From assembly GCA_025917655.1 (NCBI GenBank), contig CP084608.1, forward strand, positions 2,583,501 to 2,647,500: 64,000 bases of DNA, given 5' to 3'. The translations under genes and the position numbers were made by a program. Shown here piece by piece: positions 1-64,000 of this stretch (within the stretch, counting starts at the first letter, position 1; the number at the start of each line of letters is the position of its first letter). The notes beneath the pieces are model-generated. The model made no database searches. It was not told the origin of the DNA and saw only the letters and a program-made list of their open reading frames with translations. Source of the stretch: Chlorella sorokiniana. Its lineage: Eukaryota > Chlorophyta > Trebouxiophyceae > Chlorellales > Chlorellaceae.

Positions 1-3000
1 CTCATCGATCCTGCCCCCTGCCCATGCGGCCTCCGGCCCGCAGTCCCGCATTACTGGGAGGCGCGGTGGGGCAGCCGGGCGGCCCCCATCATCATCGCCG
101 CCGAGGAGGGCGCCGGCAGCGTCGCCATCACCGCCCCGCTCAACGTCTTTGACGTCAGGTGCGCCCGGGGCCACGGCAAAGAGGAAGAGGCAGGCGGGAA
201 CAAGGCTGCCCTCCCTACCCAACAAACAAACATTCACCCCCTCACTCCCATCCACCCACCACCAGCATCACACATCACCTTCCCCCGCCCCTCCCCCCCC
301 ACCCACCCACCCCCCGCTCTTCCCCCACTGCCACCACCACCAGGCACCTCCACCTTGTGGGCCTCACCATCCGCTCGCGGGGGACCCCTTCCACTGCGAG
401 CGCTGCATCAACCTGCTGCTGCGCAACGTCGTGGGTGTGTGGCGGGGCTGGGCAGCGCGGCGGCACGAAGGGCTGCGCAGCCAAAGCCTCAAACCCCCTA
501 AAAGTTGGCGCCAGCCACCCCATGCTGTGCCCCGCCTCAGCTGTCAGGCGGGTTGCCGACCCCACCACCACCACGAAAGCTGTGACTTGCATGAACTGAA
601 CACATGCCCCTTACCCGGTTCCCCCACACCCCGTGCAGCCGAGGGCGTGTGTGCGGCAGGCGCCAGCTGGAGCGAGTGCGGGGTGCAGGAGGCCATCAAG
701 CTGAACCAGTGCCGGGCGTGTGGATCGAGGGCGTGGGTGAGGCCTGCTCTTTGCGGTCTGGCCAATGCTGCTTGGAGGGTGGCGGCAAGCTCTCCGGGCC
801 CAGTCGCTGCCGCCGCCGTCACCCGCAGCTGCAGCCGGCTCCTGGCGGTTGCATCCAGGCCGGTGCTGCAGGCATCAACCACTCCCACTGTGCCGATCTC
901 TTCCTCCCCCACCCGCTGCCACTCCACCTGCAGTGGCAGGGTGGGCCAACGACAACGCGTTTGACTGCGTGGCCTGCCAGGTCAGCGCGGCCCCACGCTG
1001 CCCCACGCTGAGCTGACCTGGCCGCTGACCACCAGCGGGCGGCACTCGCCACCCTCTGCCGGCCCTGTGCCCTGCCTGCCGCCGCAACGCTCCTTCCCTT
1101 GCTCCTCTTGTTGTCGCAGTACGGCCACATCCTCAACTCGCGCTTCCATCACTCCGAGTGGGGTGTCTACCTGAAAGGCGGCTCAGGTGGGGGTGGCCAG
1201 CCACCGCCACCACCGAACCTCTGACACACAGGGCAGCCACCGCTGCTCCCCGCCGCGTGCGCGCGCTCCGTTGATCGCCTTGCCGCCCAGGCGCCGCCCC
1301 ACCTGCCTCCTCACTCCAGCCCCCACCGCCCGCTCGCCTCCCTGCAGCCTACTTCTTGGTGGCCGGCAACCTCATACACAACCACGGCTCCACCGGCTTC
1401 GCCGCGGGCCAGGGCACCGGCTTTGAGTTCATGGAGGCGCCCTGGCTGCGGTACGAGGCGTACGACGTAAAGGTGCGTACCGCCGCGGCACAGCTGGCGC
1501 CAGCGCCGCGTTCCACAGCGCTCGGGCATGCACAGCGCGGGTGCAGCTGCGGCAGGCGCTGCAGGCGGTGGGGGAGGGGCATGCCTCTCCAGCAGGCATC
1601 TGGAGTGGTGCTTGCACGCTCGCGCCTGGTGGGGTGCATTGACGATTCTGGTCGGGTGGGCGTCAGGGCCGGCCCTCAGGGCCCGGCGCCCACTGTCATC
1701 TGCGCGCATCGAGAGCAGCTGTTCTCCCGCTTTCCTCCCCGCCCTCCAGCTGGTGAACAACGTGATCCGCGACATCCAAGGCGCCGGCTTCGGGCTGTGG
1801 GGCTGCTACGACTGCCTGTTCGCCCACAACACGCTGCTGCGCGTCGGCGTACGCTCACACCTGATCGACATCAAGTTCGGCGAGCATTCGTGCGACGGTG
1901 CGGCGGCGGCGGCGCCAAGCTGGAGGATGCCGTGCTGCGCTGGCGCCAGCCTGTTGGAACGGCAAAGCATTCAGTTTGCAAGCTGCTCGCACGGCATGTG
2001 AAGACAAGCCCGCACTCCCACACCCCCTCCCTGGCTGACATGCATGTGCAGGCGATGCGGCGCGCTGCGCTGCCAACCGCGCGGCGGGCGGCTGGGGCCC
2101 CGGGCACCCGGAGAGGTGGTGTTCATCCCAAACAAGAACTGCTACGTGGCAAACAACGTCATCTACAACCCGCCAGGCACCCAATCCCAGGTCAGTGCTT
2201 GCGCCTGCTCGGTGGGTTAGGGCGGCAGCCAACGGCAGCGCTGCTGCGGTCAGCATGCCCAGTGGGAGGCCCTGCCAGTCCAGCGCATGCTTGGGGACGC
2301 CATGGGGCAGCTCCCGGGCAGCCAAGCAGGCAGGGCAGCAGCCAAGCCCATTTCTTCCCCTGTTAAAGGCTGCCGCTGCTCGCCCTGCCGCCCTGTCGCC
2401 ACCGCTGGCAACCTCCCGTCCCCCGCCCCCCCCCCCATGCATGCCCCCCGCAGTGGCAGCACCTCCAGGTGGACGACCCCGGGGCAGCCTGAGGGCCGAC
2501 GACGGACTGGTGATGCGCGGCAACGTGGTGCTCAACGGCGACGCGGACATGCCGCTGGGCGTGGGCGGCGGCTGCCCGCCCACCAACCCCACCTGCAACC
2601 CCACGCAGGTGGGGCGCACCTGGCCTGGCCAGGGTTTGCTGCTCTGAAAGTGGGGAGCCGGTGGTGGGGTGGTGGGTGGTAGCTAGCTGGCTATAGCTGG
2701 GCAGGCCTTCACGCTGAGGCCGTGCAACCATGAATGCAAGGAGCCATGTCCATCCCTGCCCCTCCCTCCCGGACCACACTGCAGCTGACGTCGCAAAACG
2801 TGTTCAACGGCTGGCGCCCGACCTCAGCCTGACCACCTACCGCCCCCTCAGCGCCACCGGCCGCCTGGCCACCTATGCCGGCCTCTGGCGCTCCATCCCC
2901 TCCTTTCCTGCCTGGGCCGCCGGCCTGCGGGCCCCTGCTGGCAACCTGACCAACAGCGTGAGGAGCGACCGAGGAGGCGCGGCGCGCACAGCAAGGCGCA

Positions 3001-3041
3001 ACGCCCCCGGCGCCTACGTGCCTCCGCTCGCCGTGGGCTGA
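1..3041 (+). CDS. Right-handed parallel beta-helix protein (5' end outside window)
   Basis: Partial gene, first exon cut by the window edge. About ten exons can be joined by splice signals: 1-158, 344-434, 639 to about 725, about 940-982, 1120-1186, 1348-1472, 1750-1897, 2052-2190, 2454-2608 and 2785-3041. Readable pieces include PLNVFDV|RHLHLVGLTIRS across the first intron, DPFHCERCINLLLRNVV, NDNAFDCVACQ, YGHILNSRFHHSEWGVYLKG, GQGTGFEFMEAPWLRYEAYD and NNVIRDIQGAGFGLWG. Short beta-strand turns with Asn/Gly ladders and His/Cys-rich loops match the large beta-helix (pectate-lyase-like fold) family found in bacteria and algae. A carbohydrate-related role in the wall or outside the cell is inferred; I see no catalytic set I can name. 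The frame is broken near 379-383, about 2110, about 2485 and about 2820, each by one base, three of them beside G/C runs. The tga at 3039-3041 ends the last frame. Confidence 0.75.
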
Positions 3042-3603
3042 GTGCTCCGCCAGCGGCGCCAGCGTGGCTTGCGCCCTGTAACTTTCGCAACAGTTTGGCA
3101 TTGATGCCGCATCAACCGCTTCCATCAAGGCGTATCCATTTGTGTCTATACTGCACATGAGTTGTGCCAAGTTTTGACTTTGTTCCAGTTTCATTTTGTG
3201 CCAGGTTCGCATTTGTGCCCGACAGCCGCACGCCGCAATTTTATATGTCTGTGTCGATGTCTTGTAAACATAGCCAGTGGGAGCAGGGAAAATGCTTGTG
3301 CCAAGCCTACAATCATGTGCAGCAAGAGCGGCTGCAGCTGTCGGCAGGAAATCGCACTGCCGCAAAGGCAACTCGAAAGCAGCTAAAGGACGACCTGCTG
3401 CAGAGGTGTGATTGGAGGTGGCCTGCCACAGGGGAGGTGGGGGAGGTGGGGGGCAAGTGCCAGCGGCCGCCCCCGCCATTGCTGCAGCCCCCTACGACAC
3501 CAGCACGTAGCTGCCGCTGCCGCCATGGCGGGCACCCACCAAACCGAAGGCGACAGCTTGCAGCCCCTTGTTCCCCAGCAGCGGTGCTCGATGAACCGCC
3601 GCG
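3042..3603. other. Intergenic region between convergent genes
   Basis: Gap between the 3' ends of the beta-helix gene and the GH28-like gene. It holds the 3' UTRs and a TGTAA at 3077-3081 (probably too close to the stop to be the working signal) and another at 3263-3267. Open frames on both strands here look like chance high-GC frames. The minus-strand gene might read a little further, since a second frame stays open to 3383. Confidence 0.5.
3263..3267 (+). terminator. TGTAA poly(A) signal, beta-helix gene
   Basis: TGTAA, the usual poly(A) signal in chlorophyte green algae, lies 222 bases past the stop of the beta-helix gene. The surrounding bases turn locally A/T-rich, as expected near a cleavage site. 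Confidence 0.45.
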
Positions 3604-6600
3604 TCAGCAGCGGTGTTGTGTGACCGTGACGTTGCGCAGCCGCACGCCGCTGGTGCTGCCGGGATCGATGTGCAGGTGCCGCTGCCAATCTGGCCGCCGC
3701 GGGCACGTGTACCTGACCTGCAGCAGACAAAGCGGGGGAGGAGGTGTTGCTGTCAGCACGACGACACACATGCGAACGCGGCAGGTGAGACACAGCAGGA
3801 GGTTGCACATGCGTGGCGGTGCCACGATTGGGAGCCAAGCGGCCGAGCGGCACGCGCGCAGCGCCATTGCCAATGCTGTGTCAAGGGTTGAGGCCAGCCG
3901 TGCCATGCCTTGTTCGCACCTGCACATCAACCAGCCGCACATCGTCGGCTCCCGCCACCCACACAGCCGGCGTGCCGCCGCCCCCACAGTCCAGGCCGGC
4001 CGGCCACCAGCCCGGGCTGCCGCCGCCGCTGCCGCTGCCACCCCGCAGGCCAGGGAACGGGCTTGCGCTGCTGCTGGAGCTGCTGCCTCGAGCGCTGTTG
4101 CCGCCCAGGCATGGCAGTGTGCTGGCGTTGCTGCTGGGGCGATAGTCCTGGCAGCCTCCGGGCCAGGCGGTGAGACGCCGCAACACTAGGCTCACCCGCT
4201 CCAGCCGGATGCCCTGCAGGCTGTGCAGCTGCGGCGGCGCTTCCCGCCTCTCTCCCTTCTGCCGCCGCCACTGCCGCTGCTGCAGGAGCTCATGTAGCTG
4301 CCGCCGGTTCGCTCGATGTGCGTCTCTTGCCGGGCCGCCAGCGATGGTATGGGGCAGGGGCCGCCGGCCAGGAAGACGCCTCCCTCCGCTGCAGTCACTT
4401 GGATGTCCTCAAAGCTGAGGTTGGACACGGTTCCCACCTGCGCGGGGGAGGTGGGATTGCCGCAGCAGAGTGCTCTCCGTGAGCCCAGACAGGGAGGGCA
4501 GCCTGGCGACACAGGGAAGCCAAGCAGGGCCGCACCAGAGGCAGGCAGCCATGTGGCAGGAGCCAGAAGGCCGCACAGAGGGCTCAGTCGCCCTTAGCAG
4601 GGGGTCGGGAGTCGACGCACCGCACATGCCCCTCAACGCTGCCAAAAACTGCGCTGACCATGCATGCGCACCTTTACGCCGGGCCGCCGCGGCACTGCCG
4701 TCACGTAAATCGGCTCAGCCGCTCCCCACCAGCTGGGGTGGTAGCGGCGCGTGGTGAGGGCAATGCCGCGGAAGGCCACGTTGCTGATGCTGCCGCTGTC
4801 CCTGCAGTGGGTGGGGGCCTGCCTGTTGAGTGCATGCTAGGCAGAGGGGTGCAACAGAGCGGTGCCCGCTGCGGCTGCTGCCTGTGCCGCCGCTGCTGCC
4901 CAACAACCCCCATTTGCCTTGCTGCTGCCACTGCCGCCTCACAGCAGCTCCAAAGCCAGCCCGGGCTGGGCAGAGGAGTGCCGGCCGCCGATGCTGCCAA
5001 CACGCCGGTTCTCACTGCCCTGCTGCCAAGCTGCCCTGCTCACCGCAGCTGCACAGCCAGGCCGCGGTGCGCGTCCCGGATGCGCAGCCGCTCAAAGCGC
5101 ACCTCCCGCATGTCCGCCACGCTCTCGCTGCCCAGCTTGACGGCGGAGGAGCGTGAACGCAGACTGTACCAGGAGGGAGGACCAGCATTCGACGAGGCAA
5201 GGAGGGGGCGGCTGGGGCAGGCTGGAGGCGGCCGCAGAGAGGTGGATTGAGCTACTGCTGTTGGCGTGGGAGGGGACCTCTCCGGCGCGGAGGCCTGGCA
5301 GAAAGGTGATCTGCTCCCATCATTGCACCGCATTCCACGCTCATCCTCACAAGACACGCCCCACCCACGCTGTCATTCCAATCGCCACCCAATACCGCTC
5401 AAAGCCCCCCCCCCCCCCCCCCCACCCCCCCCCCCCCACACCCACACCCACACCCACACCCACCCACCCACCCCACACACACACACACCATCCCCCCACC
5501 CCCACCCACCTACCCCACCGCCACATACCTGCAGTCCCTCACTACAACGTGCTGCAGCGGGTGCCCCGGGAGGTGGTCTTCAGGCAGATGGCGTCGTCGG
5601 CGGTGTCCACGTCAGCGTCGACGATGCTGACGTGGCGGCTGCCGTCCACGTCGATACCTGCGGTACGGGGGGGGGTGGGGTGGGGGGGGGGGTGCACGCG
5701 GGAATGGCAGTACAGGGTGTCGCTGCCTTGGGGGCAGTCAAGGGCGGCGTGCCGCAAGGCCCAATTGCTAGCAGACGGTGCGTGGGCACATGCAGGCCTG
5801 AGGAGGATCCAGCTGGGGGCACGGCCTTGTGCATGGTGCACCCCCATCCCAATCCCGTCCCAACCCCACCCTCACCCCCGCCCTGCCCACCGTCGTTGTT
5901 TGGAATGTCCCAGTCGCCGCGAATCGTCACACGCTCAATGCGCACGTGGCTGCTGCGCAGCACGTGCAGGCACCAGTAAACCGGGTCTGCAGCTCGCTCG
6001 CAAGGGAGTGGGCACAGCTGCCAGAGGGGTGACCCAAATGGCTGCGGCCTGCCGTCCGTGACGCGGGCGGTAGCAGCAGAGCAGCGGCAGGCAGGGCGGG
6101 CGCGCGGGGAGGCGTTGGATCGCCCCTGCATCCTGCCCACCTGTCAGCCGCACGCCGGTGACGGCCACATGCTGCGAGTCCACCACACCCACCAGCCGGG
6201 GCCTGCAGGGACAGCACGGCCAGGTGGCAGCGCGAGGAAAGCGCTGCATGGGTCCCGGGGGCTGACAACCCTGCCTTTCACTGCTGCGCCCTTACTTTAT
6301 TTGCTACTGATGCTACAGGCCTGGGCAGCCCGCGAATGCCAGCCAACCAGCACTCGCCTGCACTCCTCCGGTTTGGGGCAGGATGCGTCCCGCCAGTTGC
6401 GCACCGTCTTGCGTGGCGTGCAAGGCGGCGGCAGGCCGCCCAATGCGGCGCTGCCGCGCCGCTCGCCCGCTAGCCGCCTGCCGCCGCCTTTGCTGCTGGC
6501 ATGCTGTTGCTGCGGGCATGGGAGAATCGAGCCGACGTCCCATGCTTGCTGACTCTCCGGCTGCCCTTCATGCTCTTGCAGCTGGAACACGCTTTGCGTC

Positions 6601-7050
6601 TGCTGCGGCAGCACCCACAGCCGCGCACGCCGTCCACGGCGCCGCCGCCGCTCAGCGCACAGCCGCTGCAGTTGCGGAAGTGCAGGAGGTACCAGTCTGG
6701 CTGGGAGGGCCCGTAGTCGCCCCTTGCCGTGCCCGCCAGCAGCGACACCCCTGCCGGCAGGTGCAGGCGCACGCAGCCGGAGAGGAGCAGCGAGGCTGTG
6801 AGGTAGGCGCGGGGGCATCCACCACGACTGTGCCGCACGCTGAGGAGCAGGCGTCGATTGCTGCCTGCAAGGCTGCCGTTGAGTAGCGGGTGCGTGAGGG
6901 CACGGCGCCATGCACGCTGGCCAGGCAAGTGGGCGGCGTTTGGGCAAGGGTGGCGCCGAGGCCGCTCGGCGTTACTGCCGCCGCCCCCGCCAGCGGGTGG
7001 CGAGATGCGGCAGCAAGCAGGAGGCCTAGCATAAGTATCTGCATTTCCAT
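3604..7050 (-). CDS. GH28 polygalacturonase-like beta-helix glycosidase
   Basis: Starts at ATG 7050 with a hydrophobic leader (MEMQILMLGLLLAAASRHPL), a likely signal peptide. The N-terminal part reads STAALQAAIDACSSACGTVV, then LTASLLLSGCVRLHLPAGVS and ALSGGGAVDG, the typical GH28 opening. Later exons give VRNWRDASCPKPEECR, RPRLVGVVDSQHVAVTGVRL, GDWDIPNNDG, GIDVDGSRHVSIVDADVD, TADDAICLKT, SSAVKLGSES, DAHRGLAVQLR and VSNLSFEDIQVTAAEGGVFL. The NND and DD carboxylates of the GH28 active site are present. The classical GHG and RIK motifs are replaced by SSAVKLGSES and RGLAVQLR, as I recall from a divergent GH28 subgroup, so the substrate is uncertain; a pectin-like or other uronic-acid or galactosyl polymer is inferred. 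Single-base frame breaks occur near 6811-6815 and about 5555. The last exon, ending at the stop at 3604, is the least certain. Confidence 0.75.
5405..5491. repeat. Poly-C tract followed by (CA)n/(CCCA)n microsatellite in an intron
   Basis: A run of about 19 C, a second run of about 13 C, then CACCCA and CA units. It lies in the GH28-like gene between the TADDAICLKT exon and the SSAVKLGSES exon. On the minus strand it is a G-run plus TG microsatellite. Likely polymorphic in length and hard to sequence. Confidence 0.8.
6203..6357 (-). other. GC-AG intron in the GH28-like gene
   Basis: Read on the minus strand, the exon ends GAG GAG TGC AG and is followed by GCGAGTG. The acceptor is CCTGCAG, followed by G CCC CGG CTG GTG. 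Joining the two gives the protein stretch EECRPRLVGVVDSQ with phase kept. The donor is therefore GC rather than GT, with an otherwise perfect AG/GCGAGT consensus, which is the usual form of the rare GC-AG class. Confidence 0.75.
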
Positions 7051-7441
7051 CGCATGACGAGGGCGGTATTTTCAGGCTGCCGGGGCTAGCAAAGGACAAA
7101 CCACAAGACGGCTTTGCCAGGGTTGAACGTCAACGGTTACGCAGACATTGAAACCTGCGACACGATTACTTTGGTTGATGACGGCGATGTTTCGTTCAAA
7201 GTGTAGCTCAGAAAGAGAGTGCAGTACAGTAAAGGTGTACTGTCGGATTGTTTATTGCATAAAGCAGTGATCATTGGACGCTGACTTACCAATGCAGGCT
7301 GGTAAAACTTGCATTTGTGTCGTTTCTGCTGCTCCAAGTCGTCTATCTACAAGGCACAAGGTCCCTCGCTGCCTGCCTATCCCGCAACTGCTGTGTCTAT
7401 CGCCCCGCCACCCTTTGCGCTTACACCCACCCTCGAAAAAC
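7051..7441. promoter_or_regulatory. Divergent promoter region, GH28-like and malate synthase genes
   Basis: About 390 bases between two start codons on opposite strands. It is visibly richer in A/T than the genes on either side and contains no convincing exon. An ATG at 7292 (+) opens a frame running into the proposed malate synthase first exon, so the 5' UTR of that gene is not settled. Confidence 0.4.
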
Positions 7442-10400
7442 ATGGTCGGTCGAGTGCGAGACAGTCCCCGGGCATCGGCGTCCACTGAGGTGCGCCAGCA
7501 AGCTTTCGAGGGCAAATGACTAAAGCAAGGCCCCCTGTCTCGGGCTCCTGTCCCACGGCTGCCCCTTCCTGCACGTGCCTATTGCCAATTGAACGCGTTT
7601 AGGGCCCATGCCGGTCCCGTTGATGGGGTGCCTTGAGAGCAACCCCTCGCATCGTGCGGCCCAGCTGCCGCTGCCTGGCGCCGCCAGTGGGGGCCAACTC
7701 ACCCGCCTGCCCTCCCTCATGGCATCCGCAGGGCGCTATCCCCAAGGGCATGGACATCCTGGGCGAGATGAAGCCCGGGTACAATGAAGTACTGAGCAGG
7801 TGACCTGCAGCCGGCAGCACGTTGGCTGGTGGGCTGCGCACGCCTGCGCGTGCTTCACTCGGCAGCGGCGCTCACGCCAAGAGTGGCATGCCACCGTTTC
7901 GTACTCTCTGCCGGGCAGTCAGAAATCACGCTCACAAAGTTTGCCGGTTGCAGGGATGCACTGGAGTTCCTGGCCGGCCTCGCCCGCAAGTACGGCCCGC
8001 GGTGCGTCTGCCGACCCTGCGAACCATCCCTCCTGCCCTGCTGCCGATGCTCAGCTGGCACAATCCCCTGGCTCCCTGCACCAGGTTTCCTTTGTCACCA
8101 CCCTCTGTCCACACACCCTGCCTTCCCCTTCACATTATGCAGCGTTTCAGAGCTGCTTGAGCGTCGGCGTGAGCAGCAGGCGCGCTACGACACGGGGAGA
8201 CGCCCCACTTCTTGCCGGAGACCAAGCACGTGAGCTTGCGCGGCAGTGCAGCAGGCATGCCTGGCATGCATCACGTTGGCACGGCGAGCCAGCCCGCCGG
8301 CCTGCAAACCTCCTGCGCTGCTGCACCCCCCACCCGCAGATCCGTGAGGGTGACTGGCGCGTGGCGCCGCTGCCAGCCGACTTCCAGGACCGACGTGTGG
8401 AGATCACCGGCCCCACCGACCGCAAGATGGTCATCAACGCGCTCAACAGGTGGGAAACTGGGTGTGGGCTAGTTTGGGGGCGCCGTCGGTTGCCCCTTGG
8501 CAGCGAATCCCGTCCTGAACTGGAAACCTGCGATTTTAAAAGGTTGGCAGCGGAGAAAGCTGCAATTCATGGGTAATTCTTGCCTCACTGGGTCGCTGAA
8601 ATCAAAACGTGCCATTCGGGCGGCTTTGCGCCCTTGTGGGCCTTCAACCTGCCAGCTGCCCGAACGACGGCGCGCAGCATGCAAGCCGCGCCCCTCATGG
8701 CCGTATATCGCCCGCTCCAGGCCGTGGGAGTGGCAGTTAAAGTCAATTTGCACGTCGTTATTGACCTCGTGTGCACGGGAGGCCTTTACTCGCCCTGCCG
8801 CTGTCAGGGTTCTTTGCAACCACCGGCCATTTCGCCACGGGCAGCCGCGACATACGCAGCAGAAAGCTTAGTGAAGATTTGTGAGGTGCGCCTCAAGTTT
8901 GTGCGCGGTAGCCTGCCTTGGAGCCGGGGTGCAGTTTGCTGAAACGTCGGGGGCATACACCGTGCAGCACTTCGCATTGCACTGCCCTTTTGAACTGTAC
9001 CAGCCGTTGCAACGCTCCGACGCCTGCAGCTTGGCATGATAGGCCCCCGCACTTCAGGGTGGCCGCCGATGCCGCTGCTCCCCTGGACTTGTGCCCTCGG
9101 GGCATTGTTGCAGATCTCTCAAGGTGTGCAGGCAACATAATGCTATACTAGAGCTTGAAGCAGGCCATAAAATACTTTTCGAGGACTGCTTTTCAATCTG
9201 ATACTCCGTCGCCGTGCCTCCTTCTGCTTGAATCTGTGCCACCGCCAGCACTGGAACTTGCCAGTGGCGGCGAGGGTGCGGACATGTGTGGGTGTCGCAT
9301 CTAGGTTTTTGACACCTCTCCCAGCTTCCCTCCCTACTTAACCAACCCTGCCTCAATAGGTTGCAACCCACACAGCATGCTCTGCCCCCTGCTGCCTGTT
9401 GTTTCCATACTGCTGCTCCTCCTCCCCGCTGCTGCAGCGGCGCCAATGTCTACATGCCCGACTTCGAGGACTCCAACTGCCCCACCTGGGACAACATGGT
9501 GGAGGGGCAGGTGTGTGCGAGATGTGGGGAGGAATGCAGCGTTGGAAGCAATGTGGCTGAGGGTGTGGGAGTACCGGGCAGAGTGGCGGCAGCGGGGGCG
9601 CGGTCTTTAGCGGGTAGAGCATGCTGGCATCCTCGCTGGCATCCAGTGTTCTCACCCTTACACCCTGTTCAGATCAACCTGCGGGATGCAGCGCGCGGCA
9701 CCGTGAGCTTCAAGGACCCGCGCACCGGCAAGCAGTACGCCTTGAAGGAGGTGCGCTGCATGCTGCCGCCTGCCTACTATCCAGACCACCAGTCTGTGTC
9801 GCAAAGCCGCCTCCCTCCTACTCACCTCCTCAACACCCCACGCAGTCAACCCCTGCCTGCCACCCCTTTCCGCCACGCTGCCAGCAGGGTCGCCGCGCCA
9901 CCATGGTCATGCGTCCCCGCGGGTGGCACCTGTGGGAGCACCACGTTCTTGTGGACGGCGCCCCCGTGCCCGCCCCCTCTTCGACTTCGCCCTGTACTTC
10001 TGGCACAACGCGCGGGCGCTGCTGGACGCGGGGCACGGCCCCTACTTCTACTTGGTGCGTATTTGGGCGGGCAGGGTGCTGGGGTGGAGGTGGGGCTGGG
10101 CGGGGTGGGGTGAGGGGGATGGAGCGTGTGGGTGTGGGCAGCTGGAGTGAGCAGGTGTGTTGTGGCCGAGGGCATCGCAGCACTCGGTTCAGCTGTGTTT
10201 TACTGGCAGCATGTGGGTGTGCAAGTGTCCTTTGGCGTGTCACGTGCGGCAGGAGGCAGGGACGGCGGCCTGGGCGCCTGCTCCCCTTCCATCAACAACA
10301 ATAACCCCGCCTGGCTGCATTCCCCCGCGCTTTCCATGCCGCAGCCCAAGATGCAGTCCCACTTGGAGTGTCGTCTCTGGAACGACATCTTTGTGGATGC

Positions 10401-13213
10401 GCAGCGCCAGCTGGACATCCCCGTGGGTGAGCTGAGCTGGCGGGCCGCCGCTGAGCTGGCAGTACACCGCCCACCACCGGTTCTCCTTGCTCCGCCGTCC
10501 TGCCAGCCCCAGCCCCAGCCACACATGCACGGCGCCTGTTGCTGCCAGCACCTGCGCTCTGGCATCTCGCCCACTGTTCTTCCGCGCTCTGGGGACCACC
10601 TCCTGCCCCCGTCCCCTTCCCCCTGCTCCCGAGCAGGCACCATCAAGGCCACCTGCCTGATTGAGACGCTGCCTGCCGCCTTTGAAATGGACGAGTTCAT
10701 TTACGAGTTGAGGGACCACATGGCAGGTGTGTGGAAGCAGGGACTGCTGTGCGTCACCCCGCCATTGCATCCCGCAGCAGCTGCTGAATGCTCAGCACCC
10801 GCAATGGGTGTTGGAGTGGCCCGCCAATGCCCGCTGCTGCGTTGCCAGCTGTCTGCGCCTGTGCTCCTCCCACCGAGCCTGCGCCCGCGCAACGCTGGTC
10901 CTTTCCACCCAAACCACTCCCCTCCGCTGCTCAGGCACCTTGCCCTCTCCCGACCCTACCCCCCCCCGGGCAGGCCTCAACTGCGGGCGCTGGGACTACA
11001 TGTTCTCCTTCATCAAGACCATGCGTTCCGACCCGGGCCGCGTGATGCCCGACCGCGGCTTCCTCACCATGGAGATGCCCTTCATGCGCGCATACACGCT
11101 GGTGGGCCTGCAAGGTGTTTGTTGTGCGCGTGCATTGGAGTCTGGGGGTGTTGGGGGGTGGGGGGTGGTGAATCTTTCTTTTTGGGGGAAGCAACTCTAT
11201 CCTTGCGCCTGGCCTCCGCCCATGCCGCCTTGGTTGCCCCAACCGCACCCCCGCCATGCAGCTGGTGGTGAAGACATGCCACAGGCGGGGCTGCTTTGCC
11301 ATGGGGGCATGAGCGCCATGATCCCCATCAAGGGCGACGAGGCCAAGAACCAGGTGCGCCTGGGCGTGTGGCTGGGCAGGGCAGCAGGGTGCGGGTAGCG
11401 GAAGGGCAGGGCCTCTGCACATGCCCAGGGTCCACGCAGCGCGGCCAGCGTGGCCGGTTTGTGGAGCCAGTGGCAGCTGCACAGCAGGCTCACCCACCAA
11501 GCCTCACGAGCTTTCCGCACGGCCCCGTACCGCCCCCTCACGCCGCTTCCTGCCCCCCCCCCCCCCCCACCCCCACCCCCACCCCCACCCAACCCCCACC
11601 CAACCCACCCCACCGCAGTCGGTCATGGACAAGGTGCGGGCTGACAAGCTGCGGGAGGTGCAGGACGGGCACGACGGCACCTGGGTGGCGCACCCCGCCC
11701 TCATCCCCATTGCCAAGCAGGTGCGCCGAGCACGCAGTCTGCCCGCCTGCCCGCTGACTTCACAGCTGTGCAGGACAGAGTCGCACATGCGGGGTGGGAA
11801 GCAGTGCAGGCCCTTCATGGTTGGGTATCTGCTGGCCCCCTGGCAGCCCCGCCCCCGCCCCGCGCCCCCCGCGCCCGGCCCCCGGTAACACCACCACCGA
11901 CGGGTACCCCCACCCCGGCCCCCATCATTAAGCTGGCAGGGCTGCCGCTGCCCTTCCCCTGCAGGTGTTTGACGAGCACATGCAGACACCCAACCAGATC
12001 CACCGCCAACGGGACGACGTGGTGGCGGATGCTGATGCGCTGCTGCAGGTGAGGAAAGAGCACTCGCCCCGCTGGCTGCTTGGGCATGGCCTGCCGCTGT
12101 CGTCGCCCCCTCATGCTTCCCGCCTTCCCTTTCCCTGCCCCTGCGGCGCCTGCCGCCTGGGGTGCAACCCTGCGCCGCCGCCGACCCTGCCTGCGTGCGG
12201 CGCCCACGCGTCCCGCTCAGGTGCCCGAAGGCCCGCGCACGGAGGCCACGCTGCGCAACAACATCGCCGTGTGCATTCGATACATGGCGGCGTGGCTTGG
12301 CGGCACCGGCTGCGTGCCGCTGTACCACCTGATGGAGGATGCCGCCACCGCCGAGATTTCCCGAGCACAGGTGCGGAGCGGGCTGGCAGTGGTGCATGGG
12401 GGTGGTGTGGTGTGTGTGGGTGGGTGGTGGTGTGTGTGTGTGTGTGTGTGGGGGGGCGGCGGCGGGGCGGACGTGAAGCGCCCGGGGCTGCCAGCTGGCA
12501 GGGCCAGGGCAGTGTTGCCTGCCAAGCGCCGGGCAGCACCCGCGCCCGGACCAGCACCTGCGTCTGTGTCAGCCGGCTGATTCCGTGCCCACCGTGGACC
12601 GTCCCGCTCCGTACTGCTGCCGCAGGTGTGGCAGTGGGTGCGGTACGGCGCCACCCTGGACGGCGGCACCGTCTGCTCCCCCAGCTGGTGCGCCGCGTGA
12701 TTGAGGAGGAGTGCACCGCCATCCGAGCGGAGCTGGGCGGCGGCGAGGCCTTTGCCGCCGGTGGGGCGCCGCCCCGTACTTTTTGCAGCCGTGCCACCCA
12801 CATCTGATCAGCACGCGTGCACGTGGCGCCGTCTGCTGCACAGCCGCGTCGATGGCTGCAGCAGCACCCGACTCTGGCCTGTGCTGCCATCTTCATTCCC
12901 GTCCTCCCCCACAGGCGAGTACCTGGACGCCGCCTTCCTCACCAAGTTGATGTGTGTGGGGCGAGAGCTGCATGACTTCCTGACCCTGCCTGCGCAGGTG
13001 GGCGGCGGGTTGCTGAATGGGTGCGGGTGTGCTCATCAGTGTGGAAGGGTGTCGCCTCCTGGGTGCACCCAGCAAGCGGGGTGCGCCCACGTGGCGGCGC
13101 ACGGCGGGGTGGGGGTGCCGGGTGCTGCGCATGTCGCGCGCTTGGTGCAATCCCGACACGCCGCCTTATACCTTGTGCGTCTGCAGGATATTCTCATTGC
13201 GATGGGCAAGTGA
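7442..13213 (+). CDS. MLS: Malate synthase (glyoxylate cycle)
   Basis: Condenses glyoxylate with acetyl-CoA to malate; supports growth on acetate or lipid. Eighteen exons: 7442-7489, 7732-7799, 7954-8001, 8143-8229, 8340-8449, 9438-9510, 9673-9750, 9888-10054, 10345-10426, 10637-10726, 10974-11101, 11262-11353, 11619-11720, 11965-12048, 12221-12370, 12625-12760, 12915-12997, 13187-13213. Diagnostic stretches are [52 protein letters not shown] (catalytic Arg), FEMDE (metal Glu), GLNCGRWDY (family signature, metal Asp), TCHRRG and [10 protein letters not shown] (catalytic Asp). All splice phases fit. Four exons each lack one base inside a G/C run (8194-8197, 9973-9977, 11303-11307, 12678-12682). 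The first exon (MVGRVRDSP) is tentative: AG/GTGCGC donor, phase 0. The product ends DILIAMGK, so no SKL-type peroxisomal signal is visible. Confidence 0.95.
8450..9437 (+). other. Unusually long intron 5 of malate synthase
   Basis: 988 bases between the exon ending at VINALN and the exon starting [11 protein letters not shown]. Neighbouring introns are about 80-300 bases. Its middle part (8500-9250) is lower in G+C than the exons and has no extended plausible coding frame on either strand. I see no transposon ends or RNA gene in it. Confidence 0.7.
12405..12458. repeat. (TG)n-rich microsatellite in a malate synthase intron
   Basis: Alternating GT/TG units mixed with GGT, ending in a G run, just after the exon ending ISRAQ. 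Simple repeat without coding sense. Confidence 0.8.
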
Positions 13214-14226
13214 GGCACAGGCGTGGGGGCTTGCTCACGCCAGGCCGGACCGCCAGGCCCGTCGAGCCACGTTGCGCCGTGGAGGCCAGCGTGGCGGTGG
13301 CAGCGCCCCGTCATGTGCTGGTGCCAAGTTGCTGCGGGCAGGCTTTGTTTTACATGCGAGGCTGCACACACAATGCGCCGGTCCTCTTCTGGGAATCTCT
13401 GGCCGATGTTGCACAGTTGGGAATCCGCCAACTTTTCATTGCTGCAGAGGCTCTGTTCAAGCATGACAATGCAGTAACCACACCATCACGCTACAGAGAT
13501 ACTTCAGCGTGGAGGCTGATAATACTAAGCTCTGTGGCCTGCATCATGCAGTTGCTGCTGTTGCTGGAGTTACCCCGGTGCGGTCCTAGGGTGCGCCACC
13601 TGGCAGGGAGGGATTTTGTCCAAGGCGGGGGCAACTGGCAGCGATGTGATGCCCTGTGCGGCAAGCTCCCCTTCATGTGAGGGTTCGAATGCGAGTAATC
13701 CTTAAATCCTCCTCCAGCGGAGTTGCTTGAGAAATACCGGCCGTCTAGCCGGCCTGGGCACAGTCCTGCCGCTGCCTATTCTGCAAACCCTTAGACGTCC
13801 ACTTACCGCCAGCTTGCACGCGTTACCAGCCTAGGGCTTGTGCATCAATCGAGGGAGCGATTGGAGACTGCGCAGGGCACCCCGTGCGGCAGTCCAAGCT
13901 ACCCAGCATAGTGCTATGTGCGCCTGGTTTGCAAGCTCCAGCATTTTGTGATGGCCCTGGTAGCCGGCTTGGGGAGTCCTTAAAACCTTGCCGCCGCTGC
14001 GGCTTCTCAGCCAGCTGCCTGCAGTGCTGCCTTCGTCAACCAGCCTCATTGATGCTGTGCAGAGTCACTGCTGTTTAAAGCCAAATAGCGGCGGCTTGGC
14101 GGGTGTTCTGGGTCAGAGGTGAGGCGTTGGCGGCAGACAACCCTGGCGGCGCTCCTGCGCTGTCTCCTGTCTCCTGCATGACCTCCCTCCGCCGCTGGCC
14201 TGCAGATTTGTCTGAGCCCTGCCGGC
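13214..14226. other. Intergenic region, malate synthase to Hint-domain gene
   Basis: About 1 kb between two plus-strand genes. It should hold the malate synthase 3' UTR and the promoter of the next gene. I see no TGTAA, no convincing gene and no tRNA; the T-arm-like GGTTCGAA at 13681-13690 has no pairing acceptor stem. Confidence 0.5.
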
Positions 14227-17200
14227 ATGGGCAGACCACTTCTGGTGTGCCTGGCGCTGGTTCTCTCCCTGGCCGGTGAGATTATGGCACAGAAGCGCCG
14301 CCCGCGGTGTATGCTGCCCAGATGGCAGCGGCCTATGGCAGTGCCTGCTGCAGATGTGGGACAGTCGCGAGCGGCCACAAACGGCGGAATGGGCGGATGA
14401 TTTGGCACCAAGCCTTCCCCTGTTAGCAGGATCTGCTGCCCAGATAAACCTCGGTCTGAACTGGATTCGCTTGGTTGGCCGCGAGCTCTGCGCAGTCAGG
14501 GATGAGCGCCGTAAGCCTTCGGACTACCCCCATGCCGCTGATTGCCGCCGCTGCTTTGAGGAACCCAAGCGCGGCAGCACCTGGGCGCCCCACGCTGATG
14601 TCTGAATAATGTTCTGCAAGCCCGTTACGTGTGCCTTGGACCGCCCTGTTCCTTGCAGGCTGGCTCGGCGGGCTGTATTGCGACGACCCTGGGTGAGTCC
14701 CTCTGAGTTACGACATGAGACGGCGGCAGCCAGCGGCCACCTGGCTGTGGTGCTTGCTGCCGTCCAGTTGGCAGCCTGCTGCCCAGGCAGCCCACGCTGA
14801 GCAAAGGGGGGCCTATGCCTCGCGCACGCCCATGTGCCTGCAGGCCAGATGGCAGGCTGCTGCTGTGGGGAACCGCGGGGGGCCCGGAGCACGTGGCGGG
14901 TGGTGGCGCCACTGGCCTCCACCCAGCCGGCGGCCCTGCAGGGCGTGCCGCTCACGTTCCAGGCGCGGCTTCTTTGCTGCTCGCGGGCCGGTTGGTGTGG
15001 AGCAAGGGGTGCAGGCTGGATGTGCGCGCTCATTCTGCCTTGCGCGTTGCCGCAGCTCACCCCACATAACACAAGCCGCCCTCCCCTCGCAGTTGGTGGG
15101 CCGTGTCCAGCAGTGCCCGCGCCGCAGCTTCCTCTCTGCTTCCACCCTGTGTGGCAACGCCAGCCTGACCATGGGCGCCCCTGACGGCTCCCAGTGGGTG
15201 CTGCAGCGCAGCCAGACCGTGCCGGGCGCCTTCCTCATCCAGTTTGTGGTGAGCAGCCGTGGCAGCCGCAGTGAAGGGCTGCAGAGTGGCCATGCCCCCT
15301 CCCCCCCACACCCCCCCCGCCTGCCGCCCGCGCTGGCGAGCATTGCTGGGCCTTGAACCTTTGCTTGCAGGCGCGGAAGGATTCAGGCTGCCCTGCGCGC
15401 TTCCTGGGAGCGGCTCAGGCCAGGAGCCAGGCTGACTGCGCAGACCCCAGTGAGCGGCGGGCACTGTCGGGCCCACTGCCGCCCTCCTGCCTGGCCCCAG
15501 CGCTTTTGCTGTAACTGAGCGCCGCGGGCGCATCACCACCTTTTGCCCTCCAGTCGCCCATTCTGTGGCACATGCTCACAGCGTCGCTGCCCGGTTTCAC
15601 TGCAGAGCTGCGCCTCTACCCCAAGAACAGCGGCCCCGACATCCTGCTGAACTGGAGGCTGGAGGTGCCGCCGTACACAGTCAGCCCGCCTCCGCCAAGG
15701 CCGCGCCCGCCCAAGCCGCGCCCGCCTCCGCCCAAGCCAAGGCCGCCTCCGCCCAAGCCAAGGCCGCCTCCGCCCAAGCCAAGGCCGCGCCCGCCTCCGC
15801 CGACTCCGCGTGAGACGCTGCAGCGCCCGGCCCCGCCCATGCAATGATGCGCCTGCGCCCTGCACTGACACGCGTCACCCGCGGTGCTGGGGTCTCCCCA
15901 GCACCCTCTGGGGTGTCTGGCGTCGCACCCTCTGTTGCGCATGCGCGCTTTTCTGGCTGAAATCGAGCCTTCGCCAGCCTACCGTCCCCCTGCCCCTGCC
16001 CTTCAGTCAATCCTGCCTGCAAGCCGGGTGCTTCTGCATTGACAGTGCGTGGCGGCATCTGGCGGTACTGTGACCCTTTGTGCACATGCACCCGCCGCAG
16101 GCCCTCGCCCGCCACCCCCAGGCCGCCACCCAAGCCACGTGAGCTGTCGCTGCCGGCCACTCCGCGGGCTAAACGCTGCGCGCCGCCTGCCGCCGTGCCC
16201 AGCGCCAGCAGCGCTGTGAGAGACGCATGCGAGGAGGGTGTGCTGACTATCCCTCCGAACCCTGTCCCCACCTGCAGGTCCGCCCACGCCGCCGCCGCCG
16301 TCACCCCGTGAGCTGCCGCCCCCGCCCGCTGTCTGATGGTTTTGGTGACGTGGCGTGTTGCCGCTCCCGCATCCGCGCCAATTGCTCAGCTTGGCCTCAC
16401 CAGCTTTCTCCCCTCCTTCACACACAGGACCCCGCCCGCCGCCGCCAAAGCCCAAGCCGCCGCCGCCCAAGCCCAGCCCCCGCCGCCAAAGCCCAGGCCG
16501 CCGCCGCCAAAGCCCAGCCCCCACCGCCCAAGCCCAAGCCGCCGCCGCCCAAGCCCAAGCCGCCCCGCCCAAGCCCAGCCCCCCGCCGCCAAAGCCCAGC
16601 CCCCGCCGCCAAAGCCCGGGCCCCCTCCGCCAAAGCCCAGCCCGCCGCCGCCAAAGCCCAGCCCCCCACCCAGCCCTCCGCCGCCCAGCCCCCACCCAGC
16701 CCTCCCCCGCCCAGCCCCCACCTCCAAACCCGCCGCCGCCCAGCCCCCACCCAGCCCTCCGCCGCCCAGCCCCCACCCAGCCCTCCGCCGCCCAGCCCCC
16801 ACCCAGCCCTCCGCCGCCCAGCCCCCGCCCAGCCCCCTCCGCCCAGCCCCCACCTCCAAGCCCGCCGCCGCCCAGCCCTCCGCCGCCCAGCCCTCTGCCG
16901 CCCAGCCCCCTCCGCCCAGCCCCCACCTCCAAGCCCGCCGCCGCCCAGCCCTCCGCCGCCCAGCCCTCTGCCGCCCAGCCCCCGCCGCCCAGCCCTCCGC
17001 CGCCCAGCCCCCGCCGCCCAGCCCGCCGCCGCCCAGCCCCCCGCCCAGCCCGCCGCCGCCCAGCCCCCACCTCCCAGCCCGCCGCCGCCCAGCCCTCCGC
17101 CGCCCAGCCCTCCGCCGCCCAGCCCGCCGCCTCCCAGCCCAGAGCCTCCTTTCCCCTCCTTGTGAGAGCTGCGGCTGCACCGTTTCCCTTTCTGCTGCGC

Positions 17201-19931
17201 GAGTTGCCTGCCCCGGTTCCTTTGCCACTGTCCGGTCTGCGGTCCTGGCCCCCTCGCGCGCCAGGCGGCCGCTGCTGGTGCCCCGTTGCTGCTGCCGCCC
17301 CGTCCCACTCCCCTCCGCTGCCCGGCCACCCGCTCTCAGCTGCCTCCCTTCTGCAACATGCAACCAACACTGACAGCCCGCTGTCGCCCCCCGTCCCCAC
17401 CCCCTACTTTTCAACCGCAGCTTTGAGCAGGTCGGCCCCCTGTGGAGGCGTCTGGGTCGTGGCGGACGCTGGCCATTGCGGTGGCCCCCACAGGGCTCGG
17501 CCTGGGCGGCGAGTTTGCGGAGCGGGGGACCCGGTGGTGGCTTACGTGGACGGCCTTGCCTTCGATGCGGTCCAGGTGCGTTCGCCGGGAGGCCCACGCT
17601 GGCTATGCTGCACAGCTGTGCCGCTGGTGGTCGACGGCGTGCCAAAGCCATACGCTTGGCGCTGCAGCCCAGCAGGGCGCCCTCCCCTTGCCCCCGCAGG
17701 TCAAGCGCTATAACTCCGTCGCCAACACCTGGGAGGCGGTGGGTGCGCCGCTGGGAAACCCGCCTCGACGGCCTTCCCCCTGGCCCCTTCTCTTGGGCTG
17801 TCCCTCAGCCCCAGCCAGCAGCTCTACGTCGCCTACTCGTGCGGCATGCGCTCTGAAAATCGTGTGTGCGCCGCGTCCGGCGCCAGCACCTCCACGCCGT
17901 GGGCCGCCCTGCCGGAGGTGACAGGCTTCCAGAGCTCCAGCCTGGCGCTGGCGGTGGCCGACGACGGCGCTGTGGTGCTTGCCTTCCGTGCCGCCTCGCA
18001 GCGCATGGCGGTGTATTGGCTGCCTGTCGGCGCCTCGGCGTGGGCCCCGTACTTCGGGGATGCATCAAGCACCCAGGTTTCCGACGGCGCGGTGTACCCC
18101 TGCGTGTCGCTCACGTTGCTGCTGGGCACGCAGCCGGTGGTGGCCTACCACGACTCCGACAACAACCGGGTGGAGGTGAAGCGGCACGACGGCACCGCCT
18201 GGAGCCTGGTGGGCGGCGAGGCCCTCGTCACAAGCCCCACCGCGGCGCCCACCTGCCCGTCCATCGATGCTTACACACAGTCGGAAGTCTCCATCGGCAC
18301 CGGGCCCGTGACCTACACGGTGACCAGCGGCGTGTGGGCCGCCTACCGCGACGACCAGCCCACGGGCCTGGCGGTGCGTCGCTGGGACCTGGAGGGAGGC
18401 GGCGCCTGGTCCGCTCCCTCGGGCAACATGCGTGCCGCCACCGACATCATCGTAGCTTCCTTTGCCCTGGCCACGGAGCGGGACATCCGGAACCGGGGCT
18501 ACCCGTACTTCGGCACCTACTCGCCCTGCATCGCCTACACCAACGCCGCCGCCCGCGGCTACATGGACTGCATGCGCAACGACCCCGATACCGGAGTGGT
18601 GAGCGGCGCAGGCGGGCCTCCAGCGCGTGGGGGCACCCACATGCGCGGCTCCAATCCGGCTGAGCTGCTGGCGCAGCACCGCCACGGCCAAGTGCCTCTC
18701 CCCACCCCCACGCCACCCATTTGAACCCACTCCCCACCCTCCGCCTAACCTTGCAGCTGATGTTCATGAAAGTCGCGCAGAGCTCCATCGAGGGCCGCAC
18801 CAACGTGCAGCCCGAGGACCCTGCATTCGCCTTTGACGTGACGCAGCTGCGGCTGGGCTACGTGCGGCAGCAGCCCACCGCGACGGTGGTGCAAACCAGC
18901 AGGTCCAGCCCGCCCTACCTCTTCTTCGTGTCGGCACGCGTTGAGGGGGTGCCTGGAGAGCTGGTCGTGTACCGCCAGAACGCGTACTTTGATAACGAAC
19001 CAAGCTGCTTCCCGGCAGCTGCCAAAGGTGAGCGAGGTGCACTCAGCCCTCTCACCATGCAGTGTTGGGCTTGCGCCGCCTTGTGGGACGGCACGGCTGG
19101 AGCGCAACACGCACCCCAGCAGCTGTCTGCAACCGCACGCGCCGTCGCCCCCGCGCTGCCTCTGCCCCGGGCATCGCGACCACGATTGCCGCCCCCTTCA
19201 TCCCCTCCAGTGCTGCTGCCCTCTGGCGACCGCCGCCGCATGGACCAGCTCGCGATTGGGGACACGGTGCTGGCGCTGGACGCGGCCACCGGCGCGCCCT
19301 CCTTCCAGGAAATCTATTTTTGGCCACCAAGACGCCACGGCTGAGGCGGCGTTCCTTCGGCTCCACCTGGCCGGCGGCGCCTCCCTCACGCTCACCCCCG
19401 ACCACTTTGTGCCACTGCTCAAGGGCGGCGCTGGGTGGCGGGGCCATGTGATGGCGCGGGCCGGCGACGTCGCCCCCGGCGACAGCCTCTTGGTGCACAG
19501 CGAGGGCGAGGCCGAGGAGGCGGAGGTGCCGGGCCGGTGGCGGCCGTCGTTGTGGCGGTGGAGGTTGTGCTGGAGCGTGGGCTGTACAACCCGTACACGC
19601 TTGGCGGGCTGATTGTGGTGGACGGCGTTGTGGCCAGCGCGCACAGCAGCTGGGTGCTGGACGCCGCCTTTGACGCGCTGGGCCAGACGCGCCACCTCCC
19701 CGCCGCCTACCAGCTGCTGTTTGCGCCGCTGCGTGCGCTGTACCGCCTCGGCGGCCCTCGCTCTGGGCCCGTGTGGCACCGCTGCTCATCCATGTGGGCA
19801 ATTCCATGGTGGGCACGGCGCTGCTGCCGCGCGCTGCCCAGGCTCTCGGCGCCGTCGCCGCCACGCTGGCAGGATTCTGCCTATGCTCGGCCCACCTCGT
19901 GTCCTTACCACCCAGGTCGTCTTTGGCCTGA
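14227..19931 (+). CDS. Secreted Pro-rich, beta-propeller-like protein with a Hedgehog/intein (Hint) domain
   Basis: Starts MGRPLLVCLALVLSLAG, a clear signal peptide, with canonical splicing (14276 donor, 14659 acceptor). The N-terminal module (PDGRLLLWGTAGG, FTAELRLYPKNSGPDILLNW) is followed by PPPPKPRPPPP linkers (15690-15820 and 16428-17160). Next come short repeated units of beta-propeller type (GDPVVAYVDG, VKRYNSVANTWEAVG, TQPVVAYHDSDNNRVEVKRH, WAAYRDDQPTGLAV). The Hint domain begins SCFPAAAK at about 19006 and continues GDTVLALDAATG, LTLTPDHFV and YNPYTLGGLIVVDGVVASAH. The block-A Cys and block-B His are present, so N-S acyl shift and self-cleavage are possible. The terminal ASAH lacks the Cys seen in classical Hedgehog. 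A hydrophobic C-terminal stretch (GAVAATLAGFCLCSAHLV) precedes the stop at 19929-19931. Frame breaks lie near 14905, 19317-19321 and about 19530. Likely a wall or extracellular-matrix protein. One gene rather than two is inferred from continuity; no start or stop signals separate the parts. Confidence 0.7.
16428..17160 (+). repeat. Hydroxyproline-rich coding repeats (PPPPKP to PPPPSP)
   Basis: Tandem 6- to 18-base units such as CCGCCGCCCAAGCCC and CCGCCGCCCAGCCC code PPPPKP first and PPPPSP after about 16660. The Pro frame jumps between frames several times, because unit lengths not divisible by three, or lost bases, interrupt it. Ends PPPPSPEPPFPSL with a tga at about 17163 in one frame; an intron probably removes that stop. 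Confidence 0.7.
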
Positions 19932-20486
19932 CCAGGCCTTCTGTTGCTTCACTTCAAGCCGTGTGATTCTTTCCAGTCTTTCAGGTCCACCTTTTCAGTA
20001 CATGGATGATCCGCTCGGAATCGCAACATTGCCCTTGAATTCTTGCTTGAGATGAACTGCGCAGTGATCTACTCTCCGGCTGTCACAATGTCCCCCTTAC
20101 CCTACTGCCTTTTCCAGTATCCCCCAGCTCTGGTCTGCTCTTCATCTGTTGTTGTTTTGGCCCCTAGGCATTTGCCTGCTGCACTGTGCAAGCAGGCTGT
20201 GCAAATCTCCATCCGTAACGTTGAGACGATGGTTTCACAGTTTTTTGGAACAGGGCTTGCGGAAAGGGGAAATGCGTCTACAAGGAAGGGAAGAGCACTG
20301 GCAGACGGCTACGTGGCGGCGGCGACGCTGCCAGCCTAAAGCGGAATGCTGGAACGTTTGTTGTCTGAGTAAACTATATGATAGAGAGAGGGCCGAAAGT
20401 TGGAATGACTGGGAAGAGGGTGGAGGGTGGGTAATGCGTGCAGGGCTGTGCGAAAGAATGCAGGTTGCCGCCGGACAGCGGCCCCC
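19932..20486. other. Intergenic region between convergent genes
   Basis: About 555 bases separating the stop of the Hint-domain gene and the stop of the cyclase gene. Lower in G+C than either gene. I see no TGTAA on either strand and no gene. Confidence 0.5.
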
Positions 20487-23400
20487 TCACTTCTCGGTCA
20501 GCTCTCTGAACCCGGGCCAATGCGACGGTGCTTGGAAGTTGTGGCCCGCCATCACGCTGCAGCGAGGGCGTACAAACGACACAAGTGTGGATGGAAATGT
20601 GGAACAGGGCACGGCGGCATGCTGGTGAGCAGTTTCGGCGTGCTGTGCACGCTGGCCACTCAGCAAGCACCCATGGCAGGTTGCGCAGTGGGAGGCGCCT
20701 GGCAGCAGGGTGTTGAGAGCGCACCGCAGCAGCGTGGCGGAGGGGCCATCCTGCAGGGGCAGCCCCGTGCGGTCCAGGCGGGACGACAGCGTGCCCAGCA
20801 GCGCGGCGCGGGCGGCAGGCCAGTCCCCCGTGCGGTATGCATCGAAGCCTGCACGGCAGGTGGGAAGAAAGCGCAGGCCAGAGATGTCAAGCACGGACAG
20901 TGCAGGTTGGGGTGGGGATGCTAAACGCAATGGCTTTTGAAGTTTCCACCCTACATCATTGCCAGCAACGCGGAGGAGCCACCATCAGCAAGGCAACCAC
21001 AGCATCCCTCCCTCCCAGCTGTGAGGGGCGCAAGCAGATCCCCGGCCACCTGCCGCAAACTTGGCCAGGAACTCGGGGTCGGCGCCACGTGTGAGCGCAA
21101 TGTCCGGGTGCTCTGCATGCGGACAGAGAGGGTTTGAATGAAGAACCAGCCCGTCTGCTTGCGGCACAATTTGTGTATGGGTGTGTTGCTGGGTGGGGGT
21201 GGGGGGTGGGGGAGGGATGCGAGCGAGAGGTGGGTCGGTGGGTAGTGTGGGGAGGTGGATGGGTGAGAGTGCGTTTAAGGTGAGGGGTGTGGTGGTGGTG
21301 GTGGTGGTTGGGGGGGGGTAGCGCAGCGGCATGGGCTTGCAGACAAGCCAGCATCCGTGCTCGTTGAATGGTGCAAGAAGCATAGTGCATGGGCAGCACA
21401 AGCACCGCAGTCGCACCCGTAAACTCGTCATTGTACTTGCGGGAGGAGAAGGTTTCGTACCGCTGGTGGCCACCGCCGCTGCCGCCCTCCGCCGCCTGTC
21501 GTGAGTCAGGCAGGCCGCCGCCTCCGCCGCCCGCCGCCGCCACCGCCGCAAGTGCATCCTCTGAGACGGAACTGGCGGAGGTGTGGCTGGAGGCTGCACG
21601 TAGCATCTGCAAGGGGAGGGGAGCTGAACAAGCATGAGCACGCGGGTAGTGGGTTGCTGGGGCTTACCATTGTGGGACAGGGTGGTAAAACGGACCATCC
21701 GCGCGGCGCGCCCCAGCAACACAGTCACCAAGCCCACCAGACAGGCAGGTGGACCTGCCCGCGCACTGCCACAGACAAACACGAAGGCAGGGTGACCCAC
21801 CGTCTTCTGCATCGACAGGCAGCGCAGCGAGTCCAGCCCCGACAGGTCGACGTCGTAGGTGAACAGTCCCACCGGGCGGTTGGAGCCCTTGACGGTCACG
21901 CAGTCCACCTGGCGCACCAAGGCCCTGCACATTTTTGGGGGAGGGGAGGGGGGGGGCGCGTGTGAGGGCAGCAGACACGGCGAGTGACAGGAGTGTGTGC
22001 AGCTCCAGCTGGCTGGCTGGCTGGCGGGGGAGCCAGCAGCAGCGCCAGTAGCGCCCGCCGGGGCTTGGGCGGAGCAGTGGCGGTGCTCGGGAAGGGAACG
22101 GCGCTGGCAGGCCGCCGCAGCGCTGGCGCAGGCTGCACGCCGACCGCAGGCTGATCTGCAGCCTCACACCCGGTGCACTGCGTGACCGCAGGTGTCCCCT
22201 CCAGGGCCACCTCACCTGACGGGCGGCGACAGCATGCGCACAAAGTCGTCGGACAGCAGGATGGAGGCGCCGTACTGCTTGGTGGCTGCCTCAAGGCGGG
22301 ACGCCATGTTGACGTGCGGCGACAGGTAGGAGGCGTCGATCTTGTGCTCCGAGCCGATGGCGCCTTCAATGGCCCAGCCTGCCAGGGGGAAAGGCGAGGA
22401 AAGGCGGTGAGCACTCAGGGTGGGAGTGGGGGCTGCGTGAGGGAGGCAATGCGGCGGCGGCGGGGGGGGGCACTGCGGGGGCGCATGGGGTGGCCACAGG
22501 AGCCCCAGGGCTGACAGCACGACGACTGAGACGCGCAAGCTGGGGACGGGCGTGTGCTCACCGACGTGCAGCCCAAAGCCCATGTTGACCTGGTAGCCCG
22601 GCAGGCGGCGGCTGAGGTCCTCCCTGCGCGGCATAGGGGGAGGGGTGGCATTAATTTCGCCAGACTCACGCTGGAGCAGGTGGCACCAGCCGCGGCGGGC
22701 AGGAGAGGCATGCGGGCGGCGTGGGCACCCGCGTCAGCCCATGCCGCCGGCTGCCTCCCCGCCTGGTTTCCCAGCCCTGCCCAGCTGGCAGCGCCCAGAA
22801 CACGGACAGCTGCAATCACTGCCACCCGCCAACCCCATGCTCCTTCCCACACGTGTCCTCCCCCACACCACCGAACAATCCACACCCGCCAACCGCCGCC
22901 CCACACCCAAGAACCGCGAGTAACCCGCAGGCACCTGTCGCAGAAGGCTTTGAGCTTGGCGGAGCGCTTGAGGGCGGCCTGGATGATGATGAAGGAGGCC
23001 AGGGCCTGGTCCGCCACGTTGGCCGTCTCCTCCCGCCGCTCCGGATCGCGTTCTGGGACCAGCATGGAGACGCGGGCTGGGGAGAATGGGGGGGGGGGGG
23101 GCAAAGGGAAGGTGTGTGTGTTGTGTCTGTGTCTGTACATGGAGGGTCGCACGACAAGCAACGTCGGCAGCGCAGCAAAGGGCACGGATGCTTGTGTCGT
23201 GGCGTGCCATGCCAAGCTGTGCCTCCGCAACGTGGCACACACGCGCTGTGAGCCACATCTAGGGGCATGGAGACCATGCGGCCACAGCAGGAGCAAGCAG
23301 TGGCTGCGCCGGGCTGCGCTGCCGCCTGGGGACTCACATGAGCTGGCGCGGGACATGCGGCTGACGCCGCTGCCCTGGGAGCGGCTGCGCGCCAGCGAGG

Positions 23401-26400
23401 CGCGCCCTGTCTCCCGTCGGCTGCCCGGCAGCTTCCACACCAGCAGGAAGGCGTCCCCGATGTTCTTGTTGGCCGCGCCGCCGTGCAGCGACACCTGCGT
23501 GCAGCGGCGGCAGCCTGGGGGTCACTGCCAGCTGCAAGCAAACAGGCCGTGGCGAGCGCACAGGCAGGAGCAACCAGGGCCGTGCCCGCCGTCGCACTTG
23601 CCAGGATGGGAGCAAATCTAAGCACAGAAGCGAGACGTGTGCAAGCAGGGGTAAATAGGCGTGCAGCCAGGTGAGCGCAGAAGAAGGGAGGCGGTCACCT
23701 CGTGGTGCACAATCTGGGCGATGGAGTTCACAAACTCCATCACGTCCTCCTGAAGCACCTCGGTGGCATCTGCGGTACGGGAACAGCCATGCGCAGTACA
23801 AGTATGAGCAGCGGCGCATACAGCGGGTGGGGTTGGGGGACAAGCCAGCGGCGGGCAGAGGGGCCGGCACACGGCACTCCTCAGCTCCCCACGCCGCTCA
23901 TTGCCATGGGCCGCCTGGACAATAAACAGCGCAGAGCAGGGCTGTGCGGCACAGGATGTGCGACCAATGCTGAAGATCGGGGCAGGAGGCGCCACGCCAC
24001 CCGCCGCCCAGCCCACCCGTGAAGGAGCGGATGTCGCAGAAGCCAAAGATGGCGGCCACCTTGCGGCCCGGCACCATGGGGTTGAGGTCGCCGCCGGAGC
24101 GGATGTTGTCGGCAATCACCTCGGCCCCCGCCTCGCCAAAGCCCACCTGGCGGCGGGCAGCACGCGGGGTGGGTGGGAAAAGTGTTTGGGGTGGGATGTC
24201 ATAGAGATGCGTGGTGACAGGAGCTGGCGCACGAGCGGACAAGCGGCTTGTGTGCACGGTGGTGCGGAGCGCGCAGCACTCGTACAGCGGCGCCGCCACT
24301 GCGGCGTGGGCACCGCAGCGGCGGCGGGCAAGCATCGGGAGGCGGCAGGCGGCATGACCGACAGCGCCGCACCGACAGCAGGGAGCAGATTTTGTGGATG
24401 GAGCTCTCCAGGATCTGGGTCTCCAGGGCCTTGTCGCCATGCAGGTCCGCCCGGCTGCCGCCGGCGCGGCGCCGCCGCCGCTTCTTGCCCCCGCCGTCGC
24501 TGCTGCCCCGCACCAGCTCCGACACCTTGGCCAGCGGGTTCTCAGACACCTCTTTAACCTGGGCAAAGGGGCGCGGTGGAAAGCAGGCGGGGCCAGGTTG
24601 CCAGGTCAGCAGCAAGCCAGCGTGTAAGCCCTCCCCGCGCACTCTGCAGCAGGCGCCTTGGGGGTGCCGCGAACGGCGGCAGGCAGAGCATCCTGCCTTC
24701 GTCGCCAGCCCCAACTGCCCCGGCCCTCCATCTCACCCCAACAAGCCGGCTGTGGGCCCCCGTCAGCCCTGCCACCCCGCCCCCACCACCCACCAGGTGC
24801 ACCATGCGCTCCAGCGGGCGCAGCACCAGCCGGTCGGTGTCGGAGATGAACCAGACGGCGCCAACCTGGCGAGGTGTGGGGGGGTGGGGTGGGGGGGGGT
24901 GGGGGTGGGGGAGGGATATCAAGCAGAACCGCAACTCTTGCAAAAGGGCTATGAAACGGGGGTGGAGGCGACGGGCGGCAGGCCCATGGCTAGCACTGCC
25001 ACTCTAGCAGAGGGGGCATGCACGGCCGCAGGCGGCCGTGAGGGCAGCCAAGCGGCACATGGCGCCCGTCGGAGGCATCTGAGAGGAAGCTGGGTGCCCC
25101 ACCAGCAGAATGATGATGATGAAGGTGGTGCGGCCAATCTCCAACCAACCCTGCCGGGGTGGGGAGGATGAAGGGGGTTGGGGTGGGGTGGAGGGTTGGG
25201 GGAGGGGGTGCCATGGAAGCTGGAGAGCCGCCTCGGGAGACAGCAGGAAGCAGCCGCAGCCAGGGAGTGCGCAGCAGCTGCCGCTTACACTGTGCAGACC
25301 GCCGGCCGCAACCCCGCACTGCCGAGAGCGACCTGCCTTGTACAGCAGCAGGAGGCCGCAGCAAGAAAAGCATGGCGGGCGCACCCCACACCTGCAGCTG
25401 CGAGTCCCATTGCACGTTGAAGGTGGCGAACGAGACGTCGCACACGCCGCTGGCGCCACCGCAACCAGCGCCCGTCTGCAGGGGATGGAGGGGCGGAGGT
25501 GCCAGGCGTGGTTGGGTCAGTGGCCCAAAGGCGCAGCGGGCTGCTGGGCGAGGCCGCTGCCATCGCCGCTTGGGAGCGTGACCGGCAGCAGAAGGGTGGA
25601 GGCTGAGGGGGCCCTCCCTGCCCCCCATTAAAGCAGAAAAGACAAGTTTAAGCTTCGGGCCCCCTCGGGCTCGTTTGCGCAACAAAACTATGCCCCATCA
25701 GGCCCCACCTCTGTGGTGAAGTTGGCAATTTCGCTCGCCCGCAGCCCCGCCACGCCGCCTGCACGCACCCAGTCACAGCAGCGAGGCTCAGCAGAGCAGG
25801 GGCAAGCTCACGCACACGGGGCGGCGGGTAGAGCGGCACGCAGAAAGGCTAGCCCTCACTGGCCCCTGGCGCCTGTCAGCATGCTGCAGCTTGAGCATGC
25901 AGCGCAGGGTCCTGGCGTGTTCGTAATGCTTCATGACCGCAGGTGCAACCCACCCGGCACGACCAGGAAGCTCTGGTTGTACACAGTGAGGTCGGTGAGC
26001 CACCCGGTGTGCCCTCGGCCTAGGCGGTACGGTGTCTCCTGCATGTAAACCTGCGGTACAAACAGAAATGAGGGGCCACGAGGTTTGACGCTGGCCAGGC
26101 AGCAGACCAGCTGCGTCCGGTGCATGAGGAAATTCTGGAGCAGTGGTGCAGCAACACACAAGTTGCCAAGCACCGACAGATAGCCCAGCGCCAATGCGCC
26201 TCTCCCCGCCCCTCCTGGCATGCCTCTCCCCCTGTCGCCCCTCTACCCCGCCACACCTGCCCATCCTCCCACACCCACCTGCAGCGACGCCTGGAATGCG
26301 GCCGAGTTGCCCAGCGCGCCGTAGGACGCATGCAGCATGGAGAGCCCCCTTTATCCAGCATGGGCGGCCCGCCGTAGTAGCCGACTGCGGGGCGGGGGGA

Positions 26401-29400
26401 AAGGGGGTCAACAAAGCGGACAGGTGTTGAGCGGGTCTGCCAAGAGGCAGGTTGCAGGTGCTGCTGCGGCGCCCAAGCGACACACGCGCGACGATCGGTG
26501 GCCAAGCTTGGCGGGGCTGCACACGGCGTGCCCGCTCCCAACCCCAAGGCCGCGACAGCCCCGTCGGCGCCTCAGCTCTCATATTTGTGCTGCTCTGCTC
26601 CCATTGCCCGTGCCTCCAACCCCGCTCAGCGCGGGCGTCTCACCCGACACGTCGAAGACGGGCATGGCAAACATGACCAGCAGGACCATGATGACCACCT
26701 GCACGCGTGAGGTGGTGTTTTATTTTATTTTTTTTTTTGGGGGGCGCGCGCGGGGGGAAGAGAAGGGCTGGGTGAGGGCAAAGGAGATGGTTCAAACCCA
26801 GCAGAGGAGTGCTGAGGCGGTGCGTGCCTGAACGCACAGTCCCCCAGAGTGCCCCCATTCCAGAGCTGCTGCTGCTGCTGCTGCTGCTTGCAGCGCATGC
26901 CAGCAGCTAGAGAAACAGCTCCGGCCCCTGCCTTGGCAACCCCACACCTCACACAGCACACCTCCCTAATAAATTCACTCGCACCCCACCGCCCGCCCCG
27001 CGCAAACCTTGCGGATGGTCAGCTCAGTCAGCTTCTCGCCCACCCGGCTCTGGCTGCTGGCTTCCAGCTCCGCTTCGAAGAAGGTGCGGCGGTCGATGAT
27101 GTACTGCCTGCGGTGCGGGACGGGTTTCATGCGGTGCAGGATGCGAGGGCGTGGGGCTGTGCAGTGCAAGCAGCGCTGCGCCACATCCCCCATCATCGTC
27201 CCTCCCGGGCAGCCACGGCGGGGCAGTCTAGCTGCAGTGCAGCAATCGTAAAGCTGAGGGCGCTGCCACTCACTTGTGCTTAAAGTAAAAGGCCCACAGG
27301 CGCATGATGCGCCACAGGCGCAGCCACTTGGTGACCTGCAAGGGGTCGGGGGCGGGGAACAAGTTGCGGGGAGGCTTTCTGTGTTGACGTGAAGGGCTGG
27401 CAGCAGGTAGCAGCTAGCACAAGGGAGCAGCCAAAGGCCCACCAGCTTGGCCCCCACGCAATCCCCACACCCCTTTCAATGGAGGGGAAGCAAGGCAGGA
27501 GCAAGGTTGCGCAGCAGTGCCTGTGGCGGCGGCTTGCCTGCGCCAGGCGCGCTGCACGCGTCGCGGCCGCCGTGATCTGCGCTGCATTCTCCAGCCCTGT
27601 GCGCTGCTGCGCGTCGCCGTTGCCGTCGTTGGCCTGGGGGAGGGGCCAGGGCGAGGAGCGACGGGTTGGTCAGGGCGGGTGGGATGGGCAGCGCACGGTG
27701 CGCGTCTGTGCACGATTTGCCTGCACCATGCCAGGTTATAACGCAGTCAACCGCATCCTCCTTTACCACAGCTTGCCCACTTCGTCTGCCGCCCGCCCCC
27801 TCCTCTTGCCCCCTGGCGGGAAGACCCTCCCCCTCCCCCTACTCATGAACTTCCCCCAGCAAATGCTAGTAAGAAAATCACCGATTGAATGATGGGGTCC
27901 ATGACTGGCGGGATGTCCAGCAGGATGGACAGCGTGGAGATGACGTCGACGGCAAAGTAGAAGCTGCGAGGAGGGTGGGCGGTACCACGAGCGGTCGCAC
28001 CGCGGCGTCCGCAGCCGGTGCCGTGCCCGCGCATGTGCAAACTAGACGGCTGCACAGCGAGAATCACCAAAAGCACTACGAAACCGCAATGCAACTCGCG
28101 TCGCCCACGACTTCCATACCCCACCGCCCCCTTTCAATCGGTCAGCCTCCTTCCTGTTGTTCAGCCTCACGTTTTTTGCGTACCGCGGGTTGGCCAGGAT
28201 GGAGAGGGAGCACTCGAGCGTGAAGGCCGCCATGACGAAGATGGCAAAGGCGAGGAAGTAGGGGTCGGCCGACTGGGGGTGCACGCCTGGCGCAGCGAGT
28301 CAGAGTACAAGATCTGCGGGGGGTGGGGAGCGGGGGCGGCGAGATCCTGGGGCAGTCTGAGCACAGCACAGCGGTGCACGGTAGAAGGAGGCGTGAACCG
28401 CAGCAGGGCTGGCTGCAGGCCAGGGCTGCGATGCCCGTGCCATTAGCGCTGCGGTGCCGCCCAACCCGCGGCTGGTCAGCTGCTTCCCTCCCACCCAGCC
28501 ATGCGCGCTGCCGGCCCTTGCCGCCCGCCCCAGCGCACCATGATGGTGAGGAGCAGGGAGGCCATCAGCGCGCTGCCCGACTGCAGCGCGCGGTTCAGCC
28601 CCGCCCGCCAACGTGCCTGCGGCTTGCGCGCTTTCGCTCCAGCAGGTCAAACACTGGTGAGGGGTTGGGGGCGGGGGGGGGGGGGGAAGGGGGCATTGAT
28701 CGCCCCAGCCGCCATTGGGGCAGCCGCCAGAGCCCAGGCAGCAGCAGGCGGGACTGAAGATGGCCGGTGCCTCAATCCCTCCAGCCTCGTTCGCAAGTCC
28801 CACGCAAGAGTACACCCCCACAAGGAGCACAAGCTCCCCCTCACCGGAGGTCTTGCGGTCTGAGAGGGTTGAGGCGTCGCTGAGGTGGCGGCTGGACTGA
28901 TCGGGGTGGAACATGTTCAGCCCCAGCCCTGCAGCACGTAAGCATCAGCAGGGGGGGGGGGGATCAGGGGGCCGCCGGTTTGGCACTTTTCAGCGACAGC
29001 GGCCCTGCCCGGCCGGCAGTCCTGTCGGCCGGCCAATGGGCATTTGTGAGGGGCTGGATGGCCCTGGGCTGCGCCACAGGCAATCATGAAGGTGGCAGCG
29101 CAGCGGAGAGGGGCAGTACCAGGCAAGCTGCCAAGCGTGGAAAGCCGGCACATGCGTCATGCGTGCAGCGGCAGGCGGCGGCGACCCACCCAGCAGGCTG
29201 TCCCGCGCCAGCGACTTGCGCCCGAGGGCGCCTCGAGCAGCGGCGGCACGCCGCCCGGGCCCGCAATGGAGGGGCGCCCCATGGGCCCCAGGATGGACGG
29301 CCTCCTCATGGCGCCGCCGGGTCCAAGCATGGAGGGGCGGTGCGCTCGGTCGCCGGGGCCGAGGATGGAGGGGCGGTGCGGGACCACCGCAGGGCCCAGG

Positions 29401-30011
29401 ATGGAGGGCCGTGTGGGCGGCACGGGAAGCACCTTCACAGCCTCCAGCGAGGCAGCAGGCGCCACGGTGGCGACGTCGGCAAAGGAAATGCGCATGGGGC
29501 GCTTGCGGCGGGCGGGGATGGGCGAGTCGCCGCCATCGGTGACGCGGCGCGCGCTGCCCGCGGCAGCAGCGGCCGCTGAGCCGGCGGACGCGCTCAGCGC
29601 CACCGCAGGCAGCCTTAACCCTCCCAAAGGCAGGTCTGCCGCCGCATCCTCAGCATCTGCGCCCTTGCTGGCCAGTCCGGCCAGCTCTACTGCTTGCGCG
29701 CAGTGTGGCGGCGGCGAGGCAGCGGGTGGGCTGCCGCCCTTGCTCGTCGAGCTGCCGGCGTGCACAACAACAGTCACGTCTGCATCGTCGCTGGGCCCCC
29801 TGACCACCGCTTGAACCGCAGCTTGGTGCTCTGCAGCGATCGCGGTGGCGGGTTGCTGGCAAGCACCCTCGTTCAAGCCAGCCTCGATTGCGGCTGCCGC
29901 CGCAGCTGCAGCGGCGCCGTCTGTCGCCGCGTCTTCGGCACCCGACGGGAACACACGCGGGCTGCTGCCGGAGCTGTCTATGCTGAGGGCTGCAGAAAGC
30001 TTACGCAGCAT
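20487..30011 (-). CDS. Adenylate cyclase (class III) fused to voltage-sensor-like membrane region
   Basis: Starts MLRKLSAALSIDSSG at 30011. A Ser/Ala-rich cytosolic head with RPSILGP repeats is followed by membrane segments: SALMASLLLTIMV, YFLAFAIFVMAAFTL, FYFAVDVISTLSILLDIPP and a basic helix TKWLRLWRIMRLW resembling a voltage-sensor S4 (about 27.3 kb). VVIMVLLVMFAMPVF and TTFIIIILLVGAVWF flank a probably extracellular loop containing GYYGGPPMLDKG and CDVSFATFNVQWDSQLQ. The cyclase domain follows: FGFCDIRSFT (metal Asp 24035-24033), GGAANKNIGDAFLLVWK (second metal Asp 23455-23453; Lys fits adenine recognition), IGSEHKIDASYLSPHVN and VNMASRLE (transition-state Asn and Arg). After this come a low-complexity tail and the conserved end FQAPSHWPGFRELTEK. 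All catalytic residues are present, so cAMP production is expected. More than 15 exons; inner exon edges are not all fixed. Confidence 0.85.
29268..29412 (-). repeat. Five tandem RPSxLGP units in the cyclase N-terminus
   Basis: Minus-strand coding repeat of about 27-33 bases. In protein order it reads TRPSILGPAVV, HRPSILGPGD, HRPSMLGPGG, RRPSILGPMG, RPSIAGPGG. Each unit carries one Ser after Arg-Pro, so the block could be a multiply phosphorylated or docking segment ahead of the membrane region. Confidence 0.8.
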
Positions 30012-30551
30012 GCCGCGGCTGCACCCGCTGCTGCACGCTGGAAAAGGGCAGCAAAGGGTGTGGTGTGTGCGGCAGCGGCGAAAACAGGTAGCCACCAGCC
30101 GGCAGGCTTAGCCGAGGCAGCGCACGAGCCTGCGGGGCCAACCTACAGCTTTATTTTAGTGTCGAGAGCGCGGGCGATGGCCGAAACGCTTTCCGGGAAC
30201 GACTCAGGCACAAACGCATGTGTAGGCGAACCCCCTGCAAGCGTGAGTTTACAGGCCTTGAAGTGTGATCGATGGATGTCAGATGTGCTTTGAATCAGTC
30301 CAATGAACATGAAAGGACCGCTGCCCGGCGGGCAAAACCGGTAGAAAGCGAGTCAAAGGCCATTTTTCCGAAACTGACGAGCTAAGCAGCTCGATGGGAT
30401 TGCTTCCAGCCTATCAGCAATGTGAAAAGCCTAAATACGGCGACAAGAGGGCGGGGCGCTGTTCGCAAGAGCCGATCCGGACAAGCAGCTGCCAGCGGCG
30501 GCAGCCCACCTGGCGGGACGGCGGCACAGCACGCCACTAGCAGCCCCGTGT
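30012..30551. promoter_or_regulatory. Upstream region of the cyclase gene and 3' UTR of the ZNRD2-like gene
   Basis: 540 bases between two minus-strand genes. The part near 30140-30430 is A/T-rich compared with the flanks. It holds the poly(A) motif of the upstream neighbour at 30249-30253; the rest should be the cyclase promoter and 5' UTR. No gene seen. Confidence 0.45.
30249..30253 (-). terminator. TGTAA poly(A) signal, ZNRD2-like gene
   Basis: TTACA on the plus strand, i.e. TGTAA on the minus strand, about 300 bases after the stop at 30552. Fits the chlorophyte signal. Confidence 0.5.
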
Positions 30552-31955
30552 TCAGGCCAAGCCAGTCATGCTGCGCCGACACTCAGCCAAGGCTCCAAGC
30601 GCGGCGGCGCACTGCTGAACCTCGGTCAGGAGGAGTGCCCCGCCGCCGGGCTGCGCCACCGCCAAATCAGCCGCTGCCGCTCCCAGGCGCGCGGCCACCA
30701 CTGCTGCCGCTCTTTCCACGTCTGGCACGTGCTGCGGCAGGCTAGGTCCCCTCGGAAGGTTTTGAACCGCTGGTGAGGCAATCGGCAGCGCGGGAACCAC
30801 GCTGGCAGGCCCCGCCACGGCAGAAATGGCGCCGCTGCTGGCTGGGACAGCGGGCTGTTCGGCCTCCTTGCGCGGGTTTGCCGCCGGCTGCCCCCTGTCG
30901 ATCTGAGCTGGCGAGGCGGAGGGAGGCTGCGGCCGCTGGCCGTGCTGCACGACGTCCAGGCGGCAGCCGGCACAGTAGGTGCGGGAGCGGTCCCTCGAGC
31001 GCAGCAGCGGGTTGAGGCACCTGCGGGCAGGGGGAAAGCAGCAGGACAGCACCGCTTGCATGTGCGCCGGCATCGCAAGCAAAAGTTGCGGGCCTCCTCC
31101 ACCTCCAGCCGGGCAGGCTGGCATGCTGCCGCCGCCAGCCACAGGGACAGCAGCGCGGCAAGGCAGGTTGCCAAGCTCCGCTGGCGGGTCGGAACCGTCC
31201 GCCCGCCACCCACCTGGGGCAGTGCTGCTCCAGCATGGCCCAGCCCTGCAGCATCATCCCCGCGATCGTGGCGCTGGCTTCCTGGCCCTGCGCCGCCTGC
31301 TGCGCCCGCTCAGCACGCTGCGCCTGCCGCGCCGCGCCGCCGGTGCGGATCGCGTCGCGCGAGGACGACAGCTGGCTGGCGGGCTCCTCTGCCGCGTTGC
31401 CTGCCTCCTCTGGACGTGCATCGCCCCAAGCCGCACTGCCGAGATCAGCGCGCAGGCGGGAGCTCAAGGATAGCGGCGGTTGAAGGATGCCGGCCCCCAG
31501 GTCGCCGCCGGCCTGCTGCTCAGCCTCGTCATCCTCGCTCTCTGTCTCCACGCCGCCGTTTGCCAGCGCGGCAGCTGCTGTCGCATTCCCCTGTTGCTGT
31601 GCTGGGCTTCCAGCACCAGCGGTGCCGTTGGCGCCTGCTGCCAGGTTGTGGCTGCAGTTGACGCACACTTCAGGTGCGCCGCTGGGGTGGCGCATGAGCG
31701 GCACCTGCAGGGGCGATGTAGATGCAACGCAGCCTTCTGGACACATGCAGCCGGCAGCAATATTGCAACAGGCAGCCGGACAAGCGGAAGGCAGCAGGCA
31801 AGCGATCGAGAAGGGTGCACAGGCAGCCTGCTGCCTACCCCGCAATCGGGACAGCTATCCGCCAGCATGCGCCATCCAGCCAGCAATAATTGCGACATAG
31901 AGCCTATGCTGTGCGACTGCACTCTTCGAGGGGTGTCGTCGGCCGTCTCAAACAT
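30552..31955 (-). CDS. Protein with two Sjogren/scleroderma autoantigen 1 (ZNRD2/p27) zinc motifs
   Basis: Three exons: 31955-31839, 31704-31214 and 31020-30552, all with GT-AG borders and matching phases. The start is MFETADDTPRRVQ. Exon 1 joined to exon 2 gives MSQLLLAGWRMLADSCPDCG, then VPLMRHPSG and CVNC, a full CxxC...CxxC zinc-binding p27 motif. Exon 2 ends with a second copy, MMLQGWAMLEQHCPRC, completed in exon 3 by NPLLRSRDRSRTYCAGC. The spacer is acidic and Ala/Gln-rich (TESEDDEAEQQAGGD). The C-terminal tail may form a helix (LLLTEVQQCAAALGALAECR). Single-motif animal homologues are linked to mitosis and centromere proteins; the function in plants and algae is not established to my knowledge. 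No frame break is needed, so this is one of the cleanest models here. Confidence 0.85.
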
Positions 31956-32184
31956 GGCGAAAAGAGTGATTGGAAGACCCTTATGCAAGTTTAATTGACG
32001 AAATTGTAAGGGACCTCAGCCATCGCTCCTCTGTCGTTTTCTTCGGCATCGTACCTTCCGGCTCCCCGCATGAAGGTTGCACGAATCTGTGAGCGCTGCT
32101 GAAATATTTACAAGCCGTATTGCTATGCATACGAAGCCCCAGGGCCGCTGTCAAGGCCCCCAGCCCAGACTCGGCCATCACCCC
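31956..32184. promoter_or_regulatory. Short divergent promoter (ZNRD2-like and methyltransferase genes)
   Basis: Only 229 bases between two ATGs on opposite strands, so the genes probably share a bidirectional promoter. The centre (31980-32130) is A/T-rich. No clear TATA box. An upstream in-frame ATG at 32077 would lengthen the methyltransferase by 36 residues. Confidence 0.5.
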
Positions 32185-34893
32185 ATGTCTTCCTCTCCTT
32201 CCTCTAGTCCGCTGTTGCAAAAGCAGCAATGGATGCTGGTGTTCGCGGGAGCCACGGCAGCCAGCGTACTGCCGGCCCTGTGGCGCCGCCTGCGGTGGCG
32301 TGGCGGCAGCGCAGCAGCGGCGGCCGCTGCCGACCCCACTCGCAGCACCACTTCGTCGGCTGGCGGCGGCACGGGCGCTTATGAGACACGCCGGGCTGTG
32401 GATGAGTACCTCCAATTCCACTATGGGCGGCCAGAGGAAATCCTGCCGTACGATGTAGGGCCCAAGGTGGGAGGGTCGCTGAGGGCAGCGTCGCACCCGC
32501 TCGGGGCACAAGCTTCCTAGCAGCCTGCAGCGCATGCAGCACCCCAACATACGCATGCAGGCGGTGTAGGGCATAGTGTGCACCATTTAGTAAAAAGGAA
32601 CGGGAAAGTGAGGCACGCCACGGCACACCACTCCATTCCTGAGCCGGGGGGGTGCGCCGCAAAGTTGGCGGTTGGGACACCGGCGGGGATTGACCCCTGC
32701 CCCAGAGTCAGAAGTACCACGCACGTTTTCTAATCATCACCCGCCACCCCCACCCCCACTTCCCCCGCGCAGGACGCCCTGCGCTTCACCGAAGAGCTGG
32801 CTCTGCTGTGCGAGCGGCACTGCGCTGCGCTGAGGGACTTCACGGGTGAGCGGGAGGCAGCAGGGGAGCGGGGCCCCCTGCAGTGCTGTGTGCCGGGCCA
32901 TGCAGGTGTGCAGGGGCTCCCTCCTCCAGCAGCTTGCTTGCCGTGCCACGCAGCTGCCACGTGTTGCCTGCATGCTCTCCCGAGAGCAGCGCCATGCCGC
33001 GGCTCGGCGACCCCACCTGTCCCCTCGACTTGCCCCACACCACCTTTGATTACCGCTGCCATCCCTCACCTGCAAACCCTTCCCTCGCCCCCACCCCCAG
33101 GCGAGCGTGAGGAGGCCACCGTTCTGGACGTGGGCTGCGCCGTGGGGGCGCCTCCTTCCACCTGGCCCGCGCCTTCCCACACGTGCTGGGCCTGGACTAC
33201 TCCCAACACTTTGTGGCCGCGGCTAATGTGCGCCCGGGGTTGGGGGGACGGAGGGGTGGGGGCCGGTGGCGGCATAAGTACATGTGTGTGTGGTGTGTGT
33301 GTGTGGTTGGGGGGTGAGCCTGCTGAGTTGCAACTGTCGTGTGCCGTTGCGCTGCTGGAGCGCCACTGCAGCGCTGGCCCGCTGCTGCCACCAAGGCCCC
33401 TCCCAGTTGGGCCTTCGCCGCCCCTCGCGCGCGCCTGTCACTCCCATCCCGCCTTGCGCCTGCACAGACGATGAAGGAGCGAGGGTGGATGCGGTACACC
33501 GCCGTGGAGGAGGGTGAGCTGACGGTGGAGCGCACCGCCGTCGTGGCGGACGACGTGGACCGCAGCCGTGTGCGCTTCATGCAGGTGGGAGCCGCCTGCT
33601 GCACACCGTGTCCGCTGCGCGTAGTGGTTCTGTGTCCTTGTTGCAAATGCGGGTGGTTCGATTGTGTTGTGTGGGTGGGGGTGGCGGCGGTGTGTCAGCC
33701 AGTGTGTGACGCTTGCTCACACACCCAGTCAGCAGCGCAGAAAGTCCCACGCCTTTCGCTCTCCTCTGTTATCCACAGGCGGCAGGTCTCATGCTTGTGC
33801 GCTATGTTCCTGCGCTGCCGCTCGCGACGTGCAGCGCTGGGGCAGCCATAGGTGCCGCCAGTCACCTTGCCTTGCCGCCCCTCCCTCCGTGCAGGGTGAC
33901 GCGTGCAGCCTGCCTGCCAGCCTGGGGCCCGTGGATGCAGGTGAGCAGCTGCTGCCCCTGCTGTGCATGTCGTGCACCTGCTCTGACCTCTCTCGGCAAA
34001 CCAAGACCCGTGCTGGCCTCTGCCACAGTCCAGCCGTTGCGCCCTTGCCTCCTCAACCCTTCCTGGCCCCCGCATAGCACCGTCCCCGCCCACCCCCTTC
34101 AATCCGCTTGCAGTGCTTGCCGCCAACTTGCTGTGCCGCCTGCCAGACCCAAATGCGTTCCTGGAGCGCCTGCCGTCGCTTGTCAAGCCCGGCGGGGTGA
34201 GCCGCTGCATGACCACCCCGCCCCTCACTCACTCTCCCTGTGCTTCTTGACTGCGTGTCTCCTCACTGGTGTGCCATTACTCGACACTTGCGATGATTCG
34301 CTGATTAGTGTGCTGCATCCGCGCTGATCCGACCCCAAAACGCCTGCCCTACCGCCGCCACACCCCAGGTGCTGGTGCTGGTGAGCCCTTACAGCTGGCT
34401 GCCGGCATGGACGTCGCGCGACAGGTGGCTGGGAGGCTTCCACGGCAAGGTGAGGCAGCAGGCCTGCACGCAGCTCCAGTTGCGTTGCCCCCTGCTGGCC
34501 CCTCCACATGCTGCCTCACCTGTTGGAGCTGCTGCTTCCTTGGCCGTGTGATGAAGCTGCCCCCTGGCCCCCCGGCCGATCGACGAACATGCTGCCATCG
34601 CACATTTGCGCAGGATGGCAAAGCAGTGCAGTCTGCAGATGCACTCAAGGCGCTGCTGGCAGGTGGGAGGGGCGGCGGGAAGCCGCGGTGCCGCCTGCGC
34701 TGGGCGTCTGCCGCCGCCGCTGTTGCCCTCGCACTTGATGCAGCTGCACAGCTGTCCGTCCAGGACTGTGTTTCTGTGTCGCTGCAGCACATTTTGAGCT
34801 GGTGGAGGAGCGGGACCTGCCCTTCCTGATTCGTGAGCATCGCCGCAAGTTCCAGTGGGGGTCTCTCACGCGCTGGTCTGGCGGCGCAAGTGA
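32185..34893 (+). CDS. SAM methyltransferase, 4-mercaptohistidine N1-methyltransferase type (OvoA C-terminal domain), membrane-anchored
   Basis: Nine exons: 32185-32466, 32773-32845, 33101-33227, 33468-33584, 33895-33940, 34114-34196, 34369-34449, 34614-34662, 34788-34893. The start MSSSPSSSP leads into a hydrophobic stretch (WMLVFAGATAASVLPALW) and an Arg patch, a likely signal anchor. The rest matches the family that N-methylates 5-thiohistidine in ovothiol synthesis: EYLQFHYGRPEEILPYDVGP, VLDVGCAVGAS (SAM motif I), VLGLDYSQHFVAAAN, VEEGELTVERTAVV, GDACSLPASLGPVDAV, LAANLLCRLPDPNAFLERLP, GGVLVLVSPYSWLP, FLIREHRRKFQWGVSHAL. OvoA proteins normally carry a DinB/FGE sulfoxide synthase in front; none is fused or seen here. 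One base is missing in the G runs at 33144-33148 and 34857-34861; the second restores the natural stop at 34891-34893. Confidence 0.88.
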
Positions 34894-35342
34894 GGCGCTC
34901 CGGGCAGCAGGGCGCAACCCGTATGCAGTGCCAGCATGTTATGTACGGAAGCAGGTGTGACAAAACTTAACACGCCGGGTGTCAATGTGACCGCACACCG
35001 CGGGAGCTTCACGCTGAGTTGCCGAGGGCGCTGACCTGACCGGGGTGGGCGGGCGGCAGCGCCAGCGTGCAGCAGCCTAGCCGCTGTTCCGCAGGGCGAC
35101 ACCGCCCGAAAGCACGTGAGCGACATCACAAAGGAGCTCGGATGCAACAGCGCCCCAAATGCGTCCAGTTTGGAGCGAAAATGGTAGATGCTGCTGTGCC
35201 CTGCTGTGGTAGGTATACTTGCTCTGCGCACTCTAAACGCGGATCTATGTGCATGCGCCCCGTTCTGCAATTGTTCGGAGTCATTGGGAGACGTCTACAT
35301 CGGCACCTGCTTTTTGTGTAGCCAAGCGCCGGCCAAGCAACC
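34894..35342. promoter_or_regulatory. Intergenic region upstream of repeat protein A
   Basis: About 450 bases between the methyltransferase stop and the ATG of repeat gene A. Expected to contain the methyltransferase 3' UTR and the promoter of gene A. No TGTAA, TATA box or gene could be picked with confidence. Confidence 0.4.
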
Positions 35343-36705
35343 ATGCAGACTGCGCTCCAGCTTTCCCGCGCTCCCTTCGTGGCCCCCGCGCCAGCGTGAG
35401 CCGCTCTGGCCGCCAGCAGGTGAGGCACAGCGGAGGGTGTGGCGGGATAACATGCAGCCACCCTTCCTGCGCCGGGCCCACGCCGCTGCTGGCGCTGGCA
35501 GCAGCATCCGGGCGGCCGGATCGGCTCGAGTGTTTCTCAGGCATCTTTCTGCTGGCCCTTGCCTCTATTATTTTGATTTGTGACACTGCTGGCCCAGGTC
35601 CACCGTCAACTCACGGCTTTCTCCTTCCTGCCCCTCCTCCTACAGCGCCTGCAGGTGCGCGCCTATGGCGCCGCTGCCACCCAGCTGTCCCCTGAGCAGC
35701 AGGCCTTCCTGGAGCGCAAGCGCCAGAGCAGCAACTCCCCCGCCCCTGCGGCCGCCCCTCGGGTGGGTATCCAGTCCACAGAACGGGGCCTCGCTCTGTT
35801 GCGTTACCTGATGGCCTGCAACCAAACAGACACCGGCCCGGGCAGGCCACAACTTGGGATCCCTGCCTCATCTGCTGCCTCTCTGCGCTCCCCCTCCCGC
35901 CCTGCAGGGCCGCAGCGCTGCCTCGCCCGCTGGTGGCCTGAGCGCCGAGCAGCGGGAGTTCCTGGAGCGCAAGCGGCGCGAGTCCTCCGTGTCTGCCGCC
36001 CCCGCCCGACCCGCGGCCGGAGCGCCCCCGCGCCCCCGGCCCGCCGCGCCACCAGCTCTCCCCCTGCTGCCCGCCCCGCCTCCACCCCCGCCCCCTCCGC
36101 CTACAGCGCCCCCGCCCCCTCTGGCGGCCTGAGCGCCGAGCAGCGGGACTTCCTGGAGCGGAAGGCTCGCGAGACCAGCCGCTCCCCCGCCCCCGCCCCC
36201 ACCCGTGGTCGCTCTGCTGTGTCCGCCCGCCCGGCCCGCCCTTCGGCTCGCCCCGCCAGCCGCACCCGGCCCCGGCCTCCTACAGTGCGCCCTCCAACGA
36301 CCCCGCCTCCTACAACCCGCCTTCCTCCAACAGCGGTGCCGCCGGCCTGAGCGCCGAGCAGCGGGAGTTCCTGGAGCGCAAGGCTCGCGAGACCAGCCGC
36401 TCCCCCGCCCCCGCCCCCACCCGCGGCCGCTCTGCGGTGTCCTCCCGCCCGGCCCGGCCCTCGGCCCGCCCCGTGTCCAACTCCGCTGGCGCCTCCTCTC
36501 TGAACTCCAGCTACGCGTCCCCGCCCCTTCTGGCGGCCTGAGCGCTGAGCAGCGCGCTTTCCTGGAGCGCAAGTCGTCTGTCAGCCGCTCGCCCGCCCCT
36601 GCGGCCCGCGGCCGCTCTTCTGCCCCCTCCAGCAACGGCTCGGCCGCTGGCCTGAGCGCTGAGCAGCTGGCGTTCCTGGAGCGCAAGAGGCAGGGCATGC
36701 GATGA
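35343..36705 (+). CDS. Plastid-targeted basic repeat protein A (candidate pyrenoid Rubisco linker)
   Basis: Three exons: 35343-35419, 35646-35762, 35908-36705. The start MQTALQLSRAPFVAP plus SVSRSGRQQ|RLQVRAYGA looks like a chloroplast transit peptide (Ser/Arg-rich, no acids, VRA cleavage-like site). The mature protein has six copies of a helix, LSAEQREFLERK or close variants, at about 35678, 35938, 36129, 36347, 36538 and 36652. They are joined by basic, Ser/Pro/Ala-rich disordered spacers (SRSPAPAPTRGRSAVSARPA). Spacing is about 73, 64 and 38 residues in the last three. It ends FLERKRQGMR. Acidic residues sit almost only in the helices, so overall pI should be high. At least two one-base frame breaks are needed (run 35383-35387; around 36030-36110). 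I know no enzyme domain here. Repeat length, basicity, disorder and plastid leader fit EPYC1-like Rubisco linkers; that role is inferred. Confidence 0.7.
35678..36690 (+). repeat. Six LSAEQxxFLERK repeat units, gene A
   Basis: Helix codons start at about 35678 (variant QLSPEQQAFLERK), 35938, 36129, 36347, 36538 and 36652. The DNA core CTGAGCGCCGAGCAGCGG is nearly invariant. The first two units sit alone in exons 2 and 3, the others in one long exon, as expected from unit duplication inside exon 3. Confidence 0.85.
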
Positions 36706-37544
36706 GCGCCACTGCTACTCCCGCCAACCACAGCCCACGATGTTCGCCATCTGAGCAGGCGCACAAAACCCTAGCAGGGCTGTGAGCTGCTGGCTGCGCT
36801 AGGCGTGAAGCGGCGCACTGTGCACGCGGCCGTCCCTCCTCCCCGCTTGGATGTGCCTTTTGCACCAGGCACCGAGATTCCCCAGTTCCACCATTGTTTT
36901 GTCCACATGCAAGCCGCCGGTTACCTCAGCACCTGCACAAACGAACCCCGGCCCTTCATTCTTTGATGATTGATCAGCGGCGGCGTTTGCTGCCTGGCCT
37001 TTGCATTTTTCCCGCAGCCCCAGTTTGTCCTTGCAACGAATGCCTCGTTGTTTCAGCACTGTACCCTCCATCGCTTCCCCGCACAGCAAACTCATGATTT
37101 CATGAACTGACATGAATGGCATGTGACATGTCCCACGGTCAAGTCCTTCTGCAAGCCAGAACTCCATTGAAGAATGCGATGTTCTGTGGCAGTGGATGTT
37201 ACCTGTTCCTTCGGACAGCCTTGGCGTTGTCTTTCAAGGCCATGGACGTCAGCCTGGGCAACGCGGCCGCCGGCAGGGCGCAAGCGGCGGCAGCCCCTTG
37301 GCAGGCACTGGCTGTCGTGAGGCGCTTGCCGCCGCTTAAACTCTCCTGAAAGAGTATTAAGTGGCTTTTTGTTGCAGCAATGGCAATCCGTGCACGGAGA
37401 TGGGCGGGGCGAGCAGATGAGGATGTCCACGTTGGAGGAGTTCTGGGAGAGGTGTTCATGGGCCGCCAGCGCCCCTACGCTACCATCACTGGGAGTTTGG
37501 GATCCTATATAGCAGCGGCGTGCTTTTCCGCCAGTGCAAGCCGC
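36706..37544. promoter_or_regulatory. Intergenic region between repeat genes A and B
   Basis: About 840 bases, lower in G+C than the flanking genes. It contains a cluster of five CATG tetramers at 37093-37130 and a TATA-like TATATA at 37506-37511 shortly before the proposed ATG of gene B. No gene seen. I found no TGTAA for gene A. Confidence 0.45.
37506..37511 (+). promoter_or_regulatory. TATA-like box upstream of repeat gene B
   Basis: CCTATATAG in a G/C-rich setting, 34 bases before the proposed ATG at 37545. The spacing would give a very short 5' UTR, so either transcription starts just before the ATG or the true start codon lies elsewhere. Confidence 0.35.
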
Positions 37545-39354
37545 ATGCAGGCATCCATTCGCTGACTTCCCCGGCCGCCCTTGCGGCCCGCCGCTCCGGC
37601 GCTGCCCATGCGCCCCGGGTGAGCCTCCTTTCATTGCATGATGGCATTTGGGCTCCATCGTGGGACTGGGCTAGGGAGGACTCCTAGCCATTGACGCCAG
37701 CCTGCACACGCGCCTCAGCGGCTTGATTCGTTTCACAATAATAACTACATGTCTCTACAGCATCGGAGATGGGCTGTCCTTAGTCGCCGAAATCTGAGGC
37801 TCCTGCTGACGCCGGGGCACCAAGCACCACAAGCGCGCCGCTGCTGCCCCTGAAGCCCCCTCGCTGTGTGTTCCTGGTTGCTTTCAGCGCCTGCGCGTGG
37901 CGGCTGTCGCCATCGACACGTCCCGCCTGTCTGCTGAGCAGCTGGCCTTCCTGGAGCGCAAGCGTCAGTCCAGCGGCTCCCCCGCCCCGGCCCCCTCTCG
38001 GGTGCGCTGCGTGCAGCTCGGCAGGCACAGTTGCTGCCGAGGCCTGGCTTGTTGTTCTGCCTGCGCGGTGATGGCTATGCTGTAGCCTACCTGCCCTGCC
38101 CCGTGCTATGCACATGGAAATGCGCCGCCACTGGAACCTGCTGGCAGTCTGAGTGCCGCTGCCGTCGTGCGCCTGCCCTGCCTCGCAGGGCCGCAGCTCG
38201 GTCCCGGCTGCCTCTGCTGGTGGCCTGAGCGCCGAGCAGCAGGCGTTCCTGGAGCGCAAGCGCCGCGAGGCTTCCTCCTCCCCAGCCGCAACCCCGGCTC
38301 GGGTAAGCGCCACCTATCTCCTCCTTGACTCAGTGGTTGCAACGGTGCTTGGGCCAGTGCCCTCCAAGCCGCTCATTAGCAGCGGTTTGCCCGCTCTTCC
38401 TGTCCTGCTGTGTGCGGGTTGTACAAATTCTGATCTGTAACACAACCACCAGCTTCTTGCGGGCTTCCTGCAGGGTCGGAGCTCTACCCCTGCCCGCGGT
38501 CGCAGCCCCGCGCTTCGCCCTGCCAGCGCACCGCCTTCCAGCAGCCCCACCTCTTACAATCCTCCCTCCTCCAACAGCGGTGCTGGCGGCCTGAGCGCCG
38601 AGCAGCGGGAGTTCCTGGAGCGCAAGGCTCGCGAGACCAGCCGCTCCCCGCCCCCGCCCCCACCCGCGGCCGCTCTGCGGTGTCCGCCCGCCCGGCTCGC
38701 CCCACCAGCCGCGCCCCTGCCCCGGCCTCCTACAGTGCACCCTCAAGCAACCCCACCTCTTACAACCCGCCTTCTTCCAACAGCGGTGCCGCCGGCCTGA
38801 GCGCCGAGCAGCGGGACTTCCTGGAGCGCAAGGCTCGCGAGACCAGCCGCTCCCCCCCCCCCGCCCCCACCCGTGGTCGCTCTGCTGTGTCCGCCCGCCC
38901 TGCTCGCCCTTCGGCTCGCCCCGCCAGCCGCACCCCGGCCCCGGCCTCCTACAGTGCGCCCTCCAACGACCCCGCCTCTTACAACCCGCCTTCCTCCAAC
39001 AGCGGTGCCGCCGGCCTGAGCGCCGAGCAGCGGGAGTTCCTGGAGCGCAAGGCTCGCGAGACCAGCCGCTCCCCCGCCCCCGCCCCCACCCGCGGCCGCT
39101 CTGCGGTGTCCACCCGCCCCGCGCGTCCTGCCAGCCGCACCCCAACCTCGGCTGCCCGCCCCTCCAGCAGCGCCCCCGCTGGCGGCCTGAGCGCTGAGCA
39201 GCGTGCTTTCCTGGAGCGCAAGTCGTCTGTCAGCCGCTCGCCCGCCCCTGCGGCCCGCGGCCGCTCTTCTGCCCCCTCCAGCAACGGCTCGGCCGCTGGC
39301 TTGAGCGCCGAGCAGCTGGCGTTCCTGGAGCGCAAGAGGCAGGGCATGCGGTGA
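37545..39354 (+). CDS. Plastid-targeted basic repeat protein B (paralogue of A, candidate Rubisco linker)
   Basis: Four exons: 37545-37618, 37888-38001, 38189-38302, 38474-39354. Exon 2 opens RLRVAAVAIDTSRLSAEQ, aligned with RLQVRAYGAAATQLSPEQ of gene A. The leader MQASI...LTSPAALAARRSGAAHAPR is transit-peptide-like but needs one inserted base, so the start is tentative. Seven helix units (LSAEQREFLERK type) start at about 37927, 38225, 38591, 38797, 39016, 39187 and 39301. Spacers carry TSYNPPSSNSGAAG and SRSPAPAPTRGRSAVSARPA. One base is missing near 38647-38650; the reading frame from there to the stop is intact. The end FLERKRQGMR and the last 115 bases are almost identical to gene A. One unit more than A and the conserved exon structure indicate tandem gene duplication. 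No known domain; Rubisco binding in the pyrenoid is an inference from architecture. Confidence 0.75.
37927..39340 (+). repeat. Seven LSAEQxxFLERK repeat units, gene B
   Basis: Units at about 37927, 38225, 38591, 38797, 39016, 39187 and 39301. Spacing in the long exon is 206, 219, 171 and 114 bases. The 219-base unit (38797 to 39016) is almost identical to the gene A unit starting at 36129. The 114-base final unit is shared by both genes. Confidence 0.85.
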
Positions 39355-40540
39355 GCAGCTTCAGCGCCTTTCAGCACCCACGAGAAGATGAAGCCCCGTC
39401 TGGCGTATTGGCCACTGTGTGCTCTGTCGCGCTTCTTGGCCTAGCACTGCCCCACACCCAGCATTTCATGTAGCCCCCTGCTGGCGCTGCCCCAGCAGGC
39501 GCCCGCCCCCGCCAATGCCTGTGTGTGCGCCTTGCTTTGCCACCCCGCCGCGCCTGTAGAAGCGATGCCGAATCTGTCTTTGCCATGCCAGTTTTGTAGG
39601 CTCCACGCCCTAAGTCCCATCCCTCCATTCTTGCCTTTTCTCCTTTTTCGTCTTAGTCGCTCGCCACTCATTGAGCATGCCACAGTGGCAGCACAACACC
39701 GTGCAGCTCGATGTTGTTTCTGGGGACCTTGGCTCTCTCCCTCCACTCCTGTCCATAGCCTGCCTTTTATTTGGCTGTCATGCAGCCCTGCGTGTTTGCT
39801 GCTGCCCATCATTCTTTGCACCACCCCACAGCCGGGCGGTGCTTGCGGCCTCCTCGGTGTCGCCTGCTGCCTGAAGCACACGTGTAAGAGACAAGGCGCA
39901 CGCAATCAAAGCTACATTGGCGCGGCAAGACACTGATATGGATAGCTGTCACTTTGGAACGACGTCAGACTTGCGGCTTCATTTGCGGCTGACTATTGAC
40001 GCATCAGCATGCGGATGCATCTGTGGTCGTGCACCGCATGCGGGGAAAGGGAAGTCGTGCTCATTGCAGCAGGCCTGCTGCCTTCGCGGTTGTCGTGCCA
40101 ATTCTTGCCTTAACATTCCTGAACCGAACTGTCGCAAAGAGGCGGTTTGGGCATCAGCAGGCCCTTCGGGTGGACGTCAAGACCGTGCCCGTGCAATCTA
40201 GCTATGCCGCTAAGGGTTTTGCAGTGTCTATATCACATCTAACAATAAAATTTGCGACAATCCGCAGGAAACCCAATGGGCTGCCGGGAGGAAGCACTTC
40301 CACAGCCAAGGCTCCACCGGTGCACTTTTTCACTCCTTTTCAGCTTGCCTTTCTTCGCTGCTCTGAGCCTGAGTAGGTATGCAGAGTGCACATAGTTCAC
40401 CTCAAAGGCGATGCCATCCCCGGTCGGTCACCTTTCCGTCCCAGTACCGCGCGGTTTCGTGATGAGGCGTACCCGAGAGCGCGGCCTGCACTCACTTCCA
40501 TGTCGTCGGGCTTGCGTTGAGGCTACCTTCTCGCAAGCTT
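39355..40540. other. 3' UTR of repeat gene B and intergenic region
   Basis: About 1.2 kb. The TGTAA at 39883-39887 marks a 3' UTR of about 530 bases. Beyond it the DNA is less G/C-rich. An open plus-strand frame at 39996-40376 contains a hydrophobic stretch, but I could not support it as a gene. Confidence 0.45.
39883..39887 (+). terminator. TGTAA poly(A) signal, repeat gene B
   Basis: Chlorophyte-type TGTAA in GTGTAAGAG, 529 bases after the stop at 39354, with no other TGTAA before it on this strand. Confidence 0.6.
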
Positions 40541-41923
40541 GCGACAGTCTGGCATCCAGCGGCCGTGCCGCTCACGCAAGGCTTTGAAGTTGACTTCGAA
40601 CTCTTGCGCTCACTGGCGCTGTCCTCGCTGCGGCTCCTCTCCAAGCGCAGCTTCCTGCCACGCTTCTGGTGAGCGGCCCGCCGGCTCCATGCCTTGGTTG
40701 CACGGCCACCGTGAGAACTGTTCCCTTGGTCGCGGCTACCTCTAGGCGGCTGCAACCGGCAACTTTGAAGCCCATGGACATGTCACAGTGTCCTTCGTGG
40801 GTAGCTGGTGCCGCAGAAGCCACGGGACCCGTTGTGACTACTGGCCGGCGGCCTCGCCGACAGCGGCCTAATCGGCCTGTTTGCAAGCCGCCTTCACTGC
40901 TGCCTGTGCTTCACCATGACGTCTTCGCACCCCGCAGGCACCTTCCCGTCTTTAATGGCTCTTCGCTACGTCAGCCTCTGCCAGCAGCACTCCAACTCCC
41001 AGACCTCCGGACCCCAGGCTGTGGCGCCTTACCTCATGCCACCCCCAGCCGCCATGCCGGGCCCGTCCCTGCCAACCCGTCGCTGCTTCACGACAGCGGC
41101 TCACTGGAATCCACCAGCACAGCCGAAGCACCATCCTGCCGCAAGCGCCCGCTTGAGAGCCGCAATGGTGAGGCGCCGCCCAACAGGGAGGTGGTGCTAC
41201 CTTGCATCGCGGCGCACCCGCCATCACTGCTTGCCCAGGGGGGTGGAGCCGTGGTGTGGGCTGCATGCACTGGTACAACAGCTCTGCAGCCGGAATATAT
41301 TCTTGTTTGCTGGCCAGCATGTGCCCACCCGTGGTGCAACGCCAGAGGTGCTGGCCTGTCCACTGAATCTTGCCCTTCCATCTACCTGCAGGAGCCTTCA
41401 AGCGTGTGCGGCCTAACCCGGCGCACCGACTTGCAGCAGAGCTGCCGCCCTGGGAAAAGGCTGTGGCGTCCGCCAAGGCCTGCTGGACCGCCGCAGTGGC
41501 GGTGGCAGAGGCGGGCTCTGCTCGGCGCCAGGCAGCAGCGTCACCCCTGCCTGCCTCGCAGCCCAGCCGCGCAAGCTGCAGCGGTGGCGGGTCCTTCCTC
41601 TGTTCTCTTGCTTCGGACAGCACCAGCGGTGCAGACTCCGCCCGGCCACTGCTTCCACAGCTGCTGCCGCAACACCTTGCGACCCCGCCGACGTGCTTGC
41701 AGCAGAGGCCTGGCTGCTGTCTTGGGCGGATGCCAAGCTGGCAGCGGCGCTGCTGCCGCGCCTGCAGGCGCTTGCAAACCCCAGCACGGCGGCCGTTGCC
41801 AGGCCGCTGCCGCCGCCGCGGTCAGCCCTTTTCCGGCGCGGCCTGACCCTCATCGAGTCTGGAATGGCGGGCAGCGAGGTTGCTGAGCTGGCTGTTGCCC
41901 GCTCTTTTCTCTCCACCTTTTGA
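40541..41923 (+). CDS. Unrecognised protein (start and some exons unresolved)
   Basis: I do not recognise this gene. A coding-like exon ends at 40668 (GTGAGC donor) with ATVWHPAAVPLTQGFEVDFE and LLRSLALSSLRLLSKRSFLP. Downstream the frame from about 40744 reads RLQPATLKPMDMSQ, a Pro/Ser-rich stretch, then CRKRPLESRN up to about 41165. Another exon, opening near 41391, reads FKRVRPNPAHRLAAELPPWE and AVASAKACWTAAVAVAEAG. The last part (LAAEAWLLSWADAKLAAALL, SALFRRGLTLIESGMAGSEV) stops at 41921-41923. The basic KRPLE/FKRVRP patches could be nuclear signals. Frame changes between pieces may be introns or lost bases. The start codon is not found; the given start is the first base of the recognised exon frame. 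Confidence 0.35.
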
Positions 41924-42935
41924 CATGGGATCGTAACTGTTTGTATGTGACCCTTGCACACAGCCCCCCGTACCTCCCCCCACCCCCCCCCCCCCCCACC
42001 CACCCCCCAACCCGCCCCCCACCCCCTCCCGCCTTTCATAATCATTCCCGCATGCCACCAGTTCATCCCATTCCATCCAATCTTCGACCTGACCCCAGCG
42101 GGGCTCCTAGCGCGACCCCAGCGGGGCTCCTTTTCCATCACGCAGAGGCCGCGGGACCCTTGTGTGTGAGCATGTCCATCCCTGAATCTGAGCGCCCTGC
42201 GTCTTTGGCAGCTGCTGCTGCCTGCGCCGCCGACAGAGAGTTGTTGCTACGCTGGTTACCCCATCCAACCAATTCTTTCTGTGGTTCCCCCTGTGGCAGC
42301 ATTTTGCTGCTGCCAGGGGCTGTACCGTCCCACTTGCGTGTCGCACAGCGGCAACATTGATACCCTGACCCCCAATGCCCCCACAGTGCCTCAGCGGGTC
42401 GCCTCCTGCACCCCCAGTGACCCCGCACCGCTAAGTGCGCTTCCGCACTTTCCCCCTTTCCCTTTACTCTGCACACCCGCTTCGTCCTCCGATGCACTGC
42501 GATGCACGCCAGGGTGGTTGCGCAACCACCCGGTAGTGTGCAACGTTTCGATGCATGCACATGCATGCACACGATATGATCGCCGCTCCCTCTGGGATCC
42601 CTGCTCAGCCAGGCCCTGCCGTCGCTGTCCATGCTGCGGTGGCAGGCCCGCCTGCGCACCCTGGTAGCCGGTGCCCAACGACTGAAGACCAAGGTGTCCT
42701 TGCAGCAACGCATGACTGAACCCCCTTGCCCCAGGACAACTCACCACACCCCTTGCCCACTTGGTTCTGTTGGCCCCATTTACGACGTGTGTGCAGCAGG
42801 CAACTTTGATACCCCCCTCCCCCCTCCCCACCCACCCACCCCCACCCACCCCACGTGGGGTGCAGCCCACCACCACCACCCCCACACACCCTGTGGCCCG
42901 GCCGCTCCGGCTTGCCTCCAACCTTGACAGAGATT
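41924..42935. other. Region with possible extra exons of the unrecognised plus-strand gene
   Basis: About 1 kb with poly-C tracts (41970-42010 and 42815-42850). Two stretches look exon-like on the plus strand: PESERPASLAAAAACAADRE at about 42182-42255, and SLSMLRWQARLRTLVAGAQR at about 42617-42694, which is followed by a GTGTCC donor candidate. They may be 3' exons of the 40.5 kb gene, but stop codons between them leave this open. Confidence 0.3.
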
Positions 42936-42940
42936 TTACA
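42936..42940 (-). terminator. TGTAA poly(A) signal, subtilase gene
   Basis: TTACA on the plus strand (TGTAA on the minus strand), about 330 bases past the last minus-strand stop at 43271. The only such motif in the gap. Confidence 0.45.
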
Positions 42941-43270
42941 TCTCAGCTGTTTTCTGTCGCATCCTTCTGCAAGCAGAGGGATTCGCCGGTGATGTGGAGG
43001 GGGTTTGCAAAGTCGTACATTTGAAAGTATGGCAGCAATGAATAAAGAAAATGCAAGTGCATTGTGGATAGTGACAACGAAGGGTCAGGCTGGCCAGCTC
43101 GCGTGCAATGGAAGCAATGAAATGTGAGTGCTTGTGCTGTCTTCACAGCACCCGGTCCATGTTTGTACGGAGCAGCAAACTGAGCAGTGCTGCCTATTCA
43201 GCTGCCTGACGCCGCACTGGGCACCGCAACTGCAGGCAGGGTCGGGAAGGGGCAAAGCGGGGAGGTGTGT

Positions 43271-46200
43271 TCAGATTGGGCTCAAGTGCAGGATGACGCC
43301 ACGAGTGACGCTTGTCCCGGCGTGCACGCCACGCTGCTGCAGCGCTGCCTGCATCTGGAGCTCAACAATCGGCTGCACTGCGCTCTTCTGCCAAGTGCCG
43401 AGACAGCATACATCAGGGGCGCGGCATGCGGCTGTCAGAGTGTGGGGTCGACAGTATGCATCAGCGCTGCATGACACACCTTTGGCATATATGGCGATCT
43501 CTGCCAGAGCCAGCTGCGTCTGAGCAGCCGCGCGTGCCACCTCTATGGTAAGGTACTGTCCCACGCGTGGTCTCCGCACAAACCGGCCGCTGTGCAGCTC
43601 GCCGCAGCTCCAAGTGCTGCCGGTGGGCGACAAAGGGCCAGAAAAGGTGCGGCACAGCGTAGCAGGGCTGCAGCAGGTGTGTGTGTTGTGTGTGTGTAAA
43701 TGTGTGTGCAGTTGTTTGGTGGGTGGGTGGGCGGGGGGGGAGAGAGGGTTGGGCGGGGGAGGGAGCGGGGGGAGGGAGGCGGGGGGAGAAAGGAGGGGGG
43801 GGGCAGGGAGGCGGGGGGGGAGAAAGGAGGGGGGTGGGGGCAGGGAGGCGGGGGGGGAGAAAGGAGGGGGGTGGGGGGGGGTGCGCGCGCGTGTTGGGAG
43901 CTCACCACAGGTGACCAACTCTTGCCAGAACGGACATGCCGGCAAAGGCGCGCAAGGCAGGCCCAGAGCCATGTGTAATCACCTTCGATCCAGGCCTCCA
44001 TTTGGGTTTGAAGCAGAGGTCAGGGCCGCCACATCGCCGACCCTCAGAGTAAAGCGGTGGAGGCGTGTGTAGGAGGGGCGCCAGCGGCGCTCGCTGGCGG
44101 GCCGTACAGCGTCACCCTGCTGACCTCGTACCGCCTGCCAAGATCTATTGCTACCCAAGGGGTGGCCTGTTGGGGGAAGGAGGGGTGGGTGGGCAGTGCA
44201 GGGTGGGTCTGTGTATGTGCATGGGTTGTGTGGGGGCAGGGCCACATCCCTGGGGTGATGGGTCAGCTGAGGACCAGAGGGAGCTCTACGGGCACCCCAC
44301 ACGAATGCAGTGCACAAGTGCCAGACGATGCAGCAGAGCAGAAGCGGGTTGCTGGGTGGCAAAGCAGCAGTGTGAGAGGTGGTGAGCTTGCGGCAGCGCT
44401 GCGTGCTGCGGCTGCGGGGGCGCGCCTGCGGCAGGGTGAGGGAGAAGGTGGCGCGGCTGCCGTCCAAGGCGCGCGAAGCAGTCAGTGACGCGGCGGTAGA
44501 GGATTGCAGAGCAGTGCGCCCGGCCAGTGAGACAACTGCAGGGTTGGTGGGCAGGCAGATTTGCCAGGGCGAGGCGGGTCATGCCAGCGTGCTCATGCTA
44601 TCTCGCTCTCTTTTGCAGCACAAACAAGCCAAGGGCAGGCTTATAATGCGGCCAGAGGGGCCAGCGTCGACACGCACTCCTGAAAGTGGGGGGTGGGGGC
44701 GGGGCCGCGGAAGGGGAGGGTTTGGGCGCGGCCGTGGCGGAGGCGGGCGGGGCGCGGCGGCGGCCGTGGTCTCGGGGCGGTGGCCGCGGCTTGGGAGGGC
44801 TGGGAGACGGCGGTTTGGGCTTGGGCGGCGGCGGGAGGGAGGCGGCTTGGGCGGCGGCGGGGAGAATGGCGGCGGGCGAGGCGGCTTGGGCAAAGGTGGT
44901 GGCGGAGGCGGGCGAGGCCGTGGCGGCGGACGTGGCGTCGGGGCGGTGGCCGCGGCTTGGGCGGCGGCGGCGAGGGTGGCGGCGGGCGAGGCGGCTTGGG
45001 CAAAGGTGGTGGCGGAGGCGGGCGAGGCCGTGGCGGCGGACGTGGCGTCGGGGCGGTGGCCGCGGCTTAGGAGGGCTGGGAGAGGGCGGTTTGGGCTTTG
45101 GCGGGGGGGTGGTGATGGACGCGGCTTTGGCGGCGGTGGGGAGGGAGGCGGCGGGAGAGGCGGCTCGGGGAAGGTGGCGGAGGCGGGCGAGGTGGTTGAG
45201 GGAGGGCGGCATGGGCGACGAAGGAAAGGGAACCGGGGGGCGGCAGCGGCGGAGAAGGCGGCGGCGGCGTGGGCGGCGGCGGTGCGGGAGGGGGAGCGGA
45301 TCTGTGCACTCAGCAGCGCCCTGCTCCAAAGGTTGCAGGGAGCCGCTGCAGGAATGGAAGATGTGTGAGGGGGAGTCGGCGAGAAGGGAACCCTGTTTTG
45401 GAACGGCAGGGGTGCCCTGCAGGCGAGTGCACCCAGACAGCAGCAGTGAAGAGCCGGCTGCCAGCGATGTGAATGCATTCTGCGCTTGCCCCCGCCAGCA
45501 AGGCACTCACTCAAAGTCGCCTGTGGCCACCAGCGCGTACTCTTGCCGCCCCCGGGCTGAACACGGACTGGCCAGTGACGGCGACAGTGGCGGGCGCCGG
45601 CGGGCCACACCGGGAGTGCCACCTGCTCCACATTGTTCAGCCTGCGCAGGGGGTTGACAACGTAGGGTGAGTGTGTGGGTGCAAGTGCGAGGAACAGGGG
45701 GTGGGGTTGGGTGGGGCTGGGGAAGTTGTGGTGTGTGTGTGTAAGGAGAAGGGGTGGGGGAGGTGGGGGCGTCTCGCTCGCCAAGAACAGGGGGATCTGG
45801 CCAGATCGCAGCCATTTGCCCCCTCTTCCCCCAACCCCCCACCCCACCCCCATTCACACGCAGCACCTGTCTGGTGTGGCGCCGTCGCTCGCAAGGCCGC
45901 CGTTCCCCAGCAGGGTGGCGCTGCCAAGGCCTGCCGCCTTCACCGTCAGGTCGAGATCGTTCACCAGGGCTTGCGAGGCTGCAGAGGTGGGCAATGCAAG
46001 AAGAAAGGGATACTGTGAGAGCAGGCAACGGCTGGGATGGCGGGGTAGTGTGTGTGCGGGCCGGGATCGCAGCAGGCATGCGAGCACCAGGTTATGGATG
46101 GAGGGCTTCAACTGACACTCGAGCCCCGCGGCAGCTGGCCGCCAACCAAGGCAGGAGGTTGCAGCGCTGGCGCCGCTGCGCTCACCCAGCACGCTGGCGG

Positions 46201-49200
46201 GGAAGTCGGTCCAGACGAGAGTAATGGCGAGGCGGCCGCCGCGGGCGCTCAGGCAGTAGCGGTGCACCTCTCCTGCCGGGAGCAGGTCGCAGCAGCAGCA
46301 GGGCGTTAGGGCCGGGATTGGGAGAGCTGGGGGCTGCACGCTTGCGGAGCTCGACCGGGTGGCGGCAGCTCAGGCCCGCCCACGAGCCAACGGCAGACGG
46401 TGCATGGGGGCGGCCAGCAGCCTGAAGCTGTGCCAGCATGAACGCATCACCCTGGCGGGCCCGCCGCCCCTTCACCCACCCTCCACAATGGAGACGGCGT
46501 GCAGGACACGCAGCCGAGGGGCCCCGGGGGTGTTGGCCAGGTGCAGGGAGCGCCCTGCGCAGAAACATGCAGGCGTGACTGGCAGGGGGCAGGCGGGCAG
46601 CGGGGCAGATGCGACCGGCGCAGCAGCAAGCCCCCACCCGCCCCCACACACCGCCACGATCACACCCTTCACATCCCTCATCCACCCACAGCCCACCCAC
46701 CCAGGTGAACCCGGCCGTAGCCCTGCCCAAACGAGGGCGGCGGGGTGAGGGGCATGCCGCTGTAGTCGTCGAAGCCGCCCATGCCCTGGGCCCCGCCCAG
46801 CAGCACCGCTTTTACAAGTGCGGCGCTGGGGGTGAGGGCGTCCGAGGGGTTGGGGCCGCCTGCATGGCAAAGGATGGGGGTTGGGGCAAAAGGTGCGTGG
46901 CTGAGAAGTGTCCACAACACTGTATGCGCGGCGTTGGGGTGTGGGTGGGTGGGTGGGCGTGACAGGAGGTGTCTGTGAGAGGCGGGTGGGCGCTTTGTGA
47001 TGCACCGGCCAGGTGCGAGCCGCCGCCCGATTAGGTGCTAGCAGCAGGCTGGGCCGGGAGCCTCTCGCCCGTCCGCGGTGCCCAACCCACTTCTTGAGCG
47101 CACAAGGTGCGAGCAGGCCAGCAGCAGCGAGGCAGCAGGCTGCAACAGGAGGCAGCAGGCTGCGGCAGCGGCAGCGCGCCCGCCCACCCGAGGGGTGCCA
47201 TCCCTCCAGAAAGTATTGGCGCACGAGGGCAGCCGAGGCAGCGGCTCCGGGGTGGCCATGGAGGTGCCCTGCGTGGAATGGGGGGGGGCGGGAAGCCGTT
47301 TGTTGCGGGCTCAGGTGACCGTTGCCGCTGCTGCAGCAACACCCCACCCTGCGTTGCTGCGGCCCTTGCCCTCACACCGCCCCACATACATACACGCACC
47401 ACCACCACCCACAATGCAGCCACACTCACACCCACACCCACTCAACTCCACCACCACCACAAATAAAAAAAACAACACCTCCCTCCTTCTCACTCGGAAC
47501 GTGGCAAGGTTACAGGTGGCCACACTGCCTGCCTGCGCCCGGGCGGAGCGAATAGTGCCAGCAGCGGCAACGTCTGGCTTGAGGCGCCCGTCAGGGGTGG
47601 GGCCTGCGCGTGGGTGGCAGTGGGGAGGGAGTTAATGTGCACACGAGTGTGGGCTTATGGACGGGGAAGTCGAAGAGGCACAAGAGCAGGGCAGACCTGG
47701 AGCAGGTGAACGGGCATTGCGCTGCTGCCACAGCAAGCCAGGCGAAAAGCTGCCGGTGACGATGAGCAGCGGCTGCAAGAGCAGTGTACCAAGTGCAGCA
47801 GCCGAGTGCCGCACTTACCCACAGACGAGTACGAGGCCATGTTCTCAAAGCCCGGCCCAGCAGCGGCGGGAGCAAAGGTCACCGCCAGCTGGCGGCCCGA
47901 GGCGGCCAGGGCTGCCAGGTCCTGACCCGTCTTCAGCGTGGCAAACACCGAGGGGATGGTCACAGAAGGGGCTGCAGGGAGACGTGGCAAGGCGAGGCCA
48001 GAGGCGCAGCAAGGGTGAGGGATGGCACTGTATGGGACAAAGCGATGGTACCAAGCCGCTGCCTGCGCCGCTGACCGGCCTGCCAATCAGGCTCAGGGCT
48101 GGGAACAGACCGCTGGGCCCAGACAGCACAGCAGCAACAGCGATTGGCGGCAGCGGACCACCGCACCCGAGGTAGAGCCTGATGGCTGCAAGTATCCGTC
48201 GTTAGCGTTGTTGTAGTAAATGGCGGCCAGAGCACCCGCGCTCTGTGCTGCCAAGGTCTTGTCGGAGAAGAAACAGTTGCCTGAAGGGGAAACAGCAGAA
48301 CATGGGGGTGATGGCGGGGGCGGGGGAGGGGGAAGGCGAGAGTGTAGGACTGGAAGGGTGCAAGGGCAGAGTAAAGAACACTAGACTTGAAACTCCACGC
48401 TCCGATGAGCCAGACAAGCCCAGCAGCAAGCTGAGTGGCGGCGTGCGGCAGCCATCATGGCCCCGCCTGACACACTCGTTGTGAACCCCAGCCCTGCAGC
48501 CCACCTCGCGTCACGAGCGCCACAGAGCCAGTAAGGTTGCCGTCAAGCGGCGAGCAGGCGTCCGCGGGGAGGCTAGCAGCAACGGCAGCGGGTCGCGGCC
48601 CTGTAGCTCAGCCACGCTGCCGCCAAACTGGGCCGCGATTGCGCTGTGGGGGGAACAGGGTGGGGGCAAGTGGGCAAATGGCAGCGGTGTGGGTGCTTCG
48701 ACATGCAGCCGCTCGGTGAATGGAGTAATCACATGACGGGCCGCAAGAGTCATTGCAGCGGTGTGAACCAGAGCCAAGTGTTGTGTTTGCGGACAATGCC
48801 AGCGCGCAGTAACTGATGGAGCAGAGCCGTATTGAACCAGAGACGGCCAGCGCGAGTGCAGGCCGCAAGGGCGGGGCGCACCTGAAGGTCAAGGCCGCCA
48901 CGCCGTCGAGGGTGACCGACACCGTCCACACACCACCGGCCAGAGCTGTGGTCTCACCAGCGGTCTGCACGGGGGGGGGAGGGGGGCATGCGTTGGGACT
49001 CTACTGCAAAGCCAACGAGTCCAGGAGCGAGAGGCCAAGGAAGGAGCAGCGGCTGGGCCAGCGCTGCAGGCCGCCTGCCCGACGCGAAGGGCGAGAGCTG
49101 TTTGATTGGGCGCGAGTGTCACACCTGGGTGGCGCCCACGGCCAGGCAGTTCTTGGCCAGGGCGGGGCTCGTCACGAGGTCCGGGCCTGCAGCCATGTGG

Positions 49201-52200
49201 GTTGGGGCGCAGGCGAGGCGGCCACACACTTTCAGATAGGGCCCCAAACGCAGGCCGCCATTGTTGGCCAGCGCTGCAACTTCAGTCCACCCCCTTCAGG
49301 CAGGGCCGCAGGGCGAGCAGAGCAGGCAGCGCCGCCGCTCACGGTCGTTGCCTCCCGCAAACAGGGGCAAGAACTGTGGGTTGTCCCAGGTGTACTGGTC
49401 AATCTGGGGGCAGGCAGGGGAGCAAGCGGTGGTGATGATTGTAACACACGGGAAGGCGCGCAGCAGGAGGGGGTGCTCCGGCTGCGCGCATCGACGGAGC
49501 GCGCCGCTACTGCCGGGCTGCACATGCGGCAGCTTGATGAGCGAATCTTTGTGGGCCGCCAGGCCACACCTGCTGGCATAGTTCGTCGTATCCCGTCTGG
49601 ACTGTCTGGCCCCATGAATCTGCACAGCAAAGAAGGGGCGGAGGGAGGGCTCAGCGCAGCACTGCAAAGCCGCCTGAGTTGGCCCCCGCCCCACCAGGGC
49701 GTCTGCGCACGCAGAAGTTGTTGGTCTGCCGAGGCATCCAGAGCTGGCGTGCCCGCGTACACCCCTGTCTCCCCTTCACGCCCCCTCTCCTCACTTGAGT
49801 GCACCCAGGCGCCGACTGCCGTCGTCAGGGGGAAGTAGTCTGCCGCCAGGTCATCAGGAATAAAAATGGACGAGGTGTTGCCAGTAGACAGGTCTGCAAA
49901 GAGTTTGTGGGTCGGCAGTAGTGTGCGGGGTGGCGTGCAGCGTTCGGGGGTTCAAAATGGCGGGGCAGCCCTGTGTTGGGGCCTGAGGGTGCTTGCGGGC
50001 GTGCACACGGCCGCCTGCGTCACTCCCCAAGCAGCTGGCACGCTCCCAAGGGAAGGCGGATGGTGGGGCGCTGCGGCAGCCAGACAGCAGGAGAAGGCGC
50101 ACCAAACACGGCGAGCTTGGCATCCGGCGCCAGCCCAAAGTTGGTGGCGCCTGCGCCGGCGGCGAGAGACACGTCGGTGGGGGCGCCAGCGAGGGTGCCC
50201 GCCACGTGGCTGCCGTGCCCGTTGCCGTCCCCGATGTCCTGGTACCCTCGATAGTACCTGCGGTGCCATGGACGATGCCGCTTCCTCATAATGCCCAGGA
50301 GCGGTCTGACAGCACATGCGCGTGAGCTGCAGGCACCTCAACAGCAAGCCATGTGCCGTGCTGCCGGGCTGCACACCGCATGCGTGTGTGTGGCGCCAGG
50401 GGCTGGGCTGGCAGCAGCGCCCCACCTGATCTTGCGGTGCTGCGTTGAGCTGAAGGTGGGTGTGCCGTCGGCGGTGCTGATCCCCGCCTGCCAGTCCACG
50501 GCCGGGTCGCTGAAAAAGCAGTGGAGGTGGTCTGTGGCAGCGGTGGGGTGGGGGAGGGGGCAGCGGGGTGTGGGGATGCTGGGCTGCCGGCGTGGAAGCT
50601 GATGAGGCAAGCTGCTCGACATCCAGGGGCGGGTGCCAAGGGGTGACGCTTCACCCCCTGCCTTAAGGCAGGTCAGGCAGCGCGCAGAAGACAGCTGCGC
50701 TGCATGGAGCGGCAGAGCTGCCAGCGGCAAAAGGGCAGGCCCAGCACTGGGGGAGCCGCTTCCCGCGGCCAGCAGGCGAGCAGGCTGCCGCCGCACCAGG
50801 CGGCGTGGCTGCTGCAGCGTCAGCAGCCTGAGCAGCGTCTCACCCACACCGCTGTCCCCCATGCCTATCACTTGGCCCTGGCCACGCAGCCCGGCGGACC
50901 AGACCGGCAGGTGGGCGGGGTCCAGGCCTGTGGCTACGCCAGGTGGCGCGCGTCCAGACTGCATGGGAGCAGGAGGGGTGTGGAGGCACAGGCCAGGGGG
51001 TCGGGTGGGCAGCAGCCCGGCCAGCCGCGGTGGCGGCCGCTGCCGCAGCGCCCTTGCTGCCCGCACTCTGGTGCCGGGTATTGGGAGCGAGAGGCGCACC
51101 TGGGTGATGACGGCGGCGCGGGCATTGACGGTGCGCAGGAGGGGCGCTGGGGCCACCCACTGCGCCGCGGGCTGCTCCGCCAGCCAGCTCAGCACAGCGT
51201 TCAGCGTGCGCCAGGGCGCCAGCACGCGCGCGGTGGCCGCGCTGCCGCGGCGCACGCTGGCGCCAAACTGAGCCCGCAGCGGCGCCGCCCAGTCGGCAAC
51301 CGCGCCGCCGCCGGCATCCATCGCCGCCTGCACGGCAGCGATGCGCTCCGCACGCCGCGCCTCGCGAGCGGCCGCCCAAGCGGCGGCGCTCGCAGCGCCG
51401 CCGGCAGACGCCGCAGCGACAGCTGCGCCACCGCCGCCGCTGCCGCGCCCTTCCAGGCGGGCGGGCGTGCTAGGGTGGGGAAGGCACAGCTGATCGCCAC
51501 AAGCAACGTCCCGCTCTCAGTGTCCCACTCTGTGACGGCGGGGATGCTGTCAGCCAGCGCCGCGGCCTCCCGCAGCGGCGATGTGCCGCTCGACGCAAGC
51601 TGCTCCAGCTGTCGCAGCCGCTCGGCGGCTGCATCCAGCGCCTGCTGCACCGCCTGCCAGGCGGGGGAGCGCTTGTCTCTTCCTTGCAGAGCGCCCTGCA
51701 GCCCATGGTGGGCGGGGCGGCGGGAGGAGGGTGAGAGAGGGAGAGAGGGCATGTGGCAGCGCGAGCAGCCATGCGGGCGGCATGCCTGTCCGCGCCCCAA
51801 CAGCGCAAATTCTAAGTCAAGTCAGCGAGGTGAGGCATGAAGGGCAGGCACGACCCATGCGAGTCTAACTCTCACCACAAACACGACGTCGGGGTCGCCT
51901 TGAAGCCTCGACGCTGCGGCGGCGTCGCCCACGAGGAGCATGCTGTGGTCAGGCAGCGAGGCCGCCACGTAAGCGCCCGACGCCTCGATGCGCGCCACCA
52001 GGCCAGCCGCCGCCGCGGCGCTCAGCCCCGGTCGGTGGGACAGCAGCAGCTGGTGTCGGCCACGCAGCGCGCCCCAGCGCGGGCTGGGCGTCAGGGCTGC
52101 TGCCGCCGGTGGCAGCACCGGCTGTCCCAGCAGGCTCCGGCGCTGCTGCCTGCGGGTGGAGGAGAGCGGCGGCATGTTTTGCGCACGGAGGGCAGGCGGG

Positions 52201-52451
52201 CAAGTAGTTTGATTTGCTTCCCGGCAAAGCATGCCATCTGCGCAGGCCAGTGACCGGCACAAGTTCTGCAGGCCCCCGCCCACCTCTCCCACTCGGCCCT
52301 CGTGTCCAGAGTGCGGCTGTGCAGGCGCACCCGGGGCCAGGGGGGGGCCCCGCCCAGCATCTGCATCTGCTGCCGCGGCGGCTGCTGCCAGCGCGGCGAC
52401 CGCCGCCAGCACAGCAAGGCAGGGCAGGAGCCGGCGCACAGAGGGCCCCAT
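43271..52451 (-). CDS. Secreted subtilisin-like serine protease with Pro-rich linker and discoidin-like C-terminal domain
   Basis: Starts MGPSVRRLLPCLAVLAAVAA at 52451, a signal peptide. A long pro-region follows (RWGALRGRHQLLLSHRPG, SLPDHSMLLVGDAAAASRLQ). The S8 triad is visible in separate exons: Asp in QVIGMGDSGV (50856-50854), His in GDGNGHGSHVAGT (50217-50215) and Ser in GTSMATP (47262-47260). The oxyanion Asn is in FAGGNDG (about 49350) after SWGQTVQTGYDELCQQ. A jelly-roll-like domain (LAITLVWTDFPAS, ALVNDLDLTVKAAG, LATLLGNGG-type turn) resembles KP-43 subtilases. Then comes a PPPPKPRPPPR linker (44640-45300) and a discoidin/fucolectin-like domain: PWVAIDLGRRYEVSRVTLYG, LHRFTLRVGDV, VGQYLTIEVARAAAQTQLAL, AEIAIYAKG. 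It is probably a wall- or matrix-acting protease (gamete- or sporangium-wall lysis type roles are inferred). More than 20 exons. The exact C-terminus after AEIAIYAKG is uncertain; the frame stays open to 43271. Confidence 0.78.
43772..43880. repeat. G-rich minisatellite, three copies of a 33-37 bp unit, in an intron
   Basis: Units of the form AGGGAGGCGGGGGGAGAAAG plus a G run start near 43772, 43804 and 43841. They lie between the two halves of the discoidin-like domain. The G runs on the plus strand could fold as quadruplexes; the transcript carries the C-rich strand. Confidence 0.75.
44869..45068 (-). repeat. 90-bp direct duplication (offset 110 bp) in the Pro-rich linker
   Basis: 44869-44958 and 44979-45068 are identical as far as I can read (GGCAAAGGTGGTGGCGGAGG core). 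The offset of 110 is not a multiple of three, so the two copies are read in different frames unless bases are missing between them. In the protein they code PPPPKPRPPPR in one frame. Confidence 0.75.
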
Positions 52452-53363
52452 CACGGCAGCCCGTCAGCGGACTGGTGGCCGCATGTCGCCCAAGCGCACG
52501 CCGCTTGTCGGTTGGCCGAGGACACCGGCGCCTGAGCGGATGGATGGGGCAGGCGGCCGGGCGTGTGGGCGGGCACGACCGCTCCTGCGGCGTGCGTCGC
52601 AGCATGCAAAGTCACTGAGGGTTCGGACACATCAAGTTAAGCATAGCAATGAAGACATGGTTAAACATCTCTGCTGTGGTTATTGGAAAAAGCACATTTC
52701 TCCCTTCATGAAAGAACGGAAAGTGTAGTGGAGGCAGAGGGCAGCACCGCGCGGAGACACCGGCGCCGCCAGAAGGGGCCGCGGGTTTGCCGGGGCGAGG
52801 ACGACCGCCGGGGCTTTCCGGGCGAACACTCGGATGCATGGGTGATGCGGACCTCACCGAGGGAACGCGGGCAGCCCGGGTGCGTGGCTTTTCGAAGGAC
52901 GCAGGCACGTGCCCACCCAGCAAACGTGTGTCGGCCGCCGTGGAATTGTTTCAATTGACTGCGGGAAACGGCACAACTGCCCGGAGATGAAGCTGGCTGG
53001 AGCCAAGAGGGATGCGTCTACCGCCGCCTGCTTTCCTCTGCCGGTGACACCGCTCTGCAGGATCCTGAGCCTCGTTGCCCTGCAAGGTGCAGCTCGTGGA
53101 CCCCTAGCCACAGGCACTGCGTGTGCATCGGTTACGTTAGTTTACTGCAGAGTGAGTTGCAGTTGGAATGTTGGCGGCATGCCAGATCGATAGCGCTGCA
53201 GACATGCGCTGGTGGGAGGTACACCAACCGGTGCCGATCCTGTTGCCGCCCTCCTGCCGTTGCGACAGACTGTCGCGGCACTCACAACTGGTAAGGAATG
53301 ACGCAACCAAAATGGTGCTCACTCAGTAATGAAAAAGAACAATGCAGCATCGCACAACAGGGT
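52452..53363. promoter_or_regulatory. Upstream region of the subtilase gene, downstream of SEC16
   Basis: About 910 bases between two minus-strand genes. It should hold the subtilase promoter and 5' UTR near 52452-52700 and the SEC16 3' UTR near 53363. I see no TGTAA on the minus strand and no gene. The stretch 52620-52720 is A/T-rich. Confidence 0.45.
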
Positions 53364-56300
53364 TCAGTACAGCTGCACGTCAGCAAAGCTGGGCTCGTGT
53401 GTCGCAGCCGCGTGCTCTGGCAGCGGCGGGAAGGCGGGGGCCGGCTGGCGCCCCTCCAACACCCGGCTGGAAGCCGCTTTGGTCGGCAAACACAGTGCCC
53501 GGCTGCAGACCGGAGTCTGTCGAGTCTGTGCTGTACCGCCGTACCGCGCTGACATGGAGGGAGGGGAAGGCGTCGCCGGCAGCGGCAGCTTGAAAGGCGC
53601 CATAGCCACCTCCATGTGGCAAAGCCGACGGCGCGGCTGCGGTGGCAGGCACGCCAGCCCGCCACTGGGCAGGGCGCGGCTGGTGCTGTGGGGCCGGCTG
53701 GGAGTATGCGCCTGGCTGGGGGTGACCGCGGGAAAGGCGGGGGAAGCAAGCGCGACGGGTGGGGGATGCACAGCTGCAACTCCCACAGGCGCAAGGCCAG
53801 AGCCAAGACCAGCTGCAGGGGCTGTGCGTGAGGCCGCGGGAGGCTGGTAGCTGCTGGCTGCCTGTCCGGCGGCTGGCGACCTTGCAGCTGCGCCAAAGCC
53901 TGTAAGCGGGGCATGCCCCACTGACGGCTCATGGGAGGCCGCGCTGCTTGGCTGTGCTGCGCTTGGCGCCCCGGTGTGCTGCGGCTGTGAGGCAACAGCG
54001 GGAGAGGGCACAAAAGCCGGCACTGCCGCTGGCGGGTGCGCGTCAAAGGCGGCGGCCGAGGGCAGCATGGAGGCGAAGCCGGGCGCATGTCCTGTCGGCT
54101 GCTGGGCGCCATAGCTGCCAGCCAAGGCGTAGCGAGATCCAACAGAGGAGCGGGGTGCCGTTGCAGCGGCCAACGTGCCCGCCGGCAGCAGCGGGGGCGG
54201 CGCGGGGGCTGCAGCTGCGCCTCCTGCGGTGCCTGCGGCCTGCCAGGCAGCCGTGGGTGGCGGTGCCGGCAGCTGCAAGCAAGAGGGCAGCACCAGCGGG
54301 GCAGAATATGTACAGACATTGGCAGCCACGCTTCGTTTGGCCTGCCTTGCCTTGCAGGCGGGCCGAAGCACGGTGTCACCTTGCATCGTGCTGCCTCCAC
54401 GGTGTGCCAGGCAGCTGCCACCGCTCAAGCCCCTCACCTCTGGCACAGCGGGGGTCGGCCCCCGTTCCCGCCACATCTTGAGTTCCTTGTCGTAATAAAA
54501 CACGTTCTCTGGGTCTGGGGGCACCGCCTCCTGCGAGGGAGCGGCGCTCTTGGGCCTGCAAGGGAGGTGGGTGGAGGAGGGCGTGCATTAGCGGCTTGAG
54601 GCCCAGGCAAGAGCGCGGCTGGCTGCGGTGCAGGCCGGCGCAGGCCGCCAGGTATGGTTAGTCGGCGGCAGCATCGACCCACTTGCTCTTCAGGATGCCG
54701 GTGAAAGAGCTGACGCGCTGGAACAGGCCGCCGCGGCGCTCCTCAGCCCCCGGCTGCCCAGAGGCAAACGCACCGTCGCCTGTCGCCGTTGATACGCTGC
54801 CGCTGCTGGCGGTGCGCTTGTGCGGCTCATGCTGCAGCCAGCCAGGAGAATAACACAGCAAGGTGGAAGGAGGTAGGGCGTGCACGTGGCAGTGGGCTTC
54901 CAAGTGCGTGCCACAAGAACAGTCAGATCAGGCTGGTGGCAGTCACACGCCATCCGCTGCCGGCCCACCCGCAGATCGACGCTGCTGGCGGAGGGGTTGC
55001 GTGAGTGGCTGGGGCCGCGCGAGTGACGGCCGCCGTCAGAGCCTGCAAGCATGGCGGATGAACGGGAGGGACTGGGACAGGAAGCAGAACACAATCTGAG
55101 AATGCTGGGTTTTGGTGGCCATTGCAAACGGCAGCTAGGCAGAGCCAGACCAGCGTCAGTGGCCGTCAAACGCAGCGGACGTGCGGTGGGGAGGCCCTCC
55201 TGCGGCCGCCTCACCTGGCTCGCCGCCGCCCAGCATGGCAGTCAGCCCGCGGTCCAACCACTTGCCCACTGAGCTGACCAGGGCCCCGCGCTGACGCGAG
55301 CCCCCAGCGACACCTTCTGCCCCTGCAGCCGGGACAGGCACGAGTTCCACGCAGGGCTCAGCGGCGCCTGGGTCACAGCTGCACCGCGGCACCCTTGCAG
55401 AGCCACAGGTACCGCGGGCGGAGCGATGCAGATTGGACCACCACGACACGACACTCACACCCTGCACCCTGCACCCCCACCTGCGCATACTGCTGCAGGC
55501 GGTCCTGGAAGTCGAGGGCGGCGGCGCGGCACACCAGAAGCCCGGGAGGCACCCTGCCGCCCAGCGCCTGCAGCGGTTAGGCACGGGAGGAGTTGATTGG
55601 GGCAAGCAAGGTGCAGAGATGCCACCACCGGCGGAGCATCAGGCAGTGAGTGTTCATGCAAGCCCTCCACATGCAGTGGGTCCAGCTGGCAAGATGGCCT
55701 CCGGCCCCACAACGACGGCTGGCCATGTGGCAGGAAGGGCTTGCGGCAGCTTAAGGTGCTGGGCAGAGATTGGAGCAGGAGCAGCAGAACCCAGACCCGC
55801 AGCATGGCCCCCTCACTGGCAGCGGCATGGGATCACCTGCAGGGTGGCGGCTAGGGCCTGGCTGTAGGCTGCGGCGCCGGGCAGCAGCCCCAGTTCGGCC
55901 AGGGAGAGGGCGTGGAGCAGGGAGAAGGGCGCCAGGCAGAGGAAAGGGGAGGGCTGGCCAGCAGGCAGGGGGTGGCTGCAGAGGAGGGCGGGGGCAGGAC
56001 GGCGCCGCAGTGCCACAAGAAGGTGGTCGGGACAGCGCAGCAACATCGCGACCGCTGTGGCTGGCAAAGCAAAGAGAAGCACGCAGGCACTCACCCGCTG
56101 TGCGAGCCCATGCGTAAACCTCTGTGGCCAGCACGTGCGGCAGCTGGGCCAGGCTGCGCGGCCGCCCCGCCACATCAGCACCCAGCAGCACCAGCGGCGG
56201 CGTTGCAGCGGCCGGCGCAGCAGCTGACCCGGGGTTTGAGCCTGGGCTGCCGCCTGGCTGCGCGGCAGCAGCCAGCAGGGCAGGGGCGGGGGTGCGGCTA

Positions 56301-59300
56301 GGAGAGCTGGCCTGGCCGGGCGCTGCCTGCTGGCGCTGGGGCCGTGGCTGCCGCTACCGCCAGGTCCCAAGGCTGTGGAAAGGATCCAGCCAGGATGAAT
56401 GCCAAGTGTGCCGGCAACACCTGCCCTGCTGCCAGCAACCGCCCTGCCAGCAGCAGCAGCGCGGCTGCGTCCCCAGGAGTGCGGTTGGCGGCGAGCATGG
56501 CAAGGTGCTGCCGCCAGGCAGGGGCGGGGACGCCTGACACGGCTGCTGGCCTGAAGACGGCGGGAACCTGGCTGCCGCTGGCGGCTGCTCCTGGGGCAGA
56601 GGGCAGAGAGGGAACAGCGCCAGCGCCGTCGACTGCCGCCGCCGCTGCGGCCGCTAGAGGCGCTTCCGGGAGGCACCGCCCAGCAGGAGCAGCAGGGTTT
56701 GCAGCGGCGAGCTCGCCGCCACGCTTTGCTCCGCCAGAGCGGCGGCGACAGCGGCGACAGCTGGCTCCCCCAGCAGCCGCGCCAGCAGCAGCGCGACGCC
56801 CCACAGGCGGCCTTCTATCGCCGCTCTGGAGGCGCAAGAAGGGAGCGGCGGAGGGGCATGTCTGCTATAGGGCTCCCAAGTCTAAACACGAGCGAGCGTT
56901 TTTCACCATGCAGCACATGGCAAGCAAGCAGGGAGGGCAGCAGCGCGCTCACTCGAGTGCTTCAGACCGCCGACCCTCCAGCAACAGCTGCTGCGCCCGA
57001 GCCGCGGCGTCCTCCGCTGCAGGCCCCGGCGCCGCTCCCGGAAGCAGCAGGGAGCCGCTGCCGCTGCTATCGACTCCTTCCAGCAGCGCTGCCGCCAACT
57101 GGGCCTCAGGGGTGGCGTTGGGGTTGGCGGGCTTGCCTCCAGCGGCGCCGCTGGCCGCGCCTGTCACGCTGTACGGTGCGGAACAGATCTTGCCCTGGTG
57201 CAGCGCCAGCACACGCAGCACAGACCACAGCGTGCAGCGCTCGGCGGCGCCGGCGGCGGGTCCTGCGCCGTACGGGTGCACCGGCACAAAGCCGGGCGGG
57301 CCGCCGGCCTCTGCCTCGGCCTGCTCGGCGCAGAATTGAGCCACCTGCGGCAAGAGTCGGCGAGGCGATAGGGAGAAGGGGATCGAACTTAGTGCAAGCT
57401 CAGCAACAGGCAGCAGCCCCAGGAAACAGTTGCCGCCAAAGCTGCATCGCTGCAAGCAGCGGCAACCCAGGCAGCATGCAGTCGGCAGCATGAGGAATGC
57501 TGCACAGCCGGCCCACCTTGTCCCTGCTGCTGCCGGGCCCCAGCGGCCCCGGGAAGCTGGAGAGCAGGTGCAGCTCCGCCGCCAGGCTGGCAGTGGGTGC
57601 CTGGGGCAGCGGCTGCAGCAGGTTGGGCGGGGCCTTGGCCACCGAGTGCAGTTGGAGGTGGCCTGCAGGGGGATGGGATGACGTCAGGGCGAGGTGGGGC
57701 TCAGGCCGTCAGCAGGGCGCTGAGAGGGGGTTGGCATGGAGGCAGGCAGGCAGCGCCCCCTCAAAACCTAATGGAAAGGGGGCGCTGGAGATGGCTGCAC
57801 CCGTCGAGCCACGGATGCAGCAGGCACACCTGACCGGTCCACCATCAGCAGCCGCCCCCAAAGAGCAGCTTGCCAAAGGAGGCAGGGGGCGGCCGTGAGG
57901 GCTGTAGCTGCCGCCAGCTGCCACCGAGCCGGCAGCGTAAGCGCTCGCAGAGGAGCGGCAGCGGATGGCTGGCTGGGAGGGAAGGTGGCAAACTGGCCGG
58001 GGTATGGCTCAGCGCCGCCAAAAGCGGGCTGCAAAGGCTGGGTCAGGGCAGCCGCAGTTGCGCTGTTGCCTAACGCGTAATGCGGCGCGAACGTCTGTGG
58101 CCCTGCTTCTGCTACTTGGCTGCCAGGCGCAGGCTGCATTGGGACAAATTCCTGGTGCACAGGCTGCAGAGGCTCAGCGGCAGCCTGCTCAGGCGCCACT
58201 TCTGGATGCCACTGCTGCTGCCCGGTCTGCCATGCCTGCTGCCCGGCCTGCCAATCATGGGCCCCGGTTGCCTGCTGCTGCCAAGCTGCTGGTTCCTGGG
58301 GCTGCAGCCAGCCGTCTGCCGCCTGCTGATGGCTGGAGGCAGGCTGCGGCAGTGGCTGCACCGACCAAGCTTGCTGCTCTGCCTCTGCCTCAGCAGCGCC
58401 CTTCCATGCTGTCGGCTCTTGCTGATGCACCCAGCCATTTGGCTGCTGCTCCTGAACACGCTGCTCCCGCTGCACCTCCGGGTGTAGTGCCAGGACGTCA
58501 GGTTGCGTTGTGTGCTGCTGGGTGAACAGTTGTTCCTGTCGCAGCCAGCCGTTGCTCTGCTGCTCTTTGGCGTCTGCGGCAGCAGCTTCTGCCTCTGGCT
58601 CCTGCCACGCCGCCAGTTCCTCAGGCTGCAGCCACTCCTGCTGCTGCGGCGGTTGCTCAGCGGCAGGCTGCTGCGGGCGCCTCTGCCGCCGCCACCGCTG
58701 CAGGCTGCTGCCACGCCTCCAGTTCATGCGATGCCAGCCAGCTGTCATCTGCAGCTGGCTCGAACTGCGGCTGCGGTGGCGGAGGCTGCACATCAGGTGC
58801 GCTGCCTGCTGCCTCCTGTGGCGCGTGCTGCTGCCAGGGGTTCGGCTGCGGCACCTGCAGCCAGTCCTCGTCTTCCAGCGGCGGCGAGGGCTGGAAGGGG
58901 ATAGCGGCAGCTGGCTGAGGCCACGCCTCAGCGGCTCGTGGCTCCAGCTGCGGCTCTGGCGCTGCTGCCGACGCTGCCTGCTGCTCGGCGGGAAGGGGCG
59001 CCTGTGGGGCAGTTGTGGCAGGAGGGTGAAGAACTGCAACCGGCGGCGGAGAACCCGCCAACCATTCGTCGTCCTCTGCCGCCCCCTCCTGCTGCTGCCA
59101 GGCGGCGGGCGGCCAAGCAGCAGTCCCGCCAGCATTCTCATCATGGTCTGCAAAGGGGCCTGTGCTGGCTAACGGAACGGCGGCAGCCGGCTGCTGGCGC
59201 AGCAGCGGGGACGGCGGCTGTGCGAGGCTCGACTCCTCGCTCGTGCGGCTGCAGCGGCGGCTGCAGGTGGGGCTCAGCTTGTCCATGCTCCTCCTGCTCG

Positions 59301-62300
59301 TGCTGCTGCCAGTCAGCTGCGGGCCGATGCTGCGCCTGGTGTTCCTGCTGCTGCTGCCCCGGACCGAGGCCAAACTCGTCTTCTGCAGGCCAGCCGCTGC
59401 TGCTGTCGCCGCTGACGGCAAATGGTGGCACGGTCTGCTGCTGAAAGGCCTGCTCTGGCGGCGTCGGCTCCGCAGCAGCAGCAGCAGCAGCGCTGGGGAA
59501 CGGAAAGTCTGGAAAGTCAGCTTCGGCGGCAGGGGAGGGGAAATCTGGAAAGTCTGTCACCTCAGCCGCACCCCACGGCTGCTGCTGCAGCGGCGGCACC
59601 ATCGACCAGGCTGTGGCAGTTGCCCGCCCGTCGTGCTCTGGCTTTGTGGGGTGCGGCGGCGGCGCGTCCACAGGCGACGGCCCTTCCGCGAGCAGCTCTT
59701 CGCCCTCCTCCATCACCGGAGACAGCGCGGTGGGACCGTCGCCCAGAACAAGCGCTGCCTCGGGAGATTCCGCAGCTGCACAGGCCGCGCAGGCTGCTGC
59801 GCCGCGCGTCCCCGGCTGGCTGCCGCACCTCAGGAAGTGGCGCTGTGCTTTGAAGCCTCGCCTCGTCCGAGGTGGGCTCTGACGTGGCTGTCGCTTCAAG
59901 GACCTGCGGCGGCGGCGTAGCAGCCACCTCTGCCTCCAGAGCAGACGTTTCTGCTGCCGATGTCGCTGTTGCTGTATGTGCCGGCTGCGGTTCCTCGACA
60001 TTCCCGGCTGAAGCGAGGGGCCTCTGCCGGCTGCTGCGCAGTGGCCGCCTCTCCTGCCGCCGCCTCTGGCTGCGTCGCTACCACCGCTGGCGCTGCCTCG
60101 CCAGCGGCCGGAGCCGCGGGCTCTGGCGGCGGCGCTGGGCCGTAGTACTGCCACTGCTGGGCGGCGGCGTCGAACCAGTAGCGCCCGCCGTCAGCGGTAT
60201 CGCACCAGCAGTAGCCAGCATCGTCGTACCAGGTGCGGGGCTGCAGCAGACAAGGGGGACAACGGTGGGGGTACGGCGGGGCAGTGATGCTGCGCCTCAA
60301 TTACTGTTCCCAGCTTTCCCATCATGAGTGGGGGCAGGGCAGCCACAGCACCAGAGCGAGGGCAGCCATGCGGTGGTTTCAATGCACAGAGGTGCAACCA
60401 GCTGAGACGTGCCTCTGCGCTCTGGACGGCCTGCTCCTTGGGCGGCGCCGCAACTTCCTCGGCGGCAGCTGAATAGCTTGCGTCATCGTTGGCTGCTGCT
60501 GCTGATTCAGCGACGCCCGGCGCAGCAGCAGTCTCCTGAGCCGCGGTGGGGCTTGTGACTCCCTGCAGTTGGCGTCAGGGCTTGCAATGAGTCAACAGTG
60601 GGGAGGGCTCAAGCGTCCGGAGCAAAGACGCACGCTTGAACCAGCTGCCCTGTATGCCCTGTAGCGAGCATTGCACCTCACAGGCAGGCTGGCCCCAGCC
60701 TCACCTGAAGCATGAACTCTGCAACCGTCCGTGCTCCAGCCTCGCTGACTGCCTCCGCCGCATACTCGCTGAACCCGCCCGCCGCCGCCGCCGCCAGCAG
60801 GGCGGGGGAGTCCAGGTCCAGGGGGTCGAGCGGCGGCCCAGCTGGCTGCAGCTGAGGTGGCGGCCCCTGAGCCTGTGCCGCGGCGGCAGGAGCGGCACCG
60901 GCCTGCTGCGGCTGCTGCTCCTCCCCCAGCTGCTGCGGCTGGAAAGAATCCGCAGCGCGAGAAGCGGGCGATGGGCCGACCTCCCGTTCTGCTTGCTGAG
61001 CCGGGCGCTGCTGTGGCCGGTGGGCGGCGCTGCTGCTGACGCCGCTGGCCCATGGGCGTGCCCAGGTGCATCCTCGCCAGGCCCGGCTGGCCAAACCTGC
61101 TCCGCCTGCAGCGGCGCCGGCCAGGGATCCGGGCGCTGTCTGCCTGCCAGGGGCTGCCGCTGGCAGTCTGCCAAGAGCTGGTGTCCGGCTGCCATGCAAG
61201 CACCTGCCCCGATTCCTCCGCGGCTGCCGACGCTGCAGCTGGCTGTGGTGCCGTCGGCTTTTCAGCGGCGCTCCAGGAAGGGGAGGCAGCACGGTCAGGT
61301 GACTGCACCCCGATGCTGGCGCGGGCGGGCCACGCAGCGCTGCCCAGCCCTGCACTTGCTGCTGCCGCTGCCCCTGCTCGGCCGCCGCATGGCCAGACTG
61401 CGGCGTGCCGTCCGCGCCAACTGCCTGCTCAGGCTCGGCCTCCGCCTGCCAAGTGGCTTGCTGCCAGGCACCGGCTGCCTCTGCTGCCTGCCACGCTGGC
61501 TGGCCGGCCCTGCCGCCTGCCAGGCCGTATTGGGCTGCGCCACCGGCCCCTCGCTCGCCGACGTTGCAGCCTCCCGCTGGCTGGCTGGCTGCCTGGAAAC
61601 GGGCGACGGCTCTGGCGCAGGCTCCAACTCTGCCTGCTGCCACACCTCGGGCGGTATGGCTGAAGCTTCAGGCTCCTCCAGCAAGCCACCGACGCCAGGC
61701 TGCTGCTCGGTTTGCCGGTCCCACTGTTGGGCGTGCCAGCCGCGCGAGGCATGCTGCTCGGGTGGCTGGCACTGTTGTTGCGGAAGAGGCCCAGGCCCCG
61801 GGCTGCCGCTGACGCGTTCACCAGGCCGCTCAACAGGAGGGAGCTGCTGCTCGGCAGGGGTAAGCCGCTCCGCCTGAAAAACCGCAGCATCATCAACGGG
61901 ATCTGCAGCCAGGGAGCCGAGCAGCGGTCATCGAAACATGGTAGCCGGCCAATCAGCGGTCCAGGAACAGGAGCTGGGCAGTCGCAAGGACTGCTCGAGG
62001 CAGGGATCAGCAAGGCAGGGTGCTCACCGTCAGCGGGCGCAAACAGGGGCCTGCTCAGCGTCTGGAAGGTGGTGGCGGGCTCGCCGGCCCACCCCGCCTC
62101 GGGCTCGGCCTCCGCCGTGTCTTGGCAGCCTGCCTCGTCGCCTGGCTGCTGCGGGACTGCGTCAGACGGCAGTGCCGACTCCGCACTGCCATCGGAGGAG
62201 GCAGGGGCGGAGGCACCGGTGGGCGGCGCCGATGCCGCCCGCGCCATGGCCTCCGCTGCCAGCGCCATGGCGGCTGCCGCCTGCGCGGGGGCCAGCGAGT

Positions 62301-63672
62301 TGCGGCGGCTGCCCTCCTCCGAAGCAAAATGCAGCACGGAGCCGAAGCCGGCGGGGGCGGCGCTGCCATCGGCACCCGTCGAGCGTGGCGACAAGCCGCC
62401 GCTGCCAGAGAGGCCGAGGCTGAGCTGCTGGTCTCCCTCAGCGGGCGGAGGCTGGCTGGGCAGGGGTCGCCGCTGTGACTGCCCCGAGCCTGCTTCCGCC
62501 ACGGCAGCATCGGCAGGTGGCGGCGCCAGCCCTTGGGCAGCCTGCGCCATGCCCTCTGTAACAAGCACCCGAGCCGTCACCACGCTGCCGAACGGCGGCC
62601 GAGGGGCGGCAGCGTAGCTGGTCGCCCCTCCGGTGCCCCCTGGCGGTTGCAGGGCCGGGGCTGGAGCGTGCGCATCATCCCCTGCGGGCTGCAATGCTTG
62701 CGAGGGGCTGCCGGGAGGTGTGTGCGGCCTGGCGCGGAGGGTGGCCCGGCCTGCTCCAGCGCCCGGCAGCGCTTGGCCGAGCATGAGGCGGGCCGGTGCA
62801 AGCGTCGCTTCCCGCGGCAGCTGGCGGGGCAGGTCCCTGCTGCGCTGCGGCAGAAGCAGGTCCGGGCTCCGCAGCCGCAGGTTGTTCTGCTTGGTGCTGC
62901 GCCTGCTGCGGCAGCACATAGCGCTGCTGCATGCCCGGGCTGCTGGCGGCACCAGAGCTGGCTGCATGCGCAACGGGCCTACCAACGCTCTCCACTGCCT
63001 CGTTTCGCTGGTGCTGACTGTGAAGGCCGCCGCTGGGCCGCGCACCGGGTGGTGGAGCCCCGCCACTGTGTGGCTTCATTAGCAGCTCGGCACTGCGCTG
63101 CTGGGTGGGCAGCTGGGAGGGCGGGGCCGACAGCGCCAGCGCTGGCTCGGGAGAGCGGCAGGGCGAGCTGCCGCGCCGTTGGGCGGCTGCAGGGCGGCCG
63201 GCGGGTGCGTGCTGCGCTGCTGGGATGAATGCATGTGAGGTGCATCGTTCCCGCTGCTGCCGGTGTTTGAGCTGCCGCTGCTTACGGGACGCTGCAGACC
63301 AGCTTGCTGCTGTGCAGCTGGGCGGTGGAGCACAGCAGGCGCTGCTGCCGAGGGCCTGGCTGTAGGGCTGGCAACCTGCCGGGCAGCTTGGGACGCCGCG
63401 GGAGCGGGCGCAGCCCTTGATGGCAGCACAGACGTGCCGGCAGGAGGCCGGGTTCCAATGCTGGCAGCGGCCCTGGCTGCCGCCGCTCTCAGCAGCAAAG
63501 GGTTCACGCTTGCTGGTGCCGCACGCTGAGCGGCAGGCGCTACTGGCGGCGACTGGGCGGCGGCAGCAGAACTGGGTGGCATGGCTGCTTGGGAGCCCGG
63601 TTCCAGAACGTCCTCATAAGACTCCACCTTCTTGCGGCGCTGCATAATGGAAGCGCAGCGCCGCTCCTGCAT
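53364..63672 (-). CDS. SEC16: SEC16-like COPII scaffold protein
   Basis: Organises ER exit sites and COPII coat assembly. The start ATG at 63672 (MQERRCASIMQRRKKVESYE) begins a long disordered Ala/Pro/Gln region. An aromatic segment at about 60130-60240 reads TWYDDAGYCWCDTADGGRYW, then FDAAAQQWQYYG. A Trp/Gln-rich block (57.9-59.2 kb) precedes the ancestral coatomer element: FCAEQAEAEAGG, TLWSVLRVLALHQGKI, RAQQLLLEGRRSEALE, GRLWGVALLLARLLGEPAVA, SPLQTLLLLLGG, ANRTPGDAAALLLLAGRLLA, GRPRSLAQLPHVLATEVYAW. The C-terminal motif GLFQRVSSFTGILKSKW, then DPENVFYYDKELKMWRERG, is the best identifier. The end SFADVQLY stops at 53364-53366. One junction near 54660 (after SKWVDAAAD) lacks a normal donor and may hide a lost base. 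The far N-terminal part is assigned by continuity only. Confidence 0.85.
57900..59200 (-). repeat. Degenerate Trp/Gln repeats in SEC16 N-terminal region
   Basis: Coding units of about 20-40 residues of the form WLQPQEPAAWQQQ recur: DWLQVPQPNPWQQ, SWLASHELEAWQQP, EWLQPEELAAWQEP, GWLRQEQLFTQQ, GWVHQQEPTAWKG, GWLQPQEPAAWQQQ, DWQAGQQAWQTGQQQW. Low-complexity CAG/CTG-rich DNA underlies them. They could act as multivalent stickers for ER-exit-site condensation. Confidence 0.7.
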
Positions 63673-64000
63673 CGCAAAGTCATGGGCGGCGATCAGCGGT
63701 GGGGAACGGCGTTGCACCAGGTAAGCACATTTATATGGAGGTAATTAGCAGATCGCCGGGCCTAATTTTGCAATCACGCAGCGAGTTGCGGACATCCCCC
63801 GCCGCCCAGCCTCACCGCGCGGTCCAAAGCCGAGGTAGGGGCGACGCAGTGTTAGATGTGCATCAATAGTGCGGGTTCATCAGTGTACCGGGGCTTCCGT
63901 AGAGGAGATGTACACCACGTACGTCAACGGGTCAGCGGGCGGCGGTCGAGTCAGAAGCCATTTGCACTGCCACACCAACCAGGGTTGTGAGCGTTTTTGA
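63673..64000. promoter_or_regulatory. Upstream region of SEC16 to window end
   Basis: 328 bases, A/T-rich near 63725-63780. No extended coding frame seen. It should contain the SEC16 5' UTR/promoter, or an intron and first exon if translation starts further upstream. Confidence 0.35.

Follow-up and report, generated by a model that had tools for sequence, protein, structure and literature searches.

Two genes, A (35343-36705) and B (37545-39354), lie in tandem in the window (the whole stretch of 64,000 bases analysed here) and carry six and seven copies, respectively, of a short helix reading LSAEQxxFLERK. The five introns of the two gene models are all of the GT-AG type, and the features are arranged as follows.

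Gene A exon 1, 35343..35419, + strand: ATG and GT donor; start of a putative chloroplast transit peptide, MQTALQLSRAPFVAPAPA...
Gene A exon 2, 35646..35762, + strand: AG acceptor and GT donor; end of the leader and helix 1, RLQVRAYGAAATQLSPEQQAFLERK
Gene A exon 3, 35908..36705, + strand: helices 2-6 and stop; three frame changes
Gene A helix 1, 35685..35720, + strand
Gene A helix 2, 35938..35973, + strand
Gene A helix 3, 36129..36164, + strand
Gene A helix 4, 36347..36382, + strand
Gene A helix 5, 36538..36573, + strand
Gene A helix 6, 36652..36687, + strand
Gene A 3' end, 36522..36707, + strand: 97% identical to gene B 39171-39356 (186 bases)
Gene B exon 1, 37545..37618, + strand: start of a putative transit peptide; one frame break
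Gene B exon 2, 37888..38001, + strand: AG/GT borders; RLRVAAVAIDTSR and helix 1, in frame with exon 3
Gene B exon 3, 38189..38302, + strand: helix 2
Gene B exon 4, 38474..39354, + strand: helices 3-7 and stop; one frame break
Gene B helix 1, 37927..37962, + strand
Gene B helix 2, 38225..38260, + strand
Gene B helix 3, 38591..38626, + strand
Gene B helix 4, 38797..38832, + strand: helical in the AlphaFold2 model
Gene B helix 5, 39016..39051, + strand: helical in the AlphaFold2 model
Gene B helix 6, 39187..39222, + strand: helical in the AlphaFold2 model
Gene B helix 7, 39301..39336, + strand: helical in the AlphaFold2 model

A preliminary description of this DNA had reported a tandem pair with six and seven helix copies 38-73 residues apart, in basic, disordered, Ser/Pro/Arg-rich proteins, and in all these respects it stands. 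One in-register DNA repeat family has 12 copies, translation of A and B gives 13 helices, and all 13 matches to a loose motif, Q..[FY][LMI].[RK][KR], sought in six frames across the window, fall inside the two genes. After splicing, successive helices of both genes are about 36-73 residues apart (arithmetic from gaps and exons), inside the range of 20-120 residues taken for the CsLinker family, and two pieces of gene B (pI 11.8 and 11.9) are rich in S, A, P and R. For the final 232 residues of gene B, which include four of its seven motifs, a single-sequence AlphaFold2 model showed exactly four helices, one per motif, with best block means of 75-91 pLDDT; overall the model was poor (mean pLDDT 59.2, pTM 0.19), as is expected for a disordered chain.

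The preliminary description had missed that neither reading frame is clean. Gene A has four breaks, three of them in exon 3 and one in exon 1, where there is a stop in the ATG frame and the leader continues in a different frame, the break lying before the donor. Of the two breaks in gene B, one is in exon 1 and the other between helices 3 and 4, where (as judged by eye) a run of C is one base short in comparison with the sister repeats. Both leaders can thus be read only across a frame break.

Relationship to the CsLinker family

By sequence, genes A and B are members of the CsLinker family, named after a protein of C. sorokiniana UTEX1230 that has been shown to be a pyrenoid linker, binding the Rubisco large subunit (RbcL) via the helix shared with A and B (PMC11570498; PDB 8Q05; Pfam PF24429, CSLinker). 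All eight window pieces examined scored above the PF24429 cut-off (best E 8.9e-52, window:38434-39351), the four from gene A among them, and a genome scan placed 13 above-cut-off matches in the window. Gene B matched chain Z of 8Q05, CsLinker(alpha3-alpha4), at E 1.8e-28, and its final 232 residues scored 131.6 bits against this fragment. Full shuffles of that tail reached at most -16.1 bits, shuffles of the spacers only at most 58.8 (mean 29.9), and shuffles of the helices only at most 72.4 (mean 55.3; n=200 in each case). Both partial shuffles score far below the real tail, so helix and spacer both contribute to the likeness.

These matches bear out the earlier proposal that the pair may encode pyrenoid Rubisco linkers, for which a search against the reported Chlorella linker had been suggested; the choice between large and small subunit had been left open there, and family membership makes RbcL the expected docking partner. 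The suggestion that a pair with six and seven helices might be new holds only in part: the kind of linker has been known since 2024, as CsLinker, but there are three linker-type genes here (the tandem pair and one with five helices, considered below) against one reported for UTEX1230 in the excerpts of PMC11570498 on which we draw. According to those excerpts, a single C. sorokiniana protein was common to 13 FLIPPer candidates and 360 co-immunoprecipitation partners, which may mean that any paralogue in that strain is silent, plays a minor part or is missing.

The UTEX1230 protein has the same helix and contact residues as A and B, similar spacers (ASYSAP, TRGRSA) and, in the case of gene A, the same valency of six. 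The contacts given for it in PMC11570498 are Phe173, Leu174 (or Met240), Arg176, Lys177 and possibly Gln170, with a Glu169 contact proposed for tobacco RbcL. All 13 window helices read EQxxFLERK and so include F, L, R, K and Q, although the search pattern itself already demands some of these residues. On the Rubisco side the docking site is identical: RbcL of contig C15 differs from CsRbcL at two of 315 residues (counted up to a frame break), both distant from Glu51, Asp86, Ile87 and Tyr97, which are conserved. EPYC1 of Chlamydomonas may be regarded as an analogue, being likewise a disordered linker built of repeats, each with a single helix that binds Rubisco, whereas it is described as having little sequence similarity to CsLinker, an independent origin and docking on the small subunit (PMC11570498).

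The helix elsewhere in the genome

The exact pattern EQxxF(L/M/I)xRK occurs genome-wide at 38 sites in seven clusters, against one site for the reversed pattern; a further pattern scan gave 35 sites against four, and allowing one mismatch gave 83 against 25. Because the reversed controls yield 25 and four sites, singletons (for example C4:1346939, C10:515123, C2:938789, C2:954713 and C13:1050613) were treated as chance hits. Beyond A and B, nine loci have the helix: a third linker, three genes with a starch-binding CBM20 domain upstream, two with possible membrane spans, a Rubisco activase (in an extension), a CSP41-like epimerase (in its tail) and one more. Helices of this kind include SPEQQAFLERK, SPTQLEFMARKR, SPEQLEFLIRKR and SQQQLEFLARKR. 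The third linker-type gene and the other eight loci were outside the view of the preliminary description.

PF24429 gave 43 genomic matches, and the 27 that score above cut-off belong to A and B, C2:1814k, C6 and C2:4581k. C9, C12, C11:87k and C11:1808k fell below it, and C2:4533k (one piece of which scored 14.2 bits) and C11:672k were absent from the genome match list, so that inclusion of these six of the nine loci rests on other evidence. Two of the 43 matches (C6:2678738 and C8:337562) lie outside the motif set, and two of 14 control genomes gave matches, below cut-off. Among viral_contigs, 36 stretches matched a pattern and none was confirmed as a relative. When a 40-residue element of the activase gene was used as query, it hit C2:4581k and, twice, the CSP41-like tail, with E values of 1e-7 to 3e-7; counting the element's match to itself, eight matches had an E of 10 or less, every one of them inside the motif set. 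C2:4581k has both helix types within one open frame, which links the two.

The third linker-type gene, C2:1814k, has five helices (E 3.3e-18 to 8Q05) and an intact, in-frame leader, MHAAQLSQKAFAARPGMARASRVQ/HLRVQAVAIDTAKLSPEQ, a putative transit peptide. At three of the nine motif loci examined, the helix is preceded within 2 kb by a CBM20 domain on the same strand (a uniform model gives a P of about 7e-9). The domain was recognised both exon by exon and on manually joined exons (1.9e-24 for C6, 4.8e-17 for C9 and 8.7e-17 for C11:672k). At C6 there are eight helices in an array, and the spliced frame stays open from the beginning of CBM20 as far as helix 1, across one GC-AG and three GT-AG introns. 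At C9 and C11:672k the motif is 0.9-1.0 kb downstream of CBM20 and the chain is partly closed, with a frame break inside the CBM20 of C9.

At C11:88k, a 58-residue exon piece of an activase AAA+ core matched PDB 4w5w (8.2e-26) and 3t15 (1.3e-25). The gene differs from these activases in an N-terminal extension consisting of a CsLinker-like helix and an S/P/R-rich spacer, and in the gene model a predicted in-frame GT-AG chain runs from leader through helix, spacer and activase N-terminal region to the core exon. The helix was not found at the activase paralogue, C7:742k. C12:115k, a candidate CSP41-type epimerase, scored 21.6 bits for PF01370 on manually joined exons, just over the cut-off of 20.9; exon pieces taken one at a time yielded no epimerase match, and one exon frame gave no match to the PDB with phmmer. 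Six segments picked by eye as candidate membrane spans average 1.66-1.94 on the Kyte-Doolittle scale over 19 residues, and are suggestive only, being Ala-rich. Pfam found no domain above cut-off in the downstream open frames of C2:4533k (five pieces), C11:672k (five) and C2:4581k (four); one C2:4581k piece matched coiled-coil models weakly. All these downstream frames are putative parts of the helix genes.

A possible common docking code

We infer that the products of A and B are imported into the chloroplast and serve there as pyrenoid linkers of the CsLinker family, and that the same helix draws other proteins to the pyrenoid matrix, a reading, based on sequence comparison, to which we assign a probability of about 0.92. 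Each linker would be a disordered basic chain with six or seven short helices, each able to bind one Rubisco large subunit at its equatorial N-terminal region. Phe and Leu would fit into a hydrophobic pocket, Arg would contact Glu51 and Lys would contact Asp86. With several weak sites on every chain and eight on every Rubisco, the enzyme would be cross-linked into a condensate, the pyrenoid matrix. Attachment of the helix to other chloroplast proteins encoded in this genome would allow starch-binding domains, Rubisco activase, the CSP41-like epimerase and possibly membrane proteins to reach it.

The high pI and S/A/P/R-rich composition might be expected of basic Ser/Arg-rich chloroplast or nuclear proteins that bind RNA or other nucleic acids and resemble linkers in composition alone, but this is very improbable: the 200 full shuffles, of the same composition as the real tail, rule out a compositional likeness, and the match to a curated family and the intact leader of the C2:1814k paralogue also speak against it. 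A somewhat more serious doubt concerns gene integrity. As neither gene has a clean frame in this assembly, either of them, or the two together, may have decayed, and gene A (perhaps also B) might be a decaying duplicate, leaving C2:1814k or one of the pair as the only working linker. The four frame changes in A and two in B would fit this, as would the 97% identity of the 3' ends, which appears to reflect recent duplication or gene conversion and implies that A and B exchanged sequence recently. However, comparable breaks occur in genes that argue against decay: plastid rbcL, which must work, is two bases short near codon 316, beyond which it continues in another frame, and the frame of the C6 gene likewise changes among its repeats. 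Moreover, the helix 3-4 break of gene B comes down to the shortened C run, the full motif is kept in the helices on either side of the breaks in both genes, and 45 genomic helix copies have fixed residues with a few synonymous codon changes. The interruptions are probably assembly errors, and decay seems unlikely.

About as unlikely, if slightly less so, is that the wider motif is a common amphipathic helix, present on the CBM20, activase and CSP41-like genes by chance or convergence, and does not bind Rubisco. The six loci below the Pfam cut-off or unlisted, the two matches outside the motif set, the weak matches in two control genomes and the 25 reversed-control sites at one mismatch are what such a helix might produce; it would account poorly for the excess of the other patterns over their controls (38 to one and 35 to four), the CBM20 domains upstream of three of nine loci, the confinement of all activase-element matches to the motif set and the joining of both helix types in C2:4581k.

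A short docking helix on starch-binding proteins, Rubisco activase and others suggests one shared docking code for the CO2-fixing compartment. It seems likely that the pyrenoid of this Chlorella-lineage alga is built with one RbcL-docking helix common to at least 10 genes, comprising three linkers, three CBM20 tethers, an activase isoform, a CSP41-like epimerase and two or three candidates for membrane tethers, of which the newly found members would also bind Rubisco. Such a gene set fits a published prediction, and by analogy mirrors the unrelated Chlamydomonas motif on EPYC1, SAGA1/2, CSP41A and RBMP1/2. SAGA1 and SAGA2 are described as combining CBM20 with Rubisco-binding motifs (PMC13167743, PMC11649565); the C6, C9 and C11:672k genes, with a different motif and, in C6, the eight-helix array, would be functional analogues only. 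CSP41A, a putative chloroplast epimerase, and the membrane proteins RBMP1 and RBMP2 are described as carrying the Chlamydomonas Rubisco-binding motif (PMC8320531); C12 and C2:4533k, C2:4581k and C11:672k may resemble them by partner class, but with another motif and putative spans.

If this is correct, this Chlorella-lineage alga would possess an independently evolved full counterpart of the RbcS-docking motif network of Chlamydomonas, with the same classes of partner, and would have gone a step further in tethering Rubisco activase, the enzyme that repairs Rubisco, to its substrate, beside the face on which it acts. The genes listed are concrete candidates that can be tested with peptides and tagged proteins, and the twin activases, with and without the helix, constitute a natural experiment on activase recruitment.

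Genes A and B as members of the CsLinker family

The neighbouring genes A and B had been put forward as candidate pyrenoid Rubisco linkers carrying respectively six and seven copies of an LSAEQxxFLERK helix, and these copy numbers are borne out by translation, 12 of the copies forming one in-register repeat family at the DNA level. A loose helix pattern gave 13 matches in the six frames of the 64 kb window, all 13 of them within the two genes, whose models (GT-AG at all five introns) are as follows.

Gene A: exons 35343-35419, 35646-35762 and 35908-36705, + strand (gene model)
Gene B: exons 37545-37618, 37888-38001, 38189-38302 and 38474-39354, + strand (gene model)

The window genes can be assigned to the family of CsLinker, the reported C. 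sorokiniana pyrenoid linker, because all eight window pieces searched in Pfam scored above the cut-off for the CSLinker motif (PF24429), and because the comparison with that linker proposed in the preliminary description gave a match of gene B to the CsLinker fragment in PDB 8Q05 (1.8e-28). Judged by sequence, then, the pair adds a new tandem case to a linker family already known. Against the fragment, the C-terminal 232 residues of B scored 131.6 bits, compared with mean scores of 29.9 when the spacers alone were shuffled and 55.3 when the helices alone were shuffled; AlphaFold2 placed four helices on the four motifs of this segment, the rest of the chain being of low confidence.

In the CsLinker structure, Phe173 sits in the Ile87/Tyr97 pocket, Leu174 or Met240 also contacts Rubisco, and Arg176 and Lys177 pair with Glu51 and Asp86, with Gln170 as a possible further contact and Glu169 as one proposed for tobacco RbcL; the same authors describe one protein common to 13 linker candidates and 360 co-immunoprecipitation partners in C. 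sorokiniana (PMC11570498). The contact positions are all kept in 13 of 13 window helices, a conservation partly imposed by the search pattern. Over the 315 residues preceding its frame break, RbcL encoded on the plastid contig has two differences from CsRbcL and no change at the docking residues, which places the alga close to Chlorella sorokiniana.

Intron sites correspond among A, B and a third linker-type gene, C2:1814k (where the leader ends, and following helix 1, R|GRS), gene B having a further intron after its second helix. As A and B share 97% identity over 186 bases at their 3' ends, while their remaining repeats are less alike and their repeat numbers unequal, they are, on this sequence evidence, tandem paralogues that have undergone recent exchange, not an assembly duplicate. 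The third gene, with five helices behind an unbroken leader whose splicing keeps the frame, matches PDB 8Q05 at 3.3e-18, gene B being the better match. By eye, its C-terminus resembles the end of the protein at C11:1808k, where a single helix copy, YQHVTPEEMSTLSPAQCEFLERKRSRRGV, is found (4198-4281 of the fetched stretch; C11:1808721); six pieces of this protein gave no Pfam domain, save a sub-threshold CSLinker match.

Frame changes occur in gene A (one in exon 1, three in exon 3) and in gene B (one in exon 1, another separating helices 3 and 4). These would mostly be assembly errors, since plastid rbcL and the repeats of the helix-bearing gene on contig C6 also change frame in the same assembly. 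In rbcL (from 1034 within C15:29000-32500), the frame breaks near codon 316, where the gene is two bases short relative to the CsRbcL protein, probably through assembly error, and reading resumes in another frame. Upstream of gene A, a methyltransferase-like motif read by eye (DVGCAVG / ASFHLARAFPHVLGLDYSQHF, window 33111-33240) is divided over two frames, possibly another sign of single-base losses.

Spread of the helix through the genome

The exact pattern EQxxF(L/M/I)xRK occurs at 38 sites in 38.8 Mb, in seven clusters, against one site in the reversed control. A second pattern, lacking the first residue and extended at its end by one basic residue, adds sites in an activase gene (C11:87k), a CSP41-like gene (C12:115k) and C11:1808k; it gave 35 sites against four in the control, 32 of them in motif loci and three singletons that we treat as chance. 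The carriers number 11 genes, the window pair counted as two, with 45 copies at nine genes and one each at C11:87k and C11:1808k.

In a genome scan with PF24429, 27 of 43 matches exceeded the cut-off, and did so only at the window genes, C2:1814k, C6 and C2:4581k; C9, C12, C11:87k and C11:1808k gave matches under it, and C2:4533k and C11:672k were absent among the matches. Two of the 43 lay outside the motif set (C6:2678738, C8:337562), and two of 14 control genomes had matches, below cut-off. When the 40-residue activase element was the query, all eight matches in the genome (E up to 10, itself included) fell within the motif set. The two hits on the CSP41-like tail and that on C2:4581k had E values between 1e-7 and 3e-7, and the others between 0.002 and 0.03.

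In Chlamydomonas, EPYC1, SAGA1, SAGA2, CSP41A, RBMP1 and RBMP2 carry a common motif (PMC8320531) through which Rubisco is bound and the pyrenoid assembled (PMC10473226); its sequence differs from that of the Chlorella set. A 2026 paper on SAGA speculates that each species couples carbohydrate-binding domains to a motif of its own (PMC13167743), and the Chlorella helix set fits this speculation. No report of such a motif network in Chlorella was found in the open-access literature (a coverage outside which most subscription journals and bioRxiv fall), and the spread of the helix to starch-binding, activase and epimerase genes seems, as far as checked, to be undescribed. The carriers beyond the window are best regarded as candidate Rubisco binders.

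Starch-binding and activase genes

A genome scan for the starch-binding domain CBM20 gave 22 matches (E up to 10), and such a domain lies upstream of the helix cluster, on the same strand, at C6 (813 bases), C9 (856) and C11:672k (1015). Thus three of nine loci tested have CBM20 and helices as neighbours, with a chance of about 7e-9 under a simple uniform model in which the window pair is counted once; at C11:87k and C11:1808k the scan gave no CBM20 match alongside. On manually joined exons the domain scored 1.9e-24 (C6), 4.8e-17 (C9) and 8.7e-17 (C11:672k). In the C6 gene model an open frame connects the beginning of CBM20 with helix 1 across four introns, the first GC-AG and the other three GT-AG; the CBM20-to-helix chains of C9 and C11:672k were closed in part, C9 having a frame break inside CBM20. 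A GC-AG intron is usable at the same place in CBM20 in C6 and C9 (CAG|GCGAGT, CAG|GCGAGC), which argues that these genes are related.

C6:1082475-1084345, minus strand: CBM20 gene with eight pattern-fitting helices and a degenerate C-terminal one (PEQLAYLRRAGKL)

This last helix is similar to PEQLAFLKRSGKL, the C-terminal sequence of the C9 gene. A second CBM20 match (C6:1086140-1086313) adjoins the gene, with no unsplit helix nearby in the stretch scanned, so the C6 gene may have acquired its helix array once a tandem duplication had taken place.

C11:87106-88348 (4107-5349 of the fetched stretch): Rubisco activase gene with N-terminal CsLinker-like helix and spacer

Here a transit-like leader precedes the element VQNWLSQGLITDQEAKSFSPTQLEFMARKRGASPS, which the gene model joins by in-frame splicing to a Ser/Pro/Arg-rich spacer, the activase N-terminal region and the core exon, all introns along the chain being GT-AG. 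A 58-residue piece of the core matched solved activases at 8.2e-26. Its paralogue at C7:742k (95-97% identity to the query over matched stretches) had no unsplit helix in 6.5 kb around the locus, nor had the more distant activase locus C5:284k in 6.0 kb. Since, according to the CsLinker paper, Solanaceae activase binds part of the interface at which CsLinker docks (PMC11570498), a helix-tethered activase could act on the CsLinker-docking face of Rubisco or compete for binding there.

Epimerase-like and candidate membrane carriers

The upstream exons of C12:115k look CSP41-like, CSP41 being a chloroplast epimerase. Joined, they gave 21.6 bits for PF01370 (cut-off 20.9), single exon pieces having no epimerase match; an in-frame junction is possible between the last exons and a tail containing QQLEFLARKR, and a second helix copy lies beyond a frame change.

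The C2:4581k locus has eight helices, of both the CsLinker and the activase/CSP41-like types, and C2:4533k has four. Downstream of these two and of C11:672k, open frames, assumed to belong to the helix genes, contain Ala-rich hydrophobic stretches, and the three are candidate links between thylakoids and the Rubisco matrix. Coil-like regions can be seen by eye in the same frames, and one piece of C2:4581k gave weak matches to coil models.
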